Shown here: one piece after another, positions 1-64,000 of the stretch
Layout of the letters: each line of letters starts with the position of its first letter
Position numbering within the stretch: the first letter of the stretch is position 1
DNA from: Methylophilus sp. Leaf416
GTDB lineage: Bacteria; Pseudomonadota; Gammaproteobacteria; Burkholderiales; Methylophilaceae
Reading direction: 5' to 3'
Assembly (NCBI RefSeq): GCF_001424665.1
Contig: NZ_LMQS01000005.1
Span: 186,322-250,321 of the forward strand
Length of the DNA: 64,000 nt
Translations under genes and position numbers: made by a program
Notes under the pieces: generated by a model
The model's database searches: none
What the model saw: the letters and a program-made list of their open reading frames with translations, nothing else
What the model was told of the DNA's origin: nothing

Positions 1-89
1 AAAAGCTTGTATGGATGGGGCGTGCTTAAGTCAAATGTTAGATAGTGATTGCGTGGGTAAAGACAAGCTTAGATAAAGCAAATATCCCA

Positions 90-1244
90 TCAATCAAAAT
101 TAAACGTAAATTGCTCTGAGGCTTTACTTGCCTGGACACCAGGCCGTTCAAGGCCGCTGGCTTTTACACCAAGCAAACGTATCGTGCGATTAAGATCTAT
201 GCGCTTTAAACATTTGCCCGCAGCCCGGCGTATCGATTGTGCATCTGCGATCGGTTTGGGTAGCGTCAGGTCACGGGTGACTGTTTTAAAATCATCGAAA
301 CGCAGCTTGAGGCCTATCTTGCGGCAGACATAGCCTTTACGTTGCAGGTCATCCGCGACACGCTCACACAAATGGGTAAAGCTTGCACTCAAAGTTTGCT
401 TGTCGCGCACTGCATGCAGGTTTTGTTCAAAGGTTGTTTCGCGGCTCATGGAAACCGGCTCGCTCTCGGTTACGACCGGCCGGTCATCCAGCCCGCGAGA
501 GACGCGATAGAGCCATTTACCGTAACTTTGTCCAAAATGTGAGATCAGCCAGGCTTCATGCAGTGTGGCAATCTCACCAATCGTGTGGATTCCCAGTGAC
601 TCAAGCTTGGCGCTGGCTTTAGGGCCTATGCCATTGATTTTGCGTGCCGGCATGGGCCATATACGGGAAGGCAGATCGTCCATGCTGATAATGGTGATGC
701 CATCCGGTTTTTGGATATCGGAACAAAGTTTGGCTAATAACTTATTGGGCGCAATGCCGACAGAGCAAGTGAGGCTGGTGGCCTCCAATACGGCCGCCTT
801 TAGCCTTTTTGCGATAGTCAGGGAATCCTCATCCAGCATGGTGATATCCACATAGACTTCATCAATGCCAATATCTTGAATGACCGGGCTGATCGACTGT
901 ATAGCCTCTTTAAATAGCCTTGAATAGCGACGATATAAATTAAAATTGACAGGCAGGATAATCGCATCTGGCGCCAGTTTGGCAGCACGCATGGTAGGCA
1001 TGGCAGAATGCAAGCCCAGCGCGCGGGCTTCGTAAGTGGCAGTGGTTAACACGCCACGGCCGACATAATCCCGCAGTCGCGAGAAAATATGCGTGCCATC
1101 ATCATTCAATTTAGGGGTATCCGAAGCGCGTCCGCCTACCACTACCGGCAAACCGCGGAGTTCCGGATATTGTGATAATTCGCAGGAAGCAAAAAATGCG
1201 TCCATATCGATATGCGCAATCCGGCGTGAATTTGCATCGCTCAT
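90..1244 (-). CDS. dinB: DNA polymerase IV (Y-family translesion polymerase)
   Basis: Error-prone polymerase that extends past lesions or misaligned primers; cytoplasmic, recruited by the beta clamp. The N-terminal palm motif HIDMDAFFA places a catalytic Asp at residue 13, and GIDEVYVD places Asp128/Glu129, the other metal ligands. A helix-hairpin-helix segment (KINGIGPKASAKLESLGI, about 203-220) follows, then the little-finger domain. The last residues (EQFTFNFD) resemble a clamp-binding peptide. Length, 384 residues, is slightly above the usual 350-ish because about 20 extra residues sit between PVVVGG and GVLTTATYEAR. It is a single gene reading away from the tRNA. Identity is clear from motifs; the insertion is unusual compared with E. 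coli DinB. Confidence 0.93.
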   Translation of the reverse strand: MSDANSRRIAHIDMDAFFASCELSQYPELRGLPVVVGGRASDTPKLNDDGTHIFSRLRDYVGRGVLTTATYEARALGLHSAMPTMRAAKLAPDAIILPVNFNLYRRYSRLFKEAIQSISPVIQDIGIDEVYVDITMLDEDSLTIAKRLKAAVLEATSLTCSVGIAPNKLLAKLCSDIQKPDGITIISMDDLPSRIWPMPARKINGIGPKASAKLESLGIHTIGEIATLHEAWLISHFGQSYGKWLYRVSRGLDDRPVVTESEPVSMSRETTFEQNLHAVRDKQTLSASFTHLCERVADDLQRKGYVCRKIGLKLRFDDFKTVTRDLTLPKPIADAQSIRRAAGKCLKRIDLNRTIRLLGVKASGLERPGVQASKASEQFTFNFD

Positions 1245-1571
1245 GCTTAGCTGTAAAAAACTGAAATCATTCGAGCGAATTGTAGCGTTTTTAAAACCGG
1301 TTTAATGTAGGAATATTGAATTAAAACTAATTCGCGATGAGCAAATATTTCAAAAAATATGAATGAAATAAAAAAACTTGCGAATGACGAAACAGAAGTG
1401 ATGTTGTCGAATTTCTACCTGTAGTAAAACGGTAGATATTGGAAAGAGTGTTAAACTGACATTATGTTGTCTCAACACAGTCAGAATAAATTTTATGCGG
1501 GTAGTTTTTTTGGGTAGCTTAAAACAAAAAAATCCTAAGTTATTACTAACAAAGGATTATTTTATTCTTTA
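1245..1571. other. Non-coding spacer between dinB and tRNA-Leu
   Basis: About 330 AT-rich bases without a convincing gene on either strand. It holds the tRNA-Leu terminator at its right end. Small inverted repeats are visible: AAACCGGTTT at 1294-1303, and a CTACC/GGTAG pair around 1418-1433. The dinB promoter must lie here on the minus strand, but I see no good -35/-10 pair and no complete LexA box. Confidence 0.5.
1524..1559 (-). terminator. Intrinsic terminator of tRNA-Leu
   Basis: Read on the minus strand, AATCCT pairs with AGGATT across a loop of about 16 bases and is followed by seven to eight T residues. It lies just past the 3' end of the tRNA gene. Confidence 0.65.
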
Positions 1572-1656
1572 TGGTGCCCAAGAGAGGACTCGAACCTCCA
1601 CGTCGTTAAACACTAATACCTGAAACTAGCGCGTCTACCAATTCCGCCACCTGGGC
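1572..1656 (-). tRNA. tRNA-Leu(CAG)
   Basis: An 85-base class II tRNA with the 3' CCA encoded. The acceptor strands GCCCAGG and CTTGGGC pair imperfectly at one position. The D-arm contains GGCGGAATTGGTAGACGC, as in bacterial leucine tRNAs. The anticodon loop TTTCAGGT gives CAG, which reads CUG. A short variable arm (TGTTTAACGACG) precedes the T-arm GGTTCGAGTCC. CUG is a heavily used leucine codon in the neighbouring genes. Confidence 0.95.
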
Positions 1657-1670
1657 TAAAGAAGCTGTGC

Positions 1671-1698
1671 ATTTTAAAGGAAGAATTAATATTGTCAA
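1671..1698 (-). promoter_or_regulatory. Sigma70-type promoter of tRNA-Leu
   Basis: On the minus strand a perfect TTGACA (1693-1698) is followed after 16 bases by TAAAAT (1671-1676), five of six matches to the -10 consensus. The predicted start near 1664 lies about 8 bases before the mature tRNA 5' end. The -35 box overlaps the TTG start codon region of the divergent rnr gene. Confidence 0.65.
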
Positions 1699-4154
1699 CA
1701 AGAAAAACTAAAACGCCTCTGCGGGCAAATGACCCGCAGGCGCAACGCGAAGCCGAGTTATATCAAACACCGTTACCAAGCCGTGAGCTGGTTCTGCAGC
1801 TTCTTTCCGATCAGGGTGTTCCCCTCAGTGCAGACCAGATATACCTGTTGCTAGACATCAGCCATGATGAGCGCGATAACTTTAACCGCCGCCTGGGCGC
1901 GATGGAGCGTGATGGTCAGTTAATGCGCAATCGTAAAAACGCGTTTTGCCTGCCGGACAAGATACATTTAATCGCCGGCACTATTTTCGGCCATACCGAT
2001 GGTTTTGGTTTTTTAGTACCGGATGACAAGACCAAGCATCCTGAGGATATTTTCCTGGGCCCGAAAGAAATGACCATGGTGATGCACGGTGACCGCGCCA
2101 TGGTGAGGCTGGCCGGGCTGGATAGAAGAGGCCGCCCGGAGGGCAAGCTGGTTGAAGTGCTGGAACGAGCCAACAAGACGCTTGTAGGCCGCGTTATTCG
2201 CGCACAGGGTGTGACGATTGTGGCAGCAGAAGACAAGCGTATCAGCCAGGATATCCTGATTCCTTACCATCTGGATATGGATGCGCAGGTAGGTCAGGTG
2301 GTGACCATTGAGTTAACCGAATATCCTTCCTCACACTCACGGCCTATGGGTAAAGTGGTGGAGATTTTGGGTAACTATGCCGATAGCGGTATGGAAATCG
2401 AGATTGCCTTACGCAAGCACCATTTGCCGCATCAATTCAATCCGGCAGCCATCAAACAGGCTGAGGACTTTCCAAGAACGGTCCAGCCCAAGGATTACAA
2501 AGGCCGCAAGGATTTACGTGATCTAGCGCTGATTACCATTGATGGTGAAACGGCGCGTGACTTTGACGATGCCGTATTTGCCGAGCCGCAAGGCAAAGGC
2601 TGGCGACTGGTGGTGGCGATTGCTGATGTCAGTTTTTACGTGCAGCCTGGCGATGCCCTGGATAAAGAGGCGTTTGACCGCGGTAACTCTGTGTACTTTC
2701 CACGCCGCGTGATTCCGATGTTGCCGGAAGCCTTATCGAATGGCTTGTGCTCGCTGAACCCTGAGGTTGAGCGTTTGTGTATGGTCTGTGATATGCAGAT
2801 TGATGGGCAGGGCGTGGTCAAACAATACCAATTCTATCCTTCAGTGATGCTGTCCAAAGCACGCATGACCTATACCAAGGTATCTGCGTTGCTGCACGAG
2901 GAAGATCCGGCGCTGACCGCAGAATACCAATGGCTGCTACCGCATTTGAATAATCTGAATGGCGTGTTCAAGTTAATGCTGACGCAACGTGAAAAACGCG
3001 GCGCGGTCGAGTTTGAATCCACCGAGACCATGATGGTATTCAATGAAAACGGCAAGATAGACAAGATTGTGCCCGTGGTGCGTAACGACGCGCACAAGCT
3101 GATTGAAGAATGCATGCTGGCTGCCAACGTCTGTGCTGCAGATTTCCTGCTCAAGAACGAACAGACTTGCCTCTATCGTATCCATGAAGGCCCGACGCCG
3201 GAAAAATTGGAAGCCCTGCGCCTGTTTATGGGCGAGTTCGGTTTTGGCGTAGGCGGTGGTGAAAAGCCGCAGGCCAAGGATTACGCGAAACTGATGCAGC
3301 GCATTAAATCGCGTCCTGATGCGCAATTATTGCAAACCGTGATGCTGCGTTCCATGCAGCAAGCAGTCTACAGCCCGGACAATGTCGGCCATTTCGGCCT
3401 GGCTTACGATGCGTATACGCACTTTACTTCACCTATCCGTCGTTATCCGGATTTACTGGTACACCGCGCAATCAAGGCAGTTGTAGAAGGCAAGCGTTAC
3501 CAGGCCAAAGACTGGCATCAACTCGGCACCCATTGCTCGATGACTGAACGCAGGGCCGATGATGCGACACGTGATGTCACCAACTGGCTGAAATGCTTTT
3601 ACATGCAGGACAAAGTCGGCGAAGTGTTTGCCGGCACCGTGGCTGGCGTGACCAGTTTCGGCCTGTTTGTAGCGCTGGATGAAGTCTATGTCGAAGGCTT
3701 GCTGCATGTGACAGACCTTGGAAACGATTACTTTATCCATGACAAAGCCCGCCATGAAATGGTAGGCGAGCGTACCGGTGTTCGTTATCGCCTTGGCGAC
3801 CGGCTGACTGTGAAAGTCGTGCGTGTAGACCTGGAAACCGCCCGCATCGACTTTACCCTGGCAGGGAAAGGCGACGCTTCCGATGCGGGCGCAGAAACTG
3901 AGACAGTTTCAGAAGCCGGAACATCCAGCCCAAGAAGATCGCAGGTAACAGAGGCTCGGGCCAGACCTGCAAGCCCCTATAACGCTGGTAAAACGGGTAA
4001 AGCGACAGGTAATAAAGCGTCATCCAAAGCCAGAGCAGCAACAACATCAGCAAGCTCAGGCAAAGAGGGCGCTGGCAAACCACGTACGGCAAAAGAAAAA
4101 AACCGTCGCTCGGTGCAAAAAAATAAAGGCAAACCCAAGGCGAAAGCCCGATAA
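1692..4154 (+). CDS. rnr: Ribonuclease R (3'-5' exoribonuclease)
   Basis: RNase II-family exonuclease that degrades structured RNA and takes part in rRNA and tRNA quality control. The 820-residue protein has an N-terminal winged-helix segment (about 20-85), cold-shock-like RNA-binding domains, and the RNB catalytic domain with Asp284, Asp290, Asp292 and Asp293 in ITIDGETARDFDDA. The E. coli catalytic aspartates have the same spacing. An S1 domain (GEVFAGTVAGVTSFGLFV, about 640-720) and a Lys/Ala/Ser-rich tail of about 95 residues follow. It starts with TTG at 1692, preceded by AAAGGAAG at good spacing. Only 35 bases separate it from the divergent tRNA, so its own promoter should lie within or beyond the tRNA gene. 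rlmB follows in the same direction, as in other proteobacteria. Confidence 0.96.
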   Translation: MSTRKTKTPLRANDPQAQREAELYQTPLPSRELVLQLLSDQGVPLSADQIYLLLDISHDERDNFNRRLGAMERDGQLMRNRKNAFCLPDKIHLIAGTIFGHTDGFGFLVPDDKTKHPEDIFLGPKEMTMVMHGDRAMVRLAGLDRRGRPEGKLVEVLERANKTLVGRVIRAQGVTIVAAEDKRISQDILIPYHLDMDAQVGQVVTIELTEYPSSHSRPMGKVVEILGNYADSGMEIEIALRKHHLPHQFNPAAIKQAEDFPRTVQPKDYKGRKDLRDLALITIDGETARDFDDAVFAEPQGKGWRLVVAIADVSFYVQPGDALDKEAFDRGNSVYFPRRVIPMLPEALSNGLCSLNPEVERLCMVCDMQIDGQGVVKQYQFYPSVMLSKARMTYTKVSALLHEEDPALTAEYQWLLPHLNNLNGVFKLMLTQREKRGAVEFESTETMMVFNENGKIDKIVPVVRNDAHKLIEECMLAANVCAADFLLKNEQTCLYRIHEGPTPEKLEALRLFMGEFGFGVGGGEKPQAKDYAKLMQRIKSRPDAQLLQTVMLRSMQQAVYSPDNVGHFGLAYDAYTHFTSPIRRYPDLLVHRAIKAVVEGKRYQAKDWHQLGTHCSMTERRADDATRDVTNWLKCFYMQDKVGEVFAGTVAGVTSFGLFVALDEVYVEGLLHVTDLGNDYFIHDKARHEMVGERTGVRYRLGDRLTVKVVRVDLETARIDFTLAGKGDASDAGAETETVSEAGTSSPRRSQVTEARARPASPYNAGKTGKATGNKASSKARAATTSASSGKEGAGKPRTAKEKNRRSVQKNKGKPKAKAR

Positions 4155-4172
4155 TATCGCCTGTGCACATTT

Positions 4173-4205
4173 CGCAAGGTTGTTTCTTATGCGTGCAACC
4201 TTGCG
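4173..4205 (+). terminator. Hairpin between rnr and rlmB (possible weak terminator)
   Basis: A perfect 10-bp stem, CGCAAGGTTG and CAACCTTGCG, closes a 13-base loop just after the rnr stop. No T-run follows, so it could be an mRNA-stabilising or processing hairpin rather than a true terminator. Confidence 0.4.
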
Positions 4206-4286
4206 ATATTCAAACCAGCCCGTGCTTGAACTAATCTGCGCGGCGTTTGGCGTTTGAAATCAGAATTAAATTAATTAGGAGTAACT

Positions 4287-5048
4287 ATGTCAGAAGCCCG
4301 CATTCTGTTTGGTTTTCATGCGGTGTTGAGTCGCATGCGTCAGCATGGCAGCAGCATTCAGGAAATTATCATTGATCAAGACCGGGTAGATGCGCGTATG
4401 CGTGACCTGCTGGAGATGGCCAAGTCACAGAATATTCGCGTGATCCAGTCCGAGCGTAACCGCCTGGACGGATTTATCGGTGCACATGGCCGCCACCAGG
4501 GTGTGATCGCCAGGGTGATTGAAACGCCCATGCCTTATAAGGATATCCACGATATCCTCGAATCAGACCTGGATGAGCCACCTTTCTTTTTAATCCTGGA
4601 TGGTGTGCAGGATCCGCATAACCTGGGTGCCTGTTTGCGTGTTGCAGATGCCATGGGCGTACATGCGATTATTGCGCCTAAAGACCGTTCAGTCGGCTTA
4701 AATGGCACGGTACGTAAAGTCGCCAGTGGCGCCGCTGAAACAGTGCCGTTTATTTCAGTCACCAATCTTGCGCGCACCATGCGTGAGCTCAAAGAAGCGG
4801 GCGTGCATGTAGTCGGCACCACTATGGATGCACCAAGTGAACTGCATAACACCAAATTTGAAGGGCCGATTGCCCTGGTGATGGGGGCTGAAGGCGATGG
4901 CTTGCGCCGCCTGACCCAAGAAACCTGTGACTCACTGATTACTATCCCTATGTTTGGCTCAGTGCAAAGTATGAATGTCAGTGTCGCCAGTGGCATTGCT
5001 TTGTATGAAGTCCGCCGTCAACGCGTGTTGGCCAATCCCCAGAAATAA
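4287..5048 (+). CDS. rlmB: 23S rRNA (guanosine-2'-O-)-methyltransferase RlmB
   Basis: SpoU/TrmH-family enzyme that methylates the ribose of G2251 in the peptidyl-transferase P-loop of 23S rRNA, using S-adenosylmethionine bound in a trefoil knot. The 253-residue protein shows the N-terminal substrate-binding domain (FGFHAVLSRMRQHG) and the three SPOUT motifs: NLGACLRVADAMGV from about 112, MGAEGDGLRRL from about 199, and GSVQSMNVSVASGIALYE from about 224. The ATG is preceded by TTAGGAGTAAC, a good ribosome-binding site. It lies downstream of rnr, a conserved pairing of RNA-metabolism genes. Confidence 0.95.
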   Translation: MSEARILFGFHAVLSRMRQHGSSIQEIIIDQDRVDARMRDLLEMAKSQNIRVIQSERNRLDGFIGAHGRHQGVIARVIETPMPYKDIHDILESDLDEPPFFLILDGVQDPHNLGACLRVADAMGVHAIIAPKDRSVGLNGTVRKVASGAAETVPFISVTNLARTMRELKEAGVHVVGTTMDAPSELHNTKFEGPIALVMGAEGDGLRRLTQETCDSLITIPMFGSVQSMNVSVASGIALYEVRRQRVLANPQK

Positions 5049-5059
5049 GCTTCAGATTC

Positions 5060-6835
5060 ATGATTACTTTAACTGGCCTTTGGCAGCAGTTACGCCGGCA
5101 GTCTCGGCGTTTGTGGTTGGGCCAGTGGCTGGCATTTTGCGGTGCCGCAGTCGCGGTGCCCATCCCGTTGATGATGCCACTGCTGGTCGATGAAGTCCTG
5201 TTAAATCAACCTGGTAAACTCACCCAGACTCTTTCCCAGTGGCTCCCGCCAACATGGATGGGGCCTATCGCTATTATAGCCTGTGTGACGCTGTTCACTA
5301 TTTGTTTACGTCTTGGCAGTGTATTGCTCGGTGTGGCTACCACCCGCATTTTTGTCAGTTTATCCAAGCAGGTCACATTAGGCGTTCGGCAAACGCTGCT
5401 CGACAAGTTGTCACGCATCCGCATGCAGGTATATGAAAGCCTGGGGGCAGGGCAAATCACCGCGCGCCTGCTGACGGATATTGAAACACTGGATAAATTC
5501 CTCGGTGAGACCATTGCCAAAGTGCTGGTTGCCGTATTGAGTGTGATTGGTGTCGCTGTGGTTTTACTATGGATGCACTGGCAACTGGCCTTGATTATTC
5601 TGCTGCTTAACCCTTTTGTCATTGCGCTGACCATGGTGCTGGGTAAAAAGGTCAAGTTATGGAAACAGCGCGAAAATAATGCGTTTGAAGTGTTGTCGCA
5701 ATCAGTCAGCGAGACGCTGGAAGTGATGCAACAGCTTCGCGCCAGCAATAGTGATAAACGCTTCCTCGAACAAGCCAAGCAAGCCGCGGAAGCGGTCAGG
5801 GAAGCCGCTACCGCTTCCGGCTGGAAATCAGATGCTTTATCCCGCTTGTCATTTGGAGTATTCCTGTTTGGCTTCGAGATTTTCCGTGCCGTCGCCATGT
5901 TGATGGTGGTGTTTTCGGATTTGTCAGTCGGCCAAATGATCGCCGTGTTCGGCTATTTATGGTTCATGATGGGGCCGGTACAGGAACTGCTCAATGTGCA
6001 ATTTTCCTACTATGCAGCCAAAGCGGCTCTGAGCAGGATTAACCAGGTACTGGAAGCAGATGAAGAGCCGCATTATCCGGCAGCAGTAAAAGGTTTCACT
6101 GACCAACAGCCCGCCGCCATTACGCTAAAACAGGTGACGTTCGCCTATGGGGAGGGTGACCCGATACTTGATCAGGTCAGCCTGGATATTGCGCCGGGGG
6201 AGCAGGTCGCCCTGGTTGGAGTTTCCGGTGCAGGAAAGTCTACCCTGGTGCAATTGCTACTCGGCTTGTATGCGCCTAACCATGGACAGATTTTGTTTAA
6301 TGGAAAATCGATAGAGCAATTAGGCTATGCGCAGGTGCGTGAGCATGTGGGTGTAGTACTGCAACATCCCATGTTATTCAATGATAGCGTGCGGCAAAAC
6401 CTTTCCATGCAACAGGCTTATTCTGATGATGAGTTATGGCAGGTACTTGAAGTAGCCCAGTTGGCGCAATTTGTCCGTGATTTGCCAGAGCGGCTGGATT
6501 CGCAACTTGGACGTAGTGGCGTGCGCTTGTCAGGTGGACAGCGACAGCGGCTGGCGATTGCGCGCATGATGCTCAAGCAGCCGCAAGTTGTTATCCTCGA
6601 TGAAGCGACGTCTATGCTGGATACACACACTGAAGCCATGCTACATGCGGCTATGCATGTGTTCTTGCGTGGCCGTACCACGATTACCATCGCACATCGT
6701 TTGTCCGCCGTGAAAGAAGCTGATCGTGTACTGGTGTTTGATGCTGGCCGTATTATTGAAGAAGGCCAGCATGCGACATTGGTTAACCAGGCGGGTAGTG
6801 TTTACCAGCGCTTGTATGGTCAGCAAACAGCCTGA
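5060..6835 (+). CDS. ABC exporter, fused permease and ATPase (MsbA/MdlB-like)
   Basis: Half-transporter that probably works as a homodimer in the inner membrane; substrate unknown (lipid, peptide or drug). Residues 1-320 form a type I exporter membrane domain with about six hydrophobic segments. The ATPase half has Walker A GVSGAGKST (from 387), the signature LSGGQRQRLA (from 490), Walker B VVILDEAT (Asp514/Glu515) and the switch histidine in IAHRLS. Length (591) fits MsbA-type proteins. It begins 11 bases after rlmB, without a strong Shine-Dalgarno, so it may be translated from a joint transcript. I cannot separate MsbA from other lipid or multidrug exporters by sequence reading alone. Confidence 0.88.
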   Translation: MITLTGLWQQLRRQSRRLWLGQWLAFCGAAVAVPIPLMMPLLVDEVLLNQPGKLTQTLSQWLPPTWMGPIAIIACVTLFTICLRLGSVLLGVATTRIFVSLSKQVTLGVRQTLLDKLSRIRMQVYESLGAGQITARLLTDIETLDKFLGETIAKVLVAVLSVIGVAVVLLWMHWQLALIILLLNPFVIALTMVLGKKVKLWKQRENNAFEVLSQSVSETLEVMQQLRASNSDKRFLEQAKQAAEAVREAATASGWKSDALSRLSFGVFLFGFEIFRAVAMLMVVFSDLSVGQMIAVFGYLWFMMGPVQELLNVQFSYYAAKAALSRINQVLEADEEPHYPAAVKGFTDQQPAAITLKQVTFAYGEGDPILDQVSLDIAPGEQVALVGVSGAGKSTLVQLLLGLYAPNHGQILFNGKSIEQLGYAQVREHVGVVLQHPMLFNDSVRQNLSMQQAYSDDELWQVLEVAQLAQFVRDLPERLDSQLGRSGVRLSGGQRQRLAIARMMLKQPQVVILDEATSMLDTHTEAMLHAAMHVFLRGRTTITIAHRLSAVKEADRVLVFDAGRIIEEGQHATLVNQAGSVYQRLYGQQTA

Positions 6836-7004
6836 TTCATGCAAACAGGCTTGCCCGGATTGAAAGGCCAGGCCTTACTGTCGTTCATTATTACGTTAAG
6901 CGAAACAGTGTATTGATTTCCCGCTAGTTTTTCTTAAATTCTTATCCGGTTACATTGAGTCATCCCGAATTTCTTCGGTTATCGACCTCAATGACAAAGG
7001 ATAA

Positions 7005-8006
7005 ATGATGAACTACACAAAATTTAAAATTGCTGTGCAAATTCCAGTATTACTGGCTGCGCTAATGACTTCATCAGTTTTGCCAGTGTATCAGGCAACG
7101 GCGGCAGAAACATCAACGCAAGCTATCCAGAATGAAACGGCTGTTTCATATCACACGGTATTCGTCGATGGCGTGAAAGTATTCTACCGCGAAGCAGGGC
7201 CTAAAAATGCGCCTACAATCCTGCTTTTGCATGGCTTTCCAACCTCGTCACATATGTTCCGCAATCTTATACCGCAACTAGCTGACCGTTATCACGTCAT
7301 CGCGCCTGATTATCCCGGCTATGGTCAAAGCGATCAGCCAGCCATGGATAAGTTCAGTTATAGCTTCGACAACCTGGCTGCAGTAGTAGACAAATTGACC
7401 ACCAAGATCGGTTTAAGCAACTATACCCTCTATGTACAGGATTATGGCGCACCTATCGGTTACCGCCTGGCTGCTGCACACCCGGAAAAAATCACTGCAA
7501 TCGTTGTGCAAAACGGTAATGCATATCAAGAGGGGATAGATAATCCGTTCTGGGAGCCGATCAAAGCCTACTGGAAAGATAAAACAGAAGCTAATGCAGC
7601 CAAGCTGCGCCCGCTGCTGGAAATTGGCGCTACCAAATGGCAATACACGGAGGGCTTTCGTGACCCGGCTAGGCATGTGAGCCCTGATACATGGGTAATA
7701 GACCAGGCCTACCTTGATCGCCCTGGAAACAAGGATATTCAAGTTGAGATGTTCTATAGCTACGGGACGAATCCTCCGCTTTACCCGGCATGGCAAGCGT
7801 ATTTCCGTAAACATCAACCACCCATGTTGATAGTCTGGGGTAAGAACGACAAAATCTTTCCGGCTGCCGGGGCAACGCCTTACCTGCGTGATCTACCTAA
7901 TGCTGAATTGCACCTGCTCGATAGCGGTCACTTTGCTCTGGAAGAGGATGGCGAGGAAATCGGCAAGTTAATGCACAATTTCCTTGATCGTAAAGTCAAA
8001 CGCTAA
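7005..8006 (+). CDS. Exported alpha/beta hydrolase of the haloalkane dehalogenase/epoxide hydrolase type
   Basis: Soluble alpha/beta-fold hydrolase, probably periplasmic. A Sec signal peptide runs to about Ala34 (PVYQATAA then ETST). The oxyanion-hole motif is HGFPTSS (from 76). The nucleophile elbow reads VQDYGAP with Asp146 in place of Ser, as in haloalkane dehalogenases and epoxide hydrolases (usual form VxDWG). Later come IVWGKNDK (acid) and GHFALEE (catalytic His). Length is 333. It begins after AAAGGATAA at one of two adjacent ATG codons. It stands alone and ends at a strong palindrome facing the next gene. The true substrate cannot be read from sequence. Confidence 0.85.
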
Positions 8007-8011
8007 AAATG

Positions 8012-8048
8012 CAATGAGCGGAAAATATTAATTATTTTCCGCTCATTG
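8012..8048. terminator. Bidirectional terminator palindrome
   Basis: A perfect 16-bp inverted repeat (CAATGAGCGGAAAATA and its complement) with a five-base loop lies between two convergent genes. On the minus strand it is followed by TTTTT, so it should stop the leftward lipoprotein transcript best; on the plus strand the T-run is short. Confidence 0.75.
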
Positions 8049-8087
8049 TTTGGATTCTAGATAAAGGGGGAAGCGACCAGTCTGCGC

Positions 8088-9863
8088 TTAGTGACTGACT
8101 ATCCTGGATACATAATTTTTGTCATAAGCTTTTTCACCCTGGTCATTGAGCACATGGGTGATTTCCCCGGTTCCGCCTAGCGACACACTGGTTATGTGAT
8201 CAAAGTGAATGTCCGGGCCGGTTGGCGCTTCAATCGCACTATGCAGTTTGACGCTGGTATTCACATCAAAGAAGCAGTAAATCCCCATGCCGATGGCTTT
8301 GTGGTGTTTGACATGGTCAGCGACTTTATAAGAAGCATAACCGTTGGTGCTGCCGTTCATCCAGCCTTGCTGGTTGGGCACATCATAAGGCGCTTCACTT
8401 TGGTAAAAATAGACTTCGCCATTCTCACCATTCCACAAGGTTTGATAGTTGTGGAAGTGCTCAACAAACAAGCCGTACATGGTGACGTCATCACCATTCA
8501 CGATAATGCCATGCTTGGTTTTATTTGTTTGCCAACCTATGCCATTGCCGTGGTCGCCGCGCCACACCCATAAGTTATCGCCTATGACATGGTTGCTGTT
8601 CACAATCACACTATGTGTGGCATTGCCGACGCTGGCACCCCCAACCCTGAAAAATACGTCATGCAAGGTGCTCGGGTTTTGCGCATGGCTGACAGCCGTT
8701 TTCTTGTCGCCCAACTGTAGCAATATGTCAGAATTCTTTTCACCGGCATCAAATAGTACGCCGCTGACTTTGACGCCATCCACATCGGCCACTGTCATTG
8801 CGATATTGCCAGAAGTAGGCAACAGGGTGGCGATGCCTAATCCCAGCACTACCGTATTCGGTTTTTTTATTTGGATTGGGGCATCTAGTTTGTAAATGCC
8901 TGGTGTCAGCAATAAATGTTTGCCCGTGCCCAATGCGGCATTGATGGTTTTGGCGGTATCTTTATTGGCTTTGGCAATATAAAACTTGTTTAACGGCAGG
9001 CTTTTACCTGCTACGCGTTTGTCTTGCCAGCTGACTCCCTGAGTGTCTTTTCGCAATGCCGGAATAAAGACACTGTAATGGCCCACGCTATCAATATTTA
9101 AAAATGGTTTTTCACTCACCCGCGGCGTGCGCACAACCACAGTATAAGGCGGTGTAGGCCAGTTGTTGGCTTCGGGCGCATTTTTTACGCCTACGAAAAC
9201 CATGTTCCAGTTTTGGTTAGTCCAGCTGCCCAGGGTGGAGTTGCGGGTAAACCATTGTTGCTGGGTACCGGAATTGATCTCCTGATCAACCAGGCTGTCT
9301 GCCATAAATCCGCCACTCGACCAGCCGCCATTGTCATCCAGCAACATATTGCCGCGCACATGGATGCGGCGTAAAGGGGATGCCTGTGAAACCGCCCATT
9401 GCATGGTGCCGTTATCAGGCGTCACTGAAAGGTTTTCTACACTGCGCCAGAAGTTTTGCGTGGCATCACCGCCATGCCAGGAGGCTTCCACCTGGATACC
9501 GCCTTGCAGCATGACATCATCGGGAAACTGCCCCAGACCTAATAGCTGGGTATAAAACCCTAACCTGACTTTGTTATGGTAAACGCCAGGCTTGAACAAT
9601 ACCGCATAGCGCTCAGGGCCGAACTGGTTAGCTTCCTGCTGTTTGAATATGGCATCCAGTTTGTTCTGGATATCACTCGAGGGCATGGAAGGATCCATGA
9701 TAATGACGTTCTCACCGAAATCTGGTGTTTGTGAAGGCGTATTTTGCGCTTCTGTTGCCTGGCAGCCAGCTAGCACCAGGCTGGCAAATAACGCAGAGGT
9801 CTTTGCACAAAGAGGCAGGTTGAAGGCTGGAAAATTTGAATGAGACAATGAAAAATAAGGCAT
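8088..9863 (-). CDS. Secreted beta-helix lipoprotein (family often mislabelled adenylyl cyclase or coagulation factor 5/8-like)
   Basis: Predicted lipoprotein: a hydrophobic segment ending in the lipobox LVLAGC, with the lipidated Cys at residue 34 of the start chosen here. In-frame ATGs at 9881 and 9956 would lengthen the N terminus and none has a good Shine-Dalgarno. The mature part of about 560 residues is rich in short beta strands, as in right-handed parallel beta-helix (pectate lyase-like) proteins. Recognisable segments are FGPERYAVLFKPGVYHNKVR, TQNFWRSVENLSVTP and GDHGNGIGWQTNKTKHGIIV. I recall close relatives in actinomycetes and fungi under misleading names. Probable role: binding or processing a polysaccharide outside the cell; no catalytic residues can be assigned. 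It is monocistronic. Confidence 0.75.
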   Translation of the reverse strand: MPYFSLSHSNFPAFNLPLCAKTSALFASLVLAGCQATEAQNTPSQTPDFGENVIIMDPSMPSSDIQNKLDAIFKQQEANQFGPERYAVLFKPGVYHNKVRLGFYTQLLGLGQFPDDVMLQGGIQVEASWHGGDATQNFWRSVENLSVTPDNGTMQWAVSQASPLRRIHVRGNMLLDDNGGWSSGGFMADSLVDQEINSGTQQQWFTRNSTLGSWTNQNWNMVFVGVKNAPEANNWPTPPYTVVVRTPRVSEKPFLNIDSVGHYSVFIPALRKDTQGVSWQDKRVAGKSLPLNKFYIAKANKDTAKTINAALGTGKHLLLTPGIYKLDAPIQIKKPNTVVLGLGIATLLPTSGNIAMTVADVDGVKVSGVLFDAGEKNSDILLQLGDKKTAVSHAQNPSTLHDVFFRVGGASVGNATHSVIVNSNHVIGDNLWVWRGDHGNGIGWQTNKTKHGIIVNGDDVTMYGLFVEHFHNYQTLWNGENGEVYFYQSEAPYDVPNQQGWMNGSTNGYASYKVADHVKHHKAIGMGIYCFFDVNTSVKLHSAIEAPTGPDIHFDHITSVSLGGTGEITHVLNDQGEKAYDKNYVSRIVSH

Positions 9864-9995
9864 CAACAAATGGGCTTTCATTTTTAAGTATTTGTAGGCT
9901 GGACCATGACATTGGCTATGAAATTCAATTTTTCTTATCATCCGTAAGCAGCTCATGACTTCAAATAAGTGAGTTTTGTTTGAAAAATCAATAGC

Positions 9996-11486
9996 CTATG
10001 GCGCAAGCTTTAATGTGCTCAATGTATCTCGCCGAACACGGCCAAGCAGGTTTGCATCCTCAATCAGCGATTCTCCGTAAGAGGGAATCAGTGCTTTCAA
10101 TGTGTCTTGCCAGGCTGGCGTTTGCATACGGTCGCCAAAACAGCGTTCGAGTACATCCAGCATGGCTTTGACACTCACTGATGCGCCTGGCGATGCGCCT
10201 AGCAATGCTGCCAGGCTGCCATCGGCAGAAGCCACAATTTCAGTACCAAACTCCAGCTTACCCCAGTGTTGATGGCAGCGTTTGATGATCTGTACCCGCT
10301 GGCCGGCATGCGCCAGCTTCCAGTCATGGCTATTCGCTTCCGGCAAAAATACGCGTAGTGCATTCATACGTTTTTCGTGGCCCTGGAATACTTCTTTAAT
10401 CAGGTATTTTGTCAGGTCTACATTGTGCCGGCATACACCCAGCAGGCTTTTGATATTCTTGAATTTGACCGATTTGGCCAGGTCTAAGCGTGAGCCTTGC
10501 TTGAGGAAGCGGGTAGTGAAACCTGCATAAGGGCCAAATAGCAGTGCCGGTTTTCCGTGGATCATGCGTGTATCCAGATGCGGAACAGACATCGGTGGCG
10601 CGCCAACTGCAGCCTGGCTGTAGACCTTGGCATGGTGTTTATTGATCAGTGCAGAATTATTGCAGATCAGCCATTGTCCGCTGACCGGAAAGCCGCCATA
10701 GCCCTGCGCTTCAGGGATGCCGGATTGCTGCAAGAGCGGCAATGCGCCGCCGCCAGCACCCAGGAAAACAAACGAGGCGTCATACGATTGCGTTTGCCCT
10801 GAAGTTAAGTGCTGAATGTGCACCTGCCACGCACTTTGTTCTTTAAGGTGCTGCTGCTTCAGTTTGCTGACGCGCGATTGGGTCAGCAAGGTGAAATTAG
10901 GACGTGTTTTTAAATACGCGACCAGTTGCCTCGTTAAAGCACCGAAGTTGACATCAGAGCCATGTCCGACATGGGTGGCAGACATATGATCTGCTTGCCT
11001 GCGGCCAGCCATCATCAGTGGCATCCATTCATTAAGTTTTTTTTCCTGGTTGCTCCATTGCATTTCAGCAAATAGCGGATGCGCTTTGAGCAGGGCGTGA
11101 CGTTGCCGCAAAAACGCGCTGCTTTGTTCTCCCCATACTGCGCTCAGGTGTGGCACGCGCTGTATAAAATCATCGGCGTTCAATACGCCTTCTTTCACCA
11201 GGGTTGACCAGCATTGCAGCGACACTTCAAACGCTGCATTGATTTCAAGCGCGCGGCGAATCTCAATGTCACCATTTTTGGTTTTTGGAGTGTAATTCAG
11301 CTCACAATAACCGGCATGGCCGGTACCCGCATTGTTCAGGGCGTCCGAGCTTTCCAGGGCTACATCTTCCAACTGTTCCACCATGCAAATCTTTAGTGCA
11401 GGGTCCAGACGATGCAGAAGAATAGCCAGGGTAGCGCTCATAATGCCGCCGCCAACAAGCAATACATCGATATGGTTTGTTGCCAT
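9996..11486 (-). CDS. mqo: Malate:quinone oxidoreductase
   Basis: FAD-dependent peripheral membrane enzyme that oxidises L-malate to oxaloacetate and passes electrons to the quinone pool. The Rossmann motif HIDVLLVGGGIMSATLA is at the N terminus. Family segments VEQLEDVALESS, NNAGTGHAGYCELNYTP, VSGQWLICNN and LLFGPYAGFTTRFLKQGS follow. I chose the ATG at 11486 (MATNHID, 496 residues), which has GAGGA about 10 bases upstream; reading on to 11579 adds 31 basic residues unlike the family. It is a single gene with its own upstream spacer. In methylotrophs with an incomplete TCA cycle it may supply the malate-oxidising step. Confidence 0.92.
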   Translation of the reverse strand: MATNHIDVLLVGGGIMSATLAILLHRLDPALKICMVEQLEDVALESSDALNNAGTGHAGYCELNYTPKTKNGDIEIRRALEINAAFEVSLQCWSTLVKEGVLNADDFIQRVPHLSAVWGEQSSAFLRQRHALLKAHPLFAEMQWSNQEKKLNEWMPLMMAGRRQADHMSATHVGHGSDVNFGALTRQLVAYLKTRPNFTLLTQSRVSKLKQQHLKEQSAWQVHIQHLTSGQTQSYDASFVFLGAGGGALPLLQQSGIPEAQGYGGFPVSGQWLICNNSALINKHHAKVYSQAAVGAPPMSVPHLDTRMIHGKPALLFGPYAGFTTRFLKQGSRLDLAKSVKFKNIKSLLGVCRHNVDLTKYLIKEVFQGHEKRMNALRVFLPEANSHDWKLAHAGQRVQIIKRCHQHWGKLEFGTEIVASADGSLAALLGASPGASVSVKAMLDVLERCFGDRMQTPAWQDTLKALIPSYGESLIEDANLLGRVRRDTLSTLKLAP

Positions 11487-11791
11487 GGTGTGTGAGTTCC
11501 TCATAGGGAGGCGCTTGAGTTTCAAACGCACAATCATAATGCCGTCGCGCATTATAAATCGAAAAAGTCCAGCCATCATCTGCGAAATCGGTTTGGCAGG
11601 GCTGCATCAGGCTTGCCAACTTGTCAAATCAAGACTTTTGCGGTAATCTCCAGCATTCGCCAAACTGTGATTTCACAACAAAAAATGCCTGTATTAAAGG
11701 GCGGGTGAAATGACCGGAATTTGCGTCTTATTTGCTTTTAATAGGGCATGCAATATTCACTATAAACATGGCTACATACAAGGGGGAAAGT
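11487..11791. other. Divergent promoter region between mqo and the microprotein operon
   Basis: About 305 bases without a supported gene. It must carry the mqo promoter (leftward) and the promoter of the 34-residue microprotein (rightward). A TATAAA-like element near 11761 precedes the rightward genes but has no matching -35. No large inverted repeat stands out. Confidence 0.4.
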
Positions 11792-11896
11792 ATGAAAAAT
11801 CCATTGGAATCTGTCGCAGGTACTATCATTTCAGGGTTGTTATTAACTCTGGCACTGGTGTTTTTCCTTAAGAACTTTATCGCGGTCGGAGGCTAA
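11792..11896 (+). CDS. 34-residue single-span membrane microprotein
   Basis: A short reading frame, MKNPLESVAGTI then a hydrophobic stretch (about residues 11-26), then KNFIAVGG. It has a very strong ribosome-binding site (AAGGGGGAAAGT directly before ATG). Its last codons contain GGAGG, which serves as the Shine-Dalgarno of the next gene, only 3 bases after its stop. This looks like translational coupling. The one predicted transmembrane helix suggests a small partner or stabiliser of the downstream four-helix membrane protein. I do not recognise a named family. Support is positional and from translation signals, not homology. Confidence 0.6.
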   Translation: MKNPLESVAGTIISGLLLTLALVFFLKNFIAVGG

Positions 11897-11899
11897 ACC

Positions 11900-12391
11900 A
11901 TGGAACTGGTACCGGCTCTGGCACGATGGATACATTTCCTGGCAGGCATTACCTGGATAGGTCTGCTGTATTATTTTAACCTGGTGCAGATGGCTGCCTT
12001 GAAAGACGCGGCGGCGGATGGCACGGCTGCTGGCATCAGCAAACATGTGGCACCCAGGGCATTGCTCTGGTTCCGCTGGTCTGCCGTGGTGACCTGGCTG
12101 GCTGGTGCTGCTTTGCTGGGCGCGCATATGGGTGATGCTTTCATGCTGCGCAATGGTTTTGAAGTGATTGGTGTGGGTGCATGGTTAGGCACCATCATGC
12201 TGATCAATGTCTGGGTATTTATCTGGCCGAACCAGAAAAAGATTTTAGGTATAGTGCCTGCTAATGATTCAGCCAAGAATAAAGCGCGACGTGTAGCTAT
12301 GCTGGCATCACGTACAAACATGATGCTCTCCTTGCCGATGTTGTTTTTTATGGCTAATGGATTGAGTCATAGGGCAGTATTAGGATTTTAG
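11900..12391 (+). CDS. Four-helix membrane protein resembling the N-terminal domain of urate hydroxylase PuuD
   Basis: The 163-residue protein has four hydrophobic helices, with ARWIHFLAGITWIGLLYYFN (about 8-27) first, then segments near 51-75, 85-108 and 130-150. The WIHFLAGITWIG segment and conserved His, Trp and Arg residues match the membrane domain found at the N terminus of PuuD. The cytochrome c domain and the rest of full-length PuuD are missing. Stand-alone copies like this are often labelled urate hydroxylase in betaproteobacteria, but no purine genes are nearby, so that label is doubtful here. It is coupled to the preceding microprotein and ends at a good terminator. Confidence 0.75.
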   Translation: MELVPALARWIHFLAGITWIGLLYYFNLVQMAALKDAAADGTAAGISKHVAPRALLWFRWSAVVTWLAGAALLGAHMGDAFMLRNGFEVIGVGAWLGTIMLINVWVFIWPNQKKILGIVPANDSAKNKARRVAMLASRTNMMLSLPMLFFMANGLSHRAVLGF

Positions 12392-12407
12392 AAGGTTCAA
12401 GACGTTT

Positions 12408-12436
12408 ACGGCGGCTTGAGCCGCCGTTTTGTTTTT
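12408..12436 (+). terminator. Intrinsic terminator after the PuuD-like gene
   Basis: An 8-bp GC-rich stem, ACGGCGGC and GCCGCCGT, closes a TTGA loop and is followed by TTTGTTTTTT. It separates the microprotein pair from argD, whose possible upstream TTG start would fall in the T-run and is therefore unlikely. Confidence 0.85.
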
Positions 12437-12452
12437 TGAAAAAGGGTTTGAA

Positions 12453-13643
12453 ATGCATTCCGAACATTTAATGAACACCTATGGCAGGCAGCCGGTAACG
12501 TTTGTCAAAGGCGAAGGTGTCTGGTTGACAGACACCGCCGGTGATCGCTACCTCGACGCGCTGTCTGGCGTGGCTGTGAATGGTCTTGGTCATGCACACC
12601 CGAAATTTACCGCCGCACTCAATGCGCAAGTCGCCCGTTTGATCCATGTCTCCAATATTTATCAGATCGCCGAGCAGTCAGCACTGGCAGATAAGCTGGC
12701 TGAAATTTCCGGCATGGATAAGATCTTTTTCTGTAACTCAGGTTGCGAAGCGAACGAAGCTGCGATCAAGCTGGCGCGTTTGTATGGGCACAACAAGGGT
12801 ATAGATCATCCTGAAATTATCGTGATGGACCATAGCTTCCACGGCAGGACCATGGCGACTTTGTCTGCTACCGGTAACCGCAAGGTGCAAGCAGGTTTTG
12901 AACCTTTGGTCAGTGGCTTTTTGCGTGTGCCGTTTGATGACCTGGAAGCCATCAAAACCATCGCTTCACATAAAAACAATGTGGTGGCTATCCTGGTGGA
13001 GCCGATTCAGGGTGAAGGTGGCGTGCATATTCCCGCCAGCCTGAAAACCTACTTTCAGGGCTTACGCGAGATCTGTGATGCGAATGGCTGGTTGCTGATG
13101 CTGGATGAAGTACAGTCCGGTATTGCCAGAACAGGCACCTGGTTCGCTTTCCAGCATACGGGGATTGTGCCTGACGTGATGACACTGGCTAAAGGCCTGG
13201 GTTCTGGCGTGCCAATTGGCGCTTGTGTAGCGCGTGGTGCAGCGGCTGATACTTTTAGCCCGGGCAAGCACGGTTCAACGTTTGGTGGCAACCCACTGGC
13301 AACTGCCGCCGGGCTGGCGACGCTGAATATTATCGCCGAAGAAAACCTGCGCGAAAACGCAGAGACTGTAGGTAATTACATTAACCAGTTGCTCACTGAT
13401 GCATTAAAAGGCCAGAAAGGCATCGTCCAGATACGTAATGCCGGCATGATGATAGGTGTTGAGCTGGATAGGCCTTGTGCCGAGCTGGTTAAACAGGGCT
13501 TGGCGGCAAAGATATTGATTAACGTGACTTCTGAAAAAGTCATCCGCTTGCTGCCATCACTGGTCATGACCAAGCAAGAGGCCGAAGAGTTAGTTAATAG
13601 ACTCGCTCCCCTGATTTTGAATTTTTTAAAGGCAAGCGCGTGA
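12453..13643 (+). CDS. argD: Acetylornithine aminotransferase
   Basis: PLP-dependent class III aminotransferase that makes N-acetylornithine from N-acetylglutamate semialdehyde in arginine synthesis; it may also serve in lysine synthesis. It shows FFCNSGCEANEAAIKLAR, the PLP-binding DEVQSGIARTG, and the Schiff-base Lys247 in TLAKGLGSGVPIGA. The start at 12453 (MHSEHLMNTYG, 396 residues) has AAAGGG upstream; an earlier TTG lies inside the preceding terminator. It is followed 21 bases later by argF, forming an arg operon that continues to argG. Confidence 0.95.
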   Translation: MHSEHLMNTYGRQPVTFVKGEGVWLTDTAGDRYLDALSGVAVNGLGHAHPKFTAALNAQVARLIHVSNIYQIAEQSALADKLAEISGMDKIFFCNSGCEANEAAIKLARLYGHNKGIDHPEIIVMDHSFHGRTMATLSATGNRKVQAGFEPLVSGFLRVPFDDLEAIKTIASHKNNVVAILVEPIQGEGGVHIPASLKTYFQGLREICDANGWLLMLDEVQSGIARTGTWFAFQHTGIVPDVMTLAKGLGSGVPIGACVARGAAADTFSPGKHGSTFGGNPLATAAGLATLNIIAEENLRENAETVGNYINQLLTDALKGQKGIVQIRNAGMMIGVELDRPCAELVKQGLAAKILINVTSEKVIRLLPSLVMTKQEAEELVNRLAPLILNFLKASA

Positions 13644-13664
13644 AGTAACTGGCGCTGAAATATC

Positions 13665-14582
13665 ATGAGTATCAAACACTTTTTGCAATTTAACGATTTA
13701 GCGCGTGATGAGATAGAGCATATTTTTGCGCGCGCCAAATGGATTAAATCCCAGTTCAAAAATTACAAACAATACTGGCCATTAGTGGATAGAACGCTGG
13801 TCATGATTTTTGAAAAAGCCAGCACGCGTACGCGTCTGTCGTTTGAAGCAGGTATGCAGCAACTGGGCGGTTCAGCCATTTACCTGAATACACGCGACTC
13901 TCAGTTGGGCCGTGGCGAACCGGTGGAAGATGCGGCGCAAGTGATTTCACGTATGAGCGATATCGTCATGATCCGAACTTTTGAGCAAAGCATCATCGAG
14001 CGCTTTGCCCAGAACTCACGTGTGCCGGTGATTAATGGTTTGACCAATGAATATCACCCTTGCCAAATACTGGCGGATATTTTTACATTCATTGAGCACC
14101 GTGGTTCTATCCAGGGCAAAACTGTGACCTGGATCGGGGACAGCAACAATGTTTGCAATACCTGGCTGCAAGCCGCTGAAGTACTGGATTTCAACGTGCA
14201 TGTGTCAACACCTCCAGGCTACGAAGTCGAGTTTGAGCGTGCCAATCTTTACGGCACTGACCATTTCGAGTCGTTTGCTGACCCGATGGAAGCGGCACGT
14301 GACGCTGACCTGGTAACGACCGATGTCTGGACCAGCATGGGTTTTGAAGCTGAAAATGAAGAGCGCCGTAAAGACTTTGCCGACTGGCAAGTCGATGCCG
14401 ACATGATGCGCGTAGCGAAAGCGGATGCATTGTTTATGCATTGCCTGCCTGCCCATCGTGGTGAGGAGGTTTCTGCAGAAGTGATTGATGGTTCACAAAG
14501 CGTGGTCTGGGATGAAGCTGAAAACAGGTTGCACACGCAGAAGGCACTCATGGAGTACCTTCTGCTGGGAAAAATTCTTTAA
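13665..14582 (+). CDS. argF: Ornithine carbamoyltransferase
   Basis: Transfers the carbamoyl group from carbamoyl phosphate to ornithine, giving citrulline; acts as a cytoplasmic trimer. Carbamoyl-phosphate motif STRTRLSFEAGMQQLGG, ornithine-side motif HPCQILAD, and the catalytic MHCLPAHRGEEV are all present, and 305 residues is full length. It lies between argD and argG. Its last 19 sense codons (from NRLHTQKALMEYLLLGKIL) are echoed by a diverged copy 70-130 bases further on, so the intact gene may have been swapped in beside an older argF. Confidence 0.96.
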   Translation: MSIKHFLQFNDLARDEIEHIFARAKWIKSQFKNYKQYWPLVDRTLVMIFEKASTRTRLSFEAGMQQLGGSAIYLNTRDSQLGRGEPVEDAAQVISRMSDIVMIRTFEQSIIERFAQNSRVPVINGLTNEYHPCQILADIFTFIEHRGSIQGKTVTWIGDSNNVCNTWLQAAEVLDFNVHVSTPPGYEVEFERANLYGTDHFESFADPMEAARDADLVTTDVWTSMGFEAENEERRKDFADWQVDADMMRVAKADALFMHCLPAHRGEEVSAEVIDGSQSVVWDEAENRLHTQKALMEYLLLGKIL

Positions 14583-14587
14583 GCGCT

Positions 14588-14638
14588 AGCTTAAGATTTG
14601 CAAGCTGTTTCGGCGCGAGCTAATCTTTAGGTTAAGCT
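14588..14638 (+). repeat. Imperfect inverted repeat after argF
   Basis: AGCTTAAGATT (14588-14598) can pair with AATC (14622-14625) plus TTAAGCT (14632-14638), leaving a six-base bulge. The loop contains a smaller AGCT/AGCT pair. It sits exactly between the argF stop and the argF 3' relic. There is no T-run, so it is not a standard terminator. Confidence 0.45.
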
Positions 14639-14654
14639 TGGCGGCCATAGTGTT

Positions 14655-14714
14655 AACAGGCGGCATACCAAAAAAGCGTTGATGGAATATTTATTATTGG
14701 GAAAAGTGGCTTGA
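14655..14714 (+). pseudogene. Relic of a second argF 3' end
   Basis: In one frame these 60 bases encode NRRHTKKALMEYLLLGKVA and a stop. The real argF ends NRLHTQKALMEYLLLGKIL, so 15 of 19 residues agree. At the DNA level many third positions differ, so this is not a recent tandem copy but the end of a diverged argF. The preceding in-frame codons do not match ArgF. No start or ribosome-binding site belongs to it. Inference: DNA carrying a foreign argF with its own 3' flank recombined in and left the tail of the original gene behind. Confidence 0.8.
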
Positions 14715-14753
14715 TAAAACAAGCCTGATGATTTCAGTTTGGGATTTATTTAA

Positions 14754-15977
14754 ATGAGCGATATTAAAAAAGCGGTATTGGCCTACTCCGGCGGGTTGGA
14801 TACTTCCGTGATCTTGAAGTGGTTGCAAGACACCTATCAATGTGAAGTGGTGACATTTACTGCTGATCTGGGCCAGGGTGAAGAGCTGGAACCGGCGCGC
14901 GAGAAAGCGCAAAAGTTTGGCGTCAAGGAAATCTACATTGATGACCTGCGCGAAGAGTTTGTGCGTGACTTCGTGTTTCCTATGTTCCGTGCCAATACTG
15001 TATATGAAGGCGAATACCTGCTGGGTACGTCTATCGCACGTCCATTGATTGCAAAGCGCCTGATTGAAATCGCTAATGAAACCAAAGCCGATGCCATTTC
15101 ACATGGTGCGACCGGTAAAGGTAACGATCAGGTGCGTTTTGAACTGGGTGCTTATGCGCTTAACCCGAATATCCAGATCATCGCCCCGTGGCGTGAATGG
15201 GATTTGTTGTCCCGCGAAAAACTGCTGGCTTACGCCGAAAAACATGGCATCCCGGTTGAAATGAAGCATAAGCAAGGCGGCAGTCCATATTCTATGGATG
15301 CTAATTTGCTGCATATTTCTTACGAAGGCCGTCACCTGGAAGACCCTTCTGCCGAAGCCGAGGAAGATATGTGGCGCTGGACAGTGTCGCCTGAGAAAGC
15401 GCCTGATGGCGCTGAATACCTGGATATCGAATTCAAGAACGGCGATATCGTAGCCCTGAATGGCAAAGCCTTGAAAGCGCATGAAATCCTGGCAGAACTT
15501 AACCGTATTGGTGGCAAACACGGCATTGGCCGCCTGGATCTGGTGGAAAACCGTTATGTCGGTATGAAGTCACGTGGCTGCTATGAAACCCCTGGCGGTA
15601 CCATCATCCTCAAGGCACACCGTGCGATTGAAAGCATCACACTGGACCGCGAAGTCGCGCACCTGAAAGATGATTTAATGCCACGCTACGCCAGCCTGAT
15701 CTACAACGGTTACTGGTGGAGCCCGGAGCGTCTTGCGCTGCAAACATTAATCGACCACACGCAAGCGACAGTCAATGGCTGGGTGCGCGTGAAGCTGTAT
15801 AAAGGCAATGTGATTGTGGTAGGCCGTGACAGTAAAACAGATTCGCTGTTTGACTCTACTATTGCTACCTTTGAGGATGACAAAGGCGCCTACGACCAGA
15901 AAGATGCCGGCGGCTTTATCAAGCTGAATGCTTTGCGTATGCGTATTGCAGCGAATTTGCATAACCGCAAAAAATGA
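14754..15977 (+). CDS. argG: Argininosuccinate synthase
   Basis: ATP-dependent ligation of citrulline and aspartate to argininosuccinate. The N-terminal PP-loop [15 protein letters not shown], the [14 protein letters not shown] segment, [19 protein letters not shown], and [14 protein letters not shown] are all typical. Length, 407 residues, matches the bacterial short type. It follows argF, separated by 171 bases that hold the hairpin and the argF relic, and is followed closely by the citramalate synthase gene. Confidence 0.97.
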
Positions 15978-15996
15978 CCGCAAACAAATAATCCTT

Positions 15997-17574
15997 ATGT
16001 CCAGGCAACGTGTGATTGCTTATGATTCAACCCTGCGCGATGGAGCACAAGCGCAGGGTGTTTCATTTTCAGTCGAGGATAAACTCAAAATCGTGCAACG
16101 CCTGGACAAGTTAGGCATAGGCTACATCGAAGCCGGCAACCCCGGTTCCAACCCAAAAGATTTAGAGTTTTTCGCACGCGTCGGCGAGCTGAATTTACAA
16201 CACGCCAAGATCATTGCGTTTGGCAGCACGCGCCGAATTGGGATTACAGCTGCCGAAGATAAAAACCTGCAGTCCCTGTTATCAGCCAATACCCAAGCGG
16301 TCGCTATTTTTGGCAAGAGTTGGGATTACCAGGTGACCGATATCCTGCGTACCACGCTGGAGGAAAACCTGGCGATGATAGGCGACACGATTGCCTTTCT
16401 CAAAGCGCAAAATAAAGAGATTGTGTTCGATGCCGAGCACTTCTACGATGGCTACAAAGCAAATCCCGAGTACGCATTGAATACCTTGCAGGCAGCGGCT
16501 GATGCCGGTGCGAATGTGTTGGCATTGTGCGATACCAATGGCGGGACATTTCCCAACGAGATTTTTGAAATCACCCAAACAGTTGTTACGCGTTTCCCCA
16601 GTTTAGAAATCGGTATTCATTGCCATAATGATTGCGAGATGGCAGTGGCAAATTCTGTCGCTGCGGTGCAAGCAGGTGCAGTGCAGGTACAAGGCACCAT
16701 CAATGGCATAGGTGAGCGTTGTGGCAATGCCAATCTGGTGTCCATCATTCCAAACGTGCAGCTGAAACTAGGGCGTGAATGCATTTCTTCAGCCCAGCTG
16801 GCTGAACTTACAGCCGCTGCGCGCTTTGTAAGCGAAGTCGCAAACGTCACTTTTAATGATAAAGCACCCTATGTCGGCCACGATGCTTTTTCTCACAAAG
16901 GCGGTATGCACATTGATGCTGTGAATAAAAACCCCAAGTCTTATGAGCATGTCAGCCCGCATATGGTCGGCAATGAACGCCATATTCTGGTGTCTGAGGT
17001 GGCAGGGCGCGGGGCGATCCTGAATAAACTGCAACAGATAGATCCGACCCTGACCAAAGAGTCTGATGAGGCTATCCAGATACTTGAACACCTGAAAGCA
17101 CTGGAGCATGAAGGCTACCAGTTTGAGAGTGCAGAAAGCTCATTTGATTTGCTGATGCAAAAGCTGCTGGGTAAGTTTCAACCGTTTTTCAGGTTGAAAC
17201 AATATAGTGTGTACATTCATGAACCATCGATAAATGGCATCAACTCTTCTGCTACCGTGCATATTTATGTAGATAACCAGGAAGCGGAAGTGACCGCTTA
17301 TGGTGATGGGCCGGTGTATGCACTGGATAAGGCGATGCGCAAAGCACTGGAACCTTTTTACCCCATCATCAAAGACATCAAACTGATAGATTATAAAGTA
17401 CGTGTGCTGGATTCGAACCTGGCCACGGCGGCTAAAGTGCGGGTCATGATCGAATCTACTGACCAGCAGACCAACTGGACCACGATAGGCGTCTCATCAG
17501 ACATTCTCGAAGCTTCGTGGTTGGCATTAAAAGATGCGATTGAATACAAGCTTTTCAAGACGAAAAAGGTGTAA
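15997..17574 (+). CDS. cimA: (R)-citramalate synthase, LeuA-like
   Basis: Condenses pyruvate and acetyl-CoA to citramalate, a route to 2-oxobutyrate and isoleucine without threonine deaminase. The N terminus reads AYDSTLRDGAQAQGVSFSVE, the form seen in CimA rather than LeuA. The TIM-barrel continues with GIHCHNDCEMAVANSVAAV and GTINGIGERCGNANL. A C-terminal LeuA-type allosteric domain covers about residues 390-525. Start at ATG 15997 is chosen because the alternative upstream start lies inside argG. It ends 12 bases before the convergent regulator gene. Confidence 0.88.
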   Translation: MSRQRVIAYDSTLRDGAQAQGVSFSVEDKLKIVQRLDKLGIGYIEAGNPGSNPKDLEFFARVGELNLQHAKIIAFGSTRRIGITAAEDKNLQSLLSANTQAVAIFGKSWDYQVTDILRTTLEENLAMIGDTIAFLKAQNKEIVFDAEHFYDGYKANPEYALNTLQAAADAGANVLALCDTNGGTFPNEIFEITQTVVTRFPSLEIGIHCHNDCEMAVANSVAAVQAGAVQVQGTINGIGERCGNANLVSIIPNVQLKLGRECISSAQLAELTAAARFVSEVANVTFNDKAPYVGHDAFSHKGGMHIDAVNKNPKSYEHVSPHMVGNERHILVSEVAGRGAILNKLQQIDPTLTKESDEAIQILEHLKALEHEGYQFESAESSFDLLMQKLLGKFQPFFRLKQYSVYIHEPSINGINSSATVHIYVDNQEAEVTAYGDGPVYALDKAMRKALEPFYPIIKDIKLIDYKVRVLDSNLATAAKVRVMIESTDQQTNWTTIGVSSDILEASWLALKDAIEYKLFKTKKV

Positions 17575-17586
17575 TTGCATTCATTG

Positions 17587-18372
17587 TTAGGTGGGTTGCA
17601 GTAACACCAGTTTAAGTTGCTCCTGTTCAACCAGTCTCAATGTCACTTGCTGAAACTGGATCAATCCTAAATCAGGATGCTGAAATTCACGTTTTCCGCC
17701 TTGTCTTTCCAGCACATCATGCTGTTTCCAGAAGCGGTCAAATTCAGCGCTGCTGGTACTGAGTTCATCCACCAGCTGTTTCACTTCCGGTTCTTCCAAC
17801 CGCGAACGGCAATCGGCCCTGAATTCGGCGACAAGGCGGCGACTACGCATCTCCCAGTTAACAACAAATTGCCTGGCGGCAGGATTGGCGAACACAAACC
17901 GCAGCAGGTTAGGGTGCTGACCTTCGGGCCATTGAATATCCAGCAATCCGCTAAACAGGTTGGTAGCGGCCTGATTCCAGGCCAGGATATCCCACGTGCG
18001 ACCCATGATGTAAGCGGGAACCTGTATCTGATTTAAGATACCCACTAATGTTTCAGGGGCGGTATCGACTTCGCTCTGATGCGCCTGCGGATCACGCCGG
18101 TCGGCCATATCAAATAAATAACTGCGCTCGGTTTTGCTGAGTTTTAAAGCAGTCGCTAGTCTGTCCAAGGCTTCTGACGACACATTGATTTCGCGTGCCT
18201 GTTCAATCCAGGTATACCAGGTGGCACTGATGCCCGCCAATTGCGCGACTTCTTCACGACGCAGGCCTTGTGTGCGGCGGCGAGAGCCTGAGGGAAAACC
18301 GAATTCTTCAGGACTGCCGCGCTGGCGCATAGCTTGCAGAAATTCAGCCAGTTCCTGACGTCTTGTATCCAT
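17587..18372 (-). CDS. XRE-family regulator with MmyB-like ligand domain
   Basis: DNA-binding regulator of 261 residues. An N-terminal helix-turn-helix covers about residues 30-75 (TQGLRREEVAQLAGISATWY, IEQAREINVSSEALDRLATA). The C-terminal 150 residues match the PAS-like MmyB ligand-binding domain (VGILNQIQVPAYIMGRTWDI, ARQFVVNWEMRSRRLVAEFR). Such proteins occur beside oxidoreductase or metabolic genes in many bacteria and their ligands are mostly unknown. It is divergent from leuC across 132 bases, so it may control itself and perhaps leuCDB, though that is only positional inference. Confidence 0.85.
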   Translation of the reverse strand: MDTRRQELAEFLQAMRQRGSPEEFGFPSGSRRRTQGLRREEVAQLAGISATWYTWIEQAREINVSSEALDRLATALKLSKTERSYLFDMADRRDPQAHQSEVDTAPETLVGILNQIQVPAYIMGRTWDILAWNQAATNLFSGLLDIQWPEGQHPNLLRFVFANPAARQFVVNWEMRSRRLVAEFRADCRSRLEEPEVKQLVDELSTSSAEFDRFWKQHDVLERQGGKREFQHPDLGLIQFQQVTLRLVEQEQLKLVLLQPT

Positions 18373-18398
18373 TTGATTTTATTATCCTATTAGTGTCA

Positions 18399-18408
18399 AT
18401 ACTAGTAT
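18399..18408. promoter_or_regulatory. Short palindrome upstream of the MmyB-like regulator (possible operator)
   Basis: ATACTAGTAT is a perfect 10-base palindrome 27 bases before the regulator start, beside a TAGTGTCAATACTAGTAT run in which TAGT recurs. It could be the regulator's own site. Its short length means chance is not excluded. Confidence 0.3.
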
Positions 18409-18419
18409 AAATCATCTTC

Positions 18420-18448
18420 TTGTAAGGGTATTAAAATTTAGGTATTCT
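18420..18448 (+). promoter_or_regulatory. Candidate sigma70 promoter of leuCDB
   Basis: TTGTAA (18420-18425) and TATTCT (18443-18448) are separated by 17 bases, about 55 bases before the leuC start. Each box matches the consensus in four positions. No leader peptide rich in leucine codons was seen between this site and leuC. Confidence 0.35.
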
Positions 18449-18504
18449 GCGCGTGTTTTATCAATTTATTAAGATTTGATAGCTTGGATTTGAAAGGAAC
18501 AGTC

Positions 18505-19911
18505 ATGGCAGGCAAAACGCTATACGACAAATTATGGGATTCACATGTGGTGCGTGAGGAACCAGACGGCACCTGTCTGATTTATATCGATCGCCATCTG
18601 GTGCATGAAGTCACCAGCCCGCAAGCCTTTGAAGGGCTCCGCATCGCTGGCCGTAAGCCATGGCGCAATTCATCCATCGTGGCTAACCCTGATCACAACA
18701 CGCCGACCAAAGATTGGGATAAAGGGATTGAAGACCCAATCTCGCGCCTGCAGGTGGAAACACTGGATAGCAATATCAAGGAATTTGGTGCCTTGGTGTA
18801 TTTTCCTTTCAAAAACAAGGATCAAGGCATTATCCATGTGATCGGGCCTGAGAACGGTACGACCCTGCCTGGTATGACAGTGGTGTGTGGCGATAGCCAT
18901 ACTTCAACCCATGGTGCATTTGGTGCGCTTGCACATGGCATAGGCACTTCTGAAGTTGAGCATGTGATGGCTACGCAAACACTGGTGGCTAAAAAGTCCA
19001 AACGCATGCTGGTGAAAGTGGATGGTCAGCTTGGTAAAGGCGTGACTGCTAAAGACGTTGCGCTGGCGATTATCGGCAAAATAGGTACCGCCGGCGGTAC
19101 TGGTTATGCGATTGAGTTTGGTGGCGAAGTCATCCGTGGTTTATCCATGGAAGGCCGTATGACGCTGTGTAATATGGCGATCGAAGCAGGTGCACGTGCC
19201 GGTATTGTGGCACCGGATGAGAAAACCGCTGCTTATCTTGAAGGCCGTCTGCATGCCCCCAAAGGTGAAAACTGGACCAGGGCGGTGGCGTACTGGAAAA
19301 CTCTGCAATCCGATGCAGATGCACAATATGATGCGGTAGTTGAACTGAAAGGTGCTGAAATCGCGCCACAAGTGACCTGGGGTACTTCGCCTGAACAAGT
19401 GTTGCCGATCGGATCGAATGTGCCGGATCCGCAACAGGAAGGCGATGCGACCAAGCGTACCAGTATCGAAAATGCCCTGAAGTACATGGGACTGGATGCC
19501 AATACACCGCTTGATCAAATTCGGCTGGATAAAATATTTATTGGATCCTGTACCAACTCACGTATTGAAGATCTGCGCGCTGCAGCCAGTGTTGCCAAAG
19601 GCAAAAAAGTTGCTGGCAATATCAAACTGGCGATGGTAGTGCCTGGTTCCGGCCAGGTGAAACGCCAGGCCGAGGCTGAAGGCCTGGACAAAGTATTTAT
19701 TGATGCAGGTTTTGAATGGCGTGAGCCAGGCTGTTCCATGTGCCTGGCTATGAATGCTGACCGCCTGGAGCCGGGTGAGCGCTGTGCTTCAACCTCTAAC
19801 CGTAACTTTGAAGGCCGTCAGGGCCCTGGTGGACGCACGCATCTGGTGAGCCCGGAAATGGCAGCAGCAGCTGCGATTGCCGGTCATTTCGTTGATGTGC
19901 GCAGCGTATAA
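18505..19911 (+). CDS. leuC: 3-isopropylmalate dehydratase large subunit
   Basis: With LeuD it isomerises 2- to 3-isopropylmalate in leucine synthesis, using a [4Fe-4S] cluster. Aconitase-family motifs [36 protein letters not shown] and [14 protein letters not shown] carry the three cluster cysteines. The start chosen at 18505 ([11 protein letters not shown], 468 residues) has GAAAGGAA upstream and matches family length; an upstream in-frame TTG adds seven residues. leuD follows after 13 bases (AAAGGAGAACACCCT), so the two are co-translated. Confidence 0.96.
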
Positions 19912-19924
19912 AGGAGAACACCCT

Positions 19925-20563
19925 ATGAAAGCATTTACCACTATTAACGGCCTGGTTTGTCCTCTGGATCGCGCAAACGTCGATACTGATGCGATTATTC
20001 CAAAGCAATTCCTGAAATCCATCAAACGTTCAGGCTTTGGCCCGTACTTGTTCGATGAATGGCGTTATACCAACTATGGCGAACCTGGCATGGATTGCAG
20101 CACACGTCCTTTGAATAAGGATTTCGTGCTCAACCAGCCGCGCTATCAAGGTGCGCAAGTATTGCTGGCGCGTGATAATTTCGGTTGTGGCTCATCACGT
20201 GAGCATGCGCCATGGGCGATTGAAGACCAGGGTTTCCGCGTGATTATTGCGCCTAGTTTTGCCGATATCTTCTTTAATAACTGTTTCAAAAACGGTATCT
20301 TGCCGATAGTCGCTTCAGCCGAACAAGTAGATATCCTGTTCAAAGAGTGCCTGGCAAATGAGGGTTACTCGCTGAACGTCGATCTGGTTTCACAAACGGT
20401 GACTACGCCTTCAGGTCAGTCATTCAGCTTTGAGATCACCCCGACCCGTAAGCACAACCTGCTGAATGGCCTCGATGAAATCGGCCTGACCTTGCAGCAT
20501 GCGGATGAGATCAAGGCATTTGAGATCAAACATAAAGCCGCCCAACCCTGGCTATTCGCCTAA
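19925..20563 (+). CDS. leuD: 3-isopropylmalate dehydratase small subunit
   Basis: Swivel-domain partner of LeuC. The 212-residue protein has [20 protein letters not shown] near the N terminus, and the substrate loop [15 protein letters not shown], followed by [19 protein letters not shown]. The ATG at 19925 follows a perfect AAAGGAG. leuB follows after 156 bases containing a REP-like palindrome. Confidence 0.96.
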
Positions 20564-20584
20564 AACCTGCTGCGCACTTTATCT

Positions 20585-20690
20585 TCTGCGTTGCGCGGTG
20601 CTCTGAAACTCGCCGTACTTATCGTACTGTCTCATTTCATGCGCGCCGTGCGCCTTGAATATAAAGCGCTCGCGACGGTTTGCGGTCTGA
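20585..20690 (+). repeat. REP-like intergenic palindrome, copy 1 (leuD-leuB)
   Basis: An imperfect inverted repeat centred on CGTACTTATCGTACTG. Its arms include GCGCGGTG on the left and CGCGCCGTGCGCC on the right. It shares its core and overall design with the element at 22220-22287. It lies in a spacer between co-directional genes, as REP/PU-type elements do, and may stabilise or attenuate the leu transcript. Confidence 0.55.
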
Positions 20691-20719
20691 AAATTTTTAA
20701 AAAAAGGAATTCTTTAAAA

Positions 20720-21790
20720 ATGGCATTAAATATTGCAGTTTTACCCGGTGACGGCATCGGCCCTGAAATCGTTGCACAAGCCTTGCGCGTGCTGGAAGTA
20801 TTGAAAAAAGACGGCCTGGACATGACTTTCACTGAGGCTCCTTTGGGCGGTCAGGCTTATGACCAGTACGGTCACCCATACCCTGAATTTACGCAGAAAA
20901 TCTGTAGGGCTGCGGATGCCGTGTTGCTGGGCGCTGTTGGTGGCCCGCAGTATGACACTTTAGACCGCCCATTGCGTCCTGAGCGCGGATTACTGGCTAT
21001 TCGTAAAGACTTGGGTTTGTTTGCCAATCTGCGTCCGGCTGTGCTATTCCCTGAGCTGGCGAATGCGTCAACCTTGAAACCGGAAGTAGTTGCCGGCCTT
21101 GATATCATGATCGTGCGTGAATTGACCGGTGATGTCTATTTCGGCCAGCCACGTGGCATTCGGACTAATGAAGAAGGCGTGCGTGAAGGTTTCAACACCA
21201 TGATCTACAGCGAGCCGGAAGTGCGTCGCATTGCGCATGTGGCGTTTGAAATCGCCATGAAACGCGGGAAAAAACTGTGTTCAGTAGACAAGGCTAACGT
21301 ACTAGAAACTACTGAATTCTGGAAAGAGATTGTGATTGATGTCGCGAAAGAGTATCCGGAAGTGGAATTGAGCCATATGTACGTGGATAACGCAGCCATG
21401 CAGTTGATCCGCAATCCTAAACAGTTTGATGTGATGGTGACGGGCAATATCTTTGGCGATATCTTGTCAGATGAAGCTTCCATGCTGACTGGCTCGATTG
21501 GCATGCTGGCGTCTGCTTCGCTGAATGAGAGCAAGCAGGGCTTGTACGAGCCATCACACGGTTCTGCGCCGGATATCGCTGGTAAAAACCTGGCGAACCC
21601 GATTGCGACTATTTTGTCTGCGGCCATGATGTTGCGTTACAGCTTTGATAACGAAGCTGCGGCGACCCGCATTGAAAACGCAGTGAAGAAAGTGTTGGCA
21701 GCAGGCTACCGTACCGGTGACATCTATGAAGAGGGCACCAAGCGTGTTTCCTGTTCTGAAATGGGTGATCAGATCGTGGCTGCGATGTAA
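20720..21790 (+). CDS. leuB: 3-isopropylmalate dehydrogenase
   Basis: NAD-dependent oxidative decarboxylation of 3-isopropylmalate to 2-oxoisocaproate. The 356-residue protein starts [20 protein letters not shown], with [33 protein letters not shown], the metal/substrate segment [20 protein letters not shown], and [20 protein letters not shown]. The start at 20720 has AAAAAGGAATTC upstream; the open frame to the left runs through the palindrome and is not coding. Confidence 0.97.
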
Positions 21791-21797
21791 ACGGGCA

Positions 21798-21835
21798 GAG
21801 CGCGCCTTGCATTGCATCGCGCTCGCTCAGTTTTC
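21798..21835 (+). terminator. Possible terminator after leuB
   Basis: A 7-bp stem GAGCGCG/CGCGCTC closes a 13-base loop, with GTTTTC shortly after. It is the only stop signal visible before ppnP. Confidence 0.4.
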
Positions 21836-21893
21836 AGGTGTGATATAGTCGCGCTTTTATTGGCGACACATTGAAATTAATCAGGAATTTAAA

Positions 21894-22205
21894 ATGGCAC
21901 AATTTGATAATGTCAGCGTTAAAAAGAAAGCAAACGTTTATTTTGATGGCAAGTGTGTGAGCCACACTGTGCTGTTTCCGAACGGTACACGCTGTACCGT
22001 GGGTGTAATTTTCCCGAGCACTTTGACCTTCAATACCGGCTCGCCAGAATTGATGGAAATTAATGATGGTGTCTGTAAAGTGCGCTTGAAAGATGAAGAA
22101 AACTGGACCACTTATAAAGCAGGTGAGAAATTCACTGTGGCGGGTAATTCGTCTTTTGATATTGAAGTGTTAGAGACTGTAGACTACGTTTGCCATTTCG
22201 AATAA
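21894..22205 (+). CDS. ppnP: Pyrimidine/purine nucleoside phosphorylase PpnP (DUF1255)
   Basis: Small cupin-like enzyme (YaiE family) that phosphorolyses several nucleosides. The 103-residue sequence aligns over its whole length with the family: [55 protein letters not shown] and a C-terminal DYVCHFE. The ATG follows CAGGAATTTAAA. It is followed by the second REP-like palindrome and yajQ, and has no functional link to its neighbours that I can see. Confidence 0.92.
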
Positions 22206-22219
22206 TTGTGTGATTGCTC

Positions 22220-22287
22220 GGCAGAGCGGTGTTGTTAGCGCTTGTCGTACTTAATGTACTGCCTGCGCGCTAACGCCTTGCTCTGCC
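22220..22287 (+). repeat. REP-like intergenic palindrome, copy 2 (ppnP-yajQ)
   Basis: A 68-base near-palindrome. Outer arms GGCAGAGC (22220-22227) and GCTCTGCC (22280-22287) pair perfectly. Inner arms GGTGTTGTTAGCGC and GCGCTAACGCC pair with a 3-base bulge. The tip is GTAC TTAAT GTAC. There is no T-run, so it is more a stable mRNA hairpin or REP unit than a terminator. Core similarity to the leuD-leuB element marks them as one family. Confidence 0.7.
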
Positions 22288-22309
22288 ATCGCTTGAAAGG
22301 TTTTCAAAG

Positions 22310-22804
22310 ATGCCCAGTTTTGATATTACTTCTGAAGTTGATATGGTCAACTTAAAAAACTCGATTGATGCTTCAATTAAACAGATCACCAATCGTTACG
22401 ATTTCAAAGGTACATCTGCCAAAGTCGAATTTAACGAAAAAGACAAGGTCATTACCTTGTTTGGTGACAATGATTTTCAACTGGACCAGATAAAAGATAT
22501 TTTGCTTCCAGCAATGGAAAAGAAAGAACCGGAGTCTTCCAAGCGACTTGAACACAAGGACGTACAAAAAGTCTCAGGTAACAAGGTGAAACAGGATCTG
22601 CGCGTGCAAGATGGTATTGATAGCGACTTAGCCAAGAAAATCACCAAGCTGATCAAAGACAGCGGAATGAAAGTGCAAGCCACTATTCAAGGCGATACAG
22701 TGCGGGTTAATGGTGCTAAGCGCGATTTATTGCAGGATGCCATTGCGTATGTTAAAAAGAGTGTGACGGATTTTCCGTTGAAGTTTGGTAATTTCAGAGA
22801 TTAA
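22310..22804 (+). CDS. yajQ: YajQ-family nucleotide-binding protein
   Basis: A 164-residue cytoplasmic protein with two RNA-recognition-like folds; family members bind nucleic acid or cyclic di-GMP (Xanthomonas YajQ). Full-length match: MPSFDITSEVDMVNLKNSID, NRYDFKGTSAKVEFNEKD, VKQDLRVQDGIDSDLAKKI and FPLKFGNFRD at the end. The start has GAAAGGTTTTCAAAG upstream. Its biochemical role here is open. Confidence 0.93.
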   Translation: MPSFDITSEVDMVNLKNSIDASIKQITNRYDFKGTSAKVEFNEKDKVITLFGDNDFQLDQIKDILLPAMEKKEPESSKRLEHKDVQKVSGNKVKQDLRVQDGIDSDLAKKITKLIKDSGMKVQATIQGDTVRVNGAKRDLLQDAIAYVKKSVTDFPLKFGNFRD

Positions 22805-22821
22805 TTTTAAGGAGAAAATAA

Positions 22822-22944
22822 ATGAAAATGTTAATGATGCTATTGGTTGTGACGATGGTGTTGGCAGGTTGCAATACCATGAACGGTGTGGGCAAGGATA
22901 TGGAAAAAGCTGGTGAAGCTGTGCAGAAAAAGGCCTCCGAATAA
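22822..22944 (+). CDS. Entericidin-like small lipoprotein
   Basis: A 40-residue protein starting MKMLMMLLVVTMVLAGC, so Cys17 is the lipidation site. The mature tail NTMNGVGKDMEKAGEAVQKK is the typical EcnA/EcnB pattern of a short amphipathic helix. TAAGGAGAAAATAA before the ATG is an excellent ribosome-binding site. It lies 17 bases after yajQ. Entericidins form toxin/antidote-like pairs in enterics, but single copies such as this are common in betaproteobacteria and their role is unclear. Confidence 0.85.
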   Translation: MKMLMMLLVVTMVLAGCNTMNGVGKDMEKAGEAVQKKASE

Positions 22945-22985
22945 TGTTTTGATGCTGGGATGACCGGCGAGAATAACGAGATCAC

Positions 22986-24098
22986 ATGTTAAAAGTAGGG
23001 TTTGTAGGTTGGCGCGGTATGGTGGGCTCTGTGCTCATGCAACGCATGGTGCAAGAGAGCGATTTTGCAGATATTGATCCGCAGTTTTTCACTACATCAC
23101 AAACGGGTGGAGCTGCTCCCAAGGTTGGCAAGGATTCGCCTGCGCTAAAAGATGCCAAGGATATTGCTGAACTGAGCAAGATGGATGCGATTGTGTCTTG
23201 CCAGGGCGGTGATTACACCAGCGAGATTTTTCCGCAGTTGCGGAGTAGTGGCTGGAATGGTCACTGGATTGATGCCGCTTCTACTTTGCGTATGGAAAAA
23301 GATGCAGTGGTGATTCTTGACCCGGTCAATATGCATGTGATCAAGGATGCATTGAGCCAGGGCGGCAAAAACTGGATTGGTGGTAACTGTACGGTTTCCC
23401 TGATGCTGATGGCTTTGAACGGTCTGTTCAAGGCGGATCTGGTGGAATGGGCCACTTCGATGACTTATCAGGCAGCTTCAGGTGCCGGTGCGCAAAACAT
23501 GCGTGAGTTGATTTCACAAATGGGCGTGATTCATGCATCAGCGGCGAATCTGTTGGGCGATCCTGCTTCTGCGATTCTTGAGATTGATAAAACTGTAGCC
23601 GATACTATTCGGAGCGCTGATTTACCTATTTCTAATTTTGGCGTGCCTTTGGCTGGTAGCCTGATCCCGTGGATTGATAAGGATCTGGGTAACGGCCAAA
23701 GCAAGGAGGAATGGAAGGGCGGTGTAGAGACCAACAAGATTCTGGGCCGTGAAGCCAACCCGATTGTGATTGATGGTCTGTGCGTGCGCATTGGTGCAAT
23801 GCGTTGCCATTCACAAGCCTTAACCCTGAAGTTGCGCCAGGATCTGCCGCTGGATGAAATCAACCAGATGCTGGCAGAAGCCAACCAGTGGGCCAAAGTG
23901 ATTCCTAATGAGCGCGAAGTCAGCATGCGTGAATTAACGCCAGCGGCCGTGACGGGTACGTTAACAACCCCGGTTGGCCGTTTGCGCAAGCTGGCCATGG
24001 GTGGCGAATACCTGTCAGCTTTTACCGTTGGCGACCAGTTACTCTGGGGTGCAGCAGAACCTCTGCGTCGTATGTTACGTATTCTGGTTGAAGCTTAA
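22986..24098 (+). CDS. asd: Aspartate-semialdehyde dehydrogenase
   Basis: NADPH-dependent reduction of aspartyl phosphate to aspartate semialdehyde, the branch to lysine, diaminopimelate, methionine and threonine. Nucleotide-binding start [19 protein letters not shown], active-site Cys135 in [16 protein letters not shown], and the later [14 protein letters not shown] with the catalytic His. Length, 370 residues, is that of the proteobacterial type. It ends at a strong terminator. Confidence 0.96.
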
Positions 24099-24115
24099 GT
24101 AATTAATTAAATTGC

Positions 24116-24170
24116 AGCCCGTAAAGCCATGATTTGTTAATAAAATCATGGTCTTTTCGGGCTTTTGTTT
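24116..24170 (+). terminator. Intrinsic terminator after asd
   Basis: Outer arms AGCCCG/CGGGCT enclose an inner stem CCATGATTT/AAATCATGG; TTTTGTTTTG follows. Confidence 0.75.
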
Positions 24171-24307
24171 TGCATGCATTCAGGTTTAATGGATGATAGA
24201 GTCCAAGCAAGGTAAGTTTGTGGCAAGCAGGGTGGCAATTGGCGTGCTTGCGTGGCTTACTGATTGATGCTATGTTGACAATCGCCATGAATGACAAGGG
24301 TTAAACG

Positions 24308-27292
24308 GTGCCTAAATTTAAATTAAAAAAATTAGCCTTTACATTAAGTCTGGGGTTGAGCTTGAGCGCAGCAATTGTTGCGCACGCTGCAGGTCTGGGA
24401 ACAATGACCTCCACTTCAAAACTGGGGGAGCCACTAAATGCAGAAATTGAATTGCTGGCGGTTGCGCCAGGCGAATTAAATAGTATCCAGGCCGCGCTAG
24501 CCGCTGATCAGGTGTACCAGGATCAGATGCTGGAAAAACCTGCTTCTTACCCATATATTCAGATTGAGGTGGGCAACAATAGCAAGGGTCAGCCCATCCT
24601 CAAGCTTACCAGTTCACAACCGATTACCGAAGCTTTCCTGGATATGCTGATCCAGGTAGATTGGCCGACCGGGCGACTGGTCAAAGAATACACCCTCTTG
24701 CTGGACCCTCCTGGATTTAATTCTAACTACGTGTCTGAATCATCAGGGTTGCCCGTCACCGGTCAACCACAAGCCCCCGCTCAAACACCTAAAGTGGAAA
24801 CGGTGCCTGCAGCCGACATTGAACAGCCTGTTACAAGCAAGCCTGCTTCGAAAAAGTCGCCAGCTAACCGTGCCGTGGCTCCCAAGCCAACGCCCAAACC
24901 TGAACCATCAGCTGAAAACGTTGATACGCCGGACCCACTCACCACTGACCGAGGTGATACGCTGTATGCCATCGCGCGGCAAATGAAACCGGATAACGTC
25001 AGTGTCGAGCAAATGCTGGCGGCGCTTTACCGATCAAACCAGGATGCGTTTGATGGTAAAAACATGAACCGTTTGAAAGTGGGCAAGATCATCCGCATGC
25101 CGGATCAAGACACTTTAAATGCCATCAGCAACCAGCAAGCCAAAAATCTGGTGGCCGAACACAATACAAATTGGCTGGCGTATAAAAATGCCTTGTCCAA
25201 TGTAGTGGAAAAATCTGCTGCCAGTGAAACTGGCGGTAACACCCAGCAATCCGCTGGCAAAATTGGTAGTGCACAGGACAAGCCGGTACCACAAATACCA
25301 GCAGGCAAAGATACACTGAAGCTGTCTGCCGGCGATGAAAAGTCTGGCACCCAAACCGATAAAGCCGCTTCTAAAACTTCGGAAAATGCTGCCAAGGAAG
25401 AAGCCATCGCTAAAGAAAACGCTATCAAGGAAGAGCAATCGCGTGCCGCAGCGCTTGAAAAACAAGTCGCCGACATGAAAAAACTGGTAGAGATGAAAAA
25501 TAATGCCATGGCGCAGGCGGAGAAAAATGCTGCACAAGCTACGGCTCCTGATACCAAAACACCTGAAGCCCAAGGCCCGGAATCCAAAACTGAAGTATCT
25601 GCCACTCAGGCCACTGAAACGCCTGCAGTACCCGCCGAAAGCAAACCGGCACCCGCTGTTCAGGATTCGCCTAAAGCGAATACAGAACCTGTTCCGGTTG
25701 AGCCTGCTATTGAAGCAGAGCAGCTTTCTTTCATGCATGTGCTGATGGCGCGCTTGAAAGGAATCAGTCCCGTATTGCCATGGGCCTTGATTGCTTTACC
25801 TATCTTGATTTGTATCTGGGCACTGATCCGCATTCGCCGTAAAAAAGAAATTGATACCTTTGAAGATGCGATCCTGACCTCCCCAGCGACTGAAATGCAG
25901 AATAACACTGTATTTGGTGATACGCAGGCTGCTTCTGGAGACACTTCTTTCTTGACCGACTTCTCGCAAAGTGGTGTAGGCGGGATGATCGACTCACACG
26001 ATGTCGACCCGATCGCTGAAGCCGAAGTCTACATGGCTTACGGTCGTGATGCGCAGGCAGAAGAAATTCTCAAGGATGCGATTCAAAAAGATCCCGAACG
26101 TCAGGAGCTCAAGTTAAAGCTGCTTGAAATTTACCAAAGCACGGCTAACAAGGGAGCATTTGAATCATTGGCTGGGGAGATTTACGCCAATGTCGGCCCT
26201 AATGACCAGACCTGGTCCAAAGTAGTGGCGATGGGGCAGAAGCTGGATCCTGAAAATTCACTTTACCAGATGCCGGCGCTTGATAATACCGGCCTCGAAA
26301 CACCCGTGGTTGAAGCAGATAGTGCAGATCAAGGCTACCACTTCAATTTTGAAGCGCCAGCGCTTGAATTCGAACCATCTGATGATAGCAAAAAAAATAA
26401 TACTGATAATGCGGGCAATGCAGGCGTAGAAGTTTCGACTGAAGATTCATCAACCGTAAATACATTGACTGAACCCTCACTGACAGAAACTAAACCGGCA
26501 CTGACAGAAACTAAACCGGAAAAATTTGCAGAATTACAAACAGACTTTGATAATCCTGATAACAAACCTGCAGATAATTTGCCGGAATTGCTAGAAACGC
26601 CTGCAGACGATTTAATCATCGAGCCTGTTCAGCAAGAAAATATTCTGGCTAACGAAAAAGCACCTCAGTCCGAGGACTCTGAGAAACCAGACCTTAATAC
26701 TGAACTTCGCTTTGAACGAAGCTCTGAAAAAGAAACAATTGAGCAGACATCGGCGCCAAATGCAGTGGTTGATGCAGAGCTAACACCAAAAGCGCTCGAC
26801 TTACCCTCCCTGAATCTTGATGACGAGTCTTCAAGTTCAGTCAGAGATAATCAGGCTGCTACACAGGCGACAGGTGAGCAGACGCTATCATCGGATGATG
26901 CTGTGTTTGAATCTCTACCTGAGCTTTCGCTGGAGCTGGGAGGGCCAAATGATAAGACTATCAAGACTGCCGAAGAAGATGATGCACTCGATATCGATGA
27001 TATCCGCCTCGACAATGTGGATGACGAAGTGCTCAGCCGCGTACCTGCCGAAACCTTCAGTACCGAGACCGCTTTCCCTGAAATTTCACTGGATGTCACA
27101 GAAAAGCCTGAGGAAAGCCTGGTTGAGTTTGATGGTGAGCCAGAAGAGGTTAATACCAAGCTGGATTTGATCCAGGCCTACATCGATATGGAAGATATGA
27201 TAGGCGCCAAGGAATTGATCGAAGAAGTGCTTACCGAGGGTGGTGAACGCCAGCGGCAACGAGCTAGTGAGTTGCTTGCAAAAGTTGCATAA
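24308..27292 (+). CDS. fimV: FimV/HubP-family polar scaffold protein
   Basis: Inner-membrane, peptidoglycan-binding polar organiser linked to type IV pili and twitching in other bacteria. It starts with GTG behind AAGGG. A signal peptide ends near AHAAG (residues 27-30). The conserved FimV N-terminal domain follows (LGTMTSTSKLGEPLNAEIEL), then a LysM segment (about 214-265), a Gln/Ala-rich coiled region, one membrane helix (about 489-509), and an acidic cytoplasmic half. A TPR-like segment (MAYGRDAQAEEILKDAIQKD) and the C-terminal FimV cap (LIQAYIDMEDMIGAKELIEE) finish the 994-residue protein. A 21-base unit encoding LTETKPA is repeated twice near 26480-26520. Confidence 0.92.
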   Translation: MPKFKLKKLAFTLSLGLSLSAAIVAHAAGLGTMTSTSKLGEPLNAEIELLAVAPGELNSIQAALAADQVYQDQMLEKPASYPYIQIEVGNNSKGQPILKLTSSQPITEAFLDMLIQVDWPTGRLVKEYTLLLDPPGFNSNYVSESSGLPVTGQPQAPAQTPKVETVPAADIEQPVTSKPASKKSPANRAVAPKPTPKPEPSAENVDTPDPLTTDRGDTLYAIARQMKPDNVSVEQMLAALYRSNQDAFDGKNMNRLKVGKIIRMPDQDTLNAISNQQAKNLVAEHNTNWLAYKNALSNVVEKSAASETGGNTQQSAGKIGSAQDKPVPQIPAGKDTLKLSAGDEKSGTQTDKAASKTSENAAKEEAIAKENAIKEEQSRAAALEKQVADMKKLVEMKNNAMAQAEKNAAQATAPDTKTPEAQGPESKTEVSATQATETPAVPAESKPAPAVQDSPKANTEPVPVEPAIEAEQLSFMHVLMARLKGISPVLPWALIALPILICIWALIRIRRKKEIDTFEDAILTSPATEMQNNTVFGDTQAASGDTSFLTDFSQSGVGGMIDSHDVDPIAEAEVYMAYGRDAQAEEILKDAIQKDPERQELKLKLLEIYQSTANKGAFESLAGEIYANVGPNDQTWSKVVAMGQKLDPENSLYQMPALDNTGLETPVVEADSADQGYHFNFEAPALEFEPSDDSKKNNTDNAGNAGVEVSTEDSSTVNTLTEPSLTETKPALTETKPEKFAELQTDFDNPDNKPADNLPELLETPADDLIIEPVQQENILANEKAPQSEDSEKPDLNTELRFERSSEKETIEQTSAPNAVVDAELTPKALDLPSLNLDDESSSSVRDNQAATQATGEQTLSSDDAVFESLPELSLELGGPNDKTIKTAEEDDALDIDDIRLDNVDDEVLSRVPAETFSTETAFPEISLDVTEKPEESLVEFDGEPEEVNTKLDLIQAYIDMEDMIGAKELIEEVLTEGGERQRQRASELLAKVA

Positions 27293-27295
27293 AAC

Positions 27296-27322
27296 AAGGC
27301 CGGGTTTTCCGGCCTTTTTGTT
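27296..27322 (+). terminator. Intrinsic terminator after fimV
   Basis: AAGGCCGG and CCGGCCTT form a perfect 8-bp stem with a five-base loop and a TTTTTGTTT tail. Confidence 0.85.
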
Positions 27323-27445
27323 TGAAGATGAAGTTGACGCATAGCAATGGTATGGATCAGCCAAAAGCCAGCACGAATAAGAAAATATTGATTCAAAGCT
27401 TTGCGCTATTAGGTGTTATACCTGACAGCCCTTATACTATGCGCC

Positions 27446-28219
27446 ATGAAAATTGCGATTGGCATTGAATATCATGGTGCTTATTTTCAGGGATGGCAAA
27501 GCCAGCCTAATGGCCGTGGGGTACAGGATGCAATTGAGCATGCCATAGCAATGGTTGGTGGTGAACCGGTAAGGCTGCATGCGGCTGGCCGGACTGATAC
27601 CGGTGTCCATGCGTTAATGCAGGTTGCCCATTTTGAAACGACGGTAGCACGGCCACAAAGTGCCTGGGTTCGTGGTACCAATGCGCATTTGCCACCATGG
27701 ATCCGCATCTTGTGGGCGCGCGAAGTCGCTGATGATTTTCATGCCCGATTTAGCGCCAAGGCACGCAGTTACCAATATGTGCTCTATAACCATGCCGTGG
27801 CACCAGCGAGCCAGCACGGTCGTGTAGGCTGGTACCATAGACCGCTGGACATTGCACCGATGCAACTTGCCGCCGAATTCTTATTAGGCGAGCATGATTT
27901 CAGTGCGTTTCGCGCCAGTGAATGTCAGGCGAGTTCCCCGATACGCACCATGCACCGTGCCGAAGTAAACCAGCAAGGCAAACATATAGTTTTCAGCTTT
28001 CAGGCAAATGCTTTTCTGCAACACCAGATACGTAATGTCGTCGGGGCATTAGTCTATGTCGGTCAAGGCAAACTGACGGTCGCCGAATTTGCTGAGTTGC
28101 TCCAGCGTAAAGATAGAACGCTTTCACCCCCCACGTTTATGCCGGATGGCTTGTACTTTACGGGCGTGACCTATGATACGCATTGGCAACTGCCACCCTG
28201 TGAAACAAAGTGGGACTAA
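27446..28219 (+). CDS. truA: tRNA pseudouridine(38-40) synthase
   Basis: Converts U38-U40 of the tRNA anticodon stem-loop to pseudouridine. The start at 27446 gives MKIAIGIEYHGAYFQGWQSQ, the typical TruA N terminus; catalytic Asp51 lies in AAGRTDTGVHALMQV. Later motifs QHQIRNVVGALVYVGQGKL and the length of 257 residues fit. In the order fimV-truA-trpF-trpB-trpA-accD-folC it matches the conserved betaproteobacterial string. A TTATACTAT sequence just upstream could be a -10 box. Confidence 0.95.
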   Translation: MKIAIGIEYHGAYFQGWQSQPNGRGVQDAIEHAIAMVGGEPVRLHAAGRTDTGVHALMQVAHFETTVARPQSAWVRGTNAHLPPWIRILWAREVADDFHARFSAKARSYQYVLYNHAVAPASQHGRVGWYHRPLDIAPMQLAAEFLLGEHDFSAFRASECQASSPIRTMHRAEVNQQGKHIVFSFQANAFLQHQIRNVVGALVYVGQGKLTVAEFAELLQRKDRTLSPPTFMPDGLYFTGVTYDTHWQLPPCETKWD

Positions 28220-28228
28220 ATAAGGTCC

Positions 28229-28879
28229 ATGAGGCATATGAAAAGAACCAGAGTTAAAATTTGTGGCATTACCAGGCAGGAGGATGCTTGGGCGGCTATT
28301 GATGCCGGAGCTGATGCTCTCGGATTTGTCTTTTATGCGCCAAGTCCGCGTGCTGTAAGCGCAGCCCAGGTGCAGGCTATCATTAAAAATTTACCGCCTT
28401 ATGTTGGTAAGGTTGGCCTTTTTGTGAATGCTTCTGCCAGCGAGGTGCAACAGGTGATAGATACAACTTCTCTGGATTGCCTGCAGTTTCATGGCGACGA
28501 AGCGGCGGACTATTGCGAGAAATTTAATCTGCCATATTACAAAGCAATCCGCGTCAAACCGGATGTAAGTTTGGTACAATGCGAGCTTGATTTTGCGTCG
28601 GCTTCCGCCTTATTGCTGGATACTTTTTCAGAAAAAGCAGTTGGGGGGACAGGCCAGACATTTGATTGGGGATTGATCCCTGCCGGGTTAAAAAAACCAC
28701 TGGTTTTGGCTGGTGGATTAAATCCTCTGAATGTCGCTGATGCATTGCAACAGGTTCAGCCTTATGCCGTGGATGTGAGCGGTGGTGTAGAGGCGCAAAA
28801 AGGGATTAAATCCCCAGAAAAAATAGCAGCATTTATGCAGCAGGTTACCCAATACGATGCAAGACGCAATGCAGGTTGA
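28229..28879 (+). CDS. trpF: Phosphoribosylanthranilate isomerase
   Basis: Amadori rearrangement step of tryptophan synthesis on a TIM barrel. The catalytic Cys is in VKICGITRQED, the catalytic Asp in AVDVSGGVE, with LQFHGDEAADYC and LAGGLNPLNV between. Either ATG, 28229 or 28238, could be the start; the second (MKRTRVKICG) fits family N termini better and has GAGG very close. It starts 9 bases after truA, suggesting one transcript. Confidence 0.95.
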   Translation: MRHMKRTRVKICGITRQEDAWAAIDAGADALGFVFYAPSPRAVSAAQVQAIIKNLPPYVGKVGLFVNASASEVQQVIDTTSLDCLQFHGDEAADYCEKFNLPYYKAIRVKPDVSLVQCELDFASASALLLDTFSEKAVGGTGQTFDWGLIPAGLKKPLVLAGGLNPLNVADALQQVQPYAVDVSGGVEAQKGIKSPEKIAAFMQQVTQYDARRNAG

Positions 28880-28931
28880 GAAGGTATGCACTGGGGCGGT
28901 TTGAATAACAGAACGATATACGGAGTAACGC

Positions 28932-30134
28932 ATGCAAGTGTATGACATGCCAGATAAACATGGTCATTTTGGTCCATTTGGTGGAATTTTCGTCGCGGAA
29001 ACTTTGGTAGAAGCACTGGAAGAGCTGCGGCTGATGTATGAAAAGTATCGCCATGATCCCGAGTTTTTAGCTGAATTTGCTTACGATCTCAAACATTTTG
29101 TTGGCCGTCCAAGCCCGATTTATCATGCCAAGCGCTTGTCCGATAAAATCGGCGGTGCCCAGATCTATCTTAAGCGCGAAGATTTAAATCATACTGGCGC
29201 GCACAAAATCAATAACACCATAGGCCAGGCTTTGTTGGCCAAACGTATGGGTAAGCCGCGCGTGATTGCAGAAACAGGCGCAGGGCAGCATGGCGTGGCA
29301 ACCGCAACCATCGCTGCTCGTTTGGGCCTGGAATGCGTGGTTTACATGGGCGCCGAGGATGTGAAACGCCAGGCACCTAATGTATTTCGCATGAAACTGC
29401 TGGGTGCAACAGTTATCCCGGTTGAAAGCGGCTCTAAAACCCTGAAAGACGCACTGAATGAAGCAATGCGTGACTGGGTTACTAATATCTCCAATACGTT
29501 TTACATTATCGGCACAGTTGCCGGTCCGCATCCTTATCCGATGATGGTGCGCGATTTCCAGGCGGTGATCGGTATTGAAGCCAAACAGCAAATGCAGGAA
29601 ATGATGGGTCGCCAGCCTGATGCTGTGGTGGCCTGTGTGGGCGGTGGTTCCAATGCGATGGGGATTTTTTATCCCTACATTGATGTTGAAGGCGTGCGCC
29701 TGATTGGCGTAGAAGCAGCAGGGCATGGGCTTGAAACCGGAAGCCATGCTGCTCCCCTAACTGCGAACAGCCCAATTGGTGTATTGCATGGCAACCGTAC
29801 TTACCTGATGCAGGATGAAGACGGCAATATCGTTGAAACACACTCTATCTCAGCTGGCCTCGACTATCCGGGAGTAGGCCCGGAGCATGCATGGTTAAAA
29901 GATATCAAACGCGCTGAATATGTGGCGATCACAGATGACGAAGCCATGCATGCATTTCACCAGCTCTGTCGTACCGAAGGCATTATTCCGGCAATGGAAT
30001 CAAGCCATGCCTTGGCTTATGGAGAAAAACTGGCTAGAACAATGTCACCGGACCAAGTGGTGCTTGTGAATCTGTCAGGACGCGGTGATAAAGATATTAA
30101 TACCGTTGCTAAGCTATCTAACATCACACTCTGA
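28932..30134 (+). CDS. trpB: Tryptophan synthase beta chain
   Basis: PLP enzyme joining indole and serine to tryptophan. Schiff-base Lys92 in HTGAHKINN, the phosphate loop [13 protein letters not shown], and [10 protein letters not shown] near the C terminus. The 400-residue length and N-terminal [20 protein letters not shown] mark TrpB type 1. The start is preceded by ACGGAGTAACGC. trpA follows. Confidence 0.97.
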
Positions 30135-30197
30135 TGCAGCCAATTAGCTAGTCCAGACTATAAATAGCCCATCCATTAGAAAAAAGAATTTTTTGCT

Positions 30198-30998
30198 ATG
30201 TCACGCATTCAATCCGTTTTTGCTGAATTAAAAGCGCAAGGTAAAAAAGCGCTGATCCCTTACTTCACCGCTGGAGATCCACACCCAGACCAGACCGTAC
30301 CTTTATTGCATGCTTTGGTTGACTCCGGTGCCGATGTGATTGAGTTGGGCGTGCCTTTTTCTGACCCGATGGCAGATGGCCCGGTGATTCAGCGTGCAAG
30401 TGAGCGTGCGTTGATGCATAAGATGGGCTTGCGCAAAGTGCTGGCGATGGTGAAAGATTTCCGCGAAACCAATCAGAAAACCCCCATTGTTCTGATGGGC
30501 TATGCTAACCCTATCGAGGCAATGGGTGTATTACAGTTTGTGAATTTAGCCAAAGAAGCCGGTGTCGATGGCGTATTGACTGTTGATTACCCGCCTGAAG
30601 AGTGTGAAGACTTCAATAAGCAACTGGCGGCAGCCGGCATTGATAGTATTTTTCTGCTGTCCCCGACTACCGAGCCATCGCGTACCGAATTAATTGTCAA
30701 GCAGGCAACAGGTTTCCTGTATTACGTATCGCTTAAAGGCGTTACCGGCGCAGGTAATCTTGACATCGTTGAAGTAAAAAAACGTGTGGCTGAAATCCGT
30801 GGTAGTACTGATTTGCCTATTGGCGTGGGATTTGGCGTGAAAGATGCCGAGACTGCACGTGAGGTATCTGCGATTGCTGATGCGGTAGTGGTAGGTAGCC
30901 GTATGGTTCTGGCAATCGAGCAGTCAGATGAACACAACCTGATTCCGAATGTGCAAGCCTTGATGAAAGAATTACGTACTGCGATTGACTCCGTTTAG
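30198..30998 (+). CDS. trpA: Tryptophan synthase alpha chain
   Basis: Cleaves indole-3-glycerol phosphate to indole and channels it to TrpB. Catalytic Glu49 (DVIELGVPFSDPMADGP) and Asp60 are in place, with PIVLMGYANPI and VGFGVKDAETA later. Length 266 is standard. It sits 63 bases after trpB and 30 before accD, in the conserved trpFBA-accD-folC order. Confidence 0.97.
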   Translation: MSRIQSVFAELKAQGKKALIPYFTAGDPHPDQTVPLLHALVDSGADVIELGVPFSDPMADGPVIQRASERALMHKMGLRKVLAMVKDFRETNQKTPIVLMGYANPIEAMGVLQFVNLAKEAGVDGVLTVDYPPEECEDFNKQLAAAGIDSIFLLSPTTEPSRTELIVKQATGFLYYVSLKGVTGAGNLDIVEVKKRVAEIRGSTDLPIGVGFGVKDAETAREVSAIADAVVVGSRMVLAIEQSDEHNLIPNVQALMKELRTAIDSV

Positions 30999-31028
30999 GG
31001 GCATCACATTATTTGAGCAGGAGAGACT

Positions 31029-31892
31029 ATGAGCTGGTTAGACAAAATTCCTCAAAAAATCAAACGTGCGGTAAGCGGCGAGCGCCGCAATATGCCGGAA
31101 GGACTTTGGCATAAATGTGATGCCTGCCAGACCGTGCTGTATCGTACTGATCTGGATGCAAACCTGGAGGTATGTCCCCAGTGTGGCCATCATCACAGAT
31201 TGGGGGCCCGCGCGCGTCTGAATGTGTTTCTGGATCCGGAAAGCCGCGTTGAAATTGGTGCCGATGTCACGCCAGTCGATGCCTTGAAATTCAAGGATAG
31301 CAAGACCTATACTGAACGTATGCGCAGCGCACAACGCGACGTGAAAGAAAAAGATGCATTGATCGTCATGCGCGGTACGGTTGAGCGCGTACCGGTTGTC
31401 GTGGCTGCGTTCGAGTTTAAGTTTATGGGCGGCTCTATGGGTTCTGTAGTCGGCGAGCGCTTTGTCCGTGGCGTGCAGGCTGCTATTGAAAACAAATGCG
31501 CTTTTATCTGTGTTTCTGCCAGTGGCGGGGCGCGCATGCAGGAAGGTTTGCTGTCATTAATGCAAATGGCCAAGACCAGCGCAGCACTGACTAAACTTTC
31601 TGAAGCTGGCTTGCCTTATGTCTCAGTCCTGACTGACCCAACCATGGGTGGCGTTTCTGCGAGTTTTGCCATGCTGGGTGATGTGATTGTTGCCGAACCA
31701 AATGCGCTAATCGGATTTGCTGGGCCGCGCGTCATTGAGCAAACAGTACGCGAAACCCTTCCTGAAGGCTTCCAGCGTGCAGAGTTCCTGCTAACGCATG
31801 GCGCGATTGATATGATTGTTGACCGCCGAGAAATGCGCGCAAAATTAAGCCAGTTGCTGGCCGGTTTTATGAATATTGCTAAAGTTGCCTGA
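31029..31892 (+). CDS. accD: Acetyl-CoA carboxylase carboxyltransferase, beta subunit
   Basis: With AccA it carries out the carboxyl transfer to acetyl-CoA that starts fatty-acid synthesis. A zinc ribbon with Cys30, Cys33, Cys49 and Cys52 opens the protein. The crotonase-type body includes [36 protein letters not shown] and [20 protein letters not shown]. Length 287. Its stop shares one base with the folC start (TGATG), indicating coupled translation. Confidence 0.97.
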
Positions 31893-33184
31893 TGTCTTCA
31901 CATATGCCCGAGCTTCCTGTCACAGTCGAGGCTTGGCTTAGCTTCATAGAGTCATTACATCCCAAATCGATAGAAATGGGATTGTCACGGGTACAAGCGG
32001 TAGCCGCACGCTTACATCTGAAATTTCCTTTTACCGTGGTCACCGTCGGTGGTACCAATGGTAAAGGCTCTACATGTGCCATGCTCGAAGGCATTTATGC
32101 TACAGCTGGCTACCGTGTCGGCTGTTACACTTCACCGCATCTGGTGCAATATCAAGAGCGCGTCCGCTTAAATGGCGAGTTGATTGCCGATGACGTTTTA
32201 TGCGCAGCATTCACCGCCGTAGAAAAAGCGCGCGAAGATATATCTTTGACTTATTTTGAGATGGGTACACTGGCGGCATTGTGGGCGTTTGAGCAGCAGC
32301 CTCTGGATGTCGTTATTCTCGAAGTAGGGCTCGGCGGCAGGCTGGATGCCGTCAATATTGTCGATGCCGATTGCGCTATTGTGACTAATGTTGACCTTGA
32401 TCATATGGAGTTTTTGGGTGACACCCGCGAATTGATCGGCCATGAAAAAGCAGGCATTTACCGTAAACACCAGATTGCCATTTGTGGCGATGTACAACCT
32501 CCAATTTCTCTCCTGAATTATGCTGAATCACTAGGTGTGCAATTAAAACGCTATGGTGTGGATTACCGCATGGACTTAGTGGATACGCAATATAGTGACG
32601 CTCATGGCTCACTGGCCATTGGTTCGCTACCATTGTTTGGTGATTATCAGTGGCAAAATGCCGCCAACGTGATTTATGCAGTGCGCGCACTACAATCTAA
32701 ATTACCAGTGACAGACGACGATTTACGACAAGGGTTGACCTCGACAAAAGTGGTGGGTCGTTTTCAATATTGGCATCGCTCGCCGGATGTGATTCTGGAT
32801 GTAGCACATAACCCGCATGCTGCTCGTGCTTTGCGCAGTAATTTGCAACAACTGAGCGCCGACGGTTGTAAGGTTGTTGCCGTATTTTCCATGTTGTCAG
32901 ACAAGGATATCGCCGGTGTGGTAGATATTCTGCATGATGTCATCGATGAGTGGGAAATCGCGCCTATCCAGCATCCGCGTGCCGCCAGTGTTGATTATCT
33001 TAAGCAGTGCCTGAGCCACAAAGTTTCTGATCAGCAATTGAAGACACATCCTGACCTGCCAACGGCATTAAGAAGCTGTTATAAAAAAGCAGCAAAAAAT
33101 GATAAAATTATTGTGTTCGGCTCATTTTTCACTGTGGCTGCCATCCTGGAAATAACACCTGACCAATGGACTTCATCAAGCTAG
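31892..33184 (+). CDS. folC: Dihydrofolate synthase/folylpolyglutamate synthase
   Basis: Mur-ligase-like enzyme that adds glutamate to dihydropteroate and then to folates. P-loop VGGTNGKGSTCAMLEGIY, DVVILEVGLGGRLDAVNIV, and TNVDLDHMEFLGDTRELIGH are typical, and ILDVAHNPHAA marks the C-terminal domain. Length 430. It overlaps accD by one base and is followed by the SPOR protein gene, as in many proteobacteria. Folates are needed here alongside H4MPT. Confidence 0.95.
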   Translation: MSSHMPELPVTVEAWLSFIESLHPKSIEMGLSRVQAVAARLHLKFPFTVVTVGGTNGKGSTCAMLEGIYATAGYRVGCYTSPHLVQYQERVRLNGELIADDVLCAAFTAVEKAREDISLTYFEMGTLAALWAFEQQPLDVVILEVGLGGRLDAVNIVDADCAIVTNVDLDHMEFLGDTRELIGHEKAGIYRKHQIAICGDVQPPISLLNYAESLGVQLKRYGVDYRMDLVDTQYSDAHGSLAIGSLPLFGDYQWQNAANVIYAVRALQSKLPVTDDDLRQGLTSTKVVGRFQYWHRSPDVILDVAHNPHAARALRSNLQQLSADGCKVVAVFSMLSDKDIAGVVDILHDVIDEWEIAPIQHPRAASVDYLKQCLSHKVSDQQLKTHPDLPTALRSCYKKAAKNDKIIVFGSFFTVAAILEITPDQWTSSS

Positions 33185-33233
33185 CTGTTGACTAGCAATA
33201 TGTGAAATGATGTGAGTGAGAATTTAAGACAAC

Positions 33234-34010
33234 ATGGCAAGAGATAGTGTGACAGACAAAGAACTGACCCTTAAGAAAACAGCCCGCAGGCGGCTGGTGG
33301 GTGCCATCACCCTGGTTATTCTGATGTTGATCGTATTGCCTTTCGTCCTGAAAGACAGAGTCGTTGAACCTGCGCATGACGATGTTGAGATTACCGTCGT
33401 CAATCAACAAGCTAACCGCGAACCGATACTTGAATTACCGGATGAGGATGTTGAACTTGAGGTAGAGGCTGCTGCACCTGCTGCAAATGCCGCCACTCAG
33501 ACAACGCCTGCGGTAGAAACACCTGCAGCACATATCGAAGAAGTGCCTGTAACGCCCCCAGCACCAAACAAACCAGCCAAAGCAGTGCCTGCGCAAGTGG
33601 CGGTTGCTGAAACAGCTACTGCTAAGCCTGCTCCAGTAGTTGAACCTAAAGTTGAACCTAAAGTTGAACCTAAAGTTGAACCTAAAGTTGAACCTAAAGT
33701 TGAACCTAAAGTTGAACCTAAAGTTGAACCTAAAGTTGCGGCGGCGAAATCTAAAGAAGAGCCTAATTCTTCCGATAAATCATCAGGTAAATTCTATGTG
33801 CAGTTTGGCGTGTTCTCTGACCCGAATAACCTCGAAAACCTGCAAGGCAAATTGAAACAGGCCGGTTTTGAAGCAGCGACGGATAAAGTCGATGCCGCTG
33901 GCAATAAGTTACGGTTACGGTCGCGCACGTATGCGACACGAAATGAAGCGGCAGCAGCATTGAAAAAGCTGGAAGCTGCCGGTTTTAGCGGAATAGTTGC
34001 GAAATCCTGA
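33234..34010 (+). CDS. SPOR-domain membrane protein (DedD-like)
   Basis: Probable division-associated protein. A single membrane helix (AITLVILMLIVLPFVL, about 23-38) follows a basic cytoplasmic N terminus. A long Pro/Ala/Glu/Val-rich periplasmic linker contains eight exact VEPK repeats. A C-terminal SPOR domain (about 185-258: KFYVQFGVFSDPNNLENLQ, ATRNEAAAALKKLEAAG) should bind denuded septal peptidoglycan. Its position between folC and cvpA is that of dedD in E. coli, which supports that assignment; similarity in the linker is not meaningful. Confidence 0.88.
   Translation: MARDSVTDKELTLKKTARRRLVGAITLVILMLIVLPFVLKDRVVEPAHDDVEITVVNQQANREPILELPDEDVELEVEAAAPAANAATQTTPAVETPAAHIEEVPVTPPAPNKPAKAVPAQVAVAETATAKPAPVVEPKVEPKVEPKVEPKVEPKVEPKVEPKVEPKVAAAKSKEEPNSSDKSSGKFYVQFGVFSDPNNLENLQGKLKQAGFEAATDKVDAAGNKLRLRSRTYATRNEAAAALKKLEAAGFSGIVAKS
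33639..33734 (+). repeat. 12-bp minisatellite, eight perfect units
   Basis: GTTGAACCTAAA is repeated eight times without a mismatch, encoding VEPK each time, within the SPOR protein linker. The unit length is a multiple of three, so copy changes keep the frame. Perfect identity suggests recent expansion. Confidence 0.97.
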
Positions 34011-34018
34011 ATCAGGCA

Positions 34019-34537
34019 ATGACCATTTTTGATTATTTTGTACTTGGTATTATTGGCTTTTCCATTCTGGTTGGATTAATGCGCGGCGCTATCCGCGAGT
34101 TCTTTTCGGTTATCGGCTGGGCACTGGCATTTTATCTGGCCAACAAATTTAACAGTGAGGTTATCAGCTATATCCCGGAGCAAGTGCCTGGTGAAGCGGT
34201 GAAAGCGATTGCTGCATTCTTGCTAGTATTTTTATCTGTGCTGTTTTTATGCACCTTGTTAGCTTTATTACTGACCACCCTGATCAAGGCAGTAGGTTTG
34301 GGTGGCCTAAATCGCGTGCTGGGTGGTCTTGCCGGTGCAGTTAAAGGTGTATTGATCGTCTGCATACTGGCGATGCTTGCGGCGATGACGGATATTCCCA
34401 AAGACCCACGCTGGACCAACGCCATGTTGAGTGCCCCCGTTGAAGTGCTGGTCTTGAATTTGCTGCCATGGATACCATCTAGTATTGCCGAGCATGTGCA
34501 TTTGGAACATGAGCAGGCAGATGAATCCCTCATTTAA
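34019..34537 (+). CDS. cvpA: CvpA-family membrane protein
   Basis: A 172-residue inner-membrane protein with about four hydrophobic helices; E. coli CvpA is required for colicin V production and affects envelope homeostasis. The family segment DYFVLGIIGFSILVGLMRGA is at the N terminus, with FFSVIGWALAFYLANKF and GLGGLNRVLGGLAGAVKGVL following. It lies directly upstream of purF, the conserved cvpA-purF pair, and its start is 8 bases after the preceding stop. Confidence 0.92.
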   Translation: MTIFDYFVLGIIGFSILVGLMRGAIREFFSVIGWALAFYLANKFNSEVISYIPEQVPGEAVKAIAAFLLVFLSVLFLCTLLALLLTTLIKAVGLGGLNRVLGGLAGAVKGVLIVCILAMLAAMTDIPKDPRWTNAMLSAPVEVLVLNLLPWIPSSIAEHVHLEHEQADESLI

Positions 34538-34569
34538 TTTGTAATCTAGTCTTGGAATAGGATGTCGCT

Positions 34570-36105
34570 ATGTGTGGAATTATCGGTATTGTAGGTAAAA
34601 ACCCGGTGAACCAGTTGTTGTATGACGGGTTGCTGGTGCTACAGCATCGCGGGCAAGACGCTGCAGGGATTGTGACTTGCGATGGTAATACTTTCCATAT
34701 GCATAAAAATAACGGACTGGTTAAAGACGTATTTCATACCCGTCATATGCGCAATCTGGCCGGTAATGTCGGCATAGCGCATGTGCGTTATCCGACGGCT
34801 GGCTCTTCCAGTGCGGCTGAAGCGCAACCGTTTTATGTTAACTCACCTTTCGGCATTGTGCTTGGCCACAATGGCAACCTGACCAATTCTGAGCAGCTTA
34901 AATCTGAAATGTTCAGGCAAGATCTGCGTCATATCAACACCAGCTCCGATTCGGAAGTGTTGTTGAATGTGTTGGCGCATGAGATTGAAGATACCTCCAA
35001 AAATGCCTTGTTGAACAGCGACATGGTATTTGATGCGGTTTCTGGCGTACACAGGCGCTGTAAAGGCGCTTATGCAGTGGTTGCCATGATCGCTAACTTT
35101 GGTTTGCTGGCATTCCGCGATCCGCATGGCATTCGCCCGTTGGTGATAGGCAAGCAGGAAACCAGCAAAGGTACTGAATATATCGTGGCTTCTGAAAGCG
35201 TTGCCTTGGATGTGTTGGGCTTTACCCTGTTACGTGATGTTGAGCCGGGCGAGGCAGTATTTATCGATATGGATGGCAATTTGTTCAGCCGTCAATGTGC
35301 GCAAAATCCTAAACTGACCTCCTGTATTTTTGAATATGTTTACCTGGCACGCCCAGACTCAGTGATTGATGGTGTTTCTGTTTACCAAACCCGCCTGGAC
35401 ATGGGTACTTTGCTAGGCGAAAAAATCAAGCGCGAATGGGCTGACAAACAGATTGATGTTGTGATTCCTATCCCTGATACCAGCCGCCCGAGCGCCTTGC
35501 AGTTAGGGATTTCACTGGGCCTGGATTACCGCGAAGGGTTTATCAAAAACCGGTATATTGGCCGTACGTTTATTATGCCAGGCCAGGCATTACGTAAAAA
35601 ATCGGTACGCCAGAAACTGAACCCGATCGGCATTGAGTTCAAAGGTAAAAACGTTTTGCTGGTCGATGATTCGATTGTGCGTGGCACCACATCACAGCAG
35701 ATTGTACAGATGGCGCGTGATGCCGGTGCAAACAAAGTGTATTTCGCTTCTGCCGCGCCGCCGGTACGTTACCCTAACGTATATGGTATTGATATGCCTA
35801 GTCGTGACGAGTTGTTGGCAACTGATCGTACCGATGAAGAAATTTGTGCCGAGATTGGTGCTGATGCATTGATTTACCAAGACCTGGATGCATTAAAAGA
35901 GAGCATTACCAAGTCCAACCCACACCTGACAGAATTCGATTGTAGCTGTTTTGATGGCAAGTACGTGACTGGTGATATTGATGCGGCTTACCTGAACCGT
36001 ATTGAGGCGGCGCGTAGCGATTTCAACAAAAAACAACCGCCACCAAATTCAACTACGCAACTGGATTTGAATTTGTTATCAACCGATCTGGTTGGGGTAG
36101 ATTAG
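34570..36105 (+). CDS. purF: Amidophosphoribosyltransferase
   Basis: First committed step of purine synthesis: PRPP plus glutamine to phosphoribosylamine. The N-terminal nucleophile Cys2 (MCGIIGIVG) opens the glutaminase domain, with [11 protein letters not shown] and [19 protein letters not shown]. The phosphoribosyltransferase half carries the PRPP loop [20 protein letters not shown]. Length 511. No Fe-S cysteine propeptide of the Bacillus type is present. Confidence 0.97.
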
Positions 36106-36113
36106 CCCTTGAC

Positions 36114-36134
36114 AGGCGCCATCAGATGGCGTCT
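36114..36134 (+). terminator. Hairpin after purF
   Basis: AGGCGCCAT and ATGGCGTCT pair over nine positions (one G-U) around a CAG loop, 9 bases past the purF stop. There is no T-run, so termination is uncertain; it lies just before the riboswitch. Confidence 0.4.
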
Positions 36135-36140
36135 AATGAA

Positions 36141-36224
36141 ATTGCGCTGATTTGAGTGGCGAACTTTAAACGAAGCCGAACTCAGCTTGCGAGCGCATTA
36201 TAAATCCTGCTAAAGCGAGAGCCC
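36141..36224 (+). promoter_or_regulatory. SAM-II (SAM-alpha) type riboswitch upstream of metZ
   Basis: The stretch carries the conserved SAM-II elements in order. P1 is GCGCT (36144-36148) with AGCGC (36192-36196). GATTTGA follows P1; CTTGC comes just before the P1 3' strand. Then ATAAA, and TGCTAAAG at the 3' side. CTTGC (36186-36190) can pair with GCGAG (36215-36219), forming the expected pseudoknot. The loop is enlarged by an extra hairpin (GAGT..ACTC and GGC..GCC, 36154-36183). The gene downstream makes homocysteine, so SAM repression fits. SAM-II is best known from Alphaproteobacteria; identification is from remembered consensus and awaits a covariance-model search. Confidence 0.8.
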
Positions 36225-36263
36225 AAAAACCCGTTTTAGCGCAATGCTGAAGCGGGTTTTTTA
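36225..36263 (+). terminator. Riboswitch-controlled intrinsic terminator of metZ
   Basis: A 16-bp hairpin (left arm 36225-36240, loop GCAAT, right arm 36246-36261, two G-U pairs) ends in a run of T. The inner left arm CGTTTTAGC (36232-36240) can instead pair with GCTAAAGCG (36209-36217), the 3' pseudoknot strand of the riboswitch, giving a 9-bp antiterminator. SAM binding should free the terminator and stop metZ transcription. Confidence 0.8.
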
Positions 36264-36328
36264 TTGGCTGCATACCTTGTAAAGTTAAATGTGTCGTTAA
36301 AGATTAAGATAGTTGGAAGATTAACAAA

Positions 36329-37516
36329 ATGAGTGATCAATACCATTTGGAAACGCTGGCAGTACGTGCTGGCACGCTGACAACCGAGTTTGGTGAAAAT
36401 TCTGAAGCCCTGTTCCTGAACTCCAGTTTCCGTTTTAAAAATGCAGCCCAGGCAGCGGCAAGATTTGGCGGCACAGAGCCTGGCAATATTTACTCGCGCT
36501 TCACCAACCCGACCGTGACTATGTTTCAGGATAAGCTGGCCGCTTTGGAAGGTGCCGAACAATGCGTGGCCACCGCCAGCGGCATGGCGGCAATTTTGGC
36601 CTGCATCATGGGTATTTGTAGTGCGGGCGACCATGTGGTGGCTTCGCGCAGTGTGTTTGGTACCACCGTGCAGTTATTTTCGAATATCCTTAAACGTTGG
36701 GGGTTGGAGGTGACATTGGTATCACTTACCGATACTGACGCATGGAAAGCCGCTGCAAAACCCAATACCAAATTGTTTTTTGCCGAAACGCCTTCTAATC
36801 CGCTGACCGAAGTAGGCGATATTGCTAAGCTGGCTGAAATAGCCCATGCTGCAGGCGCTTACCTGGCAATTGATAATTGTTTCTGCACCCCGGCTTTGCA
36901 ACAGCCATTGAAATTGGGTGCCGATATTGTGATTCACTCTGCGACTAAATATATTGACGGTCAGGGTAGGGTGTTGGGCGGCGCTGTGCTTGGTAATAAG
37001 ACCTTGATGGAGCCGGTCTATGGATTCTTGCGTACCGCAGGCGTGACCATGAGTGCATTCAATGCCTGGGTATTCGTCAAAGGCATGGAAACACTACAGA
37101 TCCGTATGGAAGCGCATGCGCAACGTGCCTTGGCGATAGCGCAGTGGCTGGAACAACAGCCTCGAGTAGCCCGTGTCTATTACCCTGGTTTACCATCGCA
37201 TCCGCAGTATGTGTTAGCACAACAACAGCAAAGATTAGGTGGTGGCATCGTCACTTTTGAGGTTAAACCACGCGCCGGACAAAACGCGCAGGAGGCCGCC
37301 TGGGAGTTAATTGACGCCACTAAGCTGATTTCAATTACGGCTAATCTGGGTGATGCGAAATCGACCATCACACATCCGGCAACCACTACGCATAGCCGTG
37401 TGTCAGCCGAAGCCAGGGCAGAAGCTGGCATCAAAGATAACCTGGTGCGTATTGCAGTAGGGCTGGAGCACGTTGAAGATTTAAAAGCTGACTTGCAGCT
37501 GCTGTCGCAAGCTTAA
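36329..37516 (+). CDS. metZ: O-succinylhomoserine sulfhydrylase
   Basis: PLP enzyme of the Cys/Met-metabolism family that makes homocysteine directly from O-succinylhomoserine and sulfide. It shows ASGMAAILACIMGICSAGD, the PLP segment AETPSNPLTEVGD, and the Schiff-base Lys in HSATKYIDGQGRVLGG. Length 395. The N-terminal YHLETLAVRAGTLTTEFGEN resembles MetZ rather than MetB or MetC, but these families are close. It is preceded by a SAM-II riboswitch and ends at a strong terminator, so it is a separately controlled unit. Confidence 0.9.
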   Translation: MSDQYHLETLAVRAGTLTTEFGENSEALFLNSSFRFKNAAQAAARFGGTEPGNIYSRFTNPTVTMFQDKLAALEGAEQCVATASGMAAILACIMGICSAGDHVVASRSVFGTTVQLFSNILKRWGLEVTLVSLTDTDAWKAAAKPNTKLFFAETPSNPLTEVGDIAKLAEIAHAAGAYLAIDNCFCTPALQQPLKLGADIVIHSATKYIDGQGRVLGGAVLGNKTLMEPVYGFLRTAGVTMSAFNAWVFVKGMETLQIRMEAHAQRALAIAQWLEQQPRVARVYYPGLPSHPQYVLAQQQQRLGGGIVTFEVKPRAGQNAQEAAWELIDATKLISITANLGDAKSTITHPATTTHSRVSAEARAEAGIKDNLVRIAVGLEHVEDLKADLQLLSQA

Positions 37517-37531
37517 CACCAGCTTTAAAAC

Positions 37532-37582
37532 AAACGGTTTATCGCTACCTGGAGACGAGTAATGCGATAAACCGTTTTTTAT
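37532..37582 (+). terminator. Intrinsic terminator after metZ
   Basis: A perfect 14-bp stem, AAACGGTTTATCGC and GCGATAAACCGTTT, encloses an 18-base loop and runs into TTTTTT. Confidence 0.9.
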
Positions 37583-37765
37583 TATCCCGAGTTTTATTGT
37601 TTCCATATATGGGCAGGTAAAACGATAGATTTAATTCTGCATTTTGCACTTGTTTTTTACTTCTGCAAGGCTGATCCAGGCCATTTTAGCCGCGTTTTAA
37701 GCAGCCAGAGTCTGCTAAATATGCTAAAATCGCGAGATAATTTTTAACTATAAAATGGGTCAAGA

Positions 37766-40336
37766 ATGAGTCAGTCTCCCGATCAGTTTGCTAAAGAAAC
37801 CCTGCCTATCAGTCTCGAAGACGAGATGCGCCGCAGTTATCTTGATTACGCGATGAGCGTAATTGTTGGTCGTGCTTTACCAGATGTGCGTGATGGCCTC
37901 AAACCAGTACACAGGCGTGTATTGTTTGCCATGCACGAACTATCCAATGACTATAACAAGCCATACAAAAAGTCTGCCCGTATTGTCGGTGACGTGATCG
38001 GTAAATACCATCCGCACGGCGATACCGCGGTGTATGACACCATCGTTCGTATGGCGCAGCATTTTTCCTTGCGTTACATGCTGGTTGATGGCCAAGGTAA
38101 CTTTGGTTCAGTGGATGGTGATAACGCGGCGGCAATGCGTTATACAGAAATCCGCATGTCCAAAATCGCCCATGAACTGCTGGCAGATATCGAGAAAGAA
38201 ACCGTCGATTTTGGCCCTAACTATGATGGCAGCGAACAAGAACCGCTGATTATGCCAACGCGAATCCCTAATCTGCTGATTAACGGCAGCTCGGGGATTG
38301 CGGTAGGTATGGCGACCAATATTCCTCCACACAACCTGAATGAAGTGTTGAACGGCTGTTTCGCGCTGCTGAAAAATCCAGAAATTTCGATTGATGAGCT
38401 GATTGAGTACATCCCTGCACCTGACTTCCCGACTGCCGGTATTATTTATGGCACCGTTGGCGTAAAAGAGGGATATCGCACCGGTCGTGGCCGTGTCGTG
38501 ATGCGTGGCCGCACGCATTTTGAAGATCTGGATAAAGGTGGTCGCCAGTCCATCATCATTGATGAACTGCCTTATCAGGTGAATAAGAAAACCCTGATCG
38601 AGAAAATTGCCGAGCTGGTTAACGAGAAAAAAATAGAAGGCATTTCTGATCTGCGCGACGAGTCGGATAAATCCGGCATGCGCGTGGTGATCGAGCTTAA
38701 GCGTGGTGAAGTGCCAGAGGTAATTCTTAACAACCTCTACAAGCAAACGCAACTGCAAGATACCTTCGGCATGAATATGGTTGCCCTGATGGATGGTCAG
38801 CCACGATTGCTCAACCTGAAGCAGATGCTGGAAGCCTTCCTGCGCCATCGCCGTGAAGTCGTTACACGCCGCACTGTATTTGAGCTCCGCAAAGCGCGTG
38901 ACCGGGGTCATGTACTCGAAGGTCTGGCGGTAGCCCTGGCTAATGTGGATGAGATGATTGCCATCATCAAGGCCGCACCAACGCCACCGGAAGCGAAAAA
39001 AGAATTGATGGCACGCAACTGGCATTCCACTGTGGTGGAAGAGATGCTCAAGCGCGCAGCCATGGAAGCATCACGTCCAGAAGGACTATCCGTAGACTTT
39101 GGCTTGACGCCAAATGGCTATCGCTTGTCAGATGTGCAGGCGCAGGAAATCCTGCAGATGCGTTTGCAACGCCTGACCGGCCTGGAACAAGACAAGATAG
39201 TGACCGAATATAAAGAGGTGATGGATATCATCGCCGATTTGCTTGATATCCTGGCGAAACCTGAACGCGTGACGGCCATTATTGTTGAGGAATTGAATGA
39301 AATCCAGAAACAGTTTGGCGACAAGCGTCGTTCCGAGATTGAGCACAATACGCAAGACCTGTCGCTGGAAGATTTGATTACACCGCAAGACGTTGTAGTG
39401 ACGTTGTCACATACCGGGTATATCAAATCCCAGCCTTTGGATGAGTACCGTGCACAGCGCCGTGGTGGTCGTGGCAAACAAGCCGCAGCGACTAAGGAAG
39501 ACGATTTTATCGACAAGATGTTTGTGGCAAACACGCATGATTACATTCTGTGTTTCAGCAGTCGTGGCCGTGTTTACTGGCTCAAAGTCTATGAAGTGCC
39601 GCAAGGTAGCCGCGTTAGCCGTGGCAAGCCGATTGTGAACCTGTTCCCATTGGAAGAAGGTGAGAAAATCAATGCTATCCTGCCGGTGAAAGAGTTTGAC
39701 GAAAACCATTATGTATTCATGGCGACTGCCATGGGTACAGTAAAGAAAACTGCGTTGACTGAATTCTCCAACCCGCGCAAATCCGGCATTATCGCGATTA
39801 ACCTCGATGACAATGACTACCTGATTGGTGCAGAAGTCACCAATGGCAAGAATGACATTGTGCTGGTTTCCAACGGTGGTAAAGCGGTTTGGTTTACTGA
39901 AGATGACGTTCGCCCAATGGGTCGTGCGACGCGTGGTGTGCGCGGTATGAAACTGGCTGCCAAACAGCAGGTACTTTCATTACTGATTGCAGAAAATGAT
40001 CAGCAATCAGTATTGGTTGCCACCGAAAATGGTTATGGTAAACGTACTGTGTTGTCTGAATTCCGTCACTCCGGTCGCGGTACACAGGGCGTGAAGGCGA
40101 TTGCAATCAGCGAGCGTAACGGCTTGGCGGTTGCAGCAAGATTGGTGACAGCAGATGACGAAATCATGTTGATTACCACCGGTGGTGTATTGATCCGTAC
40201 CCGCGTCAAAGAAATTCGTGATATGGGCCGCGCTGCACAAGGCGTGACACTGATTAACCTGGGTGAAGGCGAGAAGCTTTCCGGTCTTGAAAAAATCGTT
40301 GAAACTGATGAAGACGAGAACGATAGCGAAGAATAG
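37766..40336 (+). CDS. gyrA: DNA gyrase subunit A
   Basis: Breakage-reunion subunit of gyrase. The catalytic Tyr126 lies in [18 protein letters not shown]. The quinolone region reads [17 protein letters not shown], with Thr87 where E. coli has Ser83; Thr occurs naturally in several genera. The GyrA box QRRGGRGKQ, needed for DNA wrapping, opens the C-terminal beta-pinwheel. Length 856. It heads a run of genes, with serC starting 8 bases after its stop. A TGCTAAAATCG stretch near 37722-37733 may be the -10 region. Confidence 0.97.
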
Positions 40337-40344
40337 TTGGATTC

Positions 40345-41424
40345 ATGACACAGATTTTTAATTTTTCAGCGGGTCCGGCAGTATTACCGAAACCGGTTCT
40401 GGAGCGCGCGCAAGCTGAAATGCTTGATTGGCATGGTAGTGGAATGAGTGTGATGGAAATGTCACACCGCGGAAAAGAGTTCACCGGCATACTGGAGAAA
40501 ACCGAAGCCGACTTGCGTCAGTTATTAGCCATACCGGCCAATTACAAAGTGCTGTTTTTGCAAGGCGGCGCTATCGGTGAAAATGCCATCATTCCGATGA
40601 ATTTGCTGAATGGAAAATCGGCGGATTACGTCGTTACCGGTTCCTGGAGCAAGCGCAGTGTGCAGGATGCCAAAGTCTACGGGCAGATCAATATTGCAGC
40701 TTCCGCAGAAGCAGATAATTTCACGAATGTGCCGTCATTTTCCAAATGGCAGCTAAACCCTGATGCTGCCTACGTCCATTACTGCACCAATGAGACGATT
40801 AATGGTGTTGAGTTTGTGGATGTGCCTGACACAAACGGCGTACCTATTGTCGCTGATATGTCTTCGCATATTCTTTCTCGCCCGATTGATGTATCGAAAT
40901 ATGGCGTGATTTATGGCGGTGCACAAAAGAATATCGGCCCGGCAGGTTTGTGCCTGGTGATTGTGCGCGAGGACTTGCTGGAACAAGCCTCACCATTAAC
41001 ACCAGCAGTATTCCACTGGAAAACGCAGGCCGAAAACCAGAGCATGATCAATACGCCGCCTACTTATAGTATTTATATTGCAGGCCTGGTGTTTGAATGG
41101 TTGTTGGCACAAGGTGGCGTTGAAGCGATAGAAAAAGTAAATATTGCCAAAGCCAACCTGCTCTACGACTATGTGGATCAAACCGAGTTTTACTACAACC
41201 CGATTGAACCGGCTTACCGTTCACGTATGAATATCCCGTTCCGTTTGCGCGATGAGAGCCTGAATGAGGCATTTCTGAAAGCCGCAGATGCGCGTGGTCT
41301 ACTGCAGTTAAAAGGTCATCGTTCCGTAGGTGGTATGCGCGCCAGTATTTACAATGCGATGCCGATTGAAGGTGTGCAAGCGCTAGTCGCTTTTATGCAG
41401 GAATTCGAAAAAGGTAATTCTTAA
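40345..41424 (+). CDS. serC: Phosphoserine aminotransferase
   Basis: PLP enzyme making 3-phosphoserine from 3-phosphohydroxypyruvate, also used in pyridoxal phosphate synthesis. Opening [19 protein letters not shown], Lys in [18 protein letters not shown], and the C-terminal [20 protein letters not shown] are family signatures. Length 359. The gyrA-serC-pheA-hisC order is the conserved betaproteobacterial mixed-function operon. Confidence 0.97.
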
Positions 41425-41447
41425 TTCACATTAAGTATGAATCTTAA

Positions 41448-42530
41448 ATGTCTGATTTATTAAAAAAATTTAGAGATAAAATTGATGCTATCGATGCGCA
41501 GGTATTGGCATTGGTGAATGAGCGCGCAGCTTTGGCGCGTGAAATCGGACATTTGAAAGACGATGGTGTTATCTACCGTCCGGAGCGAGAAGCGCAAGTC
41601 ATACGCCGTTTACAGGCTGACAATCAGGGACCTTTGTCTCCGGAAGCCGTCAGCCATATTTTCCGTGCCGTGATGTCAAATTGCCGTGCGCTGGAAAAAG
41701 AGTTGTCTATCGCTTTTTTAGGCCCTTTAGGCACATACAGTGAAGAGGCAGCCCTGAAACAATTTGGGGAAGGGCGCCAGGCAGTCGTTTGCGCCAGCAT
41801 AGATGAAGTGTTCCGCACGGTGGAAGCGGGCCAGGCAGATTACGGGATTGTGCCGGTTGAGAATTCAACCGAAGGTGCGGTGGGTATTACGCTGGATTTA
41901 CTGTTAGCCAGTGCATTACAAGTCGTTGGCGAAGTGACACTGCCGGTGCACCATTGCCTGCTGTCAGCCCAACAGGATATTTCGCAAATCTCGCATGTGT
42001 TCTCGCACGCGCAATCCTTATCGCAATGCCATGAATGGCTCAATAAGGTACTGCCTGGTGTAGAGCGGGAGGCGGTGACCAGCAATGCCCGTGCAGCGCA
42101 GATGATTCATGAACTGGTTGCGACCCAAGGCACGTTTGCTGCTGCGATTGCCAGCAAGCGCGCCTCCGAGCTGTTTGATTTGCATATTCTGGCTGAAAAT
42201 ATTGAAGATGACCCAAAAAATACCACGCGTTTTTTGGTGTTGGGTAATCATAGCGTAGCGCCGTCAGGGCAAGACAAGACTTCTCTCGTGATGAGTGCCC
42301 ATAATAAGCCGGGTGCTGTGTTACAGCTGCTGGAGCCATTATCACGCCATGGCGTCAGTATGACCAAACTGGAGTCCAGGCCTTCACGCCAGAATTTATG
42401 GAACTACGTATTTTTTGTCGATATTGAAGGGCATCAGCAGGCGCCTTCTGTGCAAGCGGCATTGAAAGAATTAGCCGAACGCGCCACATTCCTCAAAGTG
42501 TTGGGTTCATATCCAACCGCCATTATTTAA
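41448..42530 (+). CDS. pheA: Bifunctional chorismate mutase/prephenate dehydratase (P-protein)
   Basis: Makes phenylpyruvate from chorismate. Residues 1-90 are an AroQ-type mutase (LLKKFRDKIDAIDAQVLALV, YRPEREAQVIRRL). The dehydratase domain starts near 94 (IAFLGPLGTYSEEAALKQFG) with VPVENSTEGAVGITLDLLL. An ACT regulatory domain covers about 275-360, with the Phe-binding ESRPSRQNLWNYVFFVDIEG motif. Length 360. It should be feedback-inhibited by phenylalanine. Confidence 0.96.
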   Translation: MSDLLKKFRDKIDAIDAQVLALVNERAALAREIGHLKDDGVIYRPEREAQVIRRLQADNQGPLSPEAVSHIFRAVMSNCRALEKELSIAFLGPLGTYSEEAALKQFGEGRQAVVCASIDEVFRTVEAGQADYGIVPVENSTEGAVGITLDLLLASALQVVGEVTLPVHHCLLSAQQDISQISHVFSHAQSLSQCHEWLNKVLPGVEREAVTSNARAAQMIHELVATQGTFAAAIASKRASELFDLHILAENIEDDPKNTTRFLVLGNHSVAPSGQDKTSLVMSAHNKPGAVLQLLEPLSRHGVSMTKLESRPSRQNLWNYVFFVDIEGHQQAPSVQAALKELAERATFLKVLGSYPTAII

Positions 42531-42541
42531 CTGTTAAAGAT

Positions 42542-43663
42542 ATGTCTGACTCATCAAAGCTTTCTCATTTGTCGGCATTGGCGCCAGCCAATATACGTGC
42601 GATTGCCCCTTATCAGGGTGGCAAGCCTATCAGCGAGCTGGCTCGCGAAATGGGATTAAACGAAATAGATATCGTAAAGCTGGCCTCAAATGAAAACCCA
42701 CTAGGCATGAGTCCTAAAGCGCAGATGGCGCTTGAAGAAGCCATTTACGAAATCGCACGATATCCGGATGGTAACAGTTTTGCGCTACGTGATGCAGTCA
42801 GCCAGAAATACCAGGTAAAGCCGGACCAGATTGTATTTGGTAACGGATCCAATGACATACTGGAATTGGCGGCACGTGCATTTCTAACAGCCGGTGATGA
42901 GGTGATTTATTCGCAGCATGCCTTCGCTGTGTATCCACTGGTGACGCAAGCGGCAGGTGCAACTGGAATAATAGTCCCTGCTGTGGATTTTGGTCACGAT
43001 TTGGATGGGTTTTCAAAAGCCATTACGCCAAAAACCAAACTGATTTTTGTCGCCAACCCGAACAATCCGACCGGCACATTGATTTCCAAAGCAGTGCTAA
43101 AAGACTTTCTGCAAAAAGTGCCGAAAAATATTGTGGTGGTACTGGATGAAGCTTATGACGAGTACCTGTCTGTAGCTTATAAATCTGAAGCCATTAAGTG
43201 GCTGGCTGAATTTGAAAACCTGATTATTTCGCGCACGTTTTCCAAGGCTTATGGACTGGCAGGTTTGCGAGTTGGGTTTGGCCTCATGCATACTGCCTTG
43301 GCCGATTTGATGAACCGCGTGCGCCAGCCATTTAACGTCAATAGTTTGGCACAAGTGGCGGCAACAGTATCATTACAGGATGAAGACTTTGTCGAACGCA
43401 GCTATGCAGTCAATCAGGCCGGTATGTCACAAATAACGCAAGGTTTAACAAAGCTAGGGTTAAGTTTTATTCCATCTTTTGGCAACTTTGTCAGCTTTAA
43501 AGTGACCAATGCGAGCGCTGTCAATCAGGCTTTGTTAAAACAAGGCGTGATTGTGCGGCCGGTAGCCAATTACGAAATGCCGGATTATTTACGCGTGAGT
43601 ATTGGCTTGTTTAGTGAAAATGCACGTTTCCTGGAAGTGCTGGAACAGATTTTGAAGTCATGA
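42542..43663 (+). CDS. hisC: Histidinol-phosphate aminotransferase (HisC, possibly aromatic-acting)
   Basis: Fold-type I PLP aminotransferase of 373 residues. ANIRAIAPYQGGKPISELAR, FGNGSNDILELAARAFL, FVANPNNPTGTLISK and the Schiff-base Lys in SRTFSKAYGLAGLRVGFG identify the family. Its place between pheA and an aromatic-pathway gene suggests it also transaminates phenylpyruvate or hydroxyphenylpyruvate, as proposed for operon-linked hisH copies in other bacteria; a second hisC in the his operon would support that. It overlaps the next gene by 4 bases (ATGA). Confidence 0.9.
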   Translation: MSDSSKLSHLSALAPANIRAIAPYQGGKPISELAREMGLNEIDIVKLASNENPLGMSPKAQMALEEAIYEIARYPDGNSFALRDAVSQKYQVKPDQIVFGNGSNDILELAARAFLTAGDEVIYSQHAFAVYPLVTQAAGATGIIVPAVDFGHDLDGFSKAITPKTKLIFVANPNNPTGTLISKAVLKDFLQKVPKNIVVVLDEAYDEYLSVAYKSEAIKWLAEFENLIISRTFSKAYGLAGLRVGFGLMHTALADLMNRVRQPFNVNSLAQVAATVSLQDEDFVERSYAVNQAGMSQITQGLTKLGLSFIPSFGNFVSFKVTNASAVNQALLKQGVIVRPVANYEMPDYLRVSIGLFSENARFLEVLEQILKS

Positions 43664-44742
43664 ATACCTATGAAAAATTAGCCACCGACGATGTTCGGGT
43701 GCTCGAAGTGAAACCACTGGTGAAACCGGCGGAGCTGTTGTCACGCCTGCAGGAAAGTAATACCACCACCCAGAATATCCTGCAAACGCGCACGGCGATT
43801 CACCATATTCTGCATCAAGGTGATGACCGCCTGGTAGTCGTTGTCGGGCCGTGTTCGATTCATGATACCGATGCTGGCATGGAGTACGCAAAGCGCCTGC
43901 TTGAAGTACGTAACCGCCTTGGCAATGAGCTGGTTATTGTGATGCGGGTATATTTTGAAAAACCGCGTACCACGGTCGGCTGGAAAGGATTGATCAACGA
44001 CCCACATCTGGATGGCACGTATGACATTAACTTAGGGCTGGAAAAAGCACGCCGCTTTTTGCTGGAAGTAAATGAAATCGGCATGCCTGCAGCCACTGAG
44101 TTCCTGGATGTAGTATCGCCACAATACACTGCAGATCTAGTCAGCTGGGGCGCAATTGGTGCGCGCACCACCGAATCCCAGATTCACCGCGAACTTGCAT
44201 CAGGTTTATCCTGCCCGGTCGGTTTCAAAAATGGCACTGACGGTGGCGCTAAAGTAGCGATAGACGCGATTAAGACTGCTGCAAGCCCGCATCACTTTTT
44301 ATCTGTGACCAAAGAGGGTGAATCGGGCATTTTTGCGACCAAAGGCAATGAAGATTGCCATGTTATTTTACGTGGTGGCAAATTACCAAACTTCGATGCG
44401 AAAAGTATTGGTGAGGTTTGTGACCAATTAGCAGATGCTGGCCTGGCACCTGTGTTAATGGTGGATTGCAGTCATGGCAACAGTCAAAAACAGTACAAAA
44501 ATCAGATTGCAGTCGTTGACGATATTTCGGGCCAAATTGCAGGTGGAGATAGCCGTATTATCGGTGTGATGCTGGAGTCGCATCTTAACGAAGGCCGGCA
44601 GGATCATTATCCGGGCTGTACATTAAATTATGGACAATCCATTACCGATGCCTGCCTGGGTTGGGAGGATTCGGTAGGGGTGCTGGAAAAATTGGCGATT
44701 GCAGTAAAATTCAGACGCGAAAAACTGGCCGAAGAAGATTAG
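43660..44742 (+). CDS. 3-deoxy-7-phosphoheptulonate (DAHP) synthase, AroG/AroF type
   Basis: First step of the shikimate pathway, from PEP and erythrose 4-phosphate. Type I alpha motifs are all present: RTAIHHILHQGDDRLVVVVG, VGPCSIHD, the RVYFEKPRTTVGWKGLINDP segment, GARTTESQIHRELASGLSCP, KNGTDGG and DCSHGNSQK. Length 360 matches AroG, AroF and AroH; which amino acid inhibits it cannot be decided by eye. It is coupled to hisC by a 4-base overlap and closes the operon at a strong terminator. Confidence 0.95.
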   Translation: MNTYEKLATDDVRVLEVKPLVKPAELLSRLQESNTTTQNILQTRTAIHHILHQGDDRLVVVVGPCSIHDTDAGMEYAKRLLEVRNRLGNELVIVMRVYFEKPRTTVGWKGLINDPHLDGTYDINLGLEKARRFLLEVNEIGMPAATEFLDVVSPQYTADLVSWGAIGARTTESQIHRELASGLSCPVGFKNGTDGGAKVAIDAIKTAASPHHFLSVTKEGESGIFATKGNEDCHVILRGGKLPNFDAKSIGEVCDQLADAGLAPVLMVDCSHGNSQKQYKNQIAVVDDISGQIAGGDSRIIGVMLESHLNEGRQDHYPGCTLNYGQSITDACLGWEDSVGVLEKLAIAVKFRREKLAEED

Positions 44743-44763
44743 TCCATTTAAGCAGACGTAAAT

Positions 44764-44800
44764 GAAAAAGCCGCATTATTCAATGCGGCTTTTTCATTTT
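44764..44800 (+). terminator. Intrinsic terminator after DAHP synthase
   Basis: GAAAAAGCCGCATT and AATGCGGCTTTTTC form a perfect 14-bp stem with a four-base loop, with T-rich sequence inside and after the right arm. It separates the aromatic operon from the pqq region. Confidence 0.9.
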
Positions 44801-44866
44801 GTAACACCATATGATTGTGCTCATGAAAATCATGAGCAGGGAATCATTGTCAGTAGCAGGGTGAAC

Positions 44867-44995
44867 TTGCAACGCATGCGTATGATGCGAGTCATACTTA
44901 CAGGCAAGAGTGATTGGTCATTGCCGCACGAAGAGTTATCAACGATGATGAGTGAATTATTGTATGATGGCCTTCGTTACCTCAATAATTATTAA
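44867..44995 (+). CDS. Uncharacterised small open frame in the pqqA position
   Basis: An open frame of about 42 codons whose likely starts are TTG at 44867 (AGCAGGG five bases upstream) or ATG at 44876. It ends 14 bases before pqqB, where pqqA would normally be. The product ends EELSTMMSELLYDGLRYLNN. It is not a PqqA: the Glu-x3-Tyr pair that is cross-linked in PQQ synthesis (E-V-T-M-Y) is absent, although Glu and Tyr occur in SELLY. The frame stays open back to 44762, but that start is inside a terminator. Possibly a leader frame or non-coding. Confidence 0.3.
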   Translation: MQRMRMMRVILTGKSDWSLPHEELSTMMSELLYDGLRYLNNY

Positions 44996-45009
44996 AACAG
45001 AAGCGATTT

Positions 45010-45951
45010 ATGTATATACACGTGTTGGGTGCTGGTGCTGGCGGGGGCTTCCCGCAATGGAACTGTAACTGTGAAAACTGTGATGGCTTGCGTAAAGGCA
45101 CGATTAAAGCCACGCGTCGTACACAGTCCTCTATTTGTGTGTCCAGCAATGGCATTGATTGGGTGTTGTTTAATACTTCACCGGATATTTTGCAGCAAAT
45201 CCAGGAATTTCCACCTTTACAACCAGGGCGTGCAATCCGTGACAGCGGTATCCAGGCCATTATTTTGATCGACGCCCAGATTGATCATACCACTGGCCTG
45301 TTTATGTTGCGCGAAGGGCAGGTCAAACGTGAGATTTACTGTACCAATATGGTCTATGAAGACTTGACCAGTGGTAACCAGATTCTGAATATTCTCGGCC
45401 ACTACTGCGGTGTGAATCACCACGAAATCGCGATTGATGCCAATGACATCAGCCTAGCTAATAGCTTTGAGATACCAAATGTGCCGAACTTGCGTTTTAC
45501 TGCAGTGGCATTAAAAAGCGCTGCACCGCCTTATTCACCGCATCGTAATGATCCTCACCCTGGCGACACCATAGGCGTTTTGATCGAAGAAATCACAACC
45601 GGCAAAAAATGCTGGTACTCGCCTGGTTTGGGTGAGATCGAGCCACATTTGCCTGCCTTGATGAACCAGGCTGATTGCATCATGGTAGATGGTACTTTCT
45701 GGACAAATACTGAAATGCTGGACATGGGTTTGATGACTAAAACCGCACGTAGTATAGGCCACAATCCGCAATCGGGTCCGGGTGGCATGATTGAAGAACT
45801 GGATAAGTTCGGGTCTGATAAACCAGTACGTAAAGTGCTGATTCATATCAATAATACCAACCCGATTTTAAGGGAAGATTCCGCCGAGCGCGCCATTCTT
45901 AATGATCACAAGATCGAAGTGGCGTATGACGGTATGGATATCATTCTTTAG
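45010..45951 (+). CDS. pqqB: PQQ biosynthesis protein PqqB
   Basis: Metallo-beta-lactamase-fold hydroxylase acting on the Glu-Tyr intermediate in pyrroloquinoline quinone synthesis. MYIHVLGAGAGGGFPQWNC is the family N terminus; DAQIDHTTGL carries metal ligands; INNTNPILREDSAER follows near the C terminus. Length 313. First gene of a tight pqqBCDE operon. PQQ is the cofactor of periplasmic methanol dehydrogenase, so this operon is central to methylotrophy. Confidence 0.97.
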   Translation: MYIHVLGAGAGGGFPQWNCNCENCDGLRKGTIKATRRTQSSICVSSNGIDWVLFNTSPDILQQIQEFPPLQPGRAIRDSGIQAIILIDAQIDHTTGLFMLREGQVKREIYCTNMVYEDLTSGNQILNILGHYCGVNHHEIAIDANDISLANSFEIPNVPNLRFTAVALKSAAPPYSPHRNDPHPGDTIGVLIEEITTGKKCWYSPGLGEIEPHLPALMNQADCIMVDGTFWTNTEMLDMGLMTKTARSIGHNPQSGPGGMIEELDKFGSDKPVRKVLIHINNTNPILREDSAERAILNDHKIEVAYDGMDIIL

Positions 45952-45960
45952 GAGAGCAAT

Positions 45961-46725
45961 ATGAATGCAGTGACACAGGCAGCATTACCCTGGACACGTG
46001 AAGAGTTCGAAGCCAAATTGCGGGAAAAAGGGCAGGGCTATCATATTTATCATCCGTTCCATGTGATGATGTATGAAGGAAAACTGACCAAAGAACAGTT
46101 GCAGTGCTGGGTTGCCAATCGCTTTTATTACCAGATCGCAATCCCGATGAAGGACGCAGCGATTTTATCCAATTGCCCGGACAAAGAAGTGCGCAAGCAA
46201 TGGATAGTGCGGATTACCGACCACGATGGCGTAGATGACCAAATCGGCGGTATTGAAGCCTGGATCAAGCTGGGTGAGGCAGTTGGTTTGACGCGTGAGC
46301 AAGTGACGAGCCTGGAACTGGTTTCTCCCGGTGTACGTTTCGCGGTGGATGCCTATATTAATTTTGCCAAGCAGCGCTCATGGCAAGAGAGCGTTTGCTC
46401 CAGCCTGACCGAGTTGTTTGCTCCGCATATACATCAGCAACGTATCAGCTCCTGGCCGAGCATGTACCCATGGGTGAAAGAAGAGGGCCTGATGTACTTT
46501 AAAAAGCGCCTGACCGAAGCCCGCCGCGATGTGGAACAAGGTTTGGGCGTGACTTTAGACTATTTCAGTACCTCGCGTGAAATGCAGTTGAAAGCGCTGG
46601 ATATCTTGCAATTCAAGCTCAATGTATTGTGGGTGATTGCGGATTCGATCATGCTGGCTTCGACTGACATTAAAGTCGAAGGCCGCGATTATCTGCGGCA
46701 GCCGGTCATCAAAATTGAAAACTGA
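45961..46725 (+). CDS. pqqC: Pyrroloquinoline-quinone synthase
   Basis: Cofactorless oxidase of heme-oxygenase-like all-helical fold, catalysing the final ring closure and eight-electron oxidation to PQQ. The sequence covers the family end to end: [66 protein letters not shown] and [17 protein letters not shown]. Length 254. It starts 9 bases after pqqB behind AGGAGAGCAAT. Confidence 0.97.
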
Positions 46726-46759
46726 TGACTGATTAGACTGAAGATTTGAGAGAAGACAG

Positions 46760-47044
46760 ATGGAAAACAATATTCAATATTCAAATATTTATGCGATTGC
46801 CTTACACCACCGCTTTCAGTGGGAAGAGGCGCAGCAAAGCTATGTCATCCTGTTTCCGGAGGGTATGGTGAAATTGCATGGGGGTGCCGGAGAGATTTTG
46901 AAGCGCCTGGATGGTAAAGCAAGCGTAGGCGATATCGTTGTCGAGTTAAAAGCTGCTTTTCCGGATGCAGAAGGTATTGAAGCCGATATTCTCGGCATGT
47001 TTGACCTGGCTGTCAGCAAAGCCTGGTTACGCAAGGTGAATTGA
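46760..47044 (+). CDS. pqqD: PQQ biosynthesis peptide chaperone PqqD
   Basis: A 94-residue carrier that binds the PqqA precursor peptide and presents it to PqqE (RiPP recognition element). The fold signature is visible: ALHHRFQWEEAQQSYVILFP, EGMVKLHGGAGEILKRLDG and a C-terminal helix ending KAWLRKVN. Its start is preceded by GAGAAGACAG. It is a separate gene here, not fused to pqqC as in some methylotrophs. Confidence 0.95.
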   Translation: MENNIQYSNIYAIALHHRFQWEEAQQSYVILFPEGMVKLHGGAGEILKRLDGKASVGDIVVELKAAFPDAEGIEADILGMFDLAVSKAWLRKVN

Positions 47045-47061
47045 TCCGTAAGGAGAACAGC

Positions 47062-48243
47062 ATGGCACAATTGAATAATGGGGTTGCAGCAAATGTTACG
47101 CAGAAACAGCCGCTTTGGCTGTTGGCAGAGGTGACCTACCGCTGCCCGCTGCATTGTGCTTTTTGCTATAACCCGACGGATTATGACAAGCACACCAAAA
47201 ATGAATTAAGCACCGAGCAATGGATAAATGCGCTACGCGATGCGCGTAAAATGGGTGCCATCCAGCTCGGTATTTCCGGTGGTGAGCCTTTGTTACGTGA
47301 TGACATTGAAGAAATCGTCGCTGAAGCACATAAACTGGGCTATTACAGCAACCTGATCACTTCCGGTGTGGGATTGACTGAAAAACGCATACAGGCATTT
47401 AAAGAATGCGGGTTGGACCATATCCAGCTTTCCATGCATGATGTGACAGAAGATATTAGTAACTTTATTACCAATACCCGTACTTTTGAGTTGAAGAAAA
47501 AAGTAGCGGCCATGATTAAAGCGCATGGTTATCCTATGGTGCTGAATGTGGTGATTCACCGCTTCAACATTGACCAGGTTGGCAAAATTCTGGAAATGGC
47601 TGAAGCGCTGGGTGCTGATTACGTTGAGCTGGCCAATACGCAATATTATGGCTGGAGCCTGGTGAATCGCGATCAACTGATGCCAACGCGTGAACAATTG
47701 AATAGGGCCGAAGCGGCCACCAATGCTTTCCGCGAGCGTGTTGGTAATAAAATGAAGGTATTTTTTGTGGTGCCTGATTACTTTTCCGACCGCCCGAAAA
47801 AATGCATGAATGGCTGGGGTGAGGTATTCATGATCGTCACTGCAAATGGTGATGTGCTGCCATGTCATTCTGCCCGCGTTTTACCAGGTATGGAGTTCCC
47901 GAATGTACGGGAAAATGGACTGGAATGGGCCTGGAAAGAATCACCAGCATTTACCAAGTATCGTGGTAAGGACTGGATGAAAGAGCCTTGCCGCAGCTGC
48001 GACGAGCAGGATAATGACCTGGGTGGTTGCCGTTGCCAGTCTTATATACTAAGTGGCGATGCTGAAATGGCCGATCCGGTATGCACCAAATCACCAAACC
48101 GTCATTTGATTGATGAAGCATTACTAAGCTCACAAAATCCTTTGGTGCGCGAGCAACCGATTATTTTCCGCACCGACAAAAACTCCAAGAAATATGTGGA
48201 AGGCGACAAGGAAAGAGTTGAGCAATTTCATGCCTTGCCCTGA
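47062..48243 (+). CDS. pqqE: PqqA peptide cyclase (radical SAM)
   Basis: Links Glu and Tyr of PqqA by a C-C bond. The [4Fe-4S]-SAM motif CPLHCAFC gives Cys28, Cys32 and Cys35; SISGGEPLLRDD-type SAM contact is ISGGEPLLRDD. A SPASM domain adds cysteines near residues 250-345 (CMNGWG, LPCHSAR, CRSCDEQDNDLGGCRCQ). ATG 47062 is chosen for its AAGGAGAACAGC site; length 393. Its substrate gene pqqA is not seen beside the operon. A terminator follows. Confidence 0.97.
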   Translation: MAQLNNGVAANVTQKQPLWLLAEVTYRCPLHCAFCYNPTDYDKHTKNELSTEQWINALRDARKMGAIQLGISGGEPLLRDDIEEIVAEAHKLGYYSNLITSGVGLTEKRIQAFKECGLDHIQLSMHDVTEDISNFITNTRTFELKKKVAAMIKAHGYPMVLNVVIHRFNIDQVGKILEMAEALGADYVELANTQYYGWSLVNRDQLMPTREQLNRAEAATNAFRERVGNKMKVFFVVPDYFSDRPKKCMNGWGEVFMIVTANGDVLPCHSARVLPGMEFPNVRENGLEWAWKESPAFTKYRGKDWMKEPCRSCDEQDNDLGGCRCQSYILSGDAEMADPVCTKSPNRHLIDEALLSSQNPLVREQPIIFRTDKNSKKYVEGDKERVEQFHALP

Positions 48244-48269
48244 TCATGGCAGTTACATGCTTTATAATC

Positions 48270-48300
48270 AACAGGCGCTTCGGGCGCCTGTTATTTTTTA
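48270..48300 (+). terminator. Intrinsic terminator after pqqE
   Basis: AACAGGCGC and GCGCCTGTT pair around TTCGG, followed by ATTTTTTA. It ends the pqqBCDE operon. Confidence 0.85.
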
Positions 48301-48330
48301 TGATCTTTTATTTTTTGTGAAAGTGTCTTC

Positions 48331-49533
48331 GTGCGGCATTCTTCTTTGTTGGTTTATGTTTTGGCAGCTTTAGCTGCGTTGGCACCTTTCGCTATTGATA
48401 CCTACCTGCCAGCTTTTCATGTGATGGCGGCATCGTTGCAGGCCGATCCTGTGGCTATCCAACAGAGTTTGACTTTTTACCTGTTGCCCTATGCTTTGAT
48501 GACACTGTTTCATGGCGCCATTTCTGATGCGATTGGCCGTATCAGAACCATTAAATGGGGATTGGCGATTTTTGTATTGGCCAGTCTCGGCTGTGCTTTC
48601 GCACCTAATGTACAAACCCTATGGTTATTTCGTGCCTTGCAAGGTGCCAGTGGCGGTGCAGGTAATACTGTTGCACGCGCGATGGTACGCGACCTGTTTT
48701 CTGGCGCTCAGGCGCAAAAAGTGATGGCAACAGTACAATTGTTATTTGGCATTGCACCGGCTGTCGCGCCCATATTGGGTGGCCTGTTGCTAGGCATACA
48801 CTGGCAGGCAATTTTCATTTTCCTGGCGCTGTATGCAGCCATTTCCTTGTGGGCAGCTATGCGTTATTTACCTGAAACAATGACGGCAGATAAACGGGTG
48901 CCACTGTCGCTCCCAGGTATTAAAGACACTTATCTCACCATGCTGAAAAATGGCATCTTTTTGGTATTGATTGCCAGCCTGGGTCTTAATTTTTCAGCGT
49001 TTTTTATATATGTATTAGCCAGCCCGGTCTTTCTGATCGAACACCTGCATTTAAGCAGCCAGCAATTTGGTTTCCTTTTCATTCCCACAGTAACCGGTAT
49101 GATGATCGGCTCCTGGATTTCGCGTCATTCTGCTGGGAAAATATCGCCCACAAATTTGCTGCGCTGGTCATTTGCGTGGATGGTCGTGATCGCGGCTGTC
49201 AACGTTGCTGTGCAACTATGGGTCATGCATGCAATTCATCATGTATGGTGGCTGGCCATTATTCCGATTGCTTTATTTAATATAGGCATGGCAGCGGCTA
49301 TGCCAGTGCTTTCTATCGCCGCTCTCGACTGCTTTCCTAAAGTGCGAGGTACCGCCGCCTCAGCTCAGGCCTTTATGCAAATGCTTTGTTCCACCATCAG
49401 TTCGGCAGTGATTGTGCCGCTCATATGGGATTCGCCGCTAAAATTAGCCGGCACCATGCTCTGCATGACGTTGCTTAGTGCCGGATTATTATGGATGGTC
49501 AGGCGCCAATTTGTCGCTGTGAAGCCCGTCTAG
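48331..49533 (+). CDS. Bcr/CflA-family drug efflux MFS transporter
   Basis: Proton-driven exporter with 12 predicted membrane helices over 400 residues. The N-terminal LAPFAIDTYLPAFHVMAASL and the loop GAISDAIGRIRTIKWGLAIF (MFS motif A) are typical of the Bcr/CflA group, as is RALQGASGGAGNTVARAMVR in helix 4. The likely start is GTG at 48331, just past the terminator; the ribosome-binding site is weak. Substrate unknown. Confidence 0.88.
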   Translation: MRHSSLLVYVLAALAALAPFAIDTYLPAFHVMAASLQADPVAIQQSLTFYLLPYALMTLFHGAISDAIGRIRTIKWGLAIFVLASLGCAFAPNVQTLWLFRALQGASGGAGNTVARAMVRDLFSGAQAQKVMATVQLLFGIAPAVAPILGGLLLGIHWQAIFIFLALYAAISLWAAMRYLPETMTADKRVPLSLPGIKDTYLTMLKNGIFLVLIASLGLNFSAFFIYVLASPVFLIEHLHLSSQQFGFLFIPTVTGMMIGSWISRHSAGKISPTNLLRWSFAWMVVIAAVNVAVQLWVMHAIHHVWWLAIIPIALFNIGMAAAMPVLSIAALDCFPKVRGTAASAQAFMQMLCSTISSAVIVPLIWDSPLKLAGTMLCMTLLSAGLLWMVRRQFVAVKPV

Positions 49534-49672
49534 AACAAGGTCGTAAAATCATAATCTATGATGGGTTTCTGGATTTAATCGTGTATTTGAATCGCATGCT
49601 TCTACTCTATGATGACACTATAAATAGCTATACACATTCAGTGTTAATCATAAAAGCAGATGGGAGTCACAT

Positions 49673-50368
49673 ATGGAAATGTCCAGAGAAGAAGATGCAC
49701 AACGGGCGTATGTCAAACTGCTTACTGGCCAAGGTGTAAGTCAGCGAGTACTCATACAACGTGAGTTCACCATTATCCGCTTAGGCGCATTCCTCAAAGA
49801 TATTCCCTGTAGCGGTACTGCTTACCGTCATGCTGTAGACCGCTTTATCGCCAGTATTGATACTGCCGAGATTCCAATGGTGTTACCTGTGGTGCGTGAG
49901 TTTTTCTCGTTCTGGGTGCGTGATATCAAAGCGATAGCTGCAATGAGCCAGGCTAAGGTATTCAACGGCAATGTGCCGGTTGCCGCGGTGACGCAAGATG
50001 AATTATTCAAGCATTGGTATGATTTGGACAAGACCATGATGTCTACCGCAGAGAAGCAGATTTTAGAAGCTTTTCTGACCGATTCTCAAGCCAAGGGGTT
50101 TGACCCTGCCGCCTTTAAGGAGCGTATGCGCATGGCAAAATGCCTGTTACTGTCGCTACGTAATGTCGCTCATAAACAGTCACATAGTTATCGCCAGATG
50201 GTGGATAGAAATATGCCATTATTTAATGCGCTTGGTAACCAGCATAAATTCCTGAGTGTAGCGCGTGAATTTTATTATTTCTGGCGTGGCGATATGTTGA
50301 AACCTCAGCAGACGCCAGTACCAGGAAAATCTAAAGCAAAAACGTCAGAAATGGCCATGGCTGCTTAA
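49673..50368 (+). CDS. Unrecognised protein with an internal duplication
   Basis: A 231-residue, probably cytoplasmic helical protein; no signal peptide or membrane helix. I do not recognise the family. Two segments look like copies of each other: residues 51-84 (YRHAVDR...VVREFFSFWVRD) and 173-207 (YRQMVDR...VAREFYYFWRGD). They share Y-R-x2-V-D-R, V-x-R-E-F and F-W, spaced alike. The C-terminal 20 residues are Pro/Lys/Ala-rich and likely disordered. GGGAG precedes the ATG. Monocistronic, ending at a terminator facing ppsR. Codon use is like its neighbours, so it is probably a resident gene. Confidence 0.75.
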   Translation: MEMSREEDAQRAYVKLLTGQGVSQRVLIQREFTIIRLGAFLKDIPCSGTAYRHAVDRFIASIDTAEIPMVLPVVREFFSFWVRDIKAIAAMSQAKVFNGNVPVAAVTQDELFKHWYDLDKTMMSTAEKQILEAFLTDSQAKGFDPAAFKERMRMAKCLLLSLRNVAHKQSHSYRQMVDRNMPLFNALGNQHKFLSVAREFYYFWRGDMLKPQQTPVPGKSKAKTSEMAMAA

Positions 50369-50444
50369 TTAATGCACAGTAGAAGATAATTCTGTGAATT
50401 ACCTGATGATTTAACTGAGGGTAGTTAAAGGGAATTAATCAAAC

Positions 50445-50472
50445 CGCCAGCCTTAGCGCTGGCGAATTTTTT
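50445..50472 (+). terminator. Intrinsic terminator shared by convergent genes
   Basis: CGCCAGC and GCTGGCG form a 7-bp stem followed by AATTTTTT on the plus strand. The stem lies across the ppsR stop codon, so on the minus strand the same hairpin sits at the very end of ppsR. Confidence 0.7.
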
Positions 50473-51256
50473 GCAGGATTAAGGCAGAAAGCTCTTCAAT
50501 GGAACGGCTGGTTGAGTCAGCCCATGTGATGCCGTAACGGCGCATCATGTTTTCCGCCAGTTCAATTTCCTTGCGGCAGTTATCCAGTGAAGCATAAAAA
50601 CTGTCGGGACGGCGCTCGCTGCGCACCGAATGCAGGCGCTCTGGCTTGATAGTCAGTCCGAATATCTTGTCTATATTTTTCTCTACCGCCGCAGGAAAAG
50701 AGCCGCGCTCAAAATCTTCCGGAATCAATGGGTAATTGGCAGCTTTGATACCAAATTGCATGGCCAGATAAATACTGGTCGGTGTTTTTCCACAGCGGGA
50801 TACACCAATCAGAATCACCTCAGCTTCATCCAGACCGGTGTTAGTCATGCCATCATCATGGTTCAGCGTAAAATTAATAGCTTCCATGCGCTCATGGTAG
50901 CTATTACCCATAGAGCTGTAAGCAATGCTTGCGCCTGTCAGAGGCTCCTGGTTGAGTTCTGAGCCTAGCGGATAGATAAAGCGGTGAAACAGGTCAATAA
51001 AGTAAGCATTGGCCTGTTTCAGGCGATTTCTATGCTCGCCGTTACCCACCGACATGATCACAATCGGGCGGATGCCGTCCTGATCTGCAACTTTCTGGAT
51101 ATGCTCGAAACCTGCCTGTACCTTTTCATCGTTATCGGTGAAGGGCAGGCGGGTAGTAGTGAATTTGGTATTTGGAAAATGTTCAAGCAGTTTGCTCAAG
51201 GCACCCGCCGTAATCCCCGTACCATCAGAAATAATAAACACAGAACGGTGATTCAT
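50453..51256 (-). CDS. ppsR: PEP synthase regulatory protein (bifunctional kinase/pyrophosphorylase)
   Basis: DUF299 protein that inactivates PEP synthase by ADP-dependent threonine phosphorylation and reactivates it by Pi-dependent removal. The N terminus SVFIISDGTGITAGALSKLL and the P-loop GVSRCGKTPTSIYLAMQFGI identify it; NYPLIPEDF follows. Length 267. It lies 37 bases downstream of ppsA on the same strand, so target and regulator are made together; in E. coli the two genes are divergent. Confidence 0.95.
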   Translation of the reverse strand: MNHRSVFIISDGTGITAGALSKLLEHFPNTKFTTTRLPFTDNDEKVQAGFEHIQKVADQDGIRPIVIMSVGNGEHRNRLKQANAYFIDLFHRFIYPLGSELNQEPLTGASIAYSSMGNSYHERMEAINFTLNHDDGMTNTGLDEAEVILIGVSRCGKTPTSIYLAMQFGIKAANYPLIPEDFERGSFPAAVEKNIDKIFGLTIKPERLHSVRSERRPDSFYASLDNCRKEIELAENMMRRYGITWADSTSRSIEELSALILQKIRQR

Positions 51257-51293
51257 GCGATTGCCTTGAGTTAAAGAGCTTTAAAGCTAAAAA

Positions 51294-53666
51294 TTACTTT
51301 TTAGTCAGACGCTGCCAGGTGGCAACCACAGTATCCGGGTTCAGCGATACAGACTGTATGCCTTCGGCAACCAGCCATTCAGCAAAATCTTCATGGTCAG
51401 AAGGGCCTTGGCCGCAAATACCTACGTATTTACCTAAACGGTTACAGGTACTGATTGCCATTTTGAGTAATACTTTAACTGCGTCATTACGCTCATCGAA
51501 GCCATCAGCGAGGATGCCGGAATCGCGGTCCATACCCAGTGTCAACTGTGTCAGGTCGTTTGAACCGATAGAGAAACCATCAAAGTATTCCAGGAACTGC
51601 TCAGCCAGCAGGGCGTTCGCAGGAATCTCGCACATCATGATCAGGCGCAGGCCGTTTTCACCACGTTTGAGGCCGTTTGCGGCCATGATTTCTGTCACAG
51701 CTCTGGCTTCATCAAGAGTACGAACGAATGGAATCATCAACTCAACGTTCTCTAGACCCATTTCATCACGGACTTTTTTCATGGCCTGGCATTCCATGGC
51801 AAAACATTCTTTAAAGTCTTCTGCCATGTAACGCGCTGCGCCACGGAAACCGATCATCGGGTTCTCTTCATCCGGCTCGTAAATGTCGCCGCCGACCAGT
51901 TTCTTGTACTCGTTAGACTTGAAGTCTGAAGTACGCACAATCACTGGTTTCGGGTAGAACGCAGCCGCAATGGTTGCAACGCCTTCCGCGACTTTATCAA
52001 TGTAGAACTGTTTCGGGCTGGCATAGCCACGGGCGCGGTTGTGAATGATCGTTTGAACGGATTTCGGCATGGCTTCGACATTCAAAATCGCTTTAGGGTG
52101 TATGCCAACCATGTTGTTGATGACAAACTCCAGACGCGCAAGGCCAACGCCATCGTTAGGCGTTTGCGCAAAGGTAAACGCCATATCAGGGTTGCCTACG
52201 TTCATCATGATTTTGCATGGCGGTTTAGACAATGCACTATTAGATTGCGTGGATACTTCAAAATCCAAAGCACCGTGATAAACAAAGCCTGTTTCACCTT
52301 CAGCACAGGAAACAGTCACGATTTCGCCATCGCGCAGTAAATCCGTTGCATTGACTGAGCCAACAATGGCCGGGATGCCTAATTCACGCGCAATAATCGC
52401 TGCGTGACAAGTACGACCCCCACGGTTCGTCACCAGGGCACTGGCGCGTTTCATCACCGGTTCCCAGTTAGGGTCTGTCATGTCGGCAACCAACACATCA
52501 CCAGGTTGTACTTCGTGCATATCGGCTGGATCCAGAACAATACGTACAGGACCTACACCTACTTTTTGCGTCACGGCACGACCGGCAACCACTGGCACTG
52601 AGGAGTGCTTCTGTAATTTAAATGTCTCAGTAACGTTTTTGGCCGCTTCCTGTGATTTCACTGTTTCAGGGCGCGCTTGCAGGATATACAACTTATTATC
52701 CAGGCCGTTTTTACCCCATTCGATATCCATTGGGCAACCATAATGCTGTTCAATGGTGATCGCGTAACCCGCTAATTCCAGGATATCAGCATCATTCAGA
52801 GAGTAACGGTTAGATTCAGTCGCATCTACCGGCACTGTATTGGTAGATTTACCAGCCTGTGTTGCGTCAGAGAACACCATCTTGATCAGTTTTGAACCCA
52901 TGGTGCGACGTACGATAGCCGGTTTGCCTTTATTGAGTAATGGCTTATGTACGTAGAACTCATCAGGGTTCACCGCACCTTGCACCACAGTTTCACCCAG
53001 ACCGTAAGAAGATGTGATAAATGCAACATCTTTATGACCGGATTCAGTGTCAATCGTAAACATGACACCTGCACAGCCAATGTCTGAACGCACCATTTGC
53101 TGTACACCAGCAGACAGGGCAACATCGGCATGTACGAAGCCTTTATGAACACGGTATGAAATTGCGCGGTCATTATATAAAGATGCGAACACTTCTTTAA
53201 TGGCATGGTTGATGTTATCCAGGCCATGAATATTCAAAAAGCTTTCTTGCTGACCAGCGAAAGATGCGTCTGGCAAATCTTCTGCGGTAGCAGATGAACG
53301 GACAGCGAAGGTAGTGCCCGGTGCCGATTTATCGATCAGCTTCGCGTAGTTCTGTGCAATGGCGCTTTGCAAGGCGTCCGGAAACTCAGCTTCCATAATC
53401 CACTGACGGATTTGCGAACCGCACTTCGCTAGCTCTTGCGTATCATCAGCATTCAGTTTATCGAGCAAGTCATTGATTTTTTTATCTAGACCGCCTTGAG
53501 ATAAAAATTCACGGTATGCCTCAGCTGTAGTTGCAAAGCCTGTCGGTACGCGTACACCCTTAGCGCTGAGCTGAGAAATCATTTCACCCAAAGAAGCATT
53601 CTTGCCACCGACTGACGGCACATCGCTGTTTCTGAGATTCTCGAATGGAATAACATGACTAACCAT
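51294..53666 (-). CDS. ppsA: Phosphoenolpyruvate synthase
   Basis: Makes PEP from pyruvate with ATP to AMP, feeding gluconeogenesis; needed when C1 carbon enters as pyruvate. The N-terminal ATP-grasp domain contains VGGKNASLGEMISQL and FAVRSSATAEDLPDASFAGQ. The swivelling phosphohistidine segment is GGRTCHAAIIARELGIPAIV, the site that PpsR acts next to. The C-terminal barrel ends with GQGPSDHEDFAEWLVAEGI. Length 790. Its 5' side faces the H4MPT cluster. Confidence 0.97.
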   Translation of the reverse strand: MVSHVIPFENLRNSDVPSVGGKNASLGEMISQLSAKGVRVPTGFATTAEAYREFLSQGGLDKKINDLLDKLNADDTQELAKCGSQIRQWIMEAEFPDALQSAIAQNYAKLIDKSAPGTTFAVRSSATAEDLPDASFAGQQESFLNIHGLDNINHAIKEVFASLYNDRAISYRVHKGFVHADVALSAGVQQMVRSDIGCAGVMFTIDTESGHKDVAFITSSYGLGETVVQGAVNPDEFYVHKPLLNKGKPAIVRRTMGSKLIKMVFSDATQAGKSTNTVPVDATESNRYSLNDADILELAGYAITIEQHYGCPMDIEWGKNGLDNKLYILQARPETVKSQEAAKNVTETFKLQKHSSVPVVAGRAVTQKVGVGPVRIVLDPADMHEVQPGDVLVADMTDPNWEPVMKRASALVTNRGGRTCHAAIIARELGIPAIVGSVNATDLLRDGEIVTVSCAEGETGFVYHGALDFEVSTQSNSALSKPPCKIMMNVGNPDMAFTFAQTPNDGVGLARLEFVINNMVGIHPKAILNVEAMPKSVQTIIHNRARGYASPKQFYIDKVAEGVATIAAAFYPKPVIVRTSDFKSNEYKKLVGGDIYEPDEENPMIGFRGAARYMAEDFKECFAMECQAMKKVRDEMGLENVELMIPFVRTLDEARAVTEIMAANGLKRGENGLRLIMMCEIPANALLAEQFLEYFDGFSIGSNDLTQLTLGMDRDSGILADGFDERNDAVKVLLKMAISTCNRLGKYVGICGQGPSDHEDFAEWLVAEGIQSVSLNPDTVVATWQRLTKK

Positions 53667-53871
53667 ATAAAACCCTTAATTGTTTTAAATCAGATGATAT
53701 CTATCGCCGATGAAATCTACCACCGAGTGCAATGGATCGAATTCGATAAAGTGAGGTTTACTCTTGAGTGCAACCTGTTTCAAGGAATTACTTTTATCCA
53801 AGCATTATGCCAAAATCATGTTTTAATGTCACGTCGGCTTCGCGCTGACAGCCCATATTTTTCAGCACCAG

Positions 53872-53877
53872 TATAAT
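53872..53877 (+). promoter_or_regulatory. Perfect -10 box immediately upstream of the beta-RFAP synthase gene
   Basis: TATAAT ends only 8 bases before the ATG at 53886, which would place the transcription start at or next to the start codon. No Shine-Dalgarno is visible (TTTGCCGTT precedes ATG). A good -35 at 17 bases is not obvious; CTGACA lies 21 bases upstream. Confidence 0.35.
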
Positions 53878-53885
53878 TTGCCGTT

Positions 53886-54860
53886 ATGAATGCAGTAAAC
53901 TCTTCAATACGCTCGGTCAGCGTGACTACCCATGGTCGGTTGCATCTCGGCTTTTTTGATTTAAGTGGCGAGAGCGAACGTCGTTTTGGTAGTGTAGGGG
54001 TGGCCATTGATGCTTACCAAACCGCAGTGACTATTTCAACGCAAGCTCAGCAAGATGAAGTAGATCCCTGGGCATTCAATATTCTGCAACAGCATTTAGA
54101 ATCTATTGCTGCTAATAATCCAGCTCAACCACTTGATTTAAACATTCGTCATGCCGTTCCCCGGCATAGTGGCTTGGGGTCAGGCACGCAAATGGCGCTA
54201 GCAATTGGTGCAGGCGTAAATACACTACTGGGTAAGCCGTTGAACACCGCCCTTATCGCATCTGCCCATCAACGAGGTGCTCGCTCGGGGATCGGTATCG
54301 CTACTTTTGATCATGGTGGCTTAGTGGTCGATGGAGGCCGCGGCCCCGAAACTATCGTACCGCCATTACTGGCACGTCATGCATTCCCCGCAGAATGGCA
54401 TTTTTTATTAATTGTCGATCAAAGCCGTGATGGGCTGCATGGCAATGGTGAAAAAACCGCTTTCAAACAGTTACCGCCACAAACAGTCGCAGCCTCAAAA
54501 GATATTCAGCATCAATTATTGATGCAAGGATTGCCCGCATTGGTTGAACGGGATTTCCAGGCTTTTAGTGCATTTGTCGGGGAACTGCAAAATTATAACG
54601 CAGATTATTTTGCGCCTGCACAAGGCGGTGCTTATGCGAGCCAGTCAGTGGCACACATTTTAAACGGCTTCAAACAGCAAGGTTTTCACGGAGTAGGTCA
54701 AACGTCATGGGGCCCTACCGGTTTTGTGCTACTGCCTTCGAAAGCTGATGCTCTACAAATGCAGGCAGATTTGGCACAGCGCCATGCCACAAACCAACAT
54801 TTATCATTTATTGTGACCGCTGCCATCAATAATGCAGCGCGAATTGAAACAAATATATAG
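53886..54860 (+). CDS. mptG: Beta-ribofuranosylaminobenzene 5'-phosphate synthase (H4MPT biosynthesis)
   Basis: Condenses p-aminobenzoate with PRPP, releasing CO2 and pyrophosphate: the first committed step to the tetrahydromethanopterin side chain (orf4 in Methylobacterium). The N-terminal THGRLHLGFFDLSGESERRF and the GHMP-type loop PRHSGLGSGTQMALAIGAGV are clear. GQTSWGPTGFVLLP lies near the C terminus. Length 324. It opens the H4MPT cluster, divergent from ppsA. Confidence 0.93.
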   Translation: MNAVNSSIRSVSVTTHGRLHLGFFDLSGESERRFGSVGVAIDAYQTAVTISTQAQQDEVDPWAFNILQQHLESIAANNPAQPLDLNIRHAVPRHSGLGSGTQMALAIGAGVNTLLGKPLNTALIASAHQRGARSGIGIATFDHGGLVVDGGRGPETIVPPLLARHAFPAEWHFLLIVDQSRDGLHGNGEKTAFKQLPPQTVAASKDIQHQLLMQGLPALVERDFQAFSAFVGELQNYNADYFAPAQGGAYASQSVAHILNGFKQQGFHGVGQTSWGPTGFVLLPSKADALQMQADLAQRHATNQHLSFIVTAAINNAARIETNI

Positions 54861-55005
54861 AATAAAGCTAAACTGATTATTAACCTTAAATAACATATTC
54901 GGGAAAAGTGTCTATTTTTAAGGTCTGCTTCTGATTTTGAATATGTATGTCATTGTGTATATTGCTACGAATACTTTTTAGTAAACGGATTCCACAGGGG
55001 GAATA

Positions 55006-55899
55006 ATGAAAAAAACCAGTATTATGCATTTATTCACAGCCGCGAAAAATGCCAGTCCATTCGATGTGAATATGGCATTTGATGCAGGCTATGAAAAAAT
55101 TATTTCCTATACAGACGTCACGCTGAATGAGGTGATTGCTTTAACTCAAGATGCGATTTTTTCACGCAGCCCTAGCGGCCTCAAACAACAGGCTTTATTT
55201 TTTGGTGGCCGTGATATCCAGGTTGCGCTTGAAATGCAGAAACAGGCGCGCAGCGCCATGTTTAAACCTTTTGAGTGCCATACCTTTTCTGATCCTTCAG
55301 GCGCGTTTACAACAGCTGCTGCGATGCTGGCAAAAGTCGATTTTTACCTGCAAAAATCCGGCAGCGGTTTAGGCAAAGAGAAAATTGCTATTTTTGGTGC
55401 GAGCGGCACCGTGGGTTCTACCGCTGCGCTCATCGCCGCACGCCAGGGGTCTACAGTGTTGATGGTTGCGCATGCAGGTGTAGATAGCATGCAAGCCTAT
55501 GTCGATAAATTATCCAGCAGTTACGATGTGAATTTAAAAGTGGTGGATGGTAGCTCTGAAGAGGCCAAAATTGCGATCCTGAATGAGGCAACAGTGGCTT
55601 TATGTGCCACGCCAGCAGGTATTCGTGTACTGGAAACCCGCCAGTTAGCCAATTCCAAATCATTGAAAGTGGTCGCGGATGTGAATGCGGTACCACCGTC
55701 AGGCATTGAAGGCGTAGATACGTTCTCTAATGGTGGCGTGATTGAAGGTACACAAGTAGCCGGGTTTGGCGCACTGGCCATTGGCCAACTTAAATATGTG
55801 ACGCAGAACAAATTGCTTGAGCAAATGCTGCAAAGCGAATCACCCATGCATATTGATTACCACCAGGCATATGAGTACGCCTGCGCCCACGTGGAGTAA
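55006..55899 (+). CDS. mtdB: NAD(P)-dependent methylene-H4MPT dehydrogenase
   Basis: Oxidises methylene-H4MPT to methenyl-H4MPT in formaldehyde oxidation. It matches MtdB rather than MtdA at the N terminus (SPFDVNMAFDAGYEKIISYT, LTQDAIFSRSP) and has the dinucleotide loop IFGASGTVGSTAALIAARQG near residues 128-147. VVADVNAVPPSGIEGVD and the C-terminal YHQAYEYACAHVE complete the 297-residue protein. A very strong ribosome-binding site (ACAGGGGGAATA) suggests high expression. orf17 and mch follow closely. Confidence 0.94.
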   Translation: MKKTSIMHLFTAAKNASPFDVNMAFDAGYEKIISYTDVTLNEVIALTQDAIFSRSPSGLKQQALFFGGRDIQVALEMQKQARSAMFKPFECHTFSDPSGAFTTAAAMLAKVDFYLQKSGSGLGKEKIAIFGASGTVGSTAALIAARQGSTVLMVAHAGVDSMQAYVDKLSSSYDVNLKVVDGSSEEAKIAILNEATVALCATPAGIRVLETRQLANSKSLKVVADVNAVPPSGIEGVDTFSNGGVIEGTQVAGFGALAIGQLKYVTQNKLLEQMLQSESPMHIDYHQAYEYACAHVE

Positions 55900-55907
55900 T
55901 TACATCT

Positions 55908-57008
55908 TTGCGGTTGGCCATAGTGTCGCAAAGCGCACGCGTCTATGCGGAAATGGCGAAGCGCGAAGGATTTGAAGTATTAGCAATTGATGCTTTTGCA
56001 GATATTGATACGGTAGCAACTGCAGAGGAAGTTTGGCGATTACCTGCATTGTGTGGGCGGCTAAGTGCTGCAGATGCAAAAACTTTAATAAATACACTGG
56101 ATGCATGGCAACCGGATTTTGTGCTGATAGGCTCTGGATTTGAGGCAAACGTTGATTGTTATGCAAGCCTGTACAAACGGTATGCATTGCTAGGTAATGT
56201 GCCGGAAGTGATTGAACAGGTAAAAAATCCCTTTTGGTTGAAGGCGCACTGTGTTCGCCATCATGCGATGACACCAGAGCTAGTGTCACAAGCTCCCCAA
56301 AATGGACGCTGGTTATACAAGATTGCCGGGCAGAGCGGTGGAGCGCATGTACGTGATTGGAATAAAGCTTCGGCGCTAAATGCGGCGAATGGGTATTGGC
56401 AAGCATTTCAGTCCGGCCAGCCGGTAGGGGCGTTGTTTGTGGTAAGCAAGAATTCAATCACGTTGATTGGTGTGCATGCCCTGAAGCAACGGCCTGGAAT
56501 ATATACATATGCAGGGGCTTCGCGTTTACATGATGAGAAATTAACGCAAGCCATGCAAGAATTGTTAGATTTGGTCGTACCAGATTCCGGCCTGGTTGGT
56601 ATTAATAGCCTGGATGCAATCTGGCAAGATGGCCGTTTGCATGTATTGGAAATCAACCCCAGGTTAAGCGCTAGTATGCGTTTGTATGCAGAGTTGCCTT
56701 TGATACAGACTCAACTCGCCAGTTGCCAAGGGATGGAGATCCTTGAATTAAATGTATATAAAACACATGCCAGTCATTGCATCGCGTATGCAAAACAAAC
56801 GTTAGAAATAAATCAGGCGGAGCTCCCAACCTGGTTGGAAGACCGGCCTGAAAATCGCACAATCGAGAGAGGCGAACCTATATGCAGCCTGTATGCAGAA
56901 GGGCCTTCAAAAGATGCGGTGCAACAGATTTTGCAAGATAAAAAAACACAATTAGAGAAACTATGGGGCACTTATGTCTGTGAACACATCGAATTCAACA
57001 TCCATTAG
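55908..57008 (+). CDS. ATP-grasp protein of the C1 cluster (orf17 type)
   Basis: Predicted ATP-dependent carboxylate-amine ligase related to biotin carboxylase; the orf17 homologue is required for growth on C1 compounds in Methylobacterium and is thought to act in C1-cofactor (H4MPT or methylofuran) synthesis. Visible: GRWLYKIAGQSGGAHVRDW (nucleotide/glycine loop) and the metal-binding VLEINPRLSASMRLY. Length 366. Start is TTG at 55908, with GGAG in the end of mtdB. It overlaps mch by 35 bases. Confidence 0.82.
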   Translation: MRLAIVSQSARVYAEMAKREGFEVLAIDAFADIDTVATAEEVWRLPALCGRLSAADAKTLINTLDAWQPDFVLIGSGFEANVDCYASLYKRYALLGNVPEVIEQVKNPFWLKAHCVRHHAMTPELVSQAPQNGRWLYKIAGQSGGAHVRDWNKASALNAANGYWQAFQSGQPVGALFVVSKNSITLIGVHALKQRPGIYTYAGASRLHDEKLTQAMQELLDLVVPDSGLVGINSLDAIWQDGRLHVLEINPRLSASMRLYAELPLIQTQLASCQGMEILELNVYKTHASHCIAYAKQTLEINQAELPTWLEDRPENRTIERGEPICSLYAEGPSKDAVQQILQDKKTQLEKLWGTYVCEHIEFNIH

Positions 57009-57948
57009 CGTGCAGCAATACAGTGCGCCACTGGTCGCACACCTGATCGCAAATGCACCGGCACTTGGCTGCCTGGTTACTACACATGAGACTGGCGCCA
57101 CGATTATTGATGCCGGCATCCAAACTCCTGGTGGTTTAGAAGCCGGGCGCATCATAGCTGAAATATGCATGGGCGGTTTGGGTAGCGTGACACTGCAGCA
57201 AGTTCCGCAATTCGCTAATTGGCCATTGAGCGTGGTAGTTACAGCAAAGCAGCCTGTGATTGCCTGTTTAGGTAGTCAATACGCCGGTTGGGCACTGTCA
57301 CACGAGAAGTTTTTCTCACTCGGTAGTGGCCCGGCACGCGCCATCGCACAGCGTGAAGAAGTTTTCAAAGATATTAATTACAGCGATAAAGGCGATCAGT
57401 CGGTATTGGTGCTGGAAACCGATAAAGTGCCGCCAGTGGAAGTGATTGAGAAAGTCGCCAGGGATACTGGTCTGCCAGCTAATAAACTGACTTTTATCCT
57501 GACCCCTACCCGGAGTATTGCCGGTTCGCTACAAGTGACTGCACGCGTACTGGAAGTCGCACTGCACAAATGCCACACTCTGCATTTTGATCTCAGCGCC
57601 ATTGTTGATGGCTATGGTGTGGCACCAGTGCCAGCACCTTCACCAGACTTTATCACCGGTATGGGCCGCACCAATGATGCCATTTTATTCGGTGGTTTTG
57701 TGCAATTGTTTGTGAATGTTGAAGATGCTGCTGCTGAACAACTGGCGCAACAATTACCTTCTTCCGCTTCTAAAGATTATGGACGTCCATTTGCTGAGGT
57801 ATTTAAAGCAGTGAATATGGATTTCTACCAGATTGACCCTATGCTGTTTTCACCGGCCAAAGTCAGCGTCACTAACCTGAAGTCCGGTAAAACATTCTTT
57901 GCCGGTCAATTCAATGAGGCCTTGCTAAACCAATCTTTTGGTGGATAG
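56974..57948 (+). CDS. mch: Methenyl-H4MPT cyclohydrolase
   Basis: Hydrolyses methenyl-H4MPT to formyl-H4MPT in the formaldehyde oxidation pathway. Full-length match (324 residues): APLVAHLIANAPALGCLVTT, DAGIQTPGGLEAGRIIAEIC, LGSGPARAIAQREEVFKDIN, and FITGMGRTNDAILFGGFVQL. The ATG at 56974 has GGGG upstream and gives the family N terminus, although it lies inside orf17; a GTG at 57010 would avoid the overlap but has no ribosome-binding site. A hairpin follows the gene. Confidence 0.95.
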   Translation: MSVNTSNSTSISVQQYSAPLVAHLIANAPALGCLVTTHETGATIIDAGIQTPGGLEAGRIIAEICMGGLGSVTLQQVPQFANWPLSVVVTAKQPVIACLGSQYAGWALSHEKFFSLGSGPARAIAQREEVFKDINYSDKGDQSVLVLETDKVPPVEVIEKVARDTGLPANKLTFILTPTRSIAGSLQVTARVLEVALHKCHTLHFDLSAIVDGYGVAPVPAPSPDFITGMGRTNDAILFGGFVQLFVNVEDAAAEQLAQQLPSSASKDYGRPFAEVFKAVNMDFYQIDPMLFSPAKVSVTNLKSGKTFFAGQFNEALLNQSFGG

Positions 57949-57991
57949 ATATTCATCTAAACTTGGGTAAGTATCCAAGACAAATGGCATA

Positions 57992-58023
57992 AAAGCTTAC
58001 GTGATATATGGTACGTGAGCTTT
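57992..58023 (+). terminator. Hairpin after mch
   Basis: AAAGCTTACGT and ACGTGAGCTTT form an 11-bp stem with one G-U pair and a ten-base loop. Only AAATAATG follows, so it may attenuate rather than fully terminate before orf5. Confidence 0.5.
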
Positions 58024-58071
58024 AAATAATGTCTTATCCCAGCATTCAGCCCCGGCCATCTTTCAGATTGT

Positions 58072-58980
58072 ATGAAAATCGTTCCTATCTTCACCGATGA
58101 AGTCGCCCAGGCGGGTGGCTGGCATGGGCAGGCCCTGGCGCAAGCGTTTGCCCGTCAGGGCTGGCACGCGCATATGGTCTGCCTGGATAGCTGCCATGTC
58201 AGTATCGTCGACCAGCAAGTACAAGTGCATATTCCAAGTTTATCGCAACCTTCACCCATTGCATTTGTGCGCGGCGTTGCCGCAGGATCTATCCAGCAAA
58301 TCATCACCCGCATGAATATTTTGCATACCCTGCAACGGCAGGGTATGACTATTTATAACCATGCCCGCGCCATTGAAACCACTGTCGATAAAAGCCTGAC
58401 TACCCAGTTATTAGCCGAGCATGGTATCGCGACACCGAATACCTGGGTATGCGAGTATAGACAGGTTGCACACCCCCTGATGCAAGAAGCGCTGGATAAC
58501 GGCAAAACATTAGTGATCAAACCCTTGTTTGGCTCTCAAGGCAAAGGTGTGCGTCTAATTGAGCATCCGCAGCAATTTGCCTTGCCGCAGGATATGTTTG
58601 TCGATGGTATTTATTATCTGCAAGAGAAAATCGATTGCGGCACCAATCAGCATGATTATCGAGTCTTCGTCGTCAATGGTGAGCCTGTGGCTGTGATGCG
58701 CCGGCAGGGGGATGGCTGGCTACACAATGTTGCGCGTGGCGCACGATGCACGGCCAGTGACGAAGACGATGTGGCCGAAATAGGGGTGCAGGCAGCCGCT
58801 GCCATTGGCATCAATTATGCTGGGGTGGATATCATGCGCGACAAGCACGGTAAACTGTGGGTGATAGAAGTGAACAGTATTCCAGCCTGGCGAGGTTTGC
58901 AAACCATTACTGATTTGAATATTGCAGATATTCTGGTGGCAGATTTATTACGCTTTTCAGGCGAAAGCAATGTTGATTAA
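58072..58980 (+). CDS. RimK-like ATP-grasp ligase of the C1 cluster (orf5 type)
   Basis: Member of the RimK/MptN group, which adds alpha-linked glutamate to proteins or cofactors; in methylotrophs the orf5 homologue is needed for C1 growth and probably modifies H4MPT or methylofuran. ATP-grasp elements: TLVIKPLFGSQGKGVRLIEH, NQHDYRVFVVNGEPVAVMRR, YAGVDIMRDKHGKLWVIEVN. Length 302. It begins after a 123-base spacer and is 18 bases before orf7. The exact acceptor is not shown by the sequence. Confidence 0.85.
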   Translation: MKIVPIFTDEVAQAGGWHGQALAQAFARQGWHAHMVCLDSCHVSIVDQQVQVHIPSLSQPSPIAFVRGVAAGSIQQIITRMNILHTLQRQGMTIYNHARAIETTVDKSLTTQLLAEHGIATPNTWVCEYRQVAHPLMQEALDNGKTLVIKPLFGSQGKGVRLIEHPQQFALPQDMFVDGIYYLQEKIDCGTNQHDYRVFVVNGEPVAVMRRQGDGWLHNVARGARCTASDEDDVAEIGVQAAAAIGINYAGVDIMRDKHGKLWVIEVNSIPAWRGLQTITDLNIADILVADLLRFSGESNVD

Positions 58981-58998
58981 TTTAGATCACTATTGCCT

Positions 58999-59832
58999 AT
59001 GAACGTACAAAGCGCATATTTAAAAGCTTGCCTGTCTGAACTGGAAGCACTCAAACCCGGCAATGTGCACATCTTTGCTGATGGTCACAGCATGCAGGTC
59101 CAACACTTTATCGATAGCGCCGAAGTCTCGGCACCTGTTCTGTGTGATGATGCACAGTATGGTGATCGCACGTTAGGTCAACGTATCCTGGCTGCATTAG
59201 AAGTCACTTATAACAAGGTCGCCTGTAATACGAACCTGGGTATTATTTTACTGGCAGCACCTATAGTGCAGGCTGTCATACGTTATCCACATTTGCCTCT
59301 GTTAGATGGTCTAAAGCAAGTATTGAATGAAACGACCGTGGAAGACGCAGCACTAGTCTATCAGGGCATTAGGCTTGTAAGTCCAGCAGGAATGGGCGAG
59401 CGCAACGAACATGATGTATCACAGCCACCCCAGATTACCTTGCTTGAGGCAATGCGTCTTGCAAGTGCGCACGATGTGGTGGCGCGCCAGTATAGCGAAT
59501 GCTATGCACAACTATTTTCTCAAGCGCTGCCACTTTATAAAAACTATATTGATTGTTGGCAGCGTCCGGCCTGGGCACTGACCGCAGTATATCTACACTG
59601 GCTATCCTCTGTGCCAGACAGCCACATCGCACGCAAGTATGGTGAGGAAAGGGCATTACAAGTACAGCAAACCGCGTTGGAACATGCCACAGCATTCATG
59701 GCACTCGAAAATCCTAAAAACTATATGACAGCACTACTCAACTGGGATCATTTGCTCAAGCAAGCGCGACTTAACCCTGGCACTAGTGCGGACCTCACCG
59801 TAATCACCGCCATGCTGGCAATGCTGATTTAA
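58999..59832 (+). CDS. CitG-like triphosphoribosyl-dephospho-CoA synthase family protein (orf7 type)
   Basis: All-helical protein of the CitG/MdcB family. The family signature EALKPGNVHIFADGHSMQ appears near the N terminus, and NTNLGIILLAAPIVQAVI and SPAGMGERNEHDV later. In methylotrophs this gene (orf7) travels with mch and orf5 and is needed for C1 growth, probably in cofactor synthesis rather than citrate lyase. The ATG at 58999 gives 277 residues; an upstream TTG adds two. No citrate lyase genes are near. Confidence 0.85.
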   Translation: MNVQSAYLKACLSELEALKPGNVHIFADGHSMQVQHFIDSAEVSAPVLCDDAQYGDRTLGQRILAALEVTYNKVACNTNLGIILLAAPIVQAVIRYPHLPLLDGLKQVLNETTVEDAALVYQGIRLVSPAGMGERNEHDVSQPPQITLLEAMRLASAHDVVARQYSECYAQLFSQALPLYKNYIDCWQRPAWALTAVYLHWLSSVPDSHIARKYGEERALQVQQTALEHATAFMALENPKNYMTALLNWDHLLKQARLNPGTSADLTVITAMLAMLI

Positions 59833-59944
59833 TCTACGACGATCCAGATTCTCGCCAGTCAAGGTATGCTAGATGCATGTAAATCGCCTGTATGGCTAAG
59901 GTATACTGTCTGTAAAATTAAAAATTATTCACGAGGAGAACGCC

Positions 59945-60319
59945 ATGACTGAACAGGTTCTAACCGAGCACGAAATCCAACAACACTTTGCTGAATCTTT
60001 ACCCCACTGGTTTTACGAAGAAGGCTGGATCCGTCGTAAATATAAAACCAACAGCTGGAAGGGCACACTGATGGTGGTCAACACTGTCGGGCATTTGGCT
60101 GAAGCTGCCTGGCACCATCCTGATTTAACTGTTTCTTACGCATTTGTGATTGTTAAGCTCTGCACCCACAGCGCCAAAGGCATCACCATGAAAGACATTG
60201 AACTGGCACGCAAAATTGAAGAGGTTGTTCAATGGCAGCCGAATGCCAAAGGTGATTCTGCCTTGGAAGGTACCCCGCAAGATGACCTGCGTTTCAGTTA
60301 TGTAAAGTATGATAAATAA
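59945..60319 (+). CDS. Pterin-4a-carbinolamine dehydratase homologue
   Basis: A 124-residue member of the PCD/DCoH family, which dehydrates 4a-hydroxytetrahydrobiopterin. The active-site signature is present as AEAAWHHPDLTVSYAFVIVK, followed by LCTHSAKGITMKDIELARKI. The N-terminal part (LPHWFYEEGWIRRKYKTNSW) matches the usual W-rich start. ACGAGGAGAACGCC precedes the ATG. Its position at the end of the H4MPT cluster suggests a pterin-related role in C1 metabolism, not phenylalanine hydroxylation; this is inference. Confidence 0.88.
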   Translation: MTEQVLTEHEIQQHFAESLPHWFYEEGWIRRKYKTNSWKGTLMVVNTVGHLAEAAWHHPDLTVSYAFVIVKLCTHSAKGITMKDIELARKIEEVVQWQPNAKGDSALEGTPQDDLRFSYVKYDK

Positions 60320-60370
60320 ACTGCTCAACTAAGCAGTTGCTACATGTTATTGATTATCGCTTGATACTGT

Positions 60371-61330
60371 ATGTCCTTACCAGTTAACACCAGTCTGCCC
60401 CCCGCGATTTTTCTGATGGGGCCGACTGCCAGCGGCAAGACTGCCGCCACGATAGCCTTATATCAACAATTACCGGTAGAAATTATCAGTGTAGATTCGG
60501 CGCTGGTATATCGCGGTATGGATATCGGCACCGCCAAACCTGATGCAGAAACGCTACGCCAGGCCCCGCATCATCTGATTGATTTAATCACACCGGTGGA
60601 ACAGTATTCAGCGGCGCAGTTTGCCAAAGATGCACTCTCACTGATGAATGCAGCCACTGAAAAGGGGCGCGTGCCTTTGTTGGTCGGGGGTACTATGCTG
60701 TATTTTAATGCTTTGCAGCACGGCCTGAGCCAGCTTCCAGAGGCTGACCAAAATGTGCGTGACGAAATCGAAGCCGAGGCAGCTAAAGCGGGTTGGCCAG
60801 CCATGCATGCGCAGCTGGCAGGCATTGATCCACAAGTAGCCGCCAAAATAGAGCCTACAGACTCGCAGCGTATTGAGCGAGCGTTAGAAGTTTATCGTAT
60901 TAGCGGTCAGTCGATGAGCACCTTGCGCGCAAAATCCAGCAAACATGAACTACCTTTTAACATACTAAAAATTGCCCTGATGCCCAGTGAGCGCGCCGTA
61001 TTGCATCAGCGCATCGCGGATCGTTTTAAATTGATGCTTAAACAAGGTTTTATTGAGGAAGTGCAAAACCTGATGGCCCAATATCCACAACTTAATGCTG
61101 AAAGCCCAAGTATGCGCTGCGTAGGGTATAGGCAAGCAGTGGAATATCTAAATGATCAGATTGATTTAGCTACCCTAGGTGACCATGGAGTATTTGCGAC
61201 TCGGCAACTTGCAAAAAGGCAGTTAACTTGGCTAAGAGGAATGACTGATGTGCAAATTCTTGATTGTTTAAAACAAGATTGGGTTAATGAGATATTAATG
61301 ATGATTCAAAAAAAATATCAATACTCATGA
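60371..61330 (+). CDS. miaA: tRNA dimethylallyltransferase
   Basis: Adds the dimethylallyl group to A37 of tRNAs reading UNN codons. The P-loop GPTASGKTAATIALY, DSALVYRGMDIGTAKP, LVGGTMLYFNALQHGLSQLP, and SMRCVGYRQAVEYL are all family marks. Length 319. It stands downstream of the PCD gene; the usual partners mutL and hfq are not in this window. Confidence 0.96.
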   Translation: MSLPVNTSLPPAIFLMGPTASGKTAATIALYQQLPVEIISVDSALVYRGMDIGTAKPDAETLRQAPHHLIDLITPVEQYSAAQFAKDALSLMNAATEKGRVPLLVGGTMLYFNALQHGLSQLPEADQNVRDEIEAEAAKAGWPAMHAQLAGIDPQVAAKIEPTDSQRIERALEVYRISGQSMSTLRAKSSKHELPFNILKIALMPSERAVLHQRIADRFKLMLKQGFIEEVQNLMAQYPQLNAESPSMRCVGYRQAVEYLNDQIDLATLGDHGVFATRQLAKRQLTWLRGMTDVQILDCLKQDWVNEILMMIQKKYQYS

Positions 61331-61383
61331 TGTTCTGATTAAAGTCTATTTCACATCTTAATAAAAAAATTGAAAGGTACTTG

Positions 61384-62397
61384 ATGGCTGAAAGAATCGA
61401 CTATTTTGATGTGCTTCGCGGATTGGCAATTATTGCAGTTATTGCAATTCATGCATCCCGGACAGGAATTCAATCTGGCGAAGATAGCGTCAACTTCTAT
61501 GTGGCCATTTTATGGAAAAATATTTGGAGTTACGCTGTTCCTCTATTCATTTCCATTTCCGGATACTTTTTAGCGAAAAAGTCTTTTTATCAATGGCACG
61601 ATTATTTTACCTTTCTCGGCAAGCAGATACCGAGGGTATATTTGCCAATGCTTTTTTGGTCGCTGATATTTTCATTTCTAGCACTGATGAATAGCAACAC
61701 AACTATCACTAATGAGTTAGTTAAGTTAATTACTTTTCAATCTGCAGCCCCTTATTATTTTATTGCACTGATTATTCAGTACTATTTATTGCTGCCACTG
61801 CTTAAAAAGTTTGCAAATGTCGAAGGTTTAATAATTAGTATAGTGATCAGCTGCCTCACGGTAGCGATAATCTTTTATATTCGATATTTCATCGAAATTG
61901 AATTGCCATTGATTATTTATGCCGGCAACTGCCTAACATGGGTAATGTTTTTTGTATTAGGCCTTTATTTGGGACAAGATAAGCAAATTAAAGTATCCAA
62001 CATTCTGCTTATCAGTTTAATTTTGGGTTTTTATTTATTATCATGTTTAGAAACATATTTGCTTGTTAATTGGTTTCACAAACCAACTGCAAATAAATTA
62101 TCTTCATTTTTTTATGCTTTTAGCCTCATCGTTTATCTCTTTAAAAATAAAGATTTATTCAGAACGAATGTGTTAAAAGAATTAGGTAGATTATCCTTTG
62201 GAATTTACTTGGTCCACATGCTTGTGCTCGATCTTGAATCTCGTGCTTTACATAAACTAATTCCAATGGTCGAACAAGATTCATTGATTCATCTAGTGCT
62301 TTTGTCTGCGCTTGTAGTTGCGACATGTGCAATAGCCATTAAAGTTGCAAATAAAATGTTATCCAGCAAAGTAAGCTTATTAATTGGGTTTAAATAG
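61384..62397 (+). CDS. Acyltransferase 3 family membrane protein
   Basis: Polytopic inner-membrane O-acyltransferase with about ten hydrophobic helices, 337 residues. The N terminus ERIDYFDVLRGLAIIAVIAI followed by HASRTG carries the RGxAI and catalytic His typical of the family, and FGIYLVHMLVLDLE the late HM motif. It probably acetylates a surface polysaccharide or lipid. Base composition is clearly more AT-rich than the genes to the left, with many AAA/TTA/ATT codons, suggesting acquisition. It faces the WcaJ-type gene. Confidence 0.88.
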   Translation: MAERIDYFDVLRGLAIIAVIAIHASRTGIQSGEDSVNFYVAILWKNIWSYAVPLFISISGYFLAKKSFYQWHDYFTFLGKQIPRVYLPMLFWSLIFSFLALMNSNTTITNELVKLITFQSAAPYYFIALIIQYYLLLPLLKKFANVEGLIISIVISCLTVAIIFYIRYFIEIELPLIIYAGNCLTWVMFFVLGLYLGQDKQIKVSNILLISLILGFYLLSCLETYLLVNWFHKPTANKLSSFFYAFSLIVYLFKNKDLFRTNVLKELGRLSFGIYLVHMLVLDLESRALHKLIPMVEQDSLIHLVLLSALVVATCAIAIKVANKMLSSKVSLLIGFK

Positions 62398-62412
62398 GTG
62401 GTATTCATCGGT

Positions 62413-63819
62413 CTAATATGCACTATCTTGGCCGACAACAGTTAGCCATACTGTCTTAGCAACAATCAGCATATCCAGGCGAGGACTCCAGTTACGCAAA
62501 TATTCAAGGTCATAGTGCACACGCTGTTCCATCTTCTCAAGCGTATCAGTTTCACCTCGGAAACCGTTCACCTGCGCCCAACCCGTAATGCCTGGCTTCA
62601 CCTTATGGCGCACCATATAGCCTTTGATCAGCTTGCGATATTCTTCGTTATGGGCTACGGCATGAGGACGAGGGCCTACTACACTCATACGGCCTTGCAA
62701 TACATTAATAAACTGCGGCAATTCATCTAAAGACGTTTTACGCAGAAATGCGCCCAGTGGCGTAATCCGCTGATCATTCTTTGTCGCCTGTGTCACCTTG
62801 CCACCATCTTCAGTCACCGTCATTGAACGGAATTTGTAGACCAATATCTCTTGTCCATCTAAACCATAACGACGCTGCTTGAAAATGATCGCGCCAGGAG
62901 AGGTAAGTTTTATTCCAATAGCAATAATCAATAAAATCGGTGAAATCAGAATTAAAACAAACAATGAAAACAACACGTCAGCGGTGCGTTTAGTGAACCC
63001 ATCCATACCTGTGAACGGAGTGTCGCATACAGACACAACTGGAATACCATTTACCTCAGATACGCGTCCCTGGATCAAATCCGTGACAAAAATATCCGGT
63101 ACAAAATAGATTGAAGTTGTGGTGTCTTTTAAATCATCCAGCATTTTTAAAATACGTGGGTGACTGGACATTGGCAAAGCGATATACAATTTATGTACTG
63201 TGTGTAGACGTAGATAAGTACTCAGCTCGTTCAAGCTCCCAAGTACAGGATAGTCTGCCTGTTCTTCTAAACGGGCTGGAGAGCGATCCTCAAAAAAACC
63301 AAGCACATTAATTCGCTGGTAATAATCTTCTTTAAGATTATCAGCCAACAAAATACCTTGCTCATTCAAACCAACAATCAAAGTATTTTGCGGCGGCCCT
63401 TGCCATTCAATCAGCTTGGGGCTTGCCCATTTTAATAATTGCAAGGCTGCAATTTGCGCCAAAGGCGTAATAATTAACCACGCAAGAATCATTTGCTCAC
63501 TATAGAGTGTGATGTATCGGGTGACGTAAGCAAAAATTAAAACAAAAAAAGCGATTAATAGCCATTGTGCGATGACATCCCTGCACATGGAAAAAAATGA
63601 CTTGCGAATTTTTGCGCCACTAGGAAAGGTGATCGAAAACAGAACAATCGAAACGATAAATATCGACATGGGAATCTGGTTTTCAGTGTAAATGAAAAGT
63701 CCCCACAATACGAACACCATTACCAGAGGCTCAACAATAGATTCTAAAAGGTAAAGGGGACTGTTCGCACTGGCTGAGAGGCCGGAGAGGGTTCGGATGG
63801 GAGGTTTTTTAGTGGCCAT
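62413..63819 (-). CDS. Undecaprenyl-phosphate sugar phosphotransferase (WcaJ type)
   Basis: Initiating enzyme of exopolysaccharide synthesis: transfers a sugar phosphate (often glucose) to undecaprenyl phosphate. The N-terminal half has four hydrophobic helices and a CoA-binding-like domain (about 140-260). Then comes the catalytic bacterial sugar transferase domain: [65 protein letters not shown], and [20 protein letters not shown]. Length 468 is standard. It is likely the edge of a polysaccharide locus continuing beyond the window. Confidence 0.9.
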
Positions 63820-63859
63820 AAATTTCTTGTATATTACTTTAGGTAGAGTTTAACGCATC

Positions 63860-63889
63860 CTAATACGGTTGCAGAAATTTTTTGTTCAA
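63860..63889 (-). promoter_or_regulatory. Candidate promoter of the WcaJ-type gene
   Basis: On the minus strand TTGAAC (63884-63889) is followed after 18 bases by TATTAG (63860-63865), about 40 bases before the start codon. Both boxes are partial matches. Confidence 0.35.
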
Positions 63890-64000
63890 GCGCTGCCCTT
63901 TCGGGTAGGTGCAAGACAGGCGCTAACATGATAATCTGTCACAAAAGTATCATCGCATGCTTGCATCATTACAGGCCTAAAAAAATTACTATAATTTTTT

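Follow-up and report, generated by a model that had tools for sequence, protein, structure and literature searches.

The metZ leader of Methylophilus sp. Leaf416 is probably a variant SAM-II riboswitch with a transcription terminator

The stretch between purF and metZ in Methylophilus sp. Leaf416 raises the question of whether metZ is preceded by a SAM-II riboswitch, and how such an element would act on the gene. A sequence-only reading of the window (the whole 64,000-nucleotide stretch of DNA analysed) had proposed a SAM-II core with an extra hairpin in its loop, followed by an intrinsic terminator whose 5′ arm can pair instead with the aptamer. We compared this leader with those of related genomes. 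The comparison family is presumably Methylophilaceae and its order Burkholderiales, an assumption drawn from the sequence-only reading, general knowledge and Leyn 2014. Loci are denoted by three-digit L numbers. A methionine/SAM gene downstream is a mark of SAM-II, and here that gene is metZ, whose product matched NCBIfam NF006003 with 690 bits (cut-off 522) and TIGR01325 with 585 bits (cut-off 510). The parts of the locus, in window coordinates, are as follows.

up to 36105: purF (TIGR01134), upstream neighbour of the metZ leader
36109..36137, + strand: promoter, with −35 box TTGACA (36109-36114), 17-nt spacer and −10 box TCTAAT (36132-36137)
36143-36219, + strand: compact SAM-II-type pseudoknot aptamer, 3′ of the TTGACA promoter
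36143..36148, + strand: P1 5′ strand TGCGCT, partner 36192-36197
36149..36155, + strand: L1, GATTTGA; UUU (36151-36153) is the putative third strand of the SAM-binding triplex
36157..36178, + strand: loop insertion with weak extra stem, UGGC 36157-36160 / GCCG 36175-36178
36181..36190, + strand: P2 pseudoknot 5′ strand CTCAGCTTGC, partner 36209-36219
36183-36190, + strand: motif CAGCTTGC within the P2 5′ strand
36192..36197, + strand: P1 3′ strand AGCGCA
36198..36208, + strand: L3, A-rich linker TTATAAATCCT, containing ATAAAT (36200-36205)
36208-36219, + strand: motif TGCTAAAGCGAG spanning the P2 3′ strand
36209..36219, + strand: P2 pseudoknot 3′ strand GCTAAAGCGAG, its first nine bases doubling as antiterminator 5′ strand
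36225..36262, + strand: intrinsic terminator, 16-bp stem 36225-36240 / 36246-36261, T run 36257-36262
36232..36240, + strand: antiterminator 3′ strand CGTTTTAGC, within the terminator 5′ arm, partner 36209-36217
36329..37516, + strand: metZ, O-succinylhomoserine sulfhydrylase (NCBIfam NF006003, TIGR01325), the putatively controlled gene

All of the SAM-II core motifs that had been quoted for this leader were found on the + strand, with a 27-nt stretch separating GATTTGA from CAGCTTGC, and the proposed 16-bp terminator folded with 16 pairs, 66 nt before the metZ start. CUC (36181-36183) has two possible partners, the GAG of L1 or the GAG of the 3′ strand (P2a). The −35 box lies 28 nt from the aptamer, and transcription of metZ is predicted to start at about 36144, at the first bases of P1. 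A best-fit search found TTGAC, a 16-18 nt spacer and a −10-like box 6-9 nt 5′ of P1 in 53 of 54 element-bearing leaders, the one without this arrangement being L044. A generic promoter and terminator scan listed nothing at 36000-36400. It missed the promoter because it demands A at the second base of the −10 box, which here reads TCTAAT, and it probably missed the terminator because the T run is partly paired within the stem. An inverted repeat, GGCGCCATCAGATGGCGTC, was seen at about 36114-36134; as a candidate part of the switch it was rejected, since relatives do not retain it and it falls within the promoter spacer.

Rfam's covariance models, on which the sequence-only reading had proposed to check the aptamer, gave no match to the window element at gathering score. 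In a permissive scan SAM_alpha (RF00521) scored 18.5 bits with E 0.046, the best E-value of nine listed families and on its own a weak match, below the 36 bits that operationally define RF00521; SAM-II long loops (RF01726) scored 15.3 bits against a cut-off of 44. A model of relatives did recognise the element. This model, R3, was built from 24 sequences excluding the window's genus (20 from the family, 4 from elsewhere), and matched at 75.2 bits (E 4.7e-21). The next best match in the genome scored 21.0 bits, indicating a single strong copy, and inspection by eye of the metK and metX leaders of the same genome revealed no second one. A tandem arrangement in the window was discarded, there being no second aptamer 3′ of the terminator.

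A second model, R1, was made from 27 metZ leaders of the family with no SAM_alpha-derived sequence included. R1 matched two loci that Rfam calls SAM_alpha, L110 and L114 (67.4 and 66.0 bits with Rfam, 37.8 and 28.8 with R1). Twenty R1-matched loci were scanned with Rfam in turn: 16 had a SAM_alpha match at E up to 0.1, three of them above the cut-off, and L094, L108, L113 and L119 had none at that E-value. Relatives straddle the RF00521 cut-off, most at 25-36 bits, with two loci of the window's order above it (L087, 45.2 bits; L165, 44.8 bits). R1 matches were present in 208 of 300 genomes of the order. In a draw of 299 genomes across the phylum, 26 had one, and 15 of those belong to the order. 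With the SAM_alpha model on a separate sample of 31 genomes, 19 of the window's genus, five were matched and none exceeded the cut-off.

The 97 R1 matches, in 88 loci, gave 91 distinct rows, including some matches to a sister form described below as type 2. In these rows 93.7% of cells in the P1 and P2 pseudoknot structure are paired, and changes on both sides occur in 7 of the 15 pairs (five of six in P1, two of nine in P2). None of 500 shuffles matched the observed pairing, double-change cells or covariation score, and 5 and 13 of 500 matched the other two measures; because the sequences are related, neither these nor the later covariation shuffle figures are probabilities. Sliding the partners by 1-3 columns lowered pairing to 26-47%. 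Six of the nine P2 pairs have no alternative standard pair, with some cells mismatched, and therefore give no covariation support. For the two outer P2 pairs, with 61 combinations, 7 and 7 of 2000 shuffles were as good; in a stricter recount, with 46 combinations, the signal was weaker (17 and 38 of 2000). No shifted P2 register stood out in either count. The first count left 21 rows unparsed (L1 unlike GA[T/G]TTN, TTGC altered, or a partial match; several were repeats), among them type-1 rows of L005, L119, L158, L161 and L162 and type-2 rows of L143, L150-L152, L163, L167-L169 and L171, and it doubled some sites at which R1 and R2, the type-2 model, matched with different ends. The recount merged 149 sites into 126 distinct sequences, the second elements of L169 and L170 and the partial L006 row having been moved or set aside by hand from type 1.

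The window element has a P1 stem of 6 bp, the P2 pseudoknot and the pocket nucleotides of SAM-II: UUU at 36151-36153, UUGC at 36187-36190 and CUAAA at 36210-36214. GATTTG was present in all 27 aligned leaders and, in the recount, in 82 of 86 distinct type-1 sequences, with TTT in all 86. In L3, AAT was invariant in the 27 leaders and a further A and C nearly so. The SAM-V structure, as described in the available passages of PMC6061858, holds SAM by a third strand of U, an adenine-pairing U and U:A.U triples, and its authors call SAM binding in SAM-V and SAM-II "virtually identical". The UUU, UUGC and CUAAA of the window would correspond to this pocket, the mapping to SAM-II being our own. Folded by itself, the aptamer stretch is no more stable than its shuffles (z 0.02), as may be expected because a pseudoknot was here evaluated without its pseudoknot. 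The whole leader has a fold z of −4.3, which we take to come mainly from the terminator and the upstream inverted repeat.

Covariation among the R1 rows bears out P1 and the pseudoknot; the extra stem, offered in the sequence-only reading beside them, varies between genera. A weak stem of 3-4 bp at most is present in the window (−3.8 kcal/mol, z −0.95), its sequence differs from genus to genus, and short loops occur without any predicted stem. Loop z lay between −1.7 and +1.0 for all loci listed except L052 (−2.6) and L054 (−4.1), which have strong stems. On the z values and the stemless short loops, a conserved functional helix was rejected as a core feature. The extra stem is a weak, variable, peripheral insertion, and to describe it as an extra hairpin was an overstatement.

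The regulatory part of the sequence-only reading turned on an alternative pairing, which we recovered exactly: GCTAAAGCG (36209-36217) pairs with CGTTTTAGC (36232-36240) at 9/9 positions with one G-U, and when the downstream stretch was shuffled by mononucleotides 20,000 times, 25 of the shuffles paired equally well. The leader thereby combines a terminator 3′ of the aptamer with a mutually exclusive antiterminator drawn from aptamer sequence, as an attenuator does. The terminator core is predicted at −20.2 kcal/mol and the antiterminator at −8.7 kcal/mol; the antiterminator would therefore have to win kinetically.

The two arms of the terminator are conserved to different degrees. Among 55 distinct family stretches the 9-mer of the 5′ arm has 5 variants, 43 being identical (summed entropy 1.26 bits), and 29 variants (8.09 bits) were counted for the 3′ arm opposite it, a count inflated by insertions because this arm was taken at a fixed offset. 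Out of 495 positions, the 5′ 9-mer is paired in 491 against the aptamer strand; against the 3′ arm, in a gapless count, it is paired in 422. Four loci (L061, L064-L066) were unparsed in this comparison and L063 was excluded beforehand. In a plain terminator both arms would drift together, and the asymmetry fits a 5′ arm that also pairs with the aptamer; another constraint on the 5′ arm could produce it as well. Distant loci carry compensating changes, GCUAAACAG/CUGUUUAGC in L101 and L104 and GCUAAAGAC/GUUUUUAGC in L102, L105 and L107. A terminator was found in 61 of 62 family loci, and the antiterminator complement lay inside its 5′ arm in 58 of 62 loci within the family versus 28 of 56 outside it, a few genomes being counted twice in these figures; the exact switch is therefore not universal.

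These features suggest the following course of events. Transcription would start at about 36144, so that the aptamer (36143-36219) emerges first. With SAM bound, P1 and P2 would hold GCUAAAGCGAG (36209-36219), the terminator (36225-36262) would form, and RNA polymerase would halt about 66 nt before metZ. When SAM is scarce, GCUAAAGCG would pair with CGUUUUAGC (36232-36240), breaking the terminator 5′ arm, and metZ would be transcribed. Once GCUAAAGCG is tied up in P2 the terminator is free to form, and SAM binding is therefore expected to switch metZ off. The same OFF direction has been proposed for SAM-II in the available text of Corbino 2005 (PMC1273637), and for metZ of S. meliloti in that of Scheuer 2022 (PMC9373788). 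The ligand SAM, the OFF direction, the start site and the kinetics are what we infer from this layout; the aptamer helices, conserved pocket nucleotides, terminator and alternative pairing are supported by the sequence comparisons themselves.

The proposal of a SAM-II aptamer with a terminator/antiterminator switch has thus gained support from covariation, the kept pocket, the arm asymmetry and the compensating changes. After all tests it is the best reading, and we hold the explanation as a whole with considerable confidence. The metZ leader is very probably a SAM-II riboswitch that would terminate transcription early at high S-adenosylmethionine, and the element is real and probably functional, as a variant type of SAM-II.

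The element was present in 54 of the 58 metZ leaders examined in the family, a subset of 124 genomes with a metZ match. Two of the four leaders without it are cut by a contig end (L027, L034), and two lack it (L045, L058). In L045 purF and metZ lie very close together. In L048 (275-354) GCAAAAG replaces GCUAAAG and the spacer before the terminator is lengthened; the change would alter the adenine-pairing U, and the aptamer is possibly impaired. L063 has a divergent element in which a terminator was not found. The genes 3′ of the element in relatives mostly concern methionine or SAM: metZ, metX, metH, metK, metN and metY-like genes. One exception was L119, where a type-1 element (1501-1559) is followed by a binding protein of sulfonate-transporter type (SsuA family).

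Three other explanations of the leader were weighed. Its score far below Rfam's SAM-II cut-off might mean that a SAM-II-type aptamer has drifted to another ligand, perhaps S-adenosylhomocysteine or something related to C1 metabolism; the spermidine variant described in the available part of PMC10853860 illustrates that RNAs closely resembling SAM aptamers can recognise a different ligand. The L1 UUU, UUGC and GCUAAA of the window, however, are unchanged from the SAM-V/SAM-II pocket (PMC6061858, as available), and the downstream gene serves methionine synthesis, so that we regard such a drift as unlikely. We find it very unlikely that this is an orphan element with no relation to SAM-II, as would follow from Leyn 2014 (PMC4239095), which in its available passages lists the metXZ element separately, with SAM_alpha only in Rhizobiales and Rhodobacterales, and forms the antiterminator from other conserved regions. 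Against this stand the reciprocal model matches, the above-threshold intermediates and the covarying pseudoknot. Moreover, in the SAM-II P2 the strongly conserved CAGCUUGC finds its partner in GCUAAAG, and those passages report no partner for region 3, which we infer to be CAGCUUGC.

A third explanation is that the hairpin, with its T run, merely terminates purF, which ends just upstream at 36105, and that the conservation before it reflects a DNA-level operator or promoter feature. We consider this highly improbable: the hairpin lies 3′ of a conserved promoter of its own, as does the conserved block, which shows compensating pair changes, and equivalent elements precede metX, metH and metK elsewhere. 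The SAM-II riboswitch thus remains our preferred reading of the metZ leader.

The searches also drew in a sister form. Type 2, first collected by R1, has GAGUUA in L1, and usually reads GAGUUA for GAUUUG and ACAACUUGC(A/G)GGGC for CAGCUUGCGGGC. The five GAGUUA loci scanned (L111, L116, L118, L120 and L122) all precede metK; further type-2 loci are L172, L174, L175 and L186-L265. Among 300 genomes of the order, 193 had an R2 match, a figure that takes in cross-matches to type 1. Named genomes were also scanned with a motif that fixed GAGUUA and was blind to other L1 forms, which yielded at least 80 type-2 loci; among the 80 listed, metK is next in 73, a MATE-type transporter in three and neither was recognised in four. 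The titles of the listed loci are mostly those of beta-proteobacteria, some reading only 'Proteobacteria bacterium'. In 39 distinct type-2 sequences L1 is GAGUUA in 22, GAUUUA in 6, GAGUUG in 4 and another form in 7. One outer P2 pair of type 2 covaries (21 combinations, 0 of 2000 shuffles as good; 10 combinations and 46 of 2000 in the stricter recount). Rfam 15 gave no match above cut-off at the type-2 sites of 17 loci scanned; in L167 a sub-threshold antisense asX2 match (E 0.78) overlaps the site. We did not find type 2 in the open-licence literature.

Several loci have tandems in which a first element with a terminator is followed by type 2. In L156-L170 the first is type-1 SAM-II (for example L158:201-427 and L165:1696-1901). 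The longest downstream ORF was scanned for eight tandem loci. It gave a MATE-family transporter, after a small ORF, in five of them (L158, L161, L165, L167 and L170) and had no match at E 1e-40 in L156, L157 and L159. In L173 (1843-2056) a SAM-I/IV riboswitch (RF01725, 44.5 bits) is placed directly 5′ of type 2; its downstream ORF had no NCBIfam match at 1e-40.

Close to the Shine-Dalgarno region a GGCNACGC recurs that is able to pair with the type-2 3′ strand (GCGUCGCC), which points to a switch acting on translation. An GCGUCGCC-like strand finds at least 7/8 pairs downstream in 57 of 79 listed loci, against about 12 expected by mononucleotide shuffles, and a GGCNACG(C/U)-like site occurs in 47 of the 79; as the loci are related, these counts are descriptive. 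A hairpin over the probable Shine-Dalgarno bases appeared, by our own reading, in about five of eight stretches folded, in a step that left 11 of the 80 loci unparsed. In GAGUUA, G replaces U at the third-strand base touching the adenine-pairing U, and the affinity or specificity for the ligand may differ accordingly. We lean, by a little, towards a reading in which beta-proteobacteria have two SAM-II-like aptamers: type 1, mainly transcriptional (metZ, metX, metH), and type 2, a divergent sister placed before metK or second in tandem, with MATE transporters downstream at some loci. A real type 2 would mean that an unrecognised RNA control acts on SAM synthetase across much of a bacterial class.

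A known Rfam family bears on the same leader from the other strand. RF02424 (Bp2_287), the 'Burkholderia sRNA' modelled as an sRNA on the opposite strand (Khoo 2012, PMC3521395, in the available passages), gave 19 matches in 18 of 120 genomes. Ten of these loci were examined, and all ten had an R1 match on the opposite strand. Nine of the ten matches were below the RF02424 cut-off; the tenth, in L176, was above it (107.5 bits) and sits in the purF-metZ gap, antisense to the two genes. R1 matches L176 only in part (27 bits), and an enlarged linker before GCUAAAG appears to be the reason. The overlaps with the complement of the SAM-II leader are at L176:1501-1703 and in L177-L185. RF02424 thus appears, from these overlaps, to be this SAM-II leader on the wrong strand, i.e. 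its reverse complement. The authors of that study themselves suggested a cis element for methionine metabolism (PMC3521395, as available).

Among known systems, SAM-II (RF00521), as the available text of Corbino 2005 (PMC1273637) describes it, shares with the window element P1, the P2 pseudoknot and a promoter just 5′ of P1, and many of its members have, like the window element, a terminator after P2 and methionine genes downstream. The RF00521 consensus has GAUUUG, CUUGC and GCUAAA in common with the window element, which differs from it in the 27-nt loop stretch, a P2a of the relatives' type (CUC/GAG) and a score of half the cut-off. RF01726 (Weinberg 2010, PMC2864571, in the part available) is, by its name, a SAM-II with an enlarged loop like that of the window element, listed for Bacteroidetes and marine sequences. 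The SAM-II riboswitch of S. meliloti metZ precedes the same gene with a predicted SAM-induced terminator; it is alpha-proteobacterial, and we liken it to the window element by its description in the available text, not by sequence (Scheuer 2022, PMC9373788). Beta-proteobacterial SAM-II elements with terminators were already noted in 2007 (PMC2258182, as available), and the novelty of finding SAM-II here is modest. What is new is the most probable identity of metXZ with SAM-II, the antiterminator partner and the apparent strand reversal of RF02424. For methylotrophs, the switch would put methionine synthesis, which adjoins C1 flux, under SAM feedback, and the comparison points to SAM-II in many genomes below Rfam's cut-off.

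A further counterpart is metXZ. The available passages of Leyn 2014 (PMC4239095) place this RNA element 5′ of metXW (30 of 35 genomes) and also 5′ of metZ, the latter in Nitrosospira, Thiobacillus and three Methylophilales; their scan with Rfam profiles kept it apart and unassigned. Like the window element it is beta-proteobacterial, lies before metX or metZ and has a pseudoknot and a terminator; unlike our reading, Leyn proposed other regions as antiterminator and the element as new. In the open-licence literature metXZ and riboswitch were found together only in Leyn 2014, with no link to SAM-II. On the grounds of gene, taxon and layout, including pseudoknot and terminator, we tentatively equate metXZ with the window element, and metXZ is then most probably SAM-II, a likely identity for an RNA element left unassigned since 2014.
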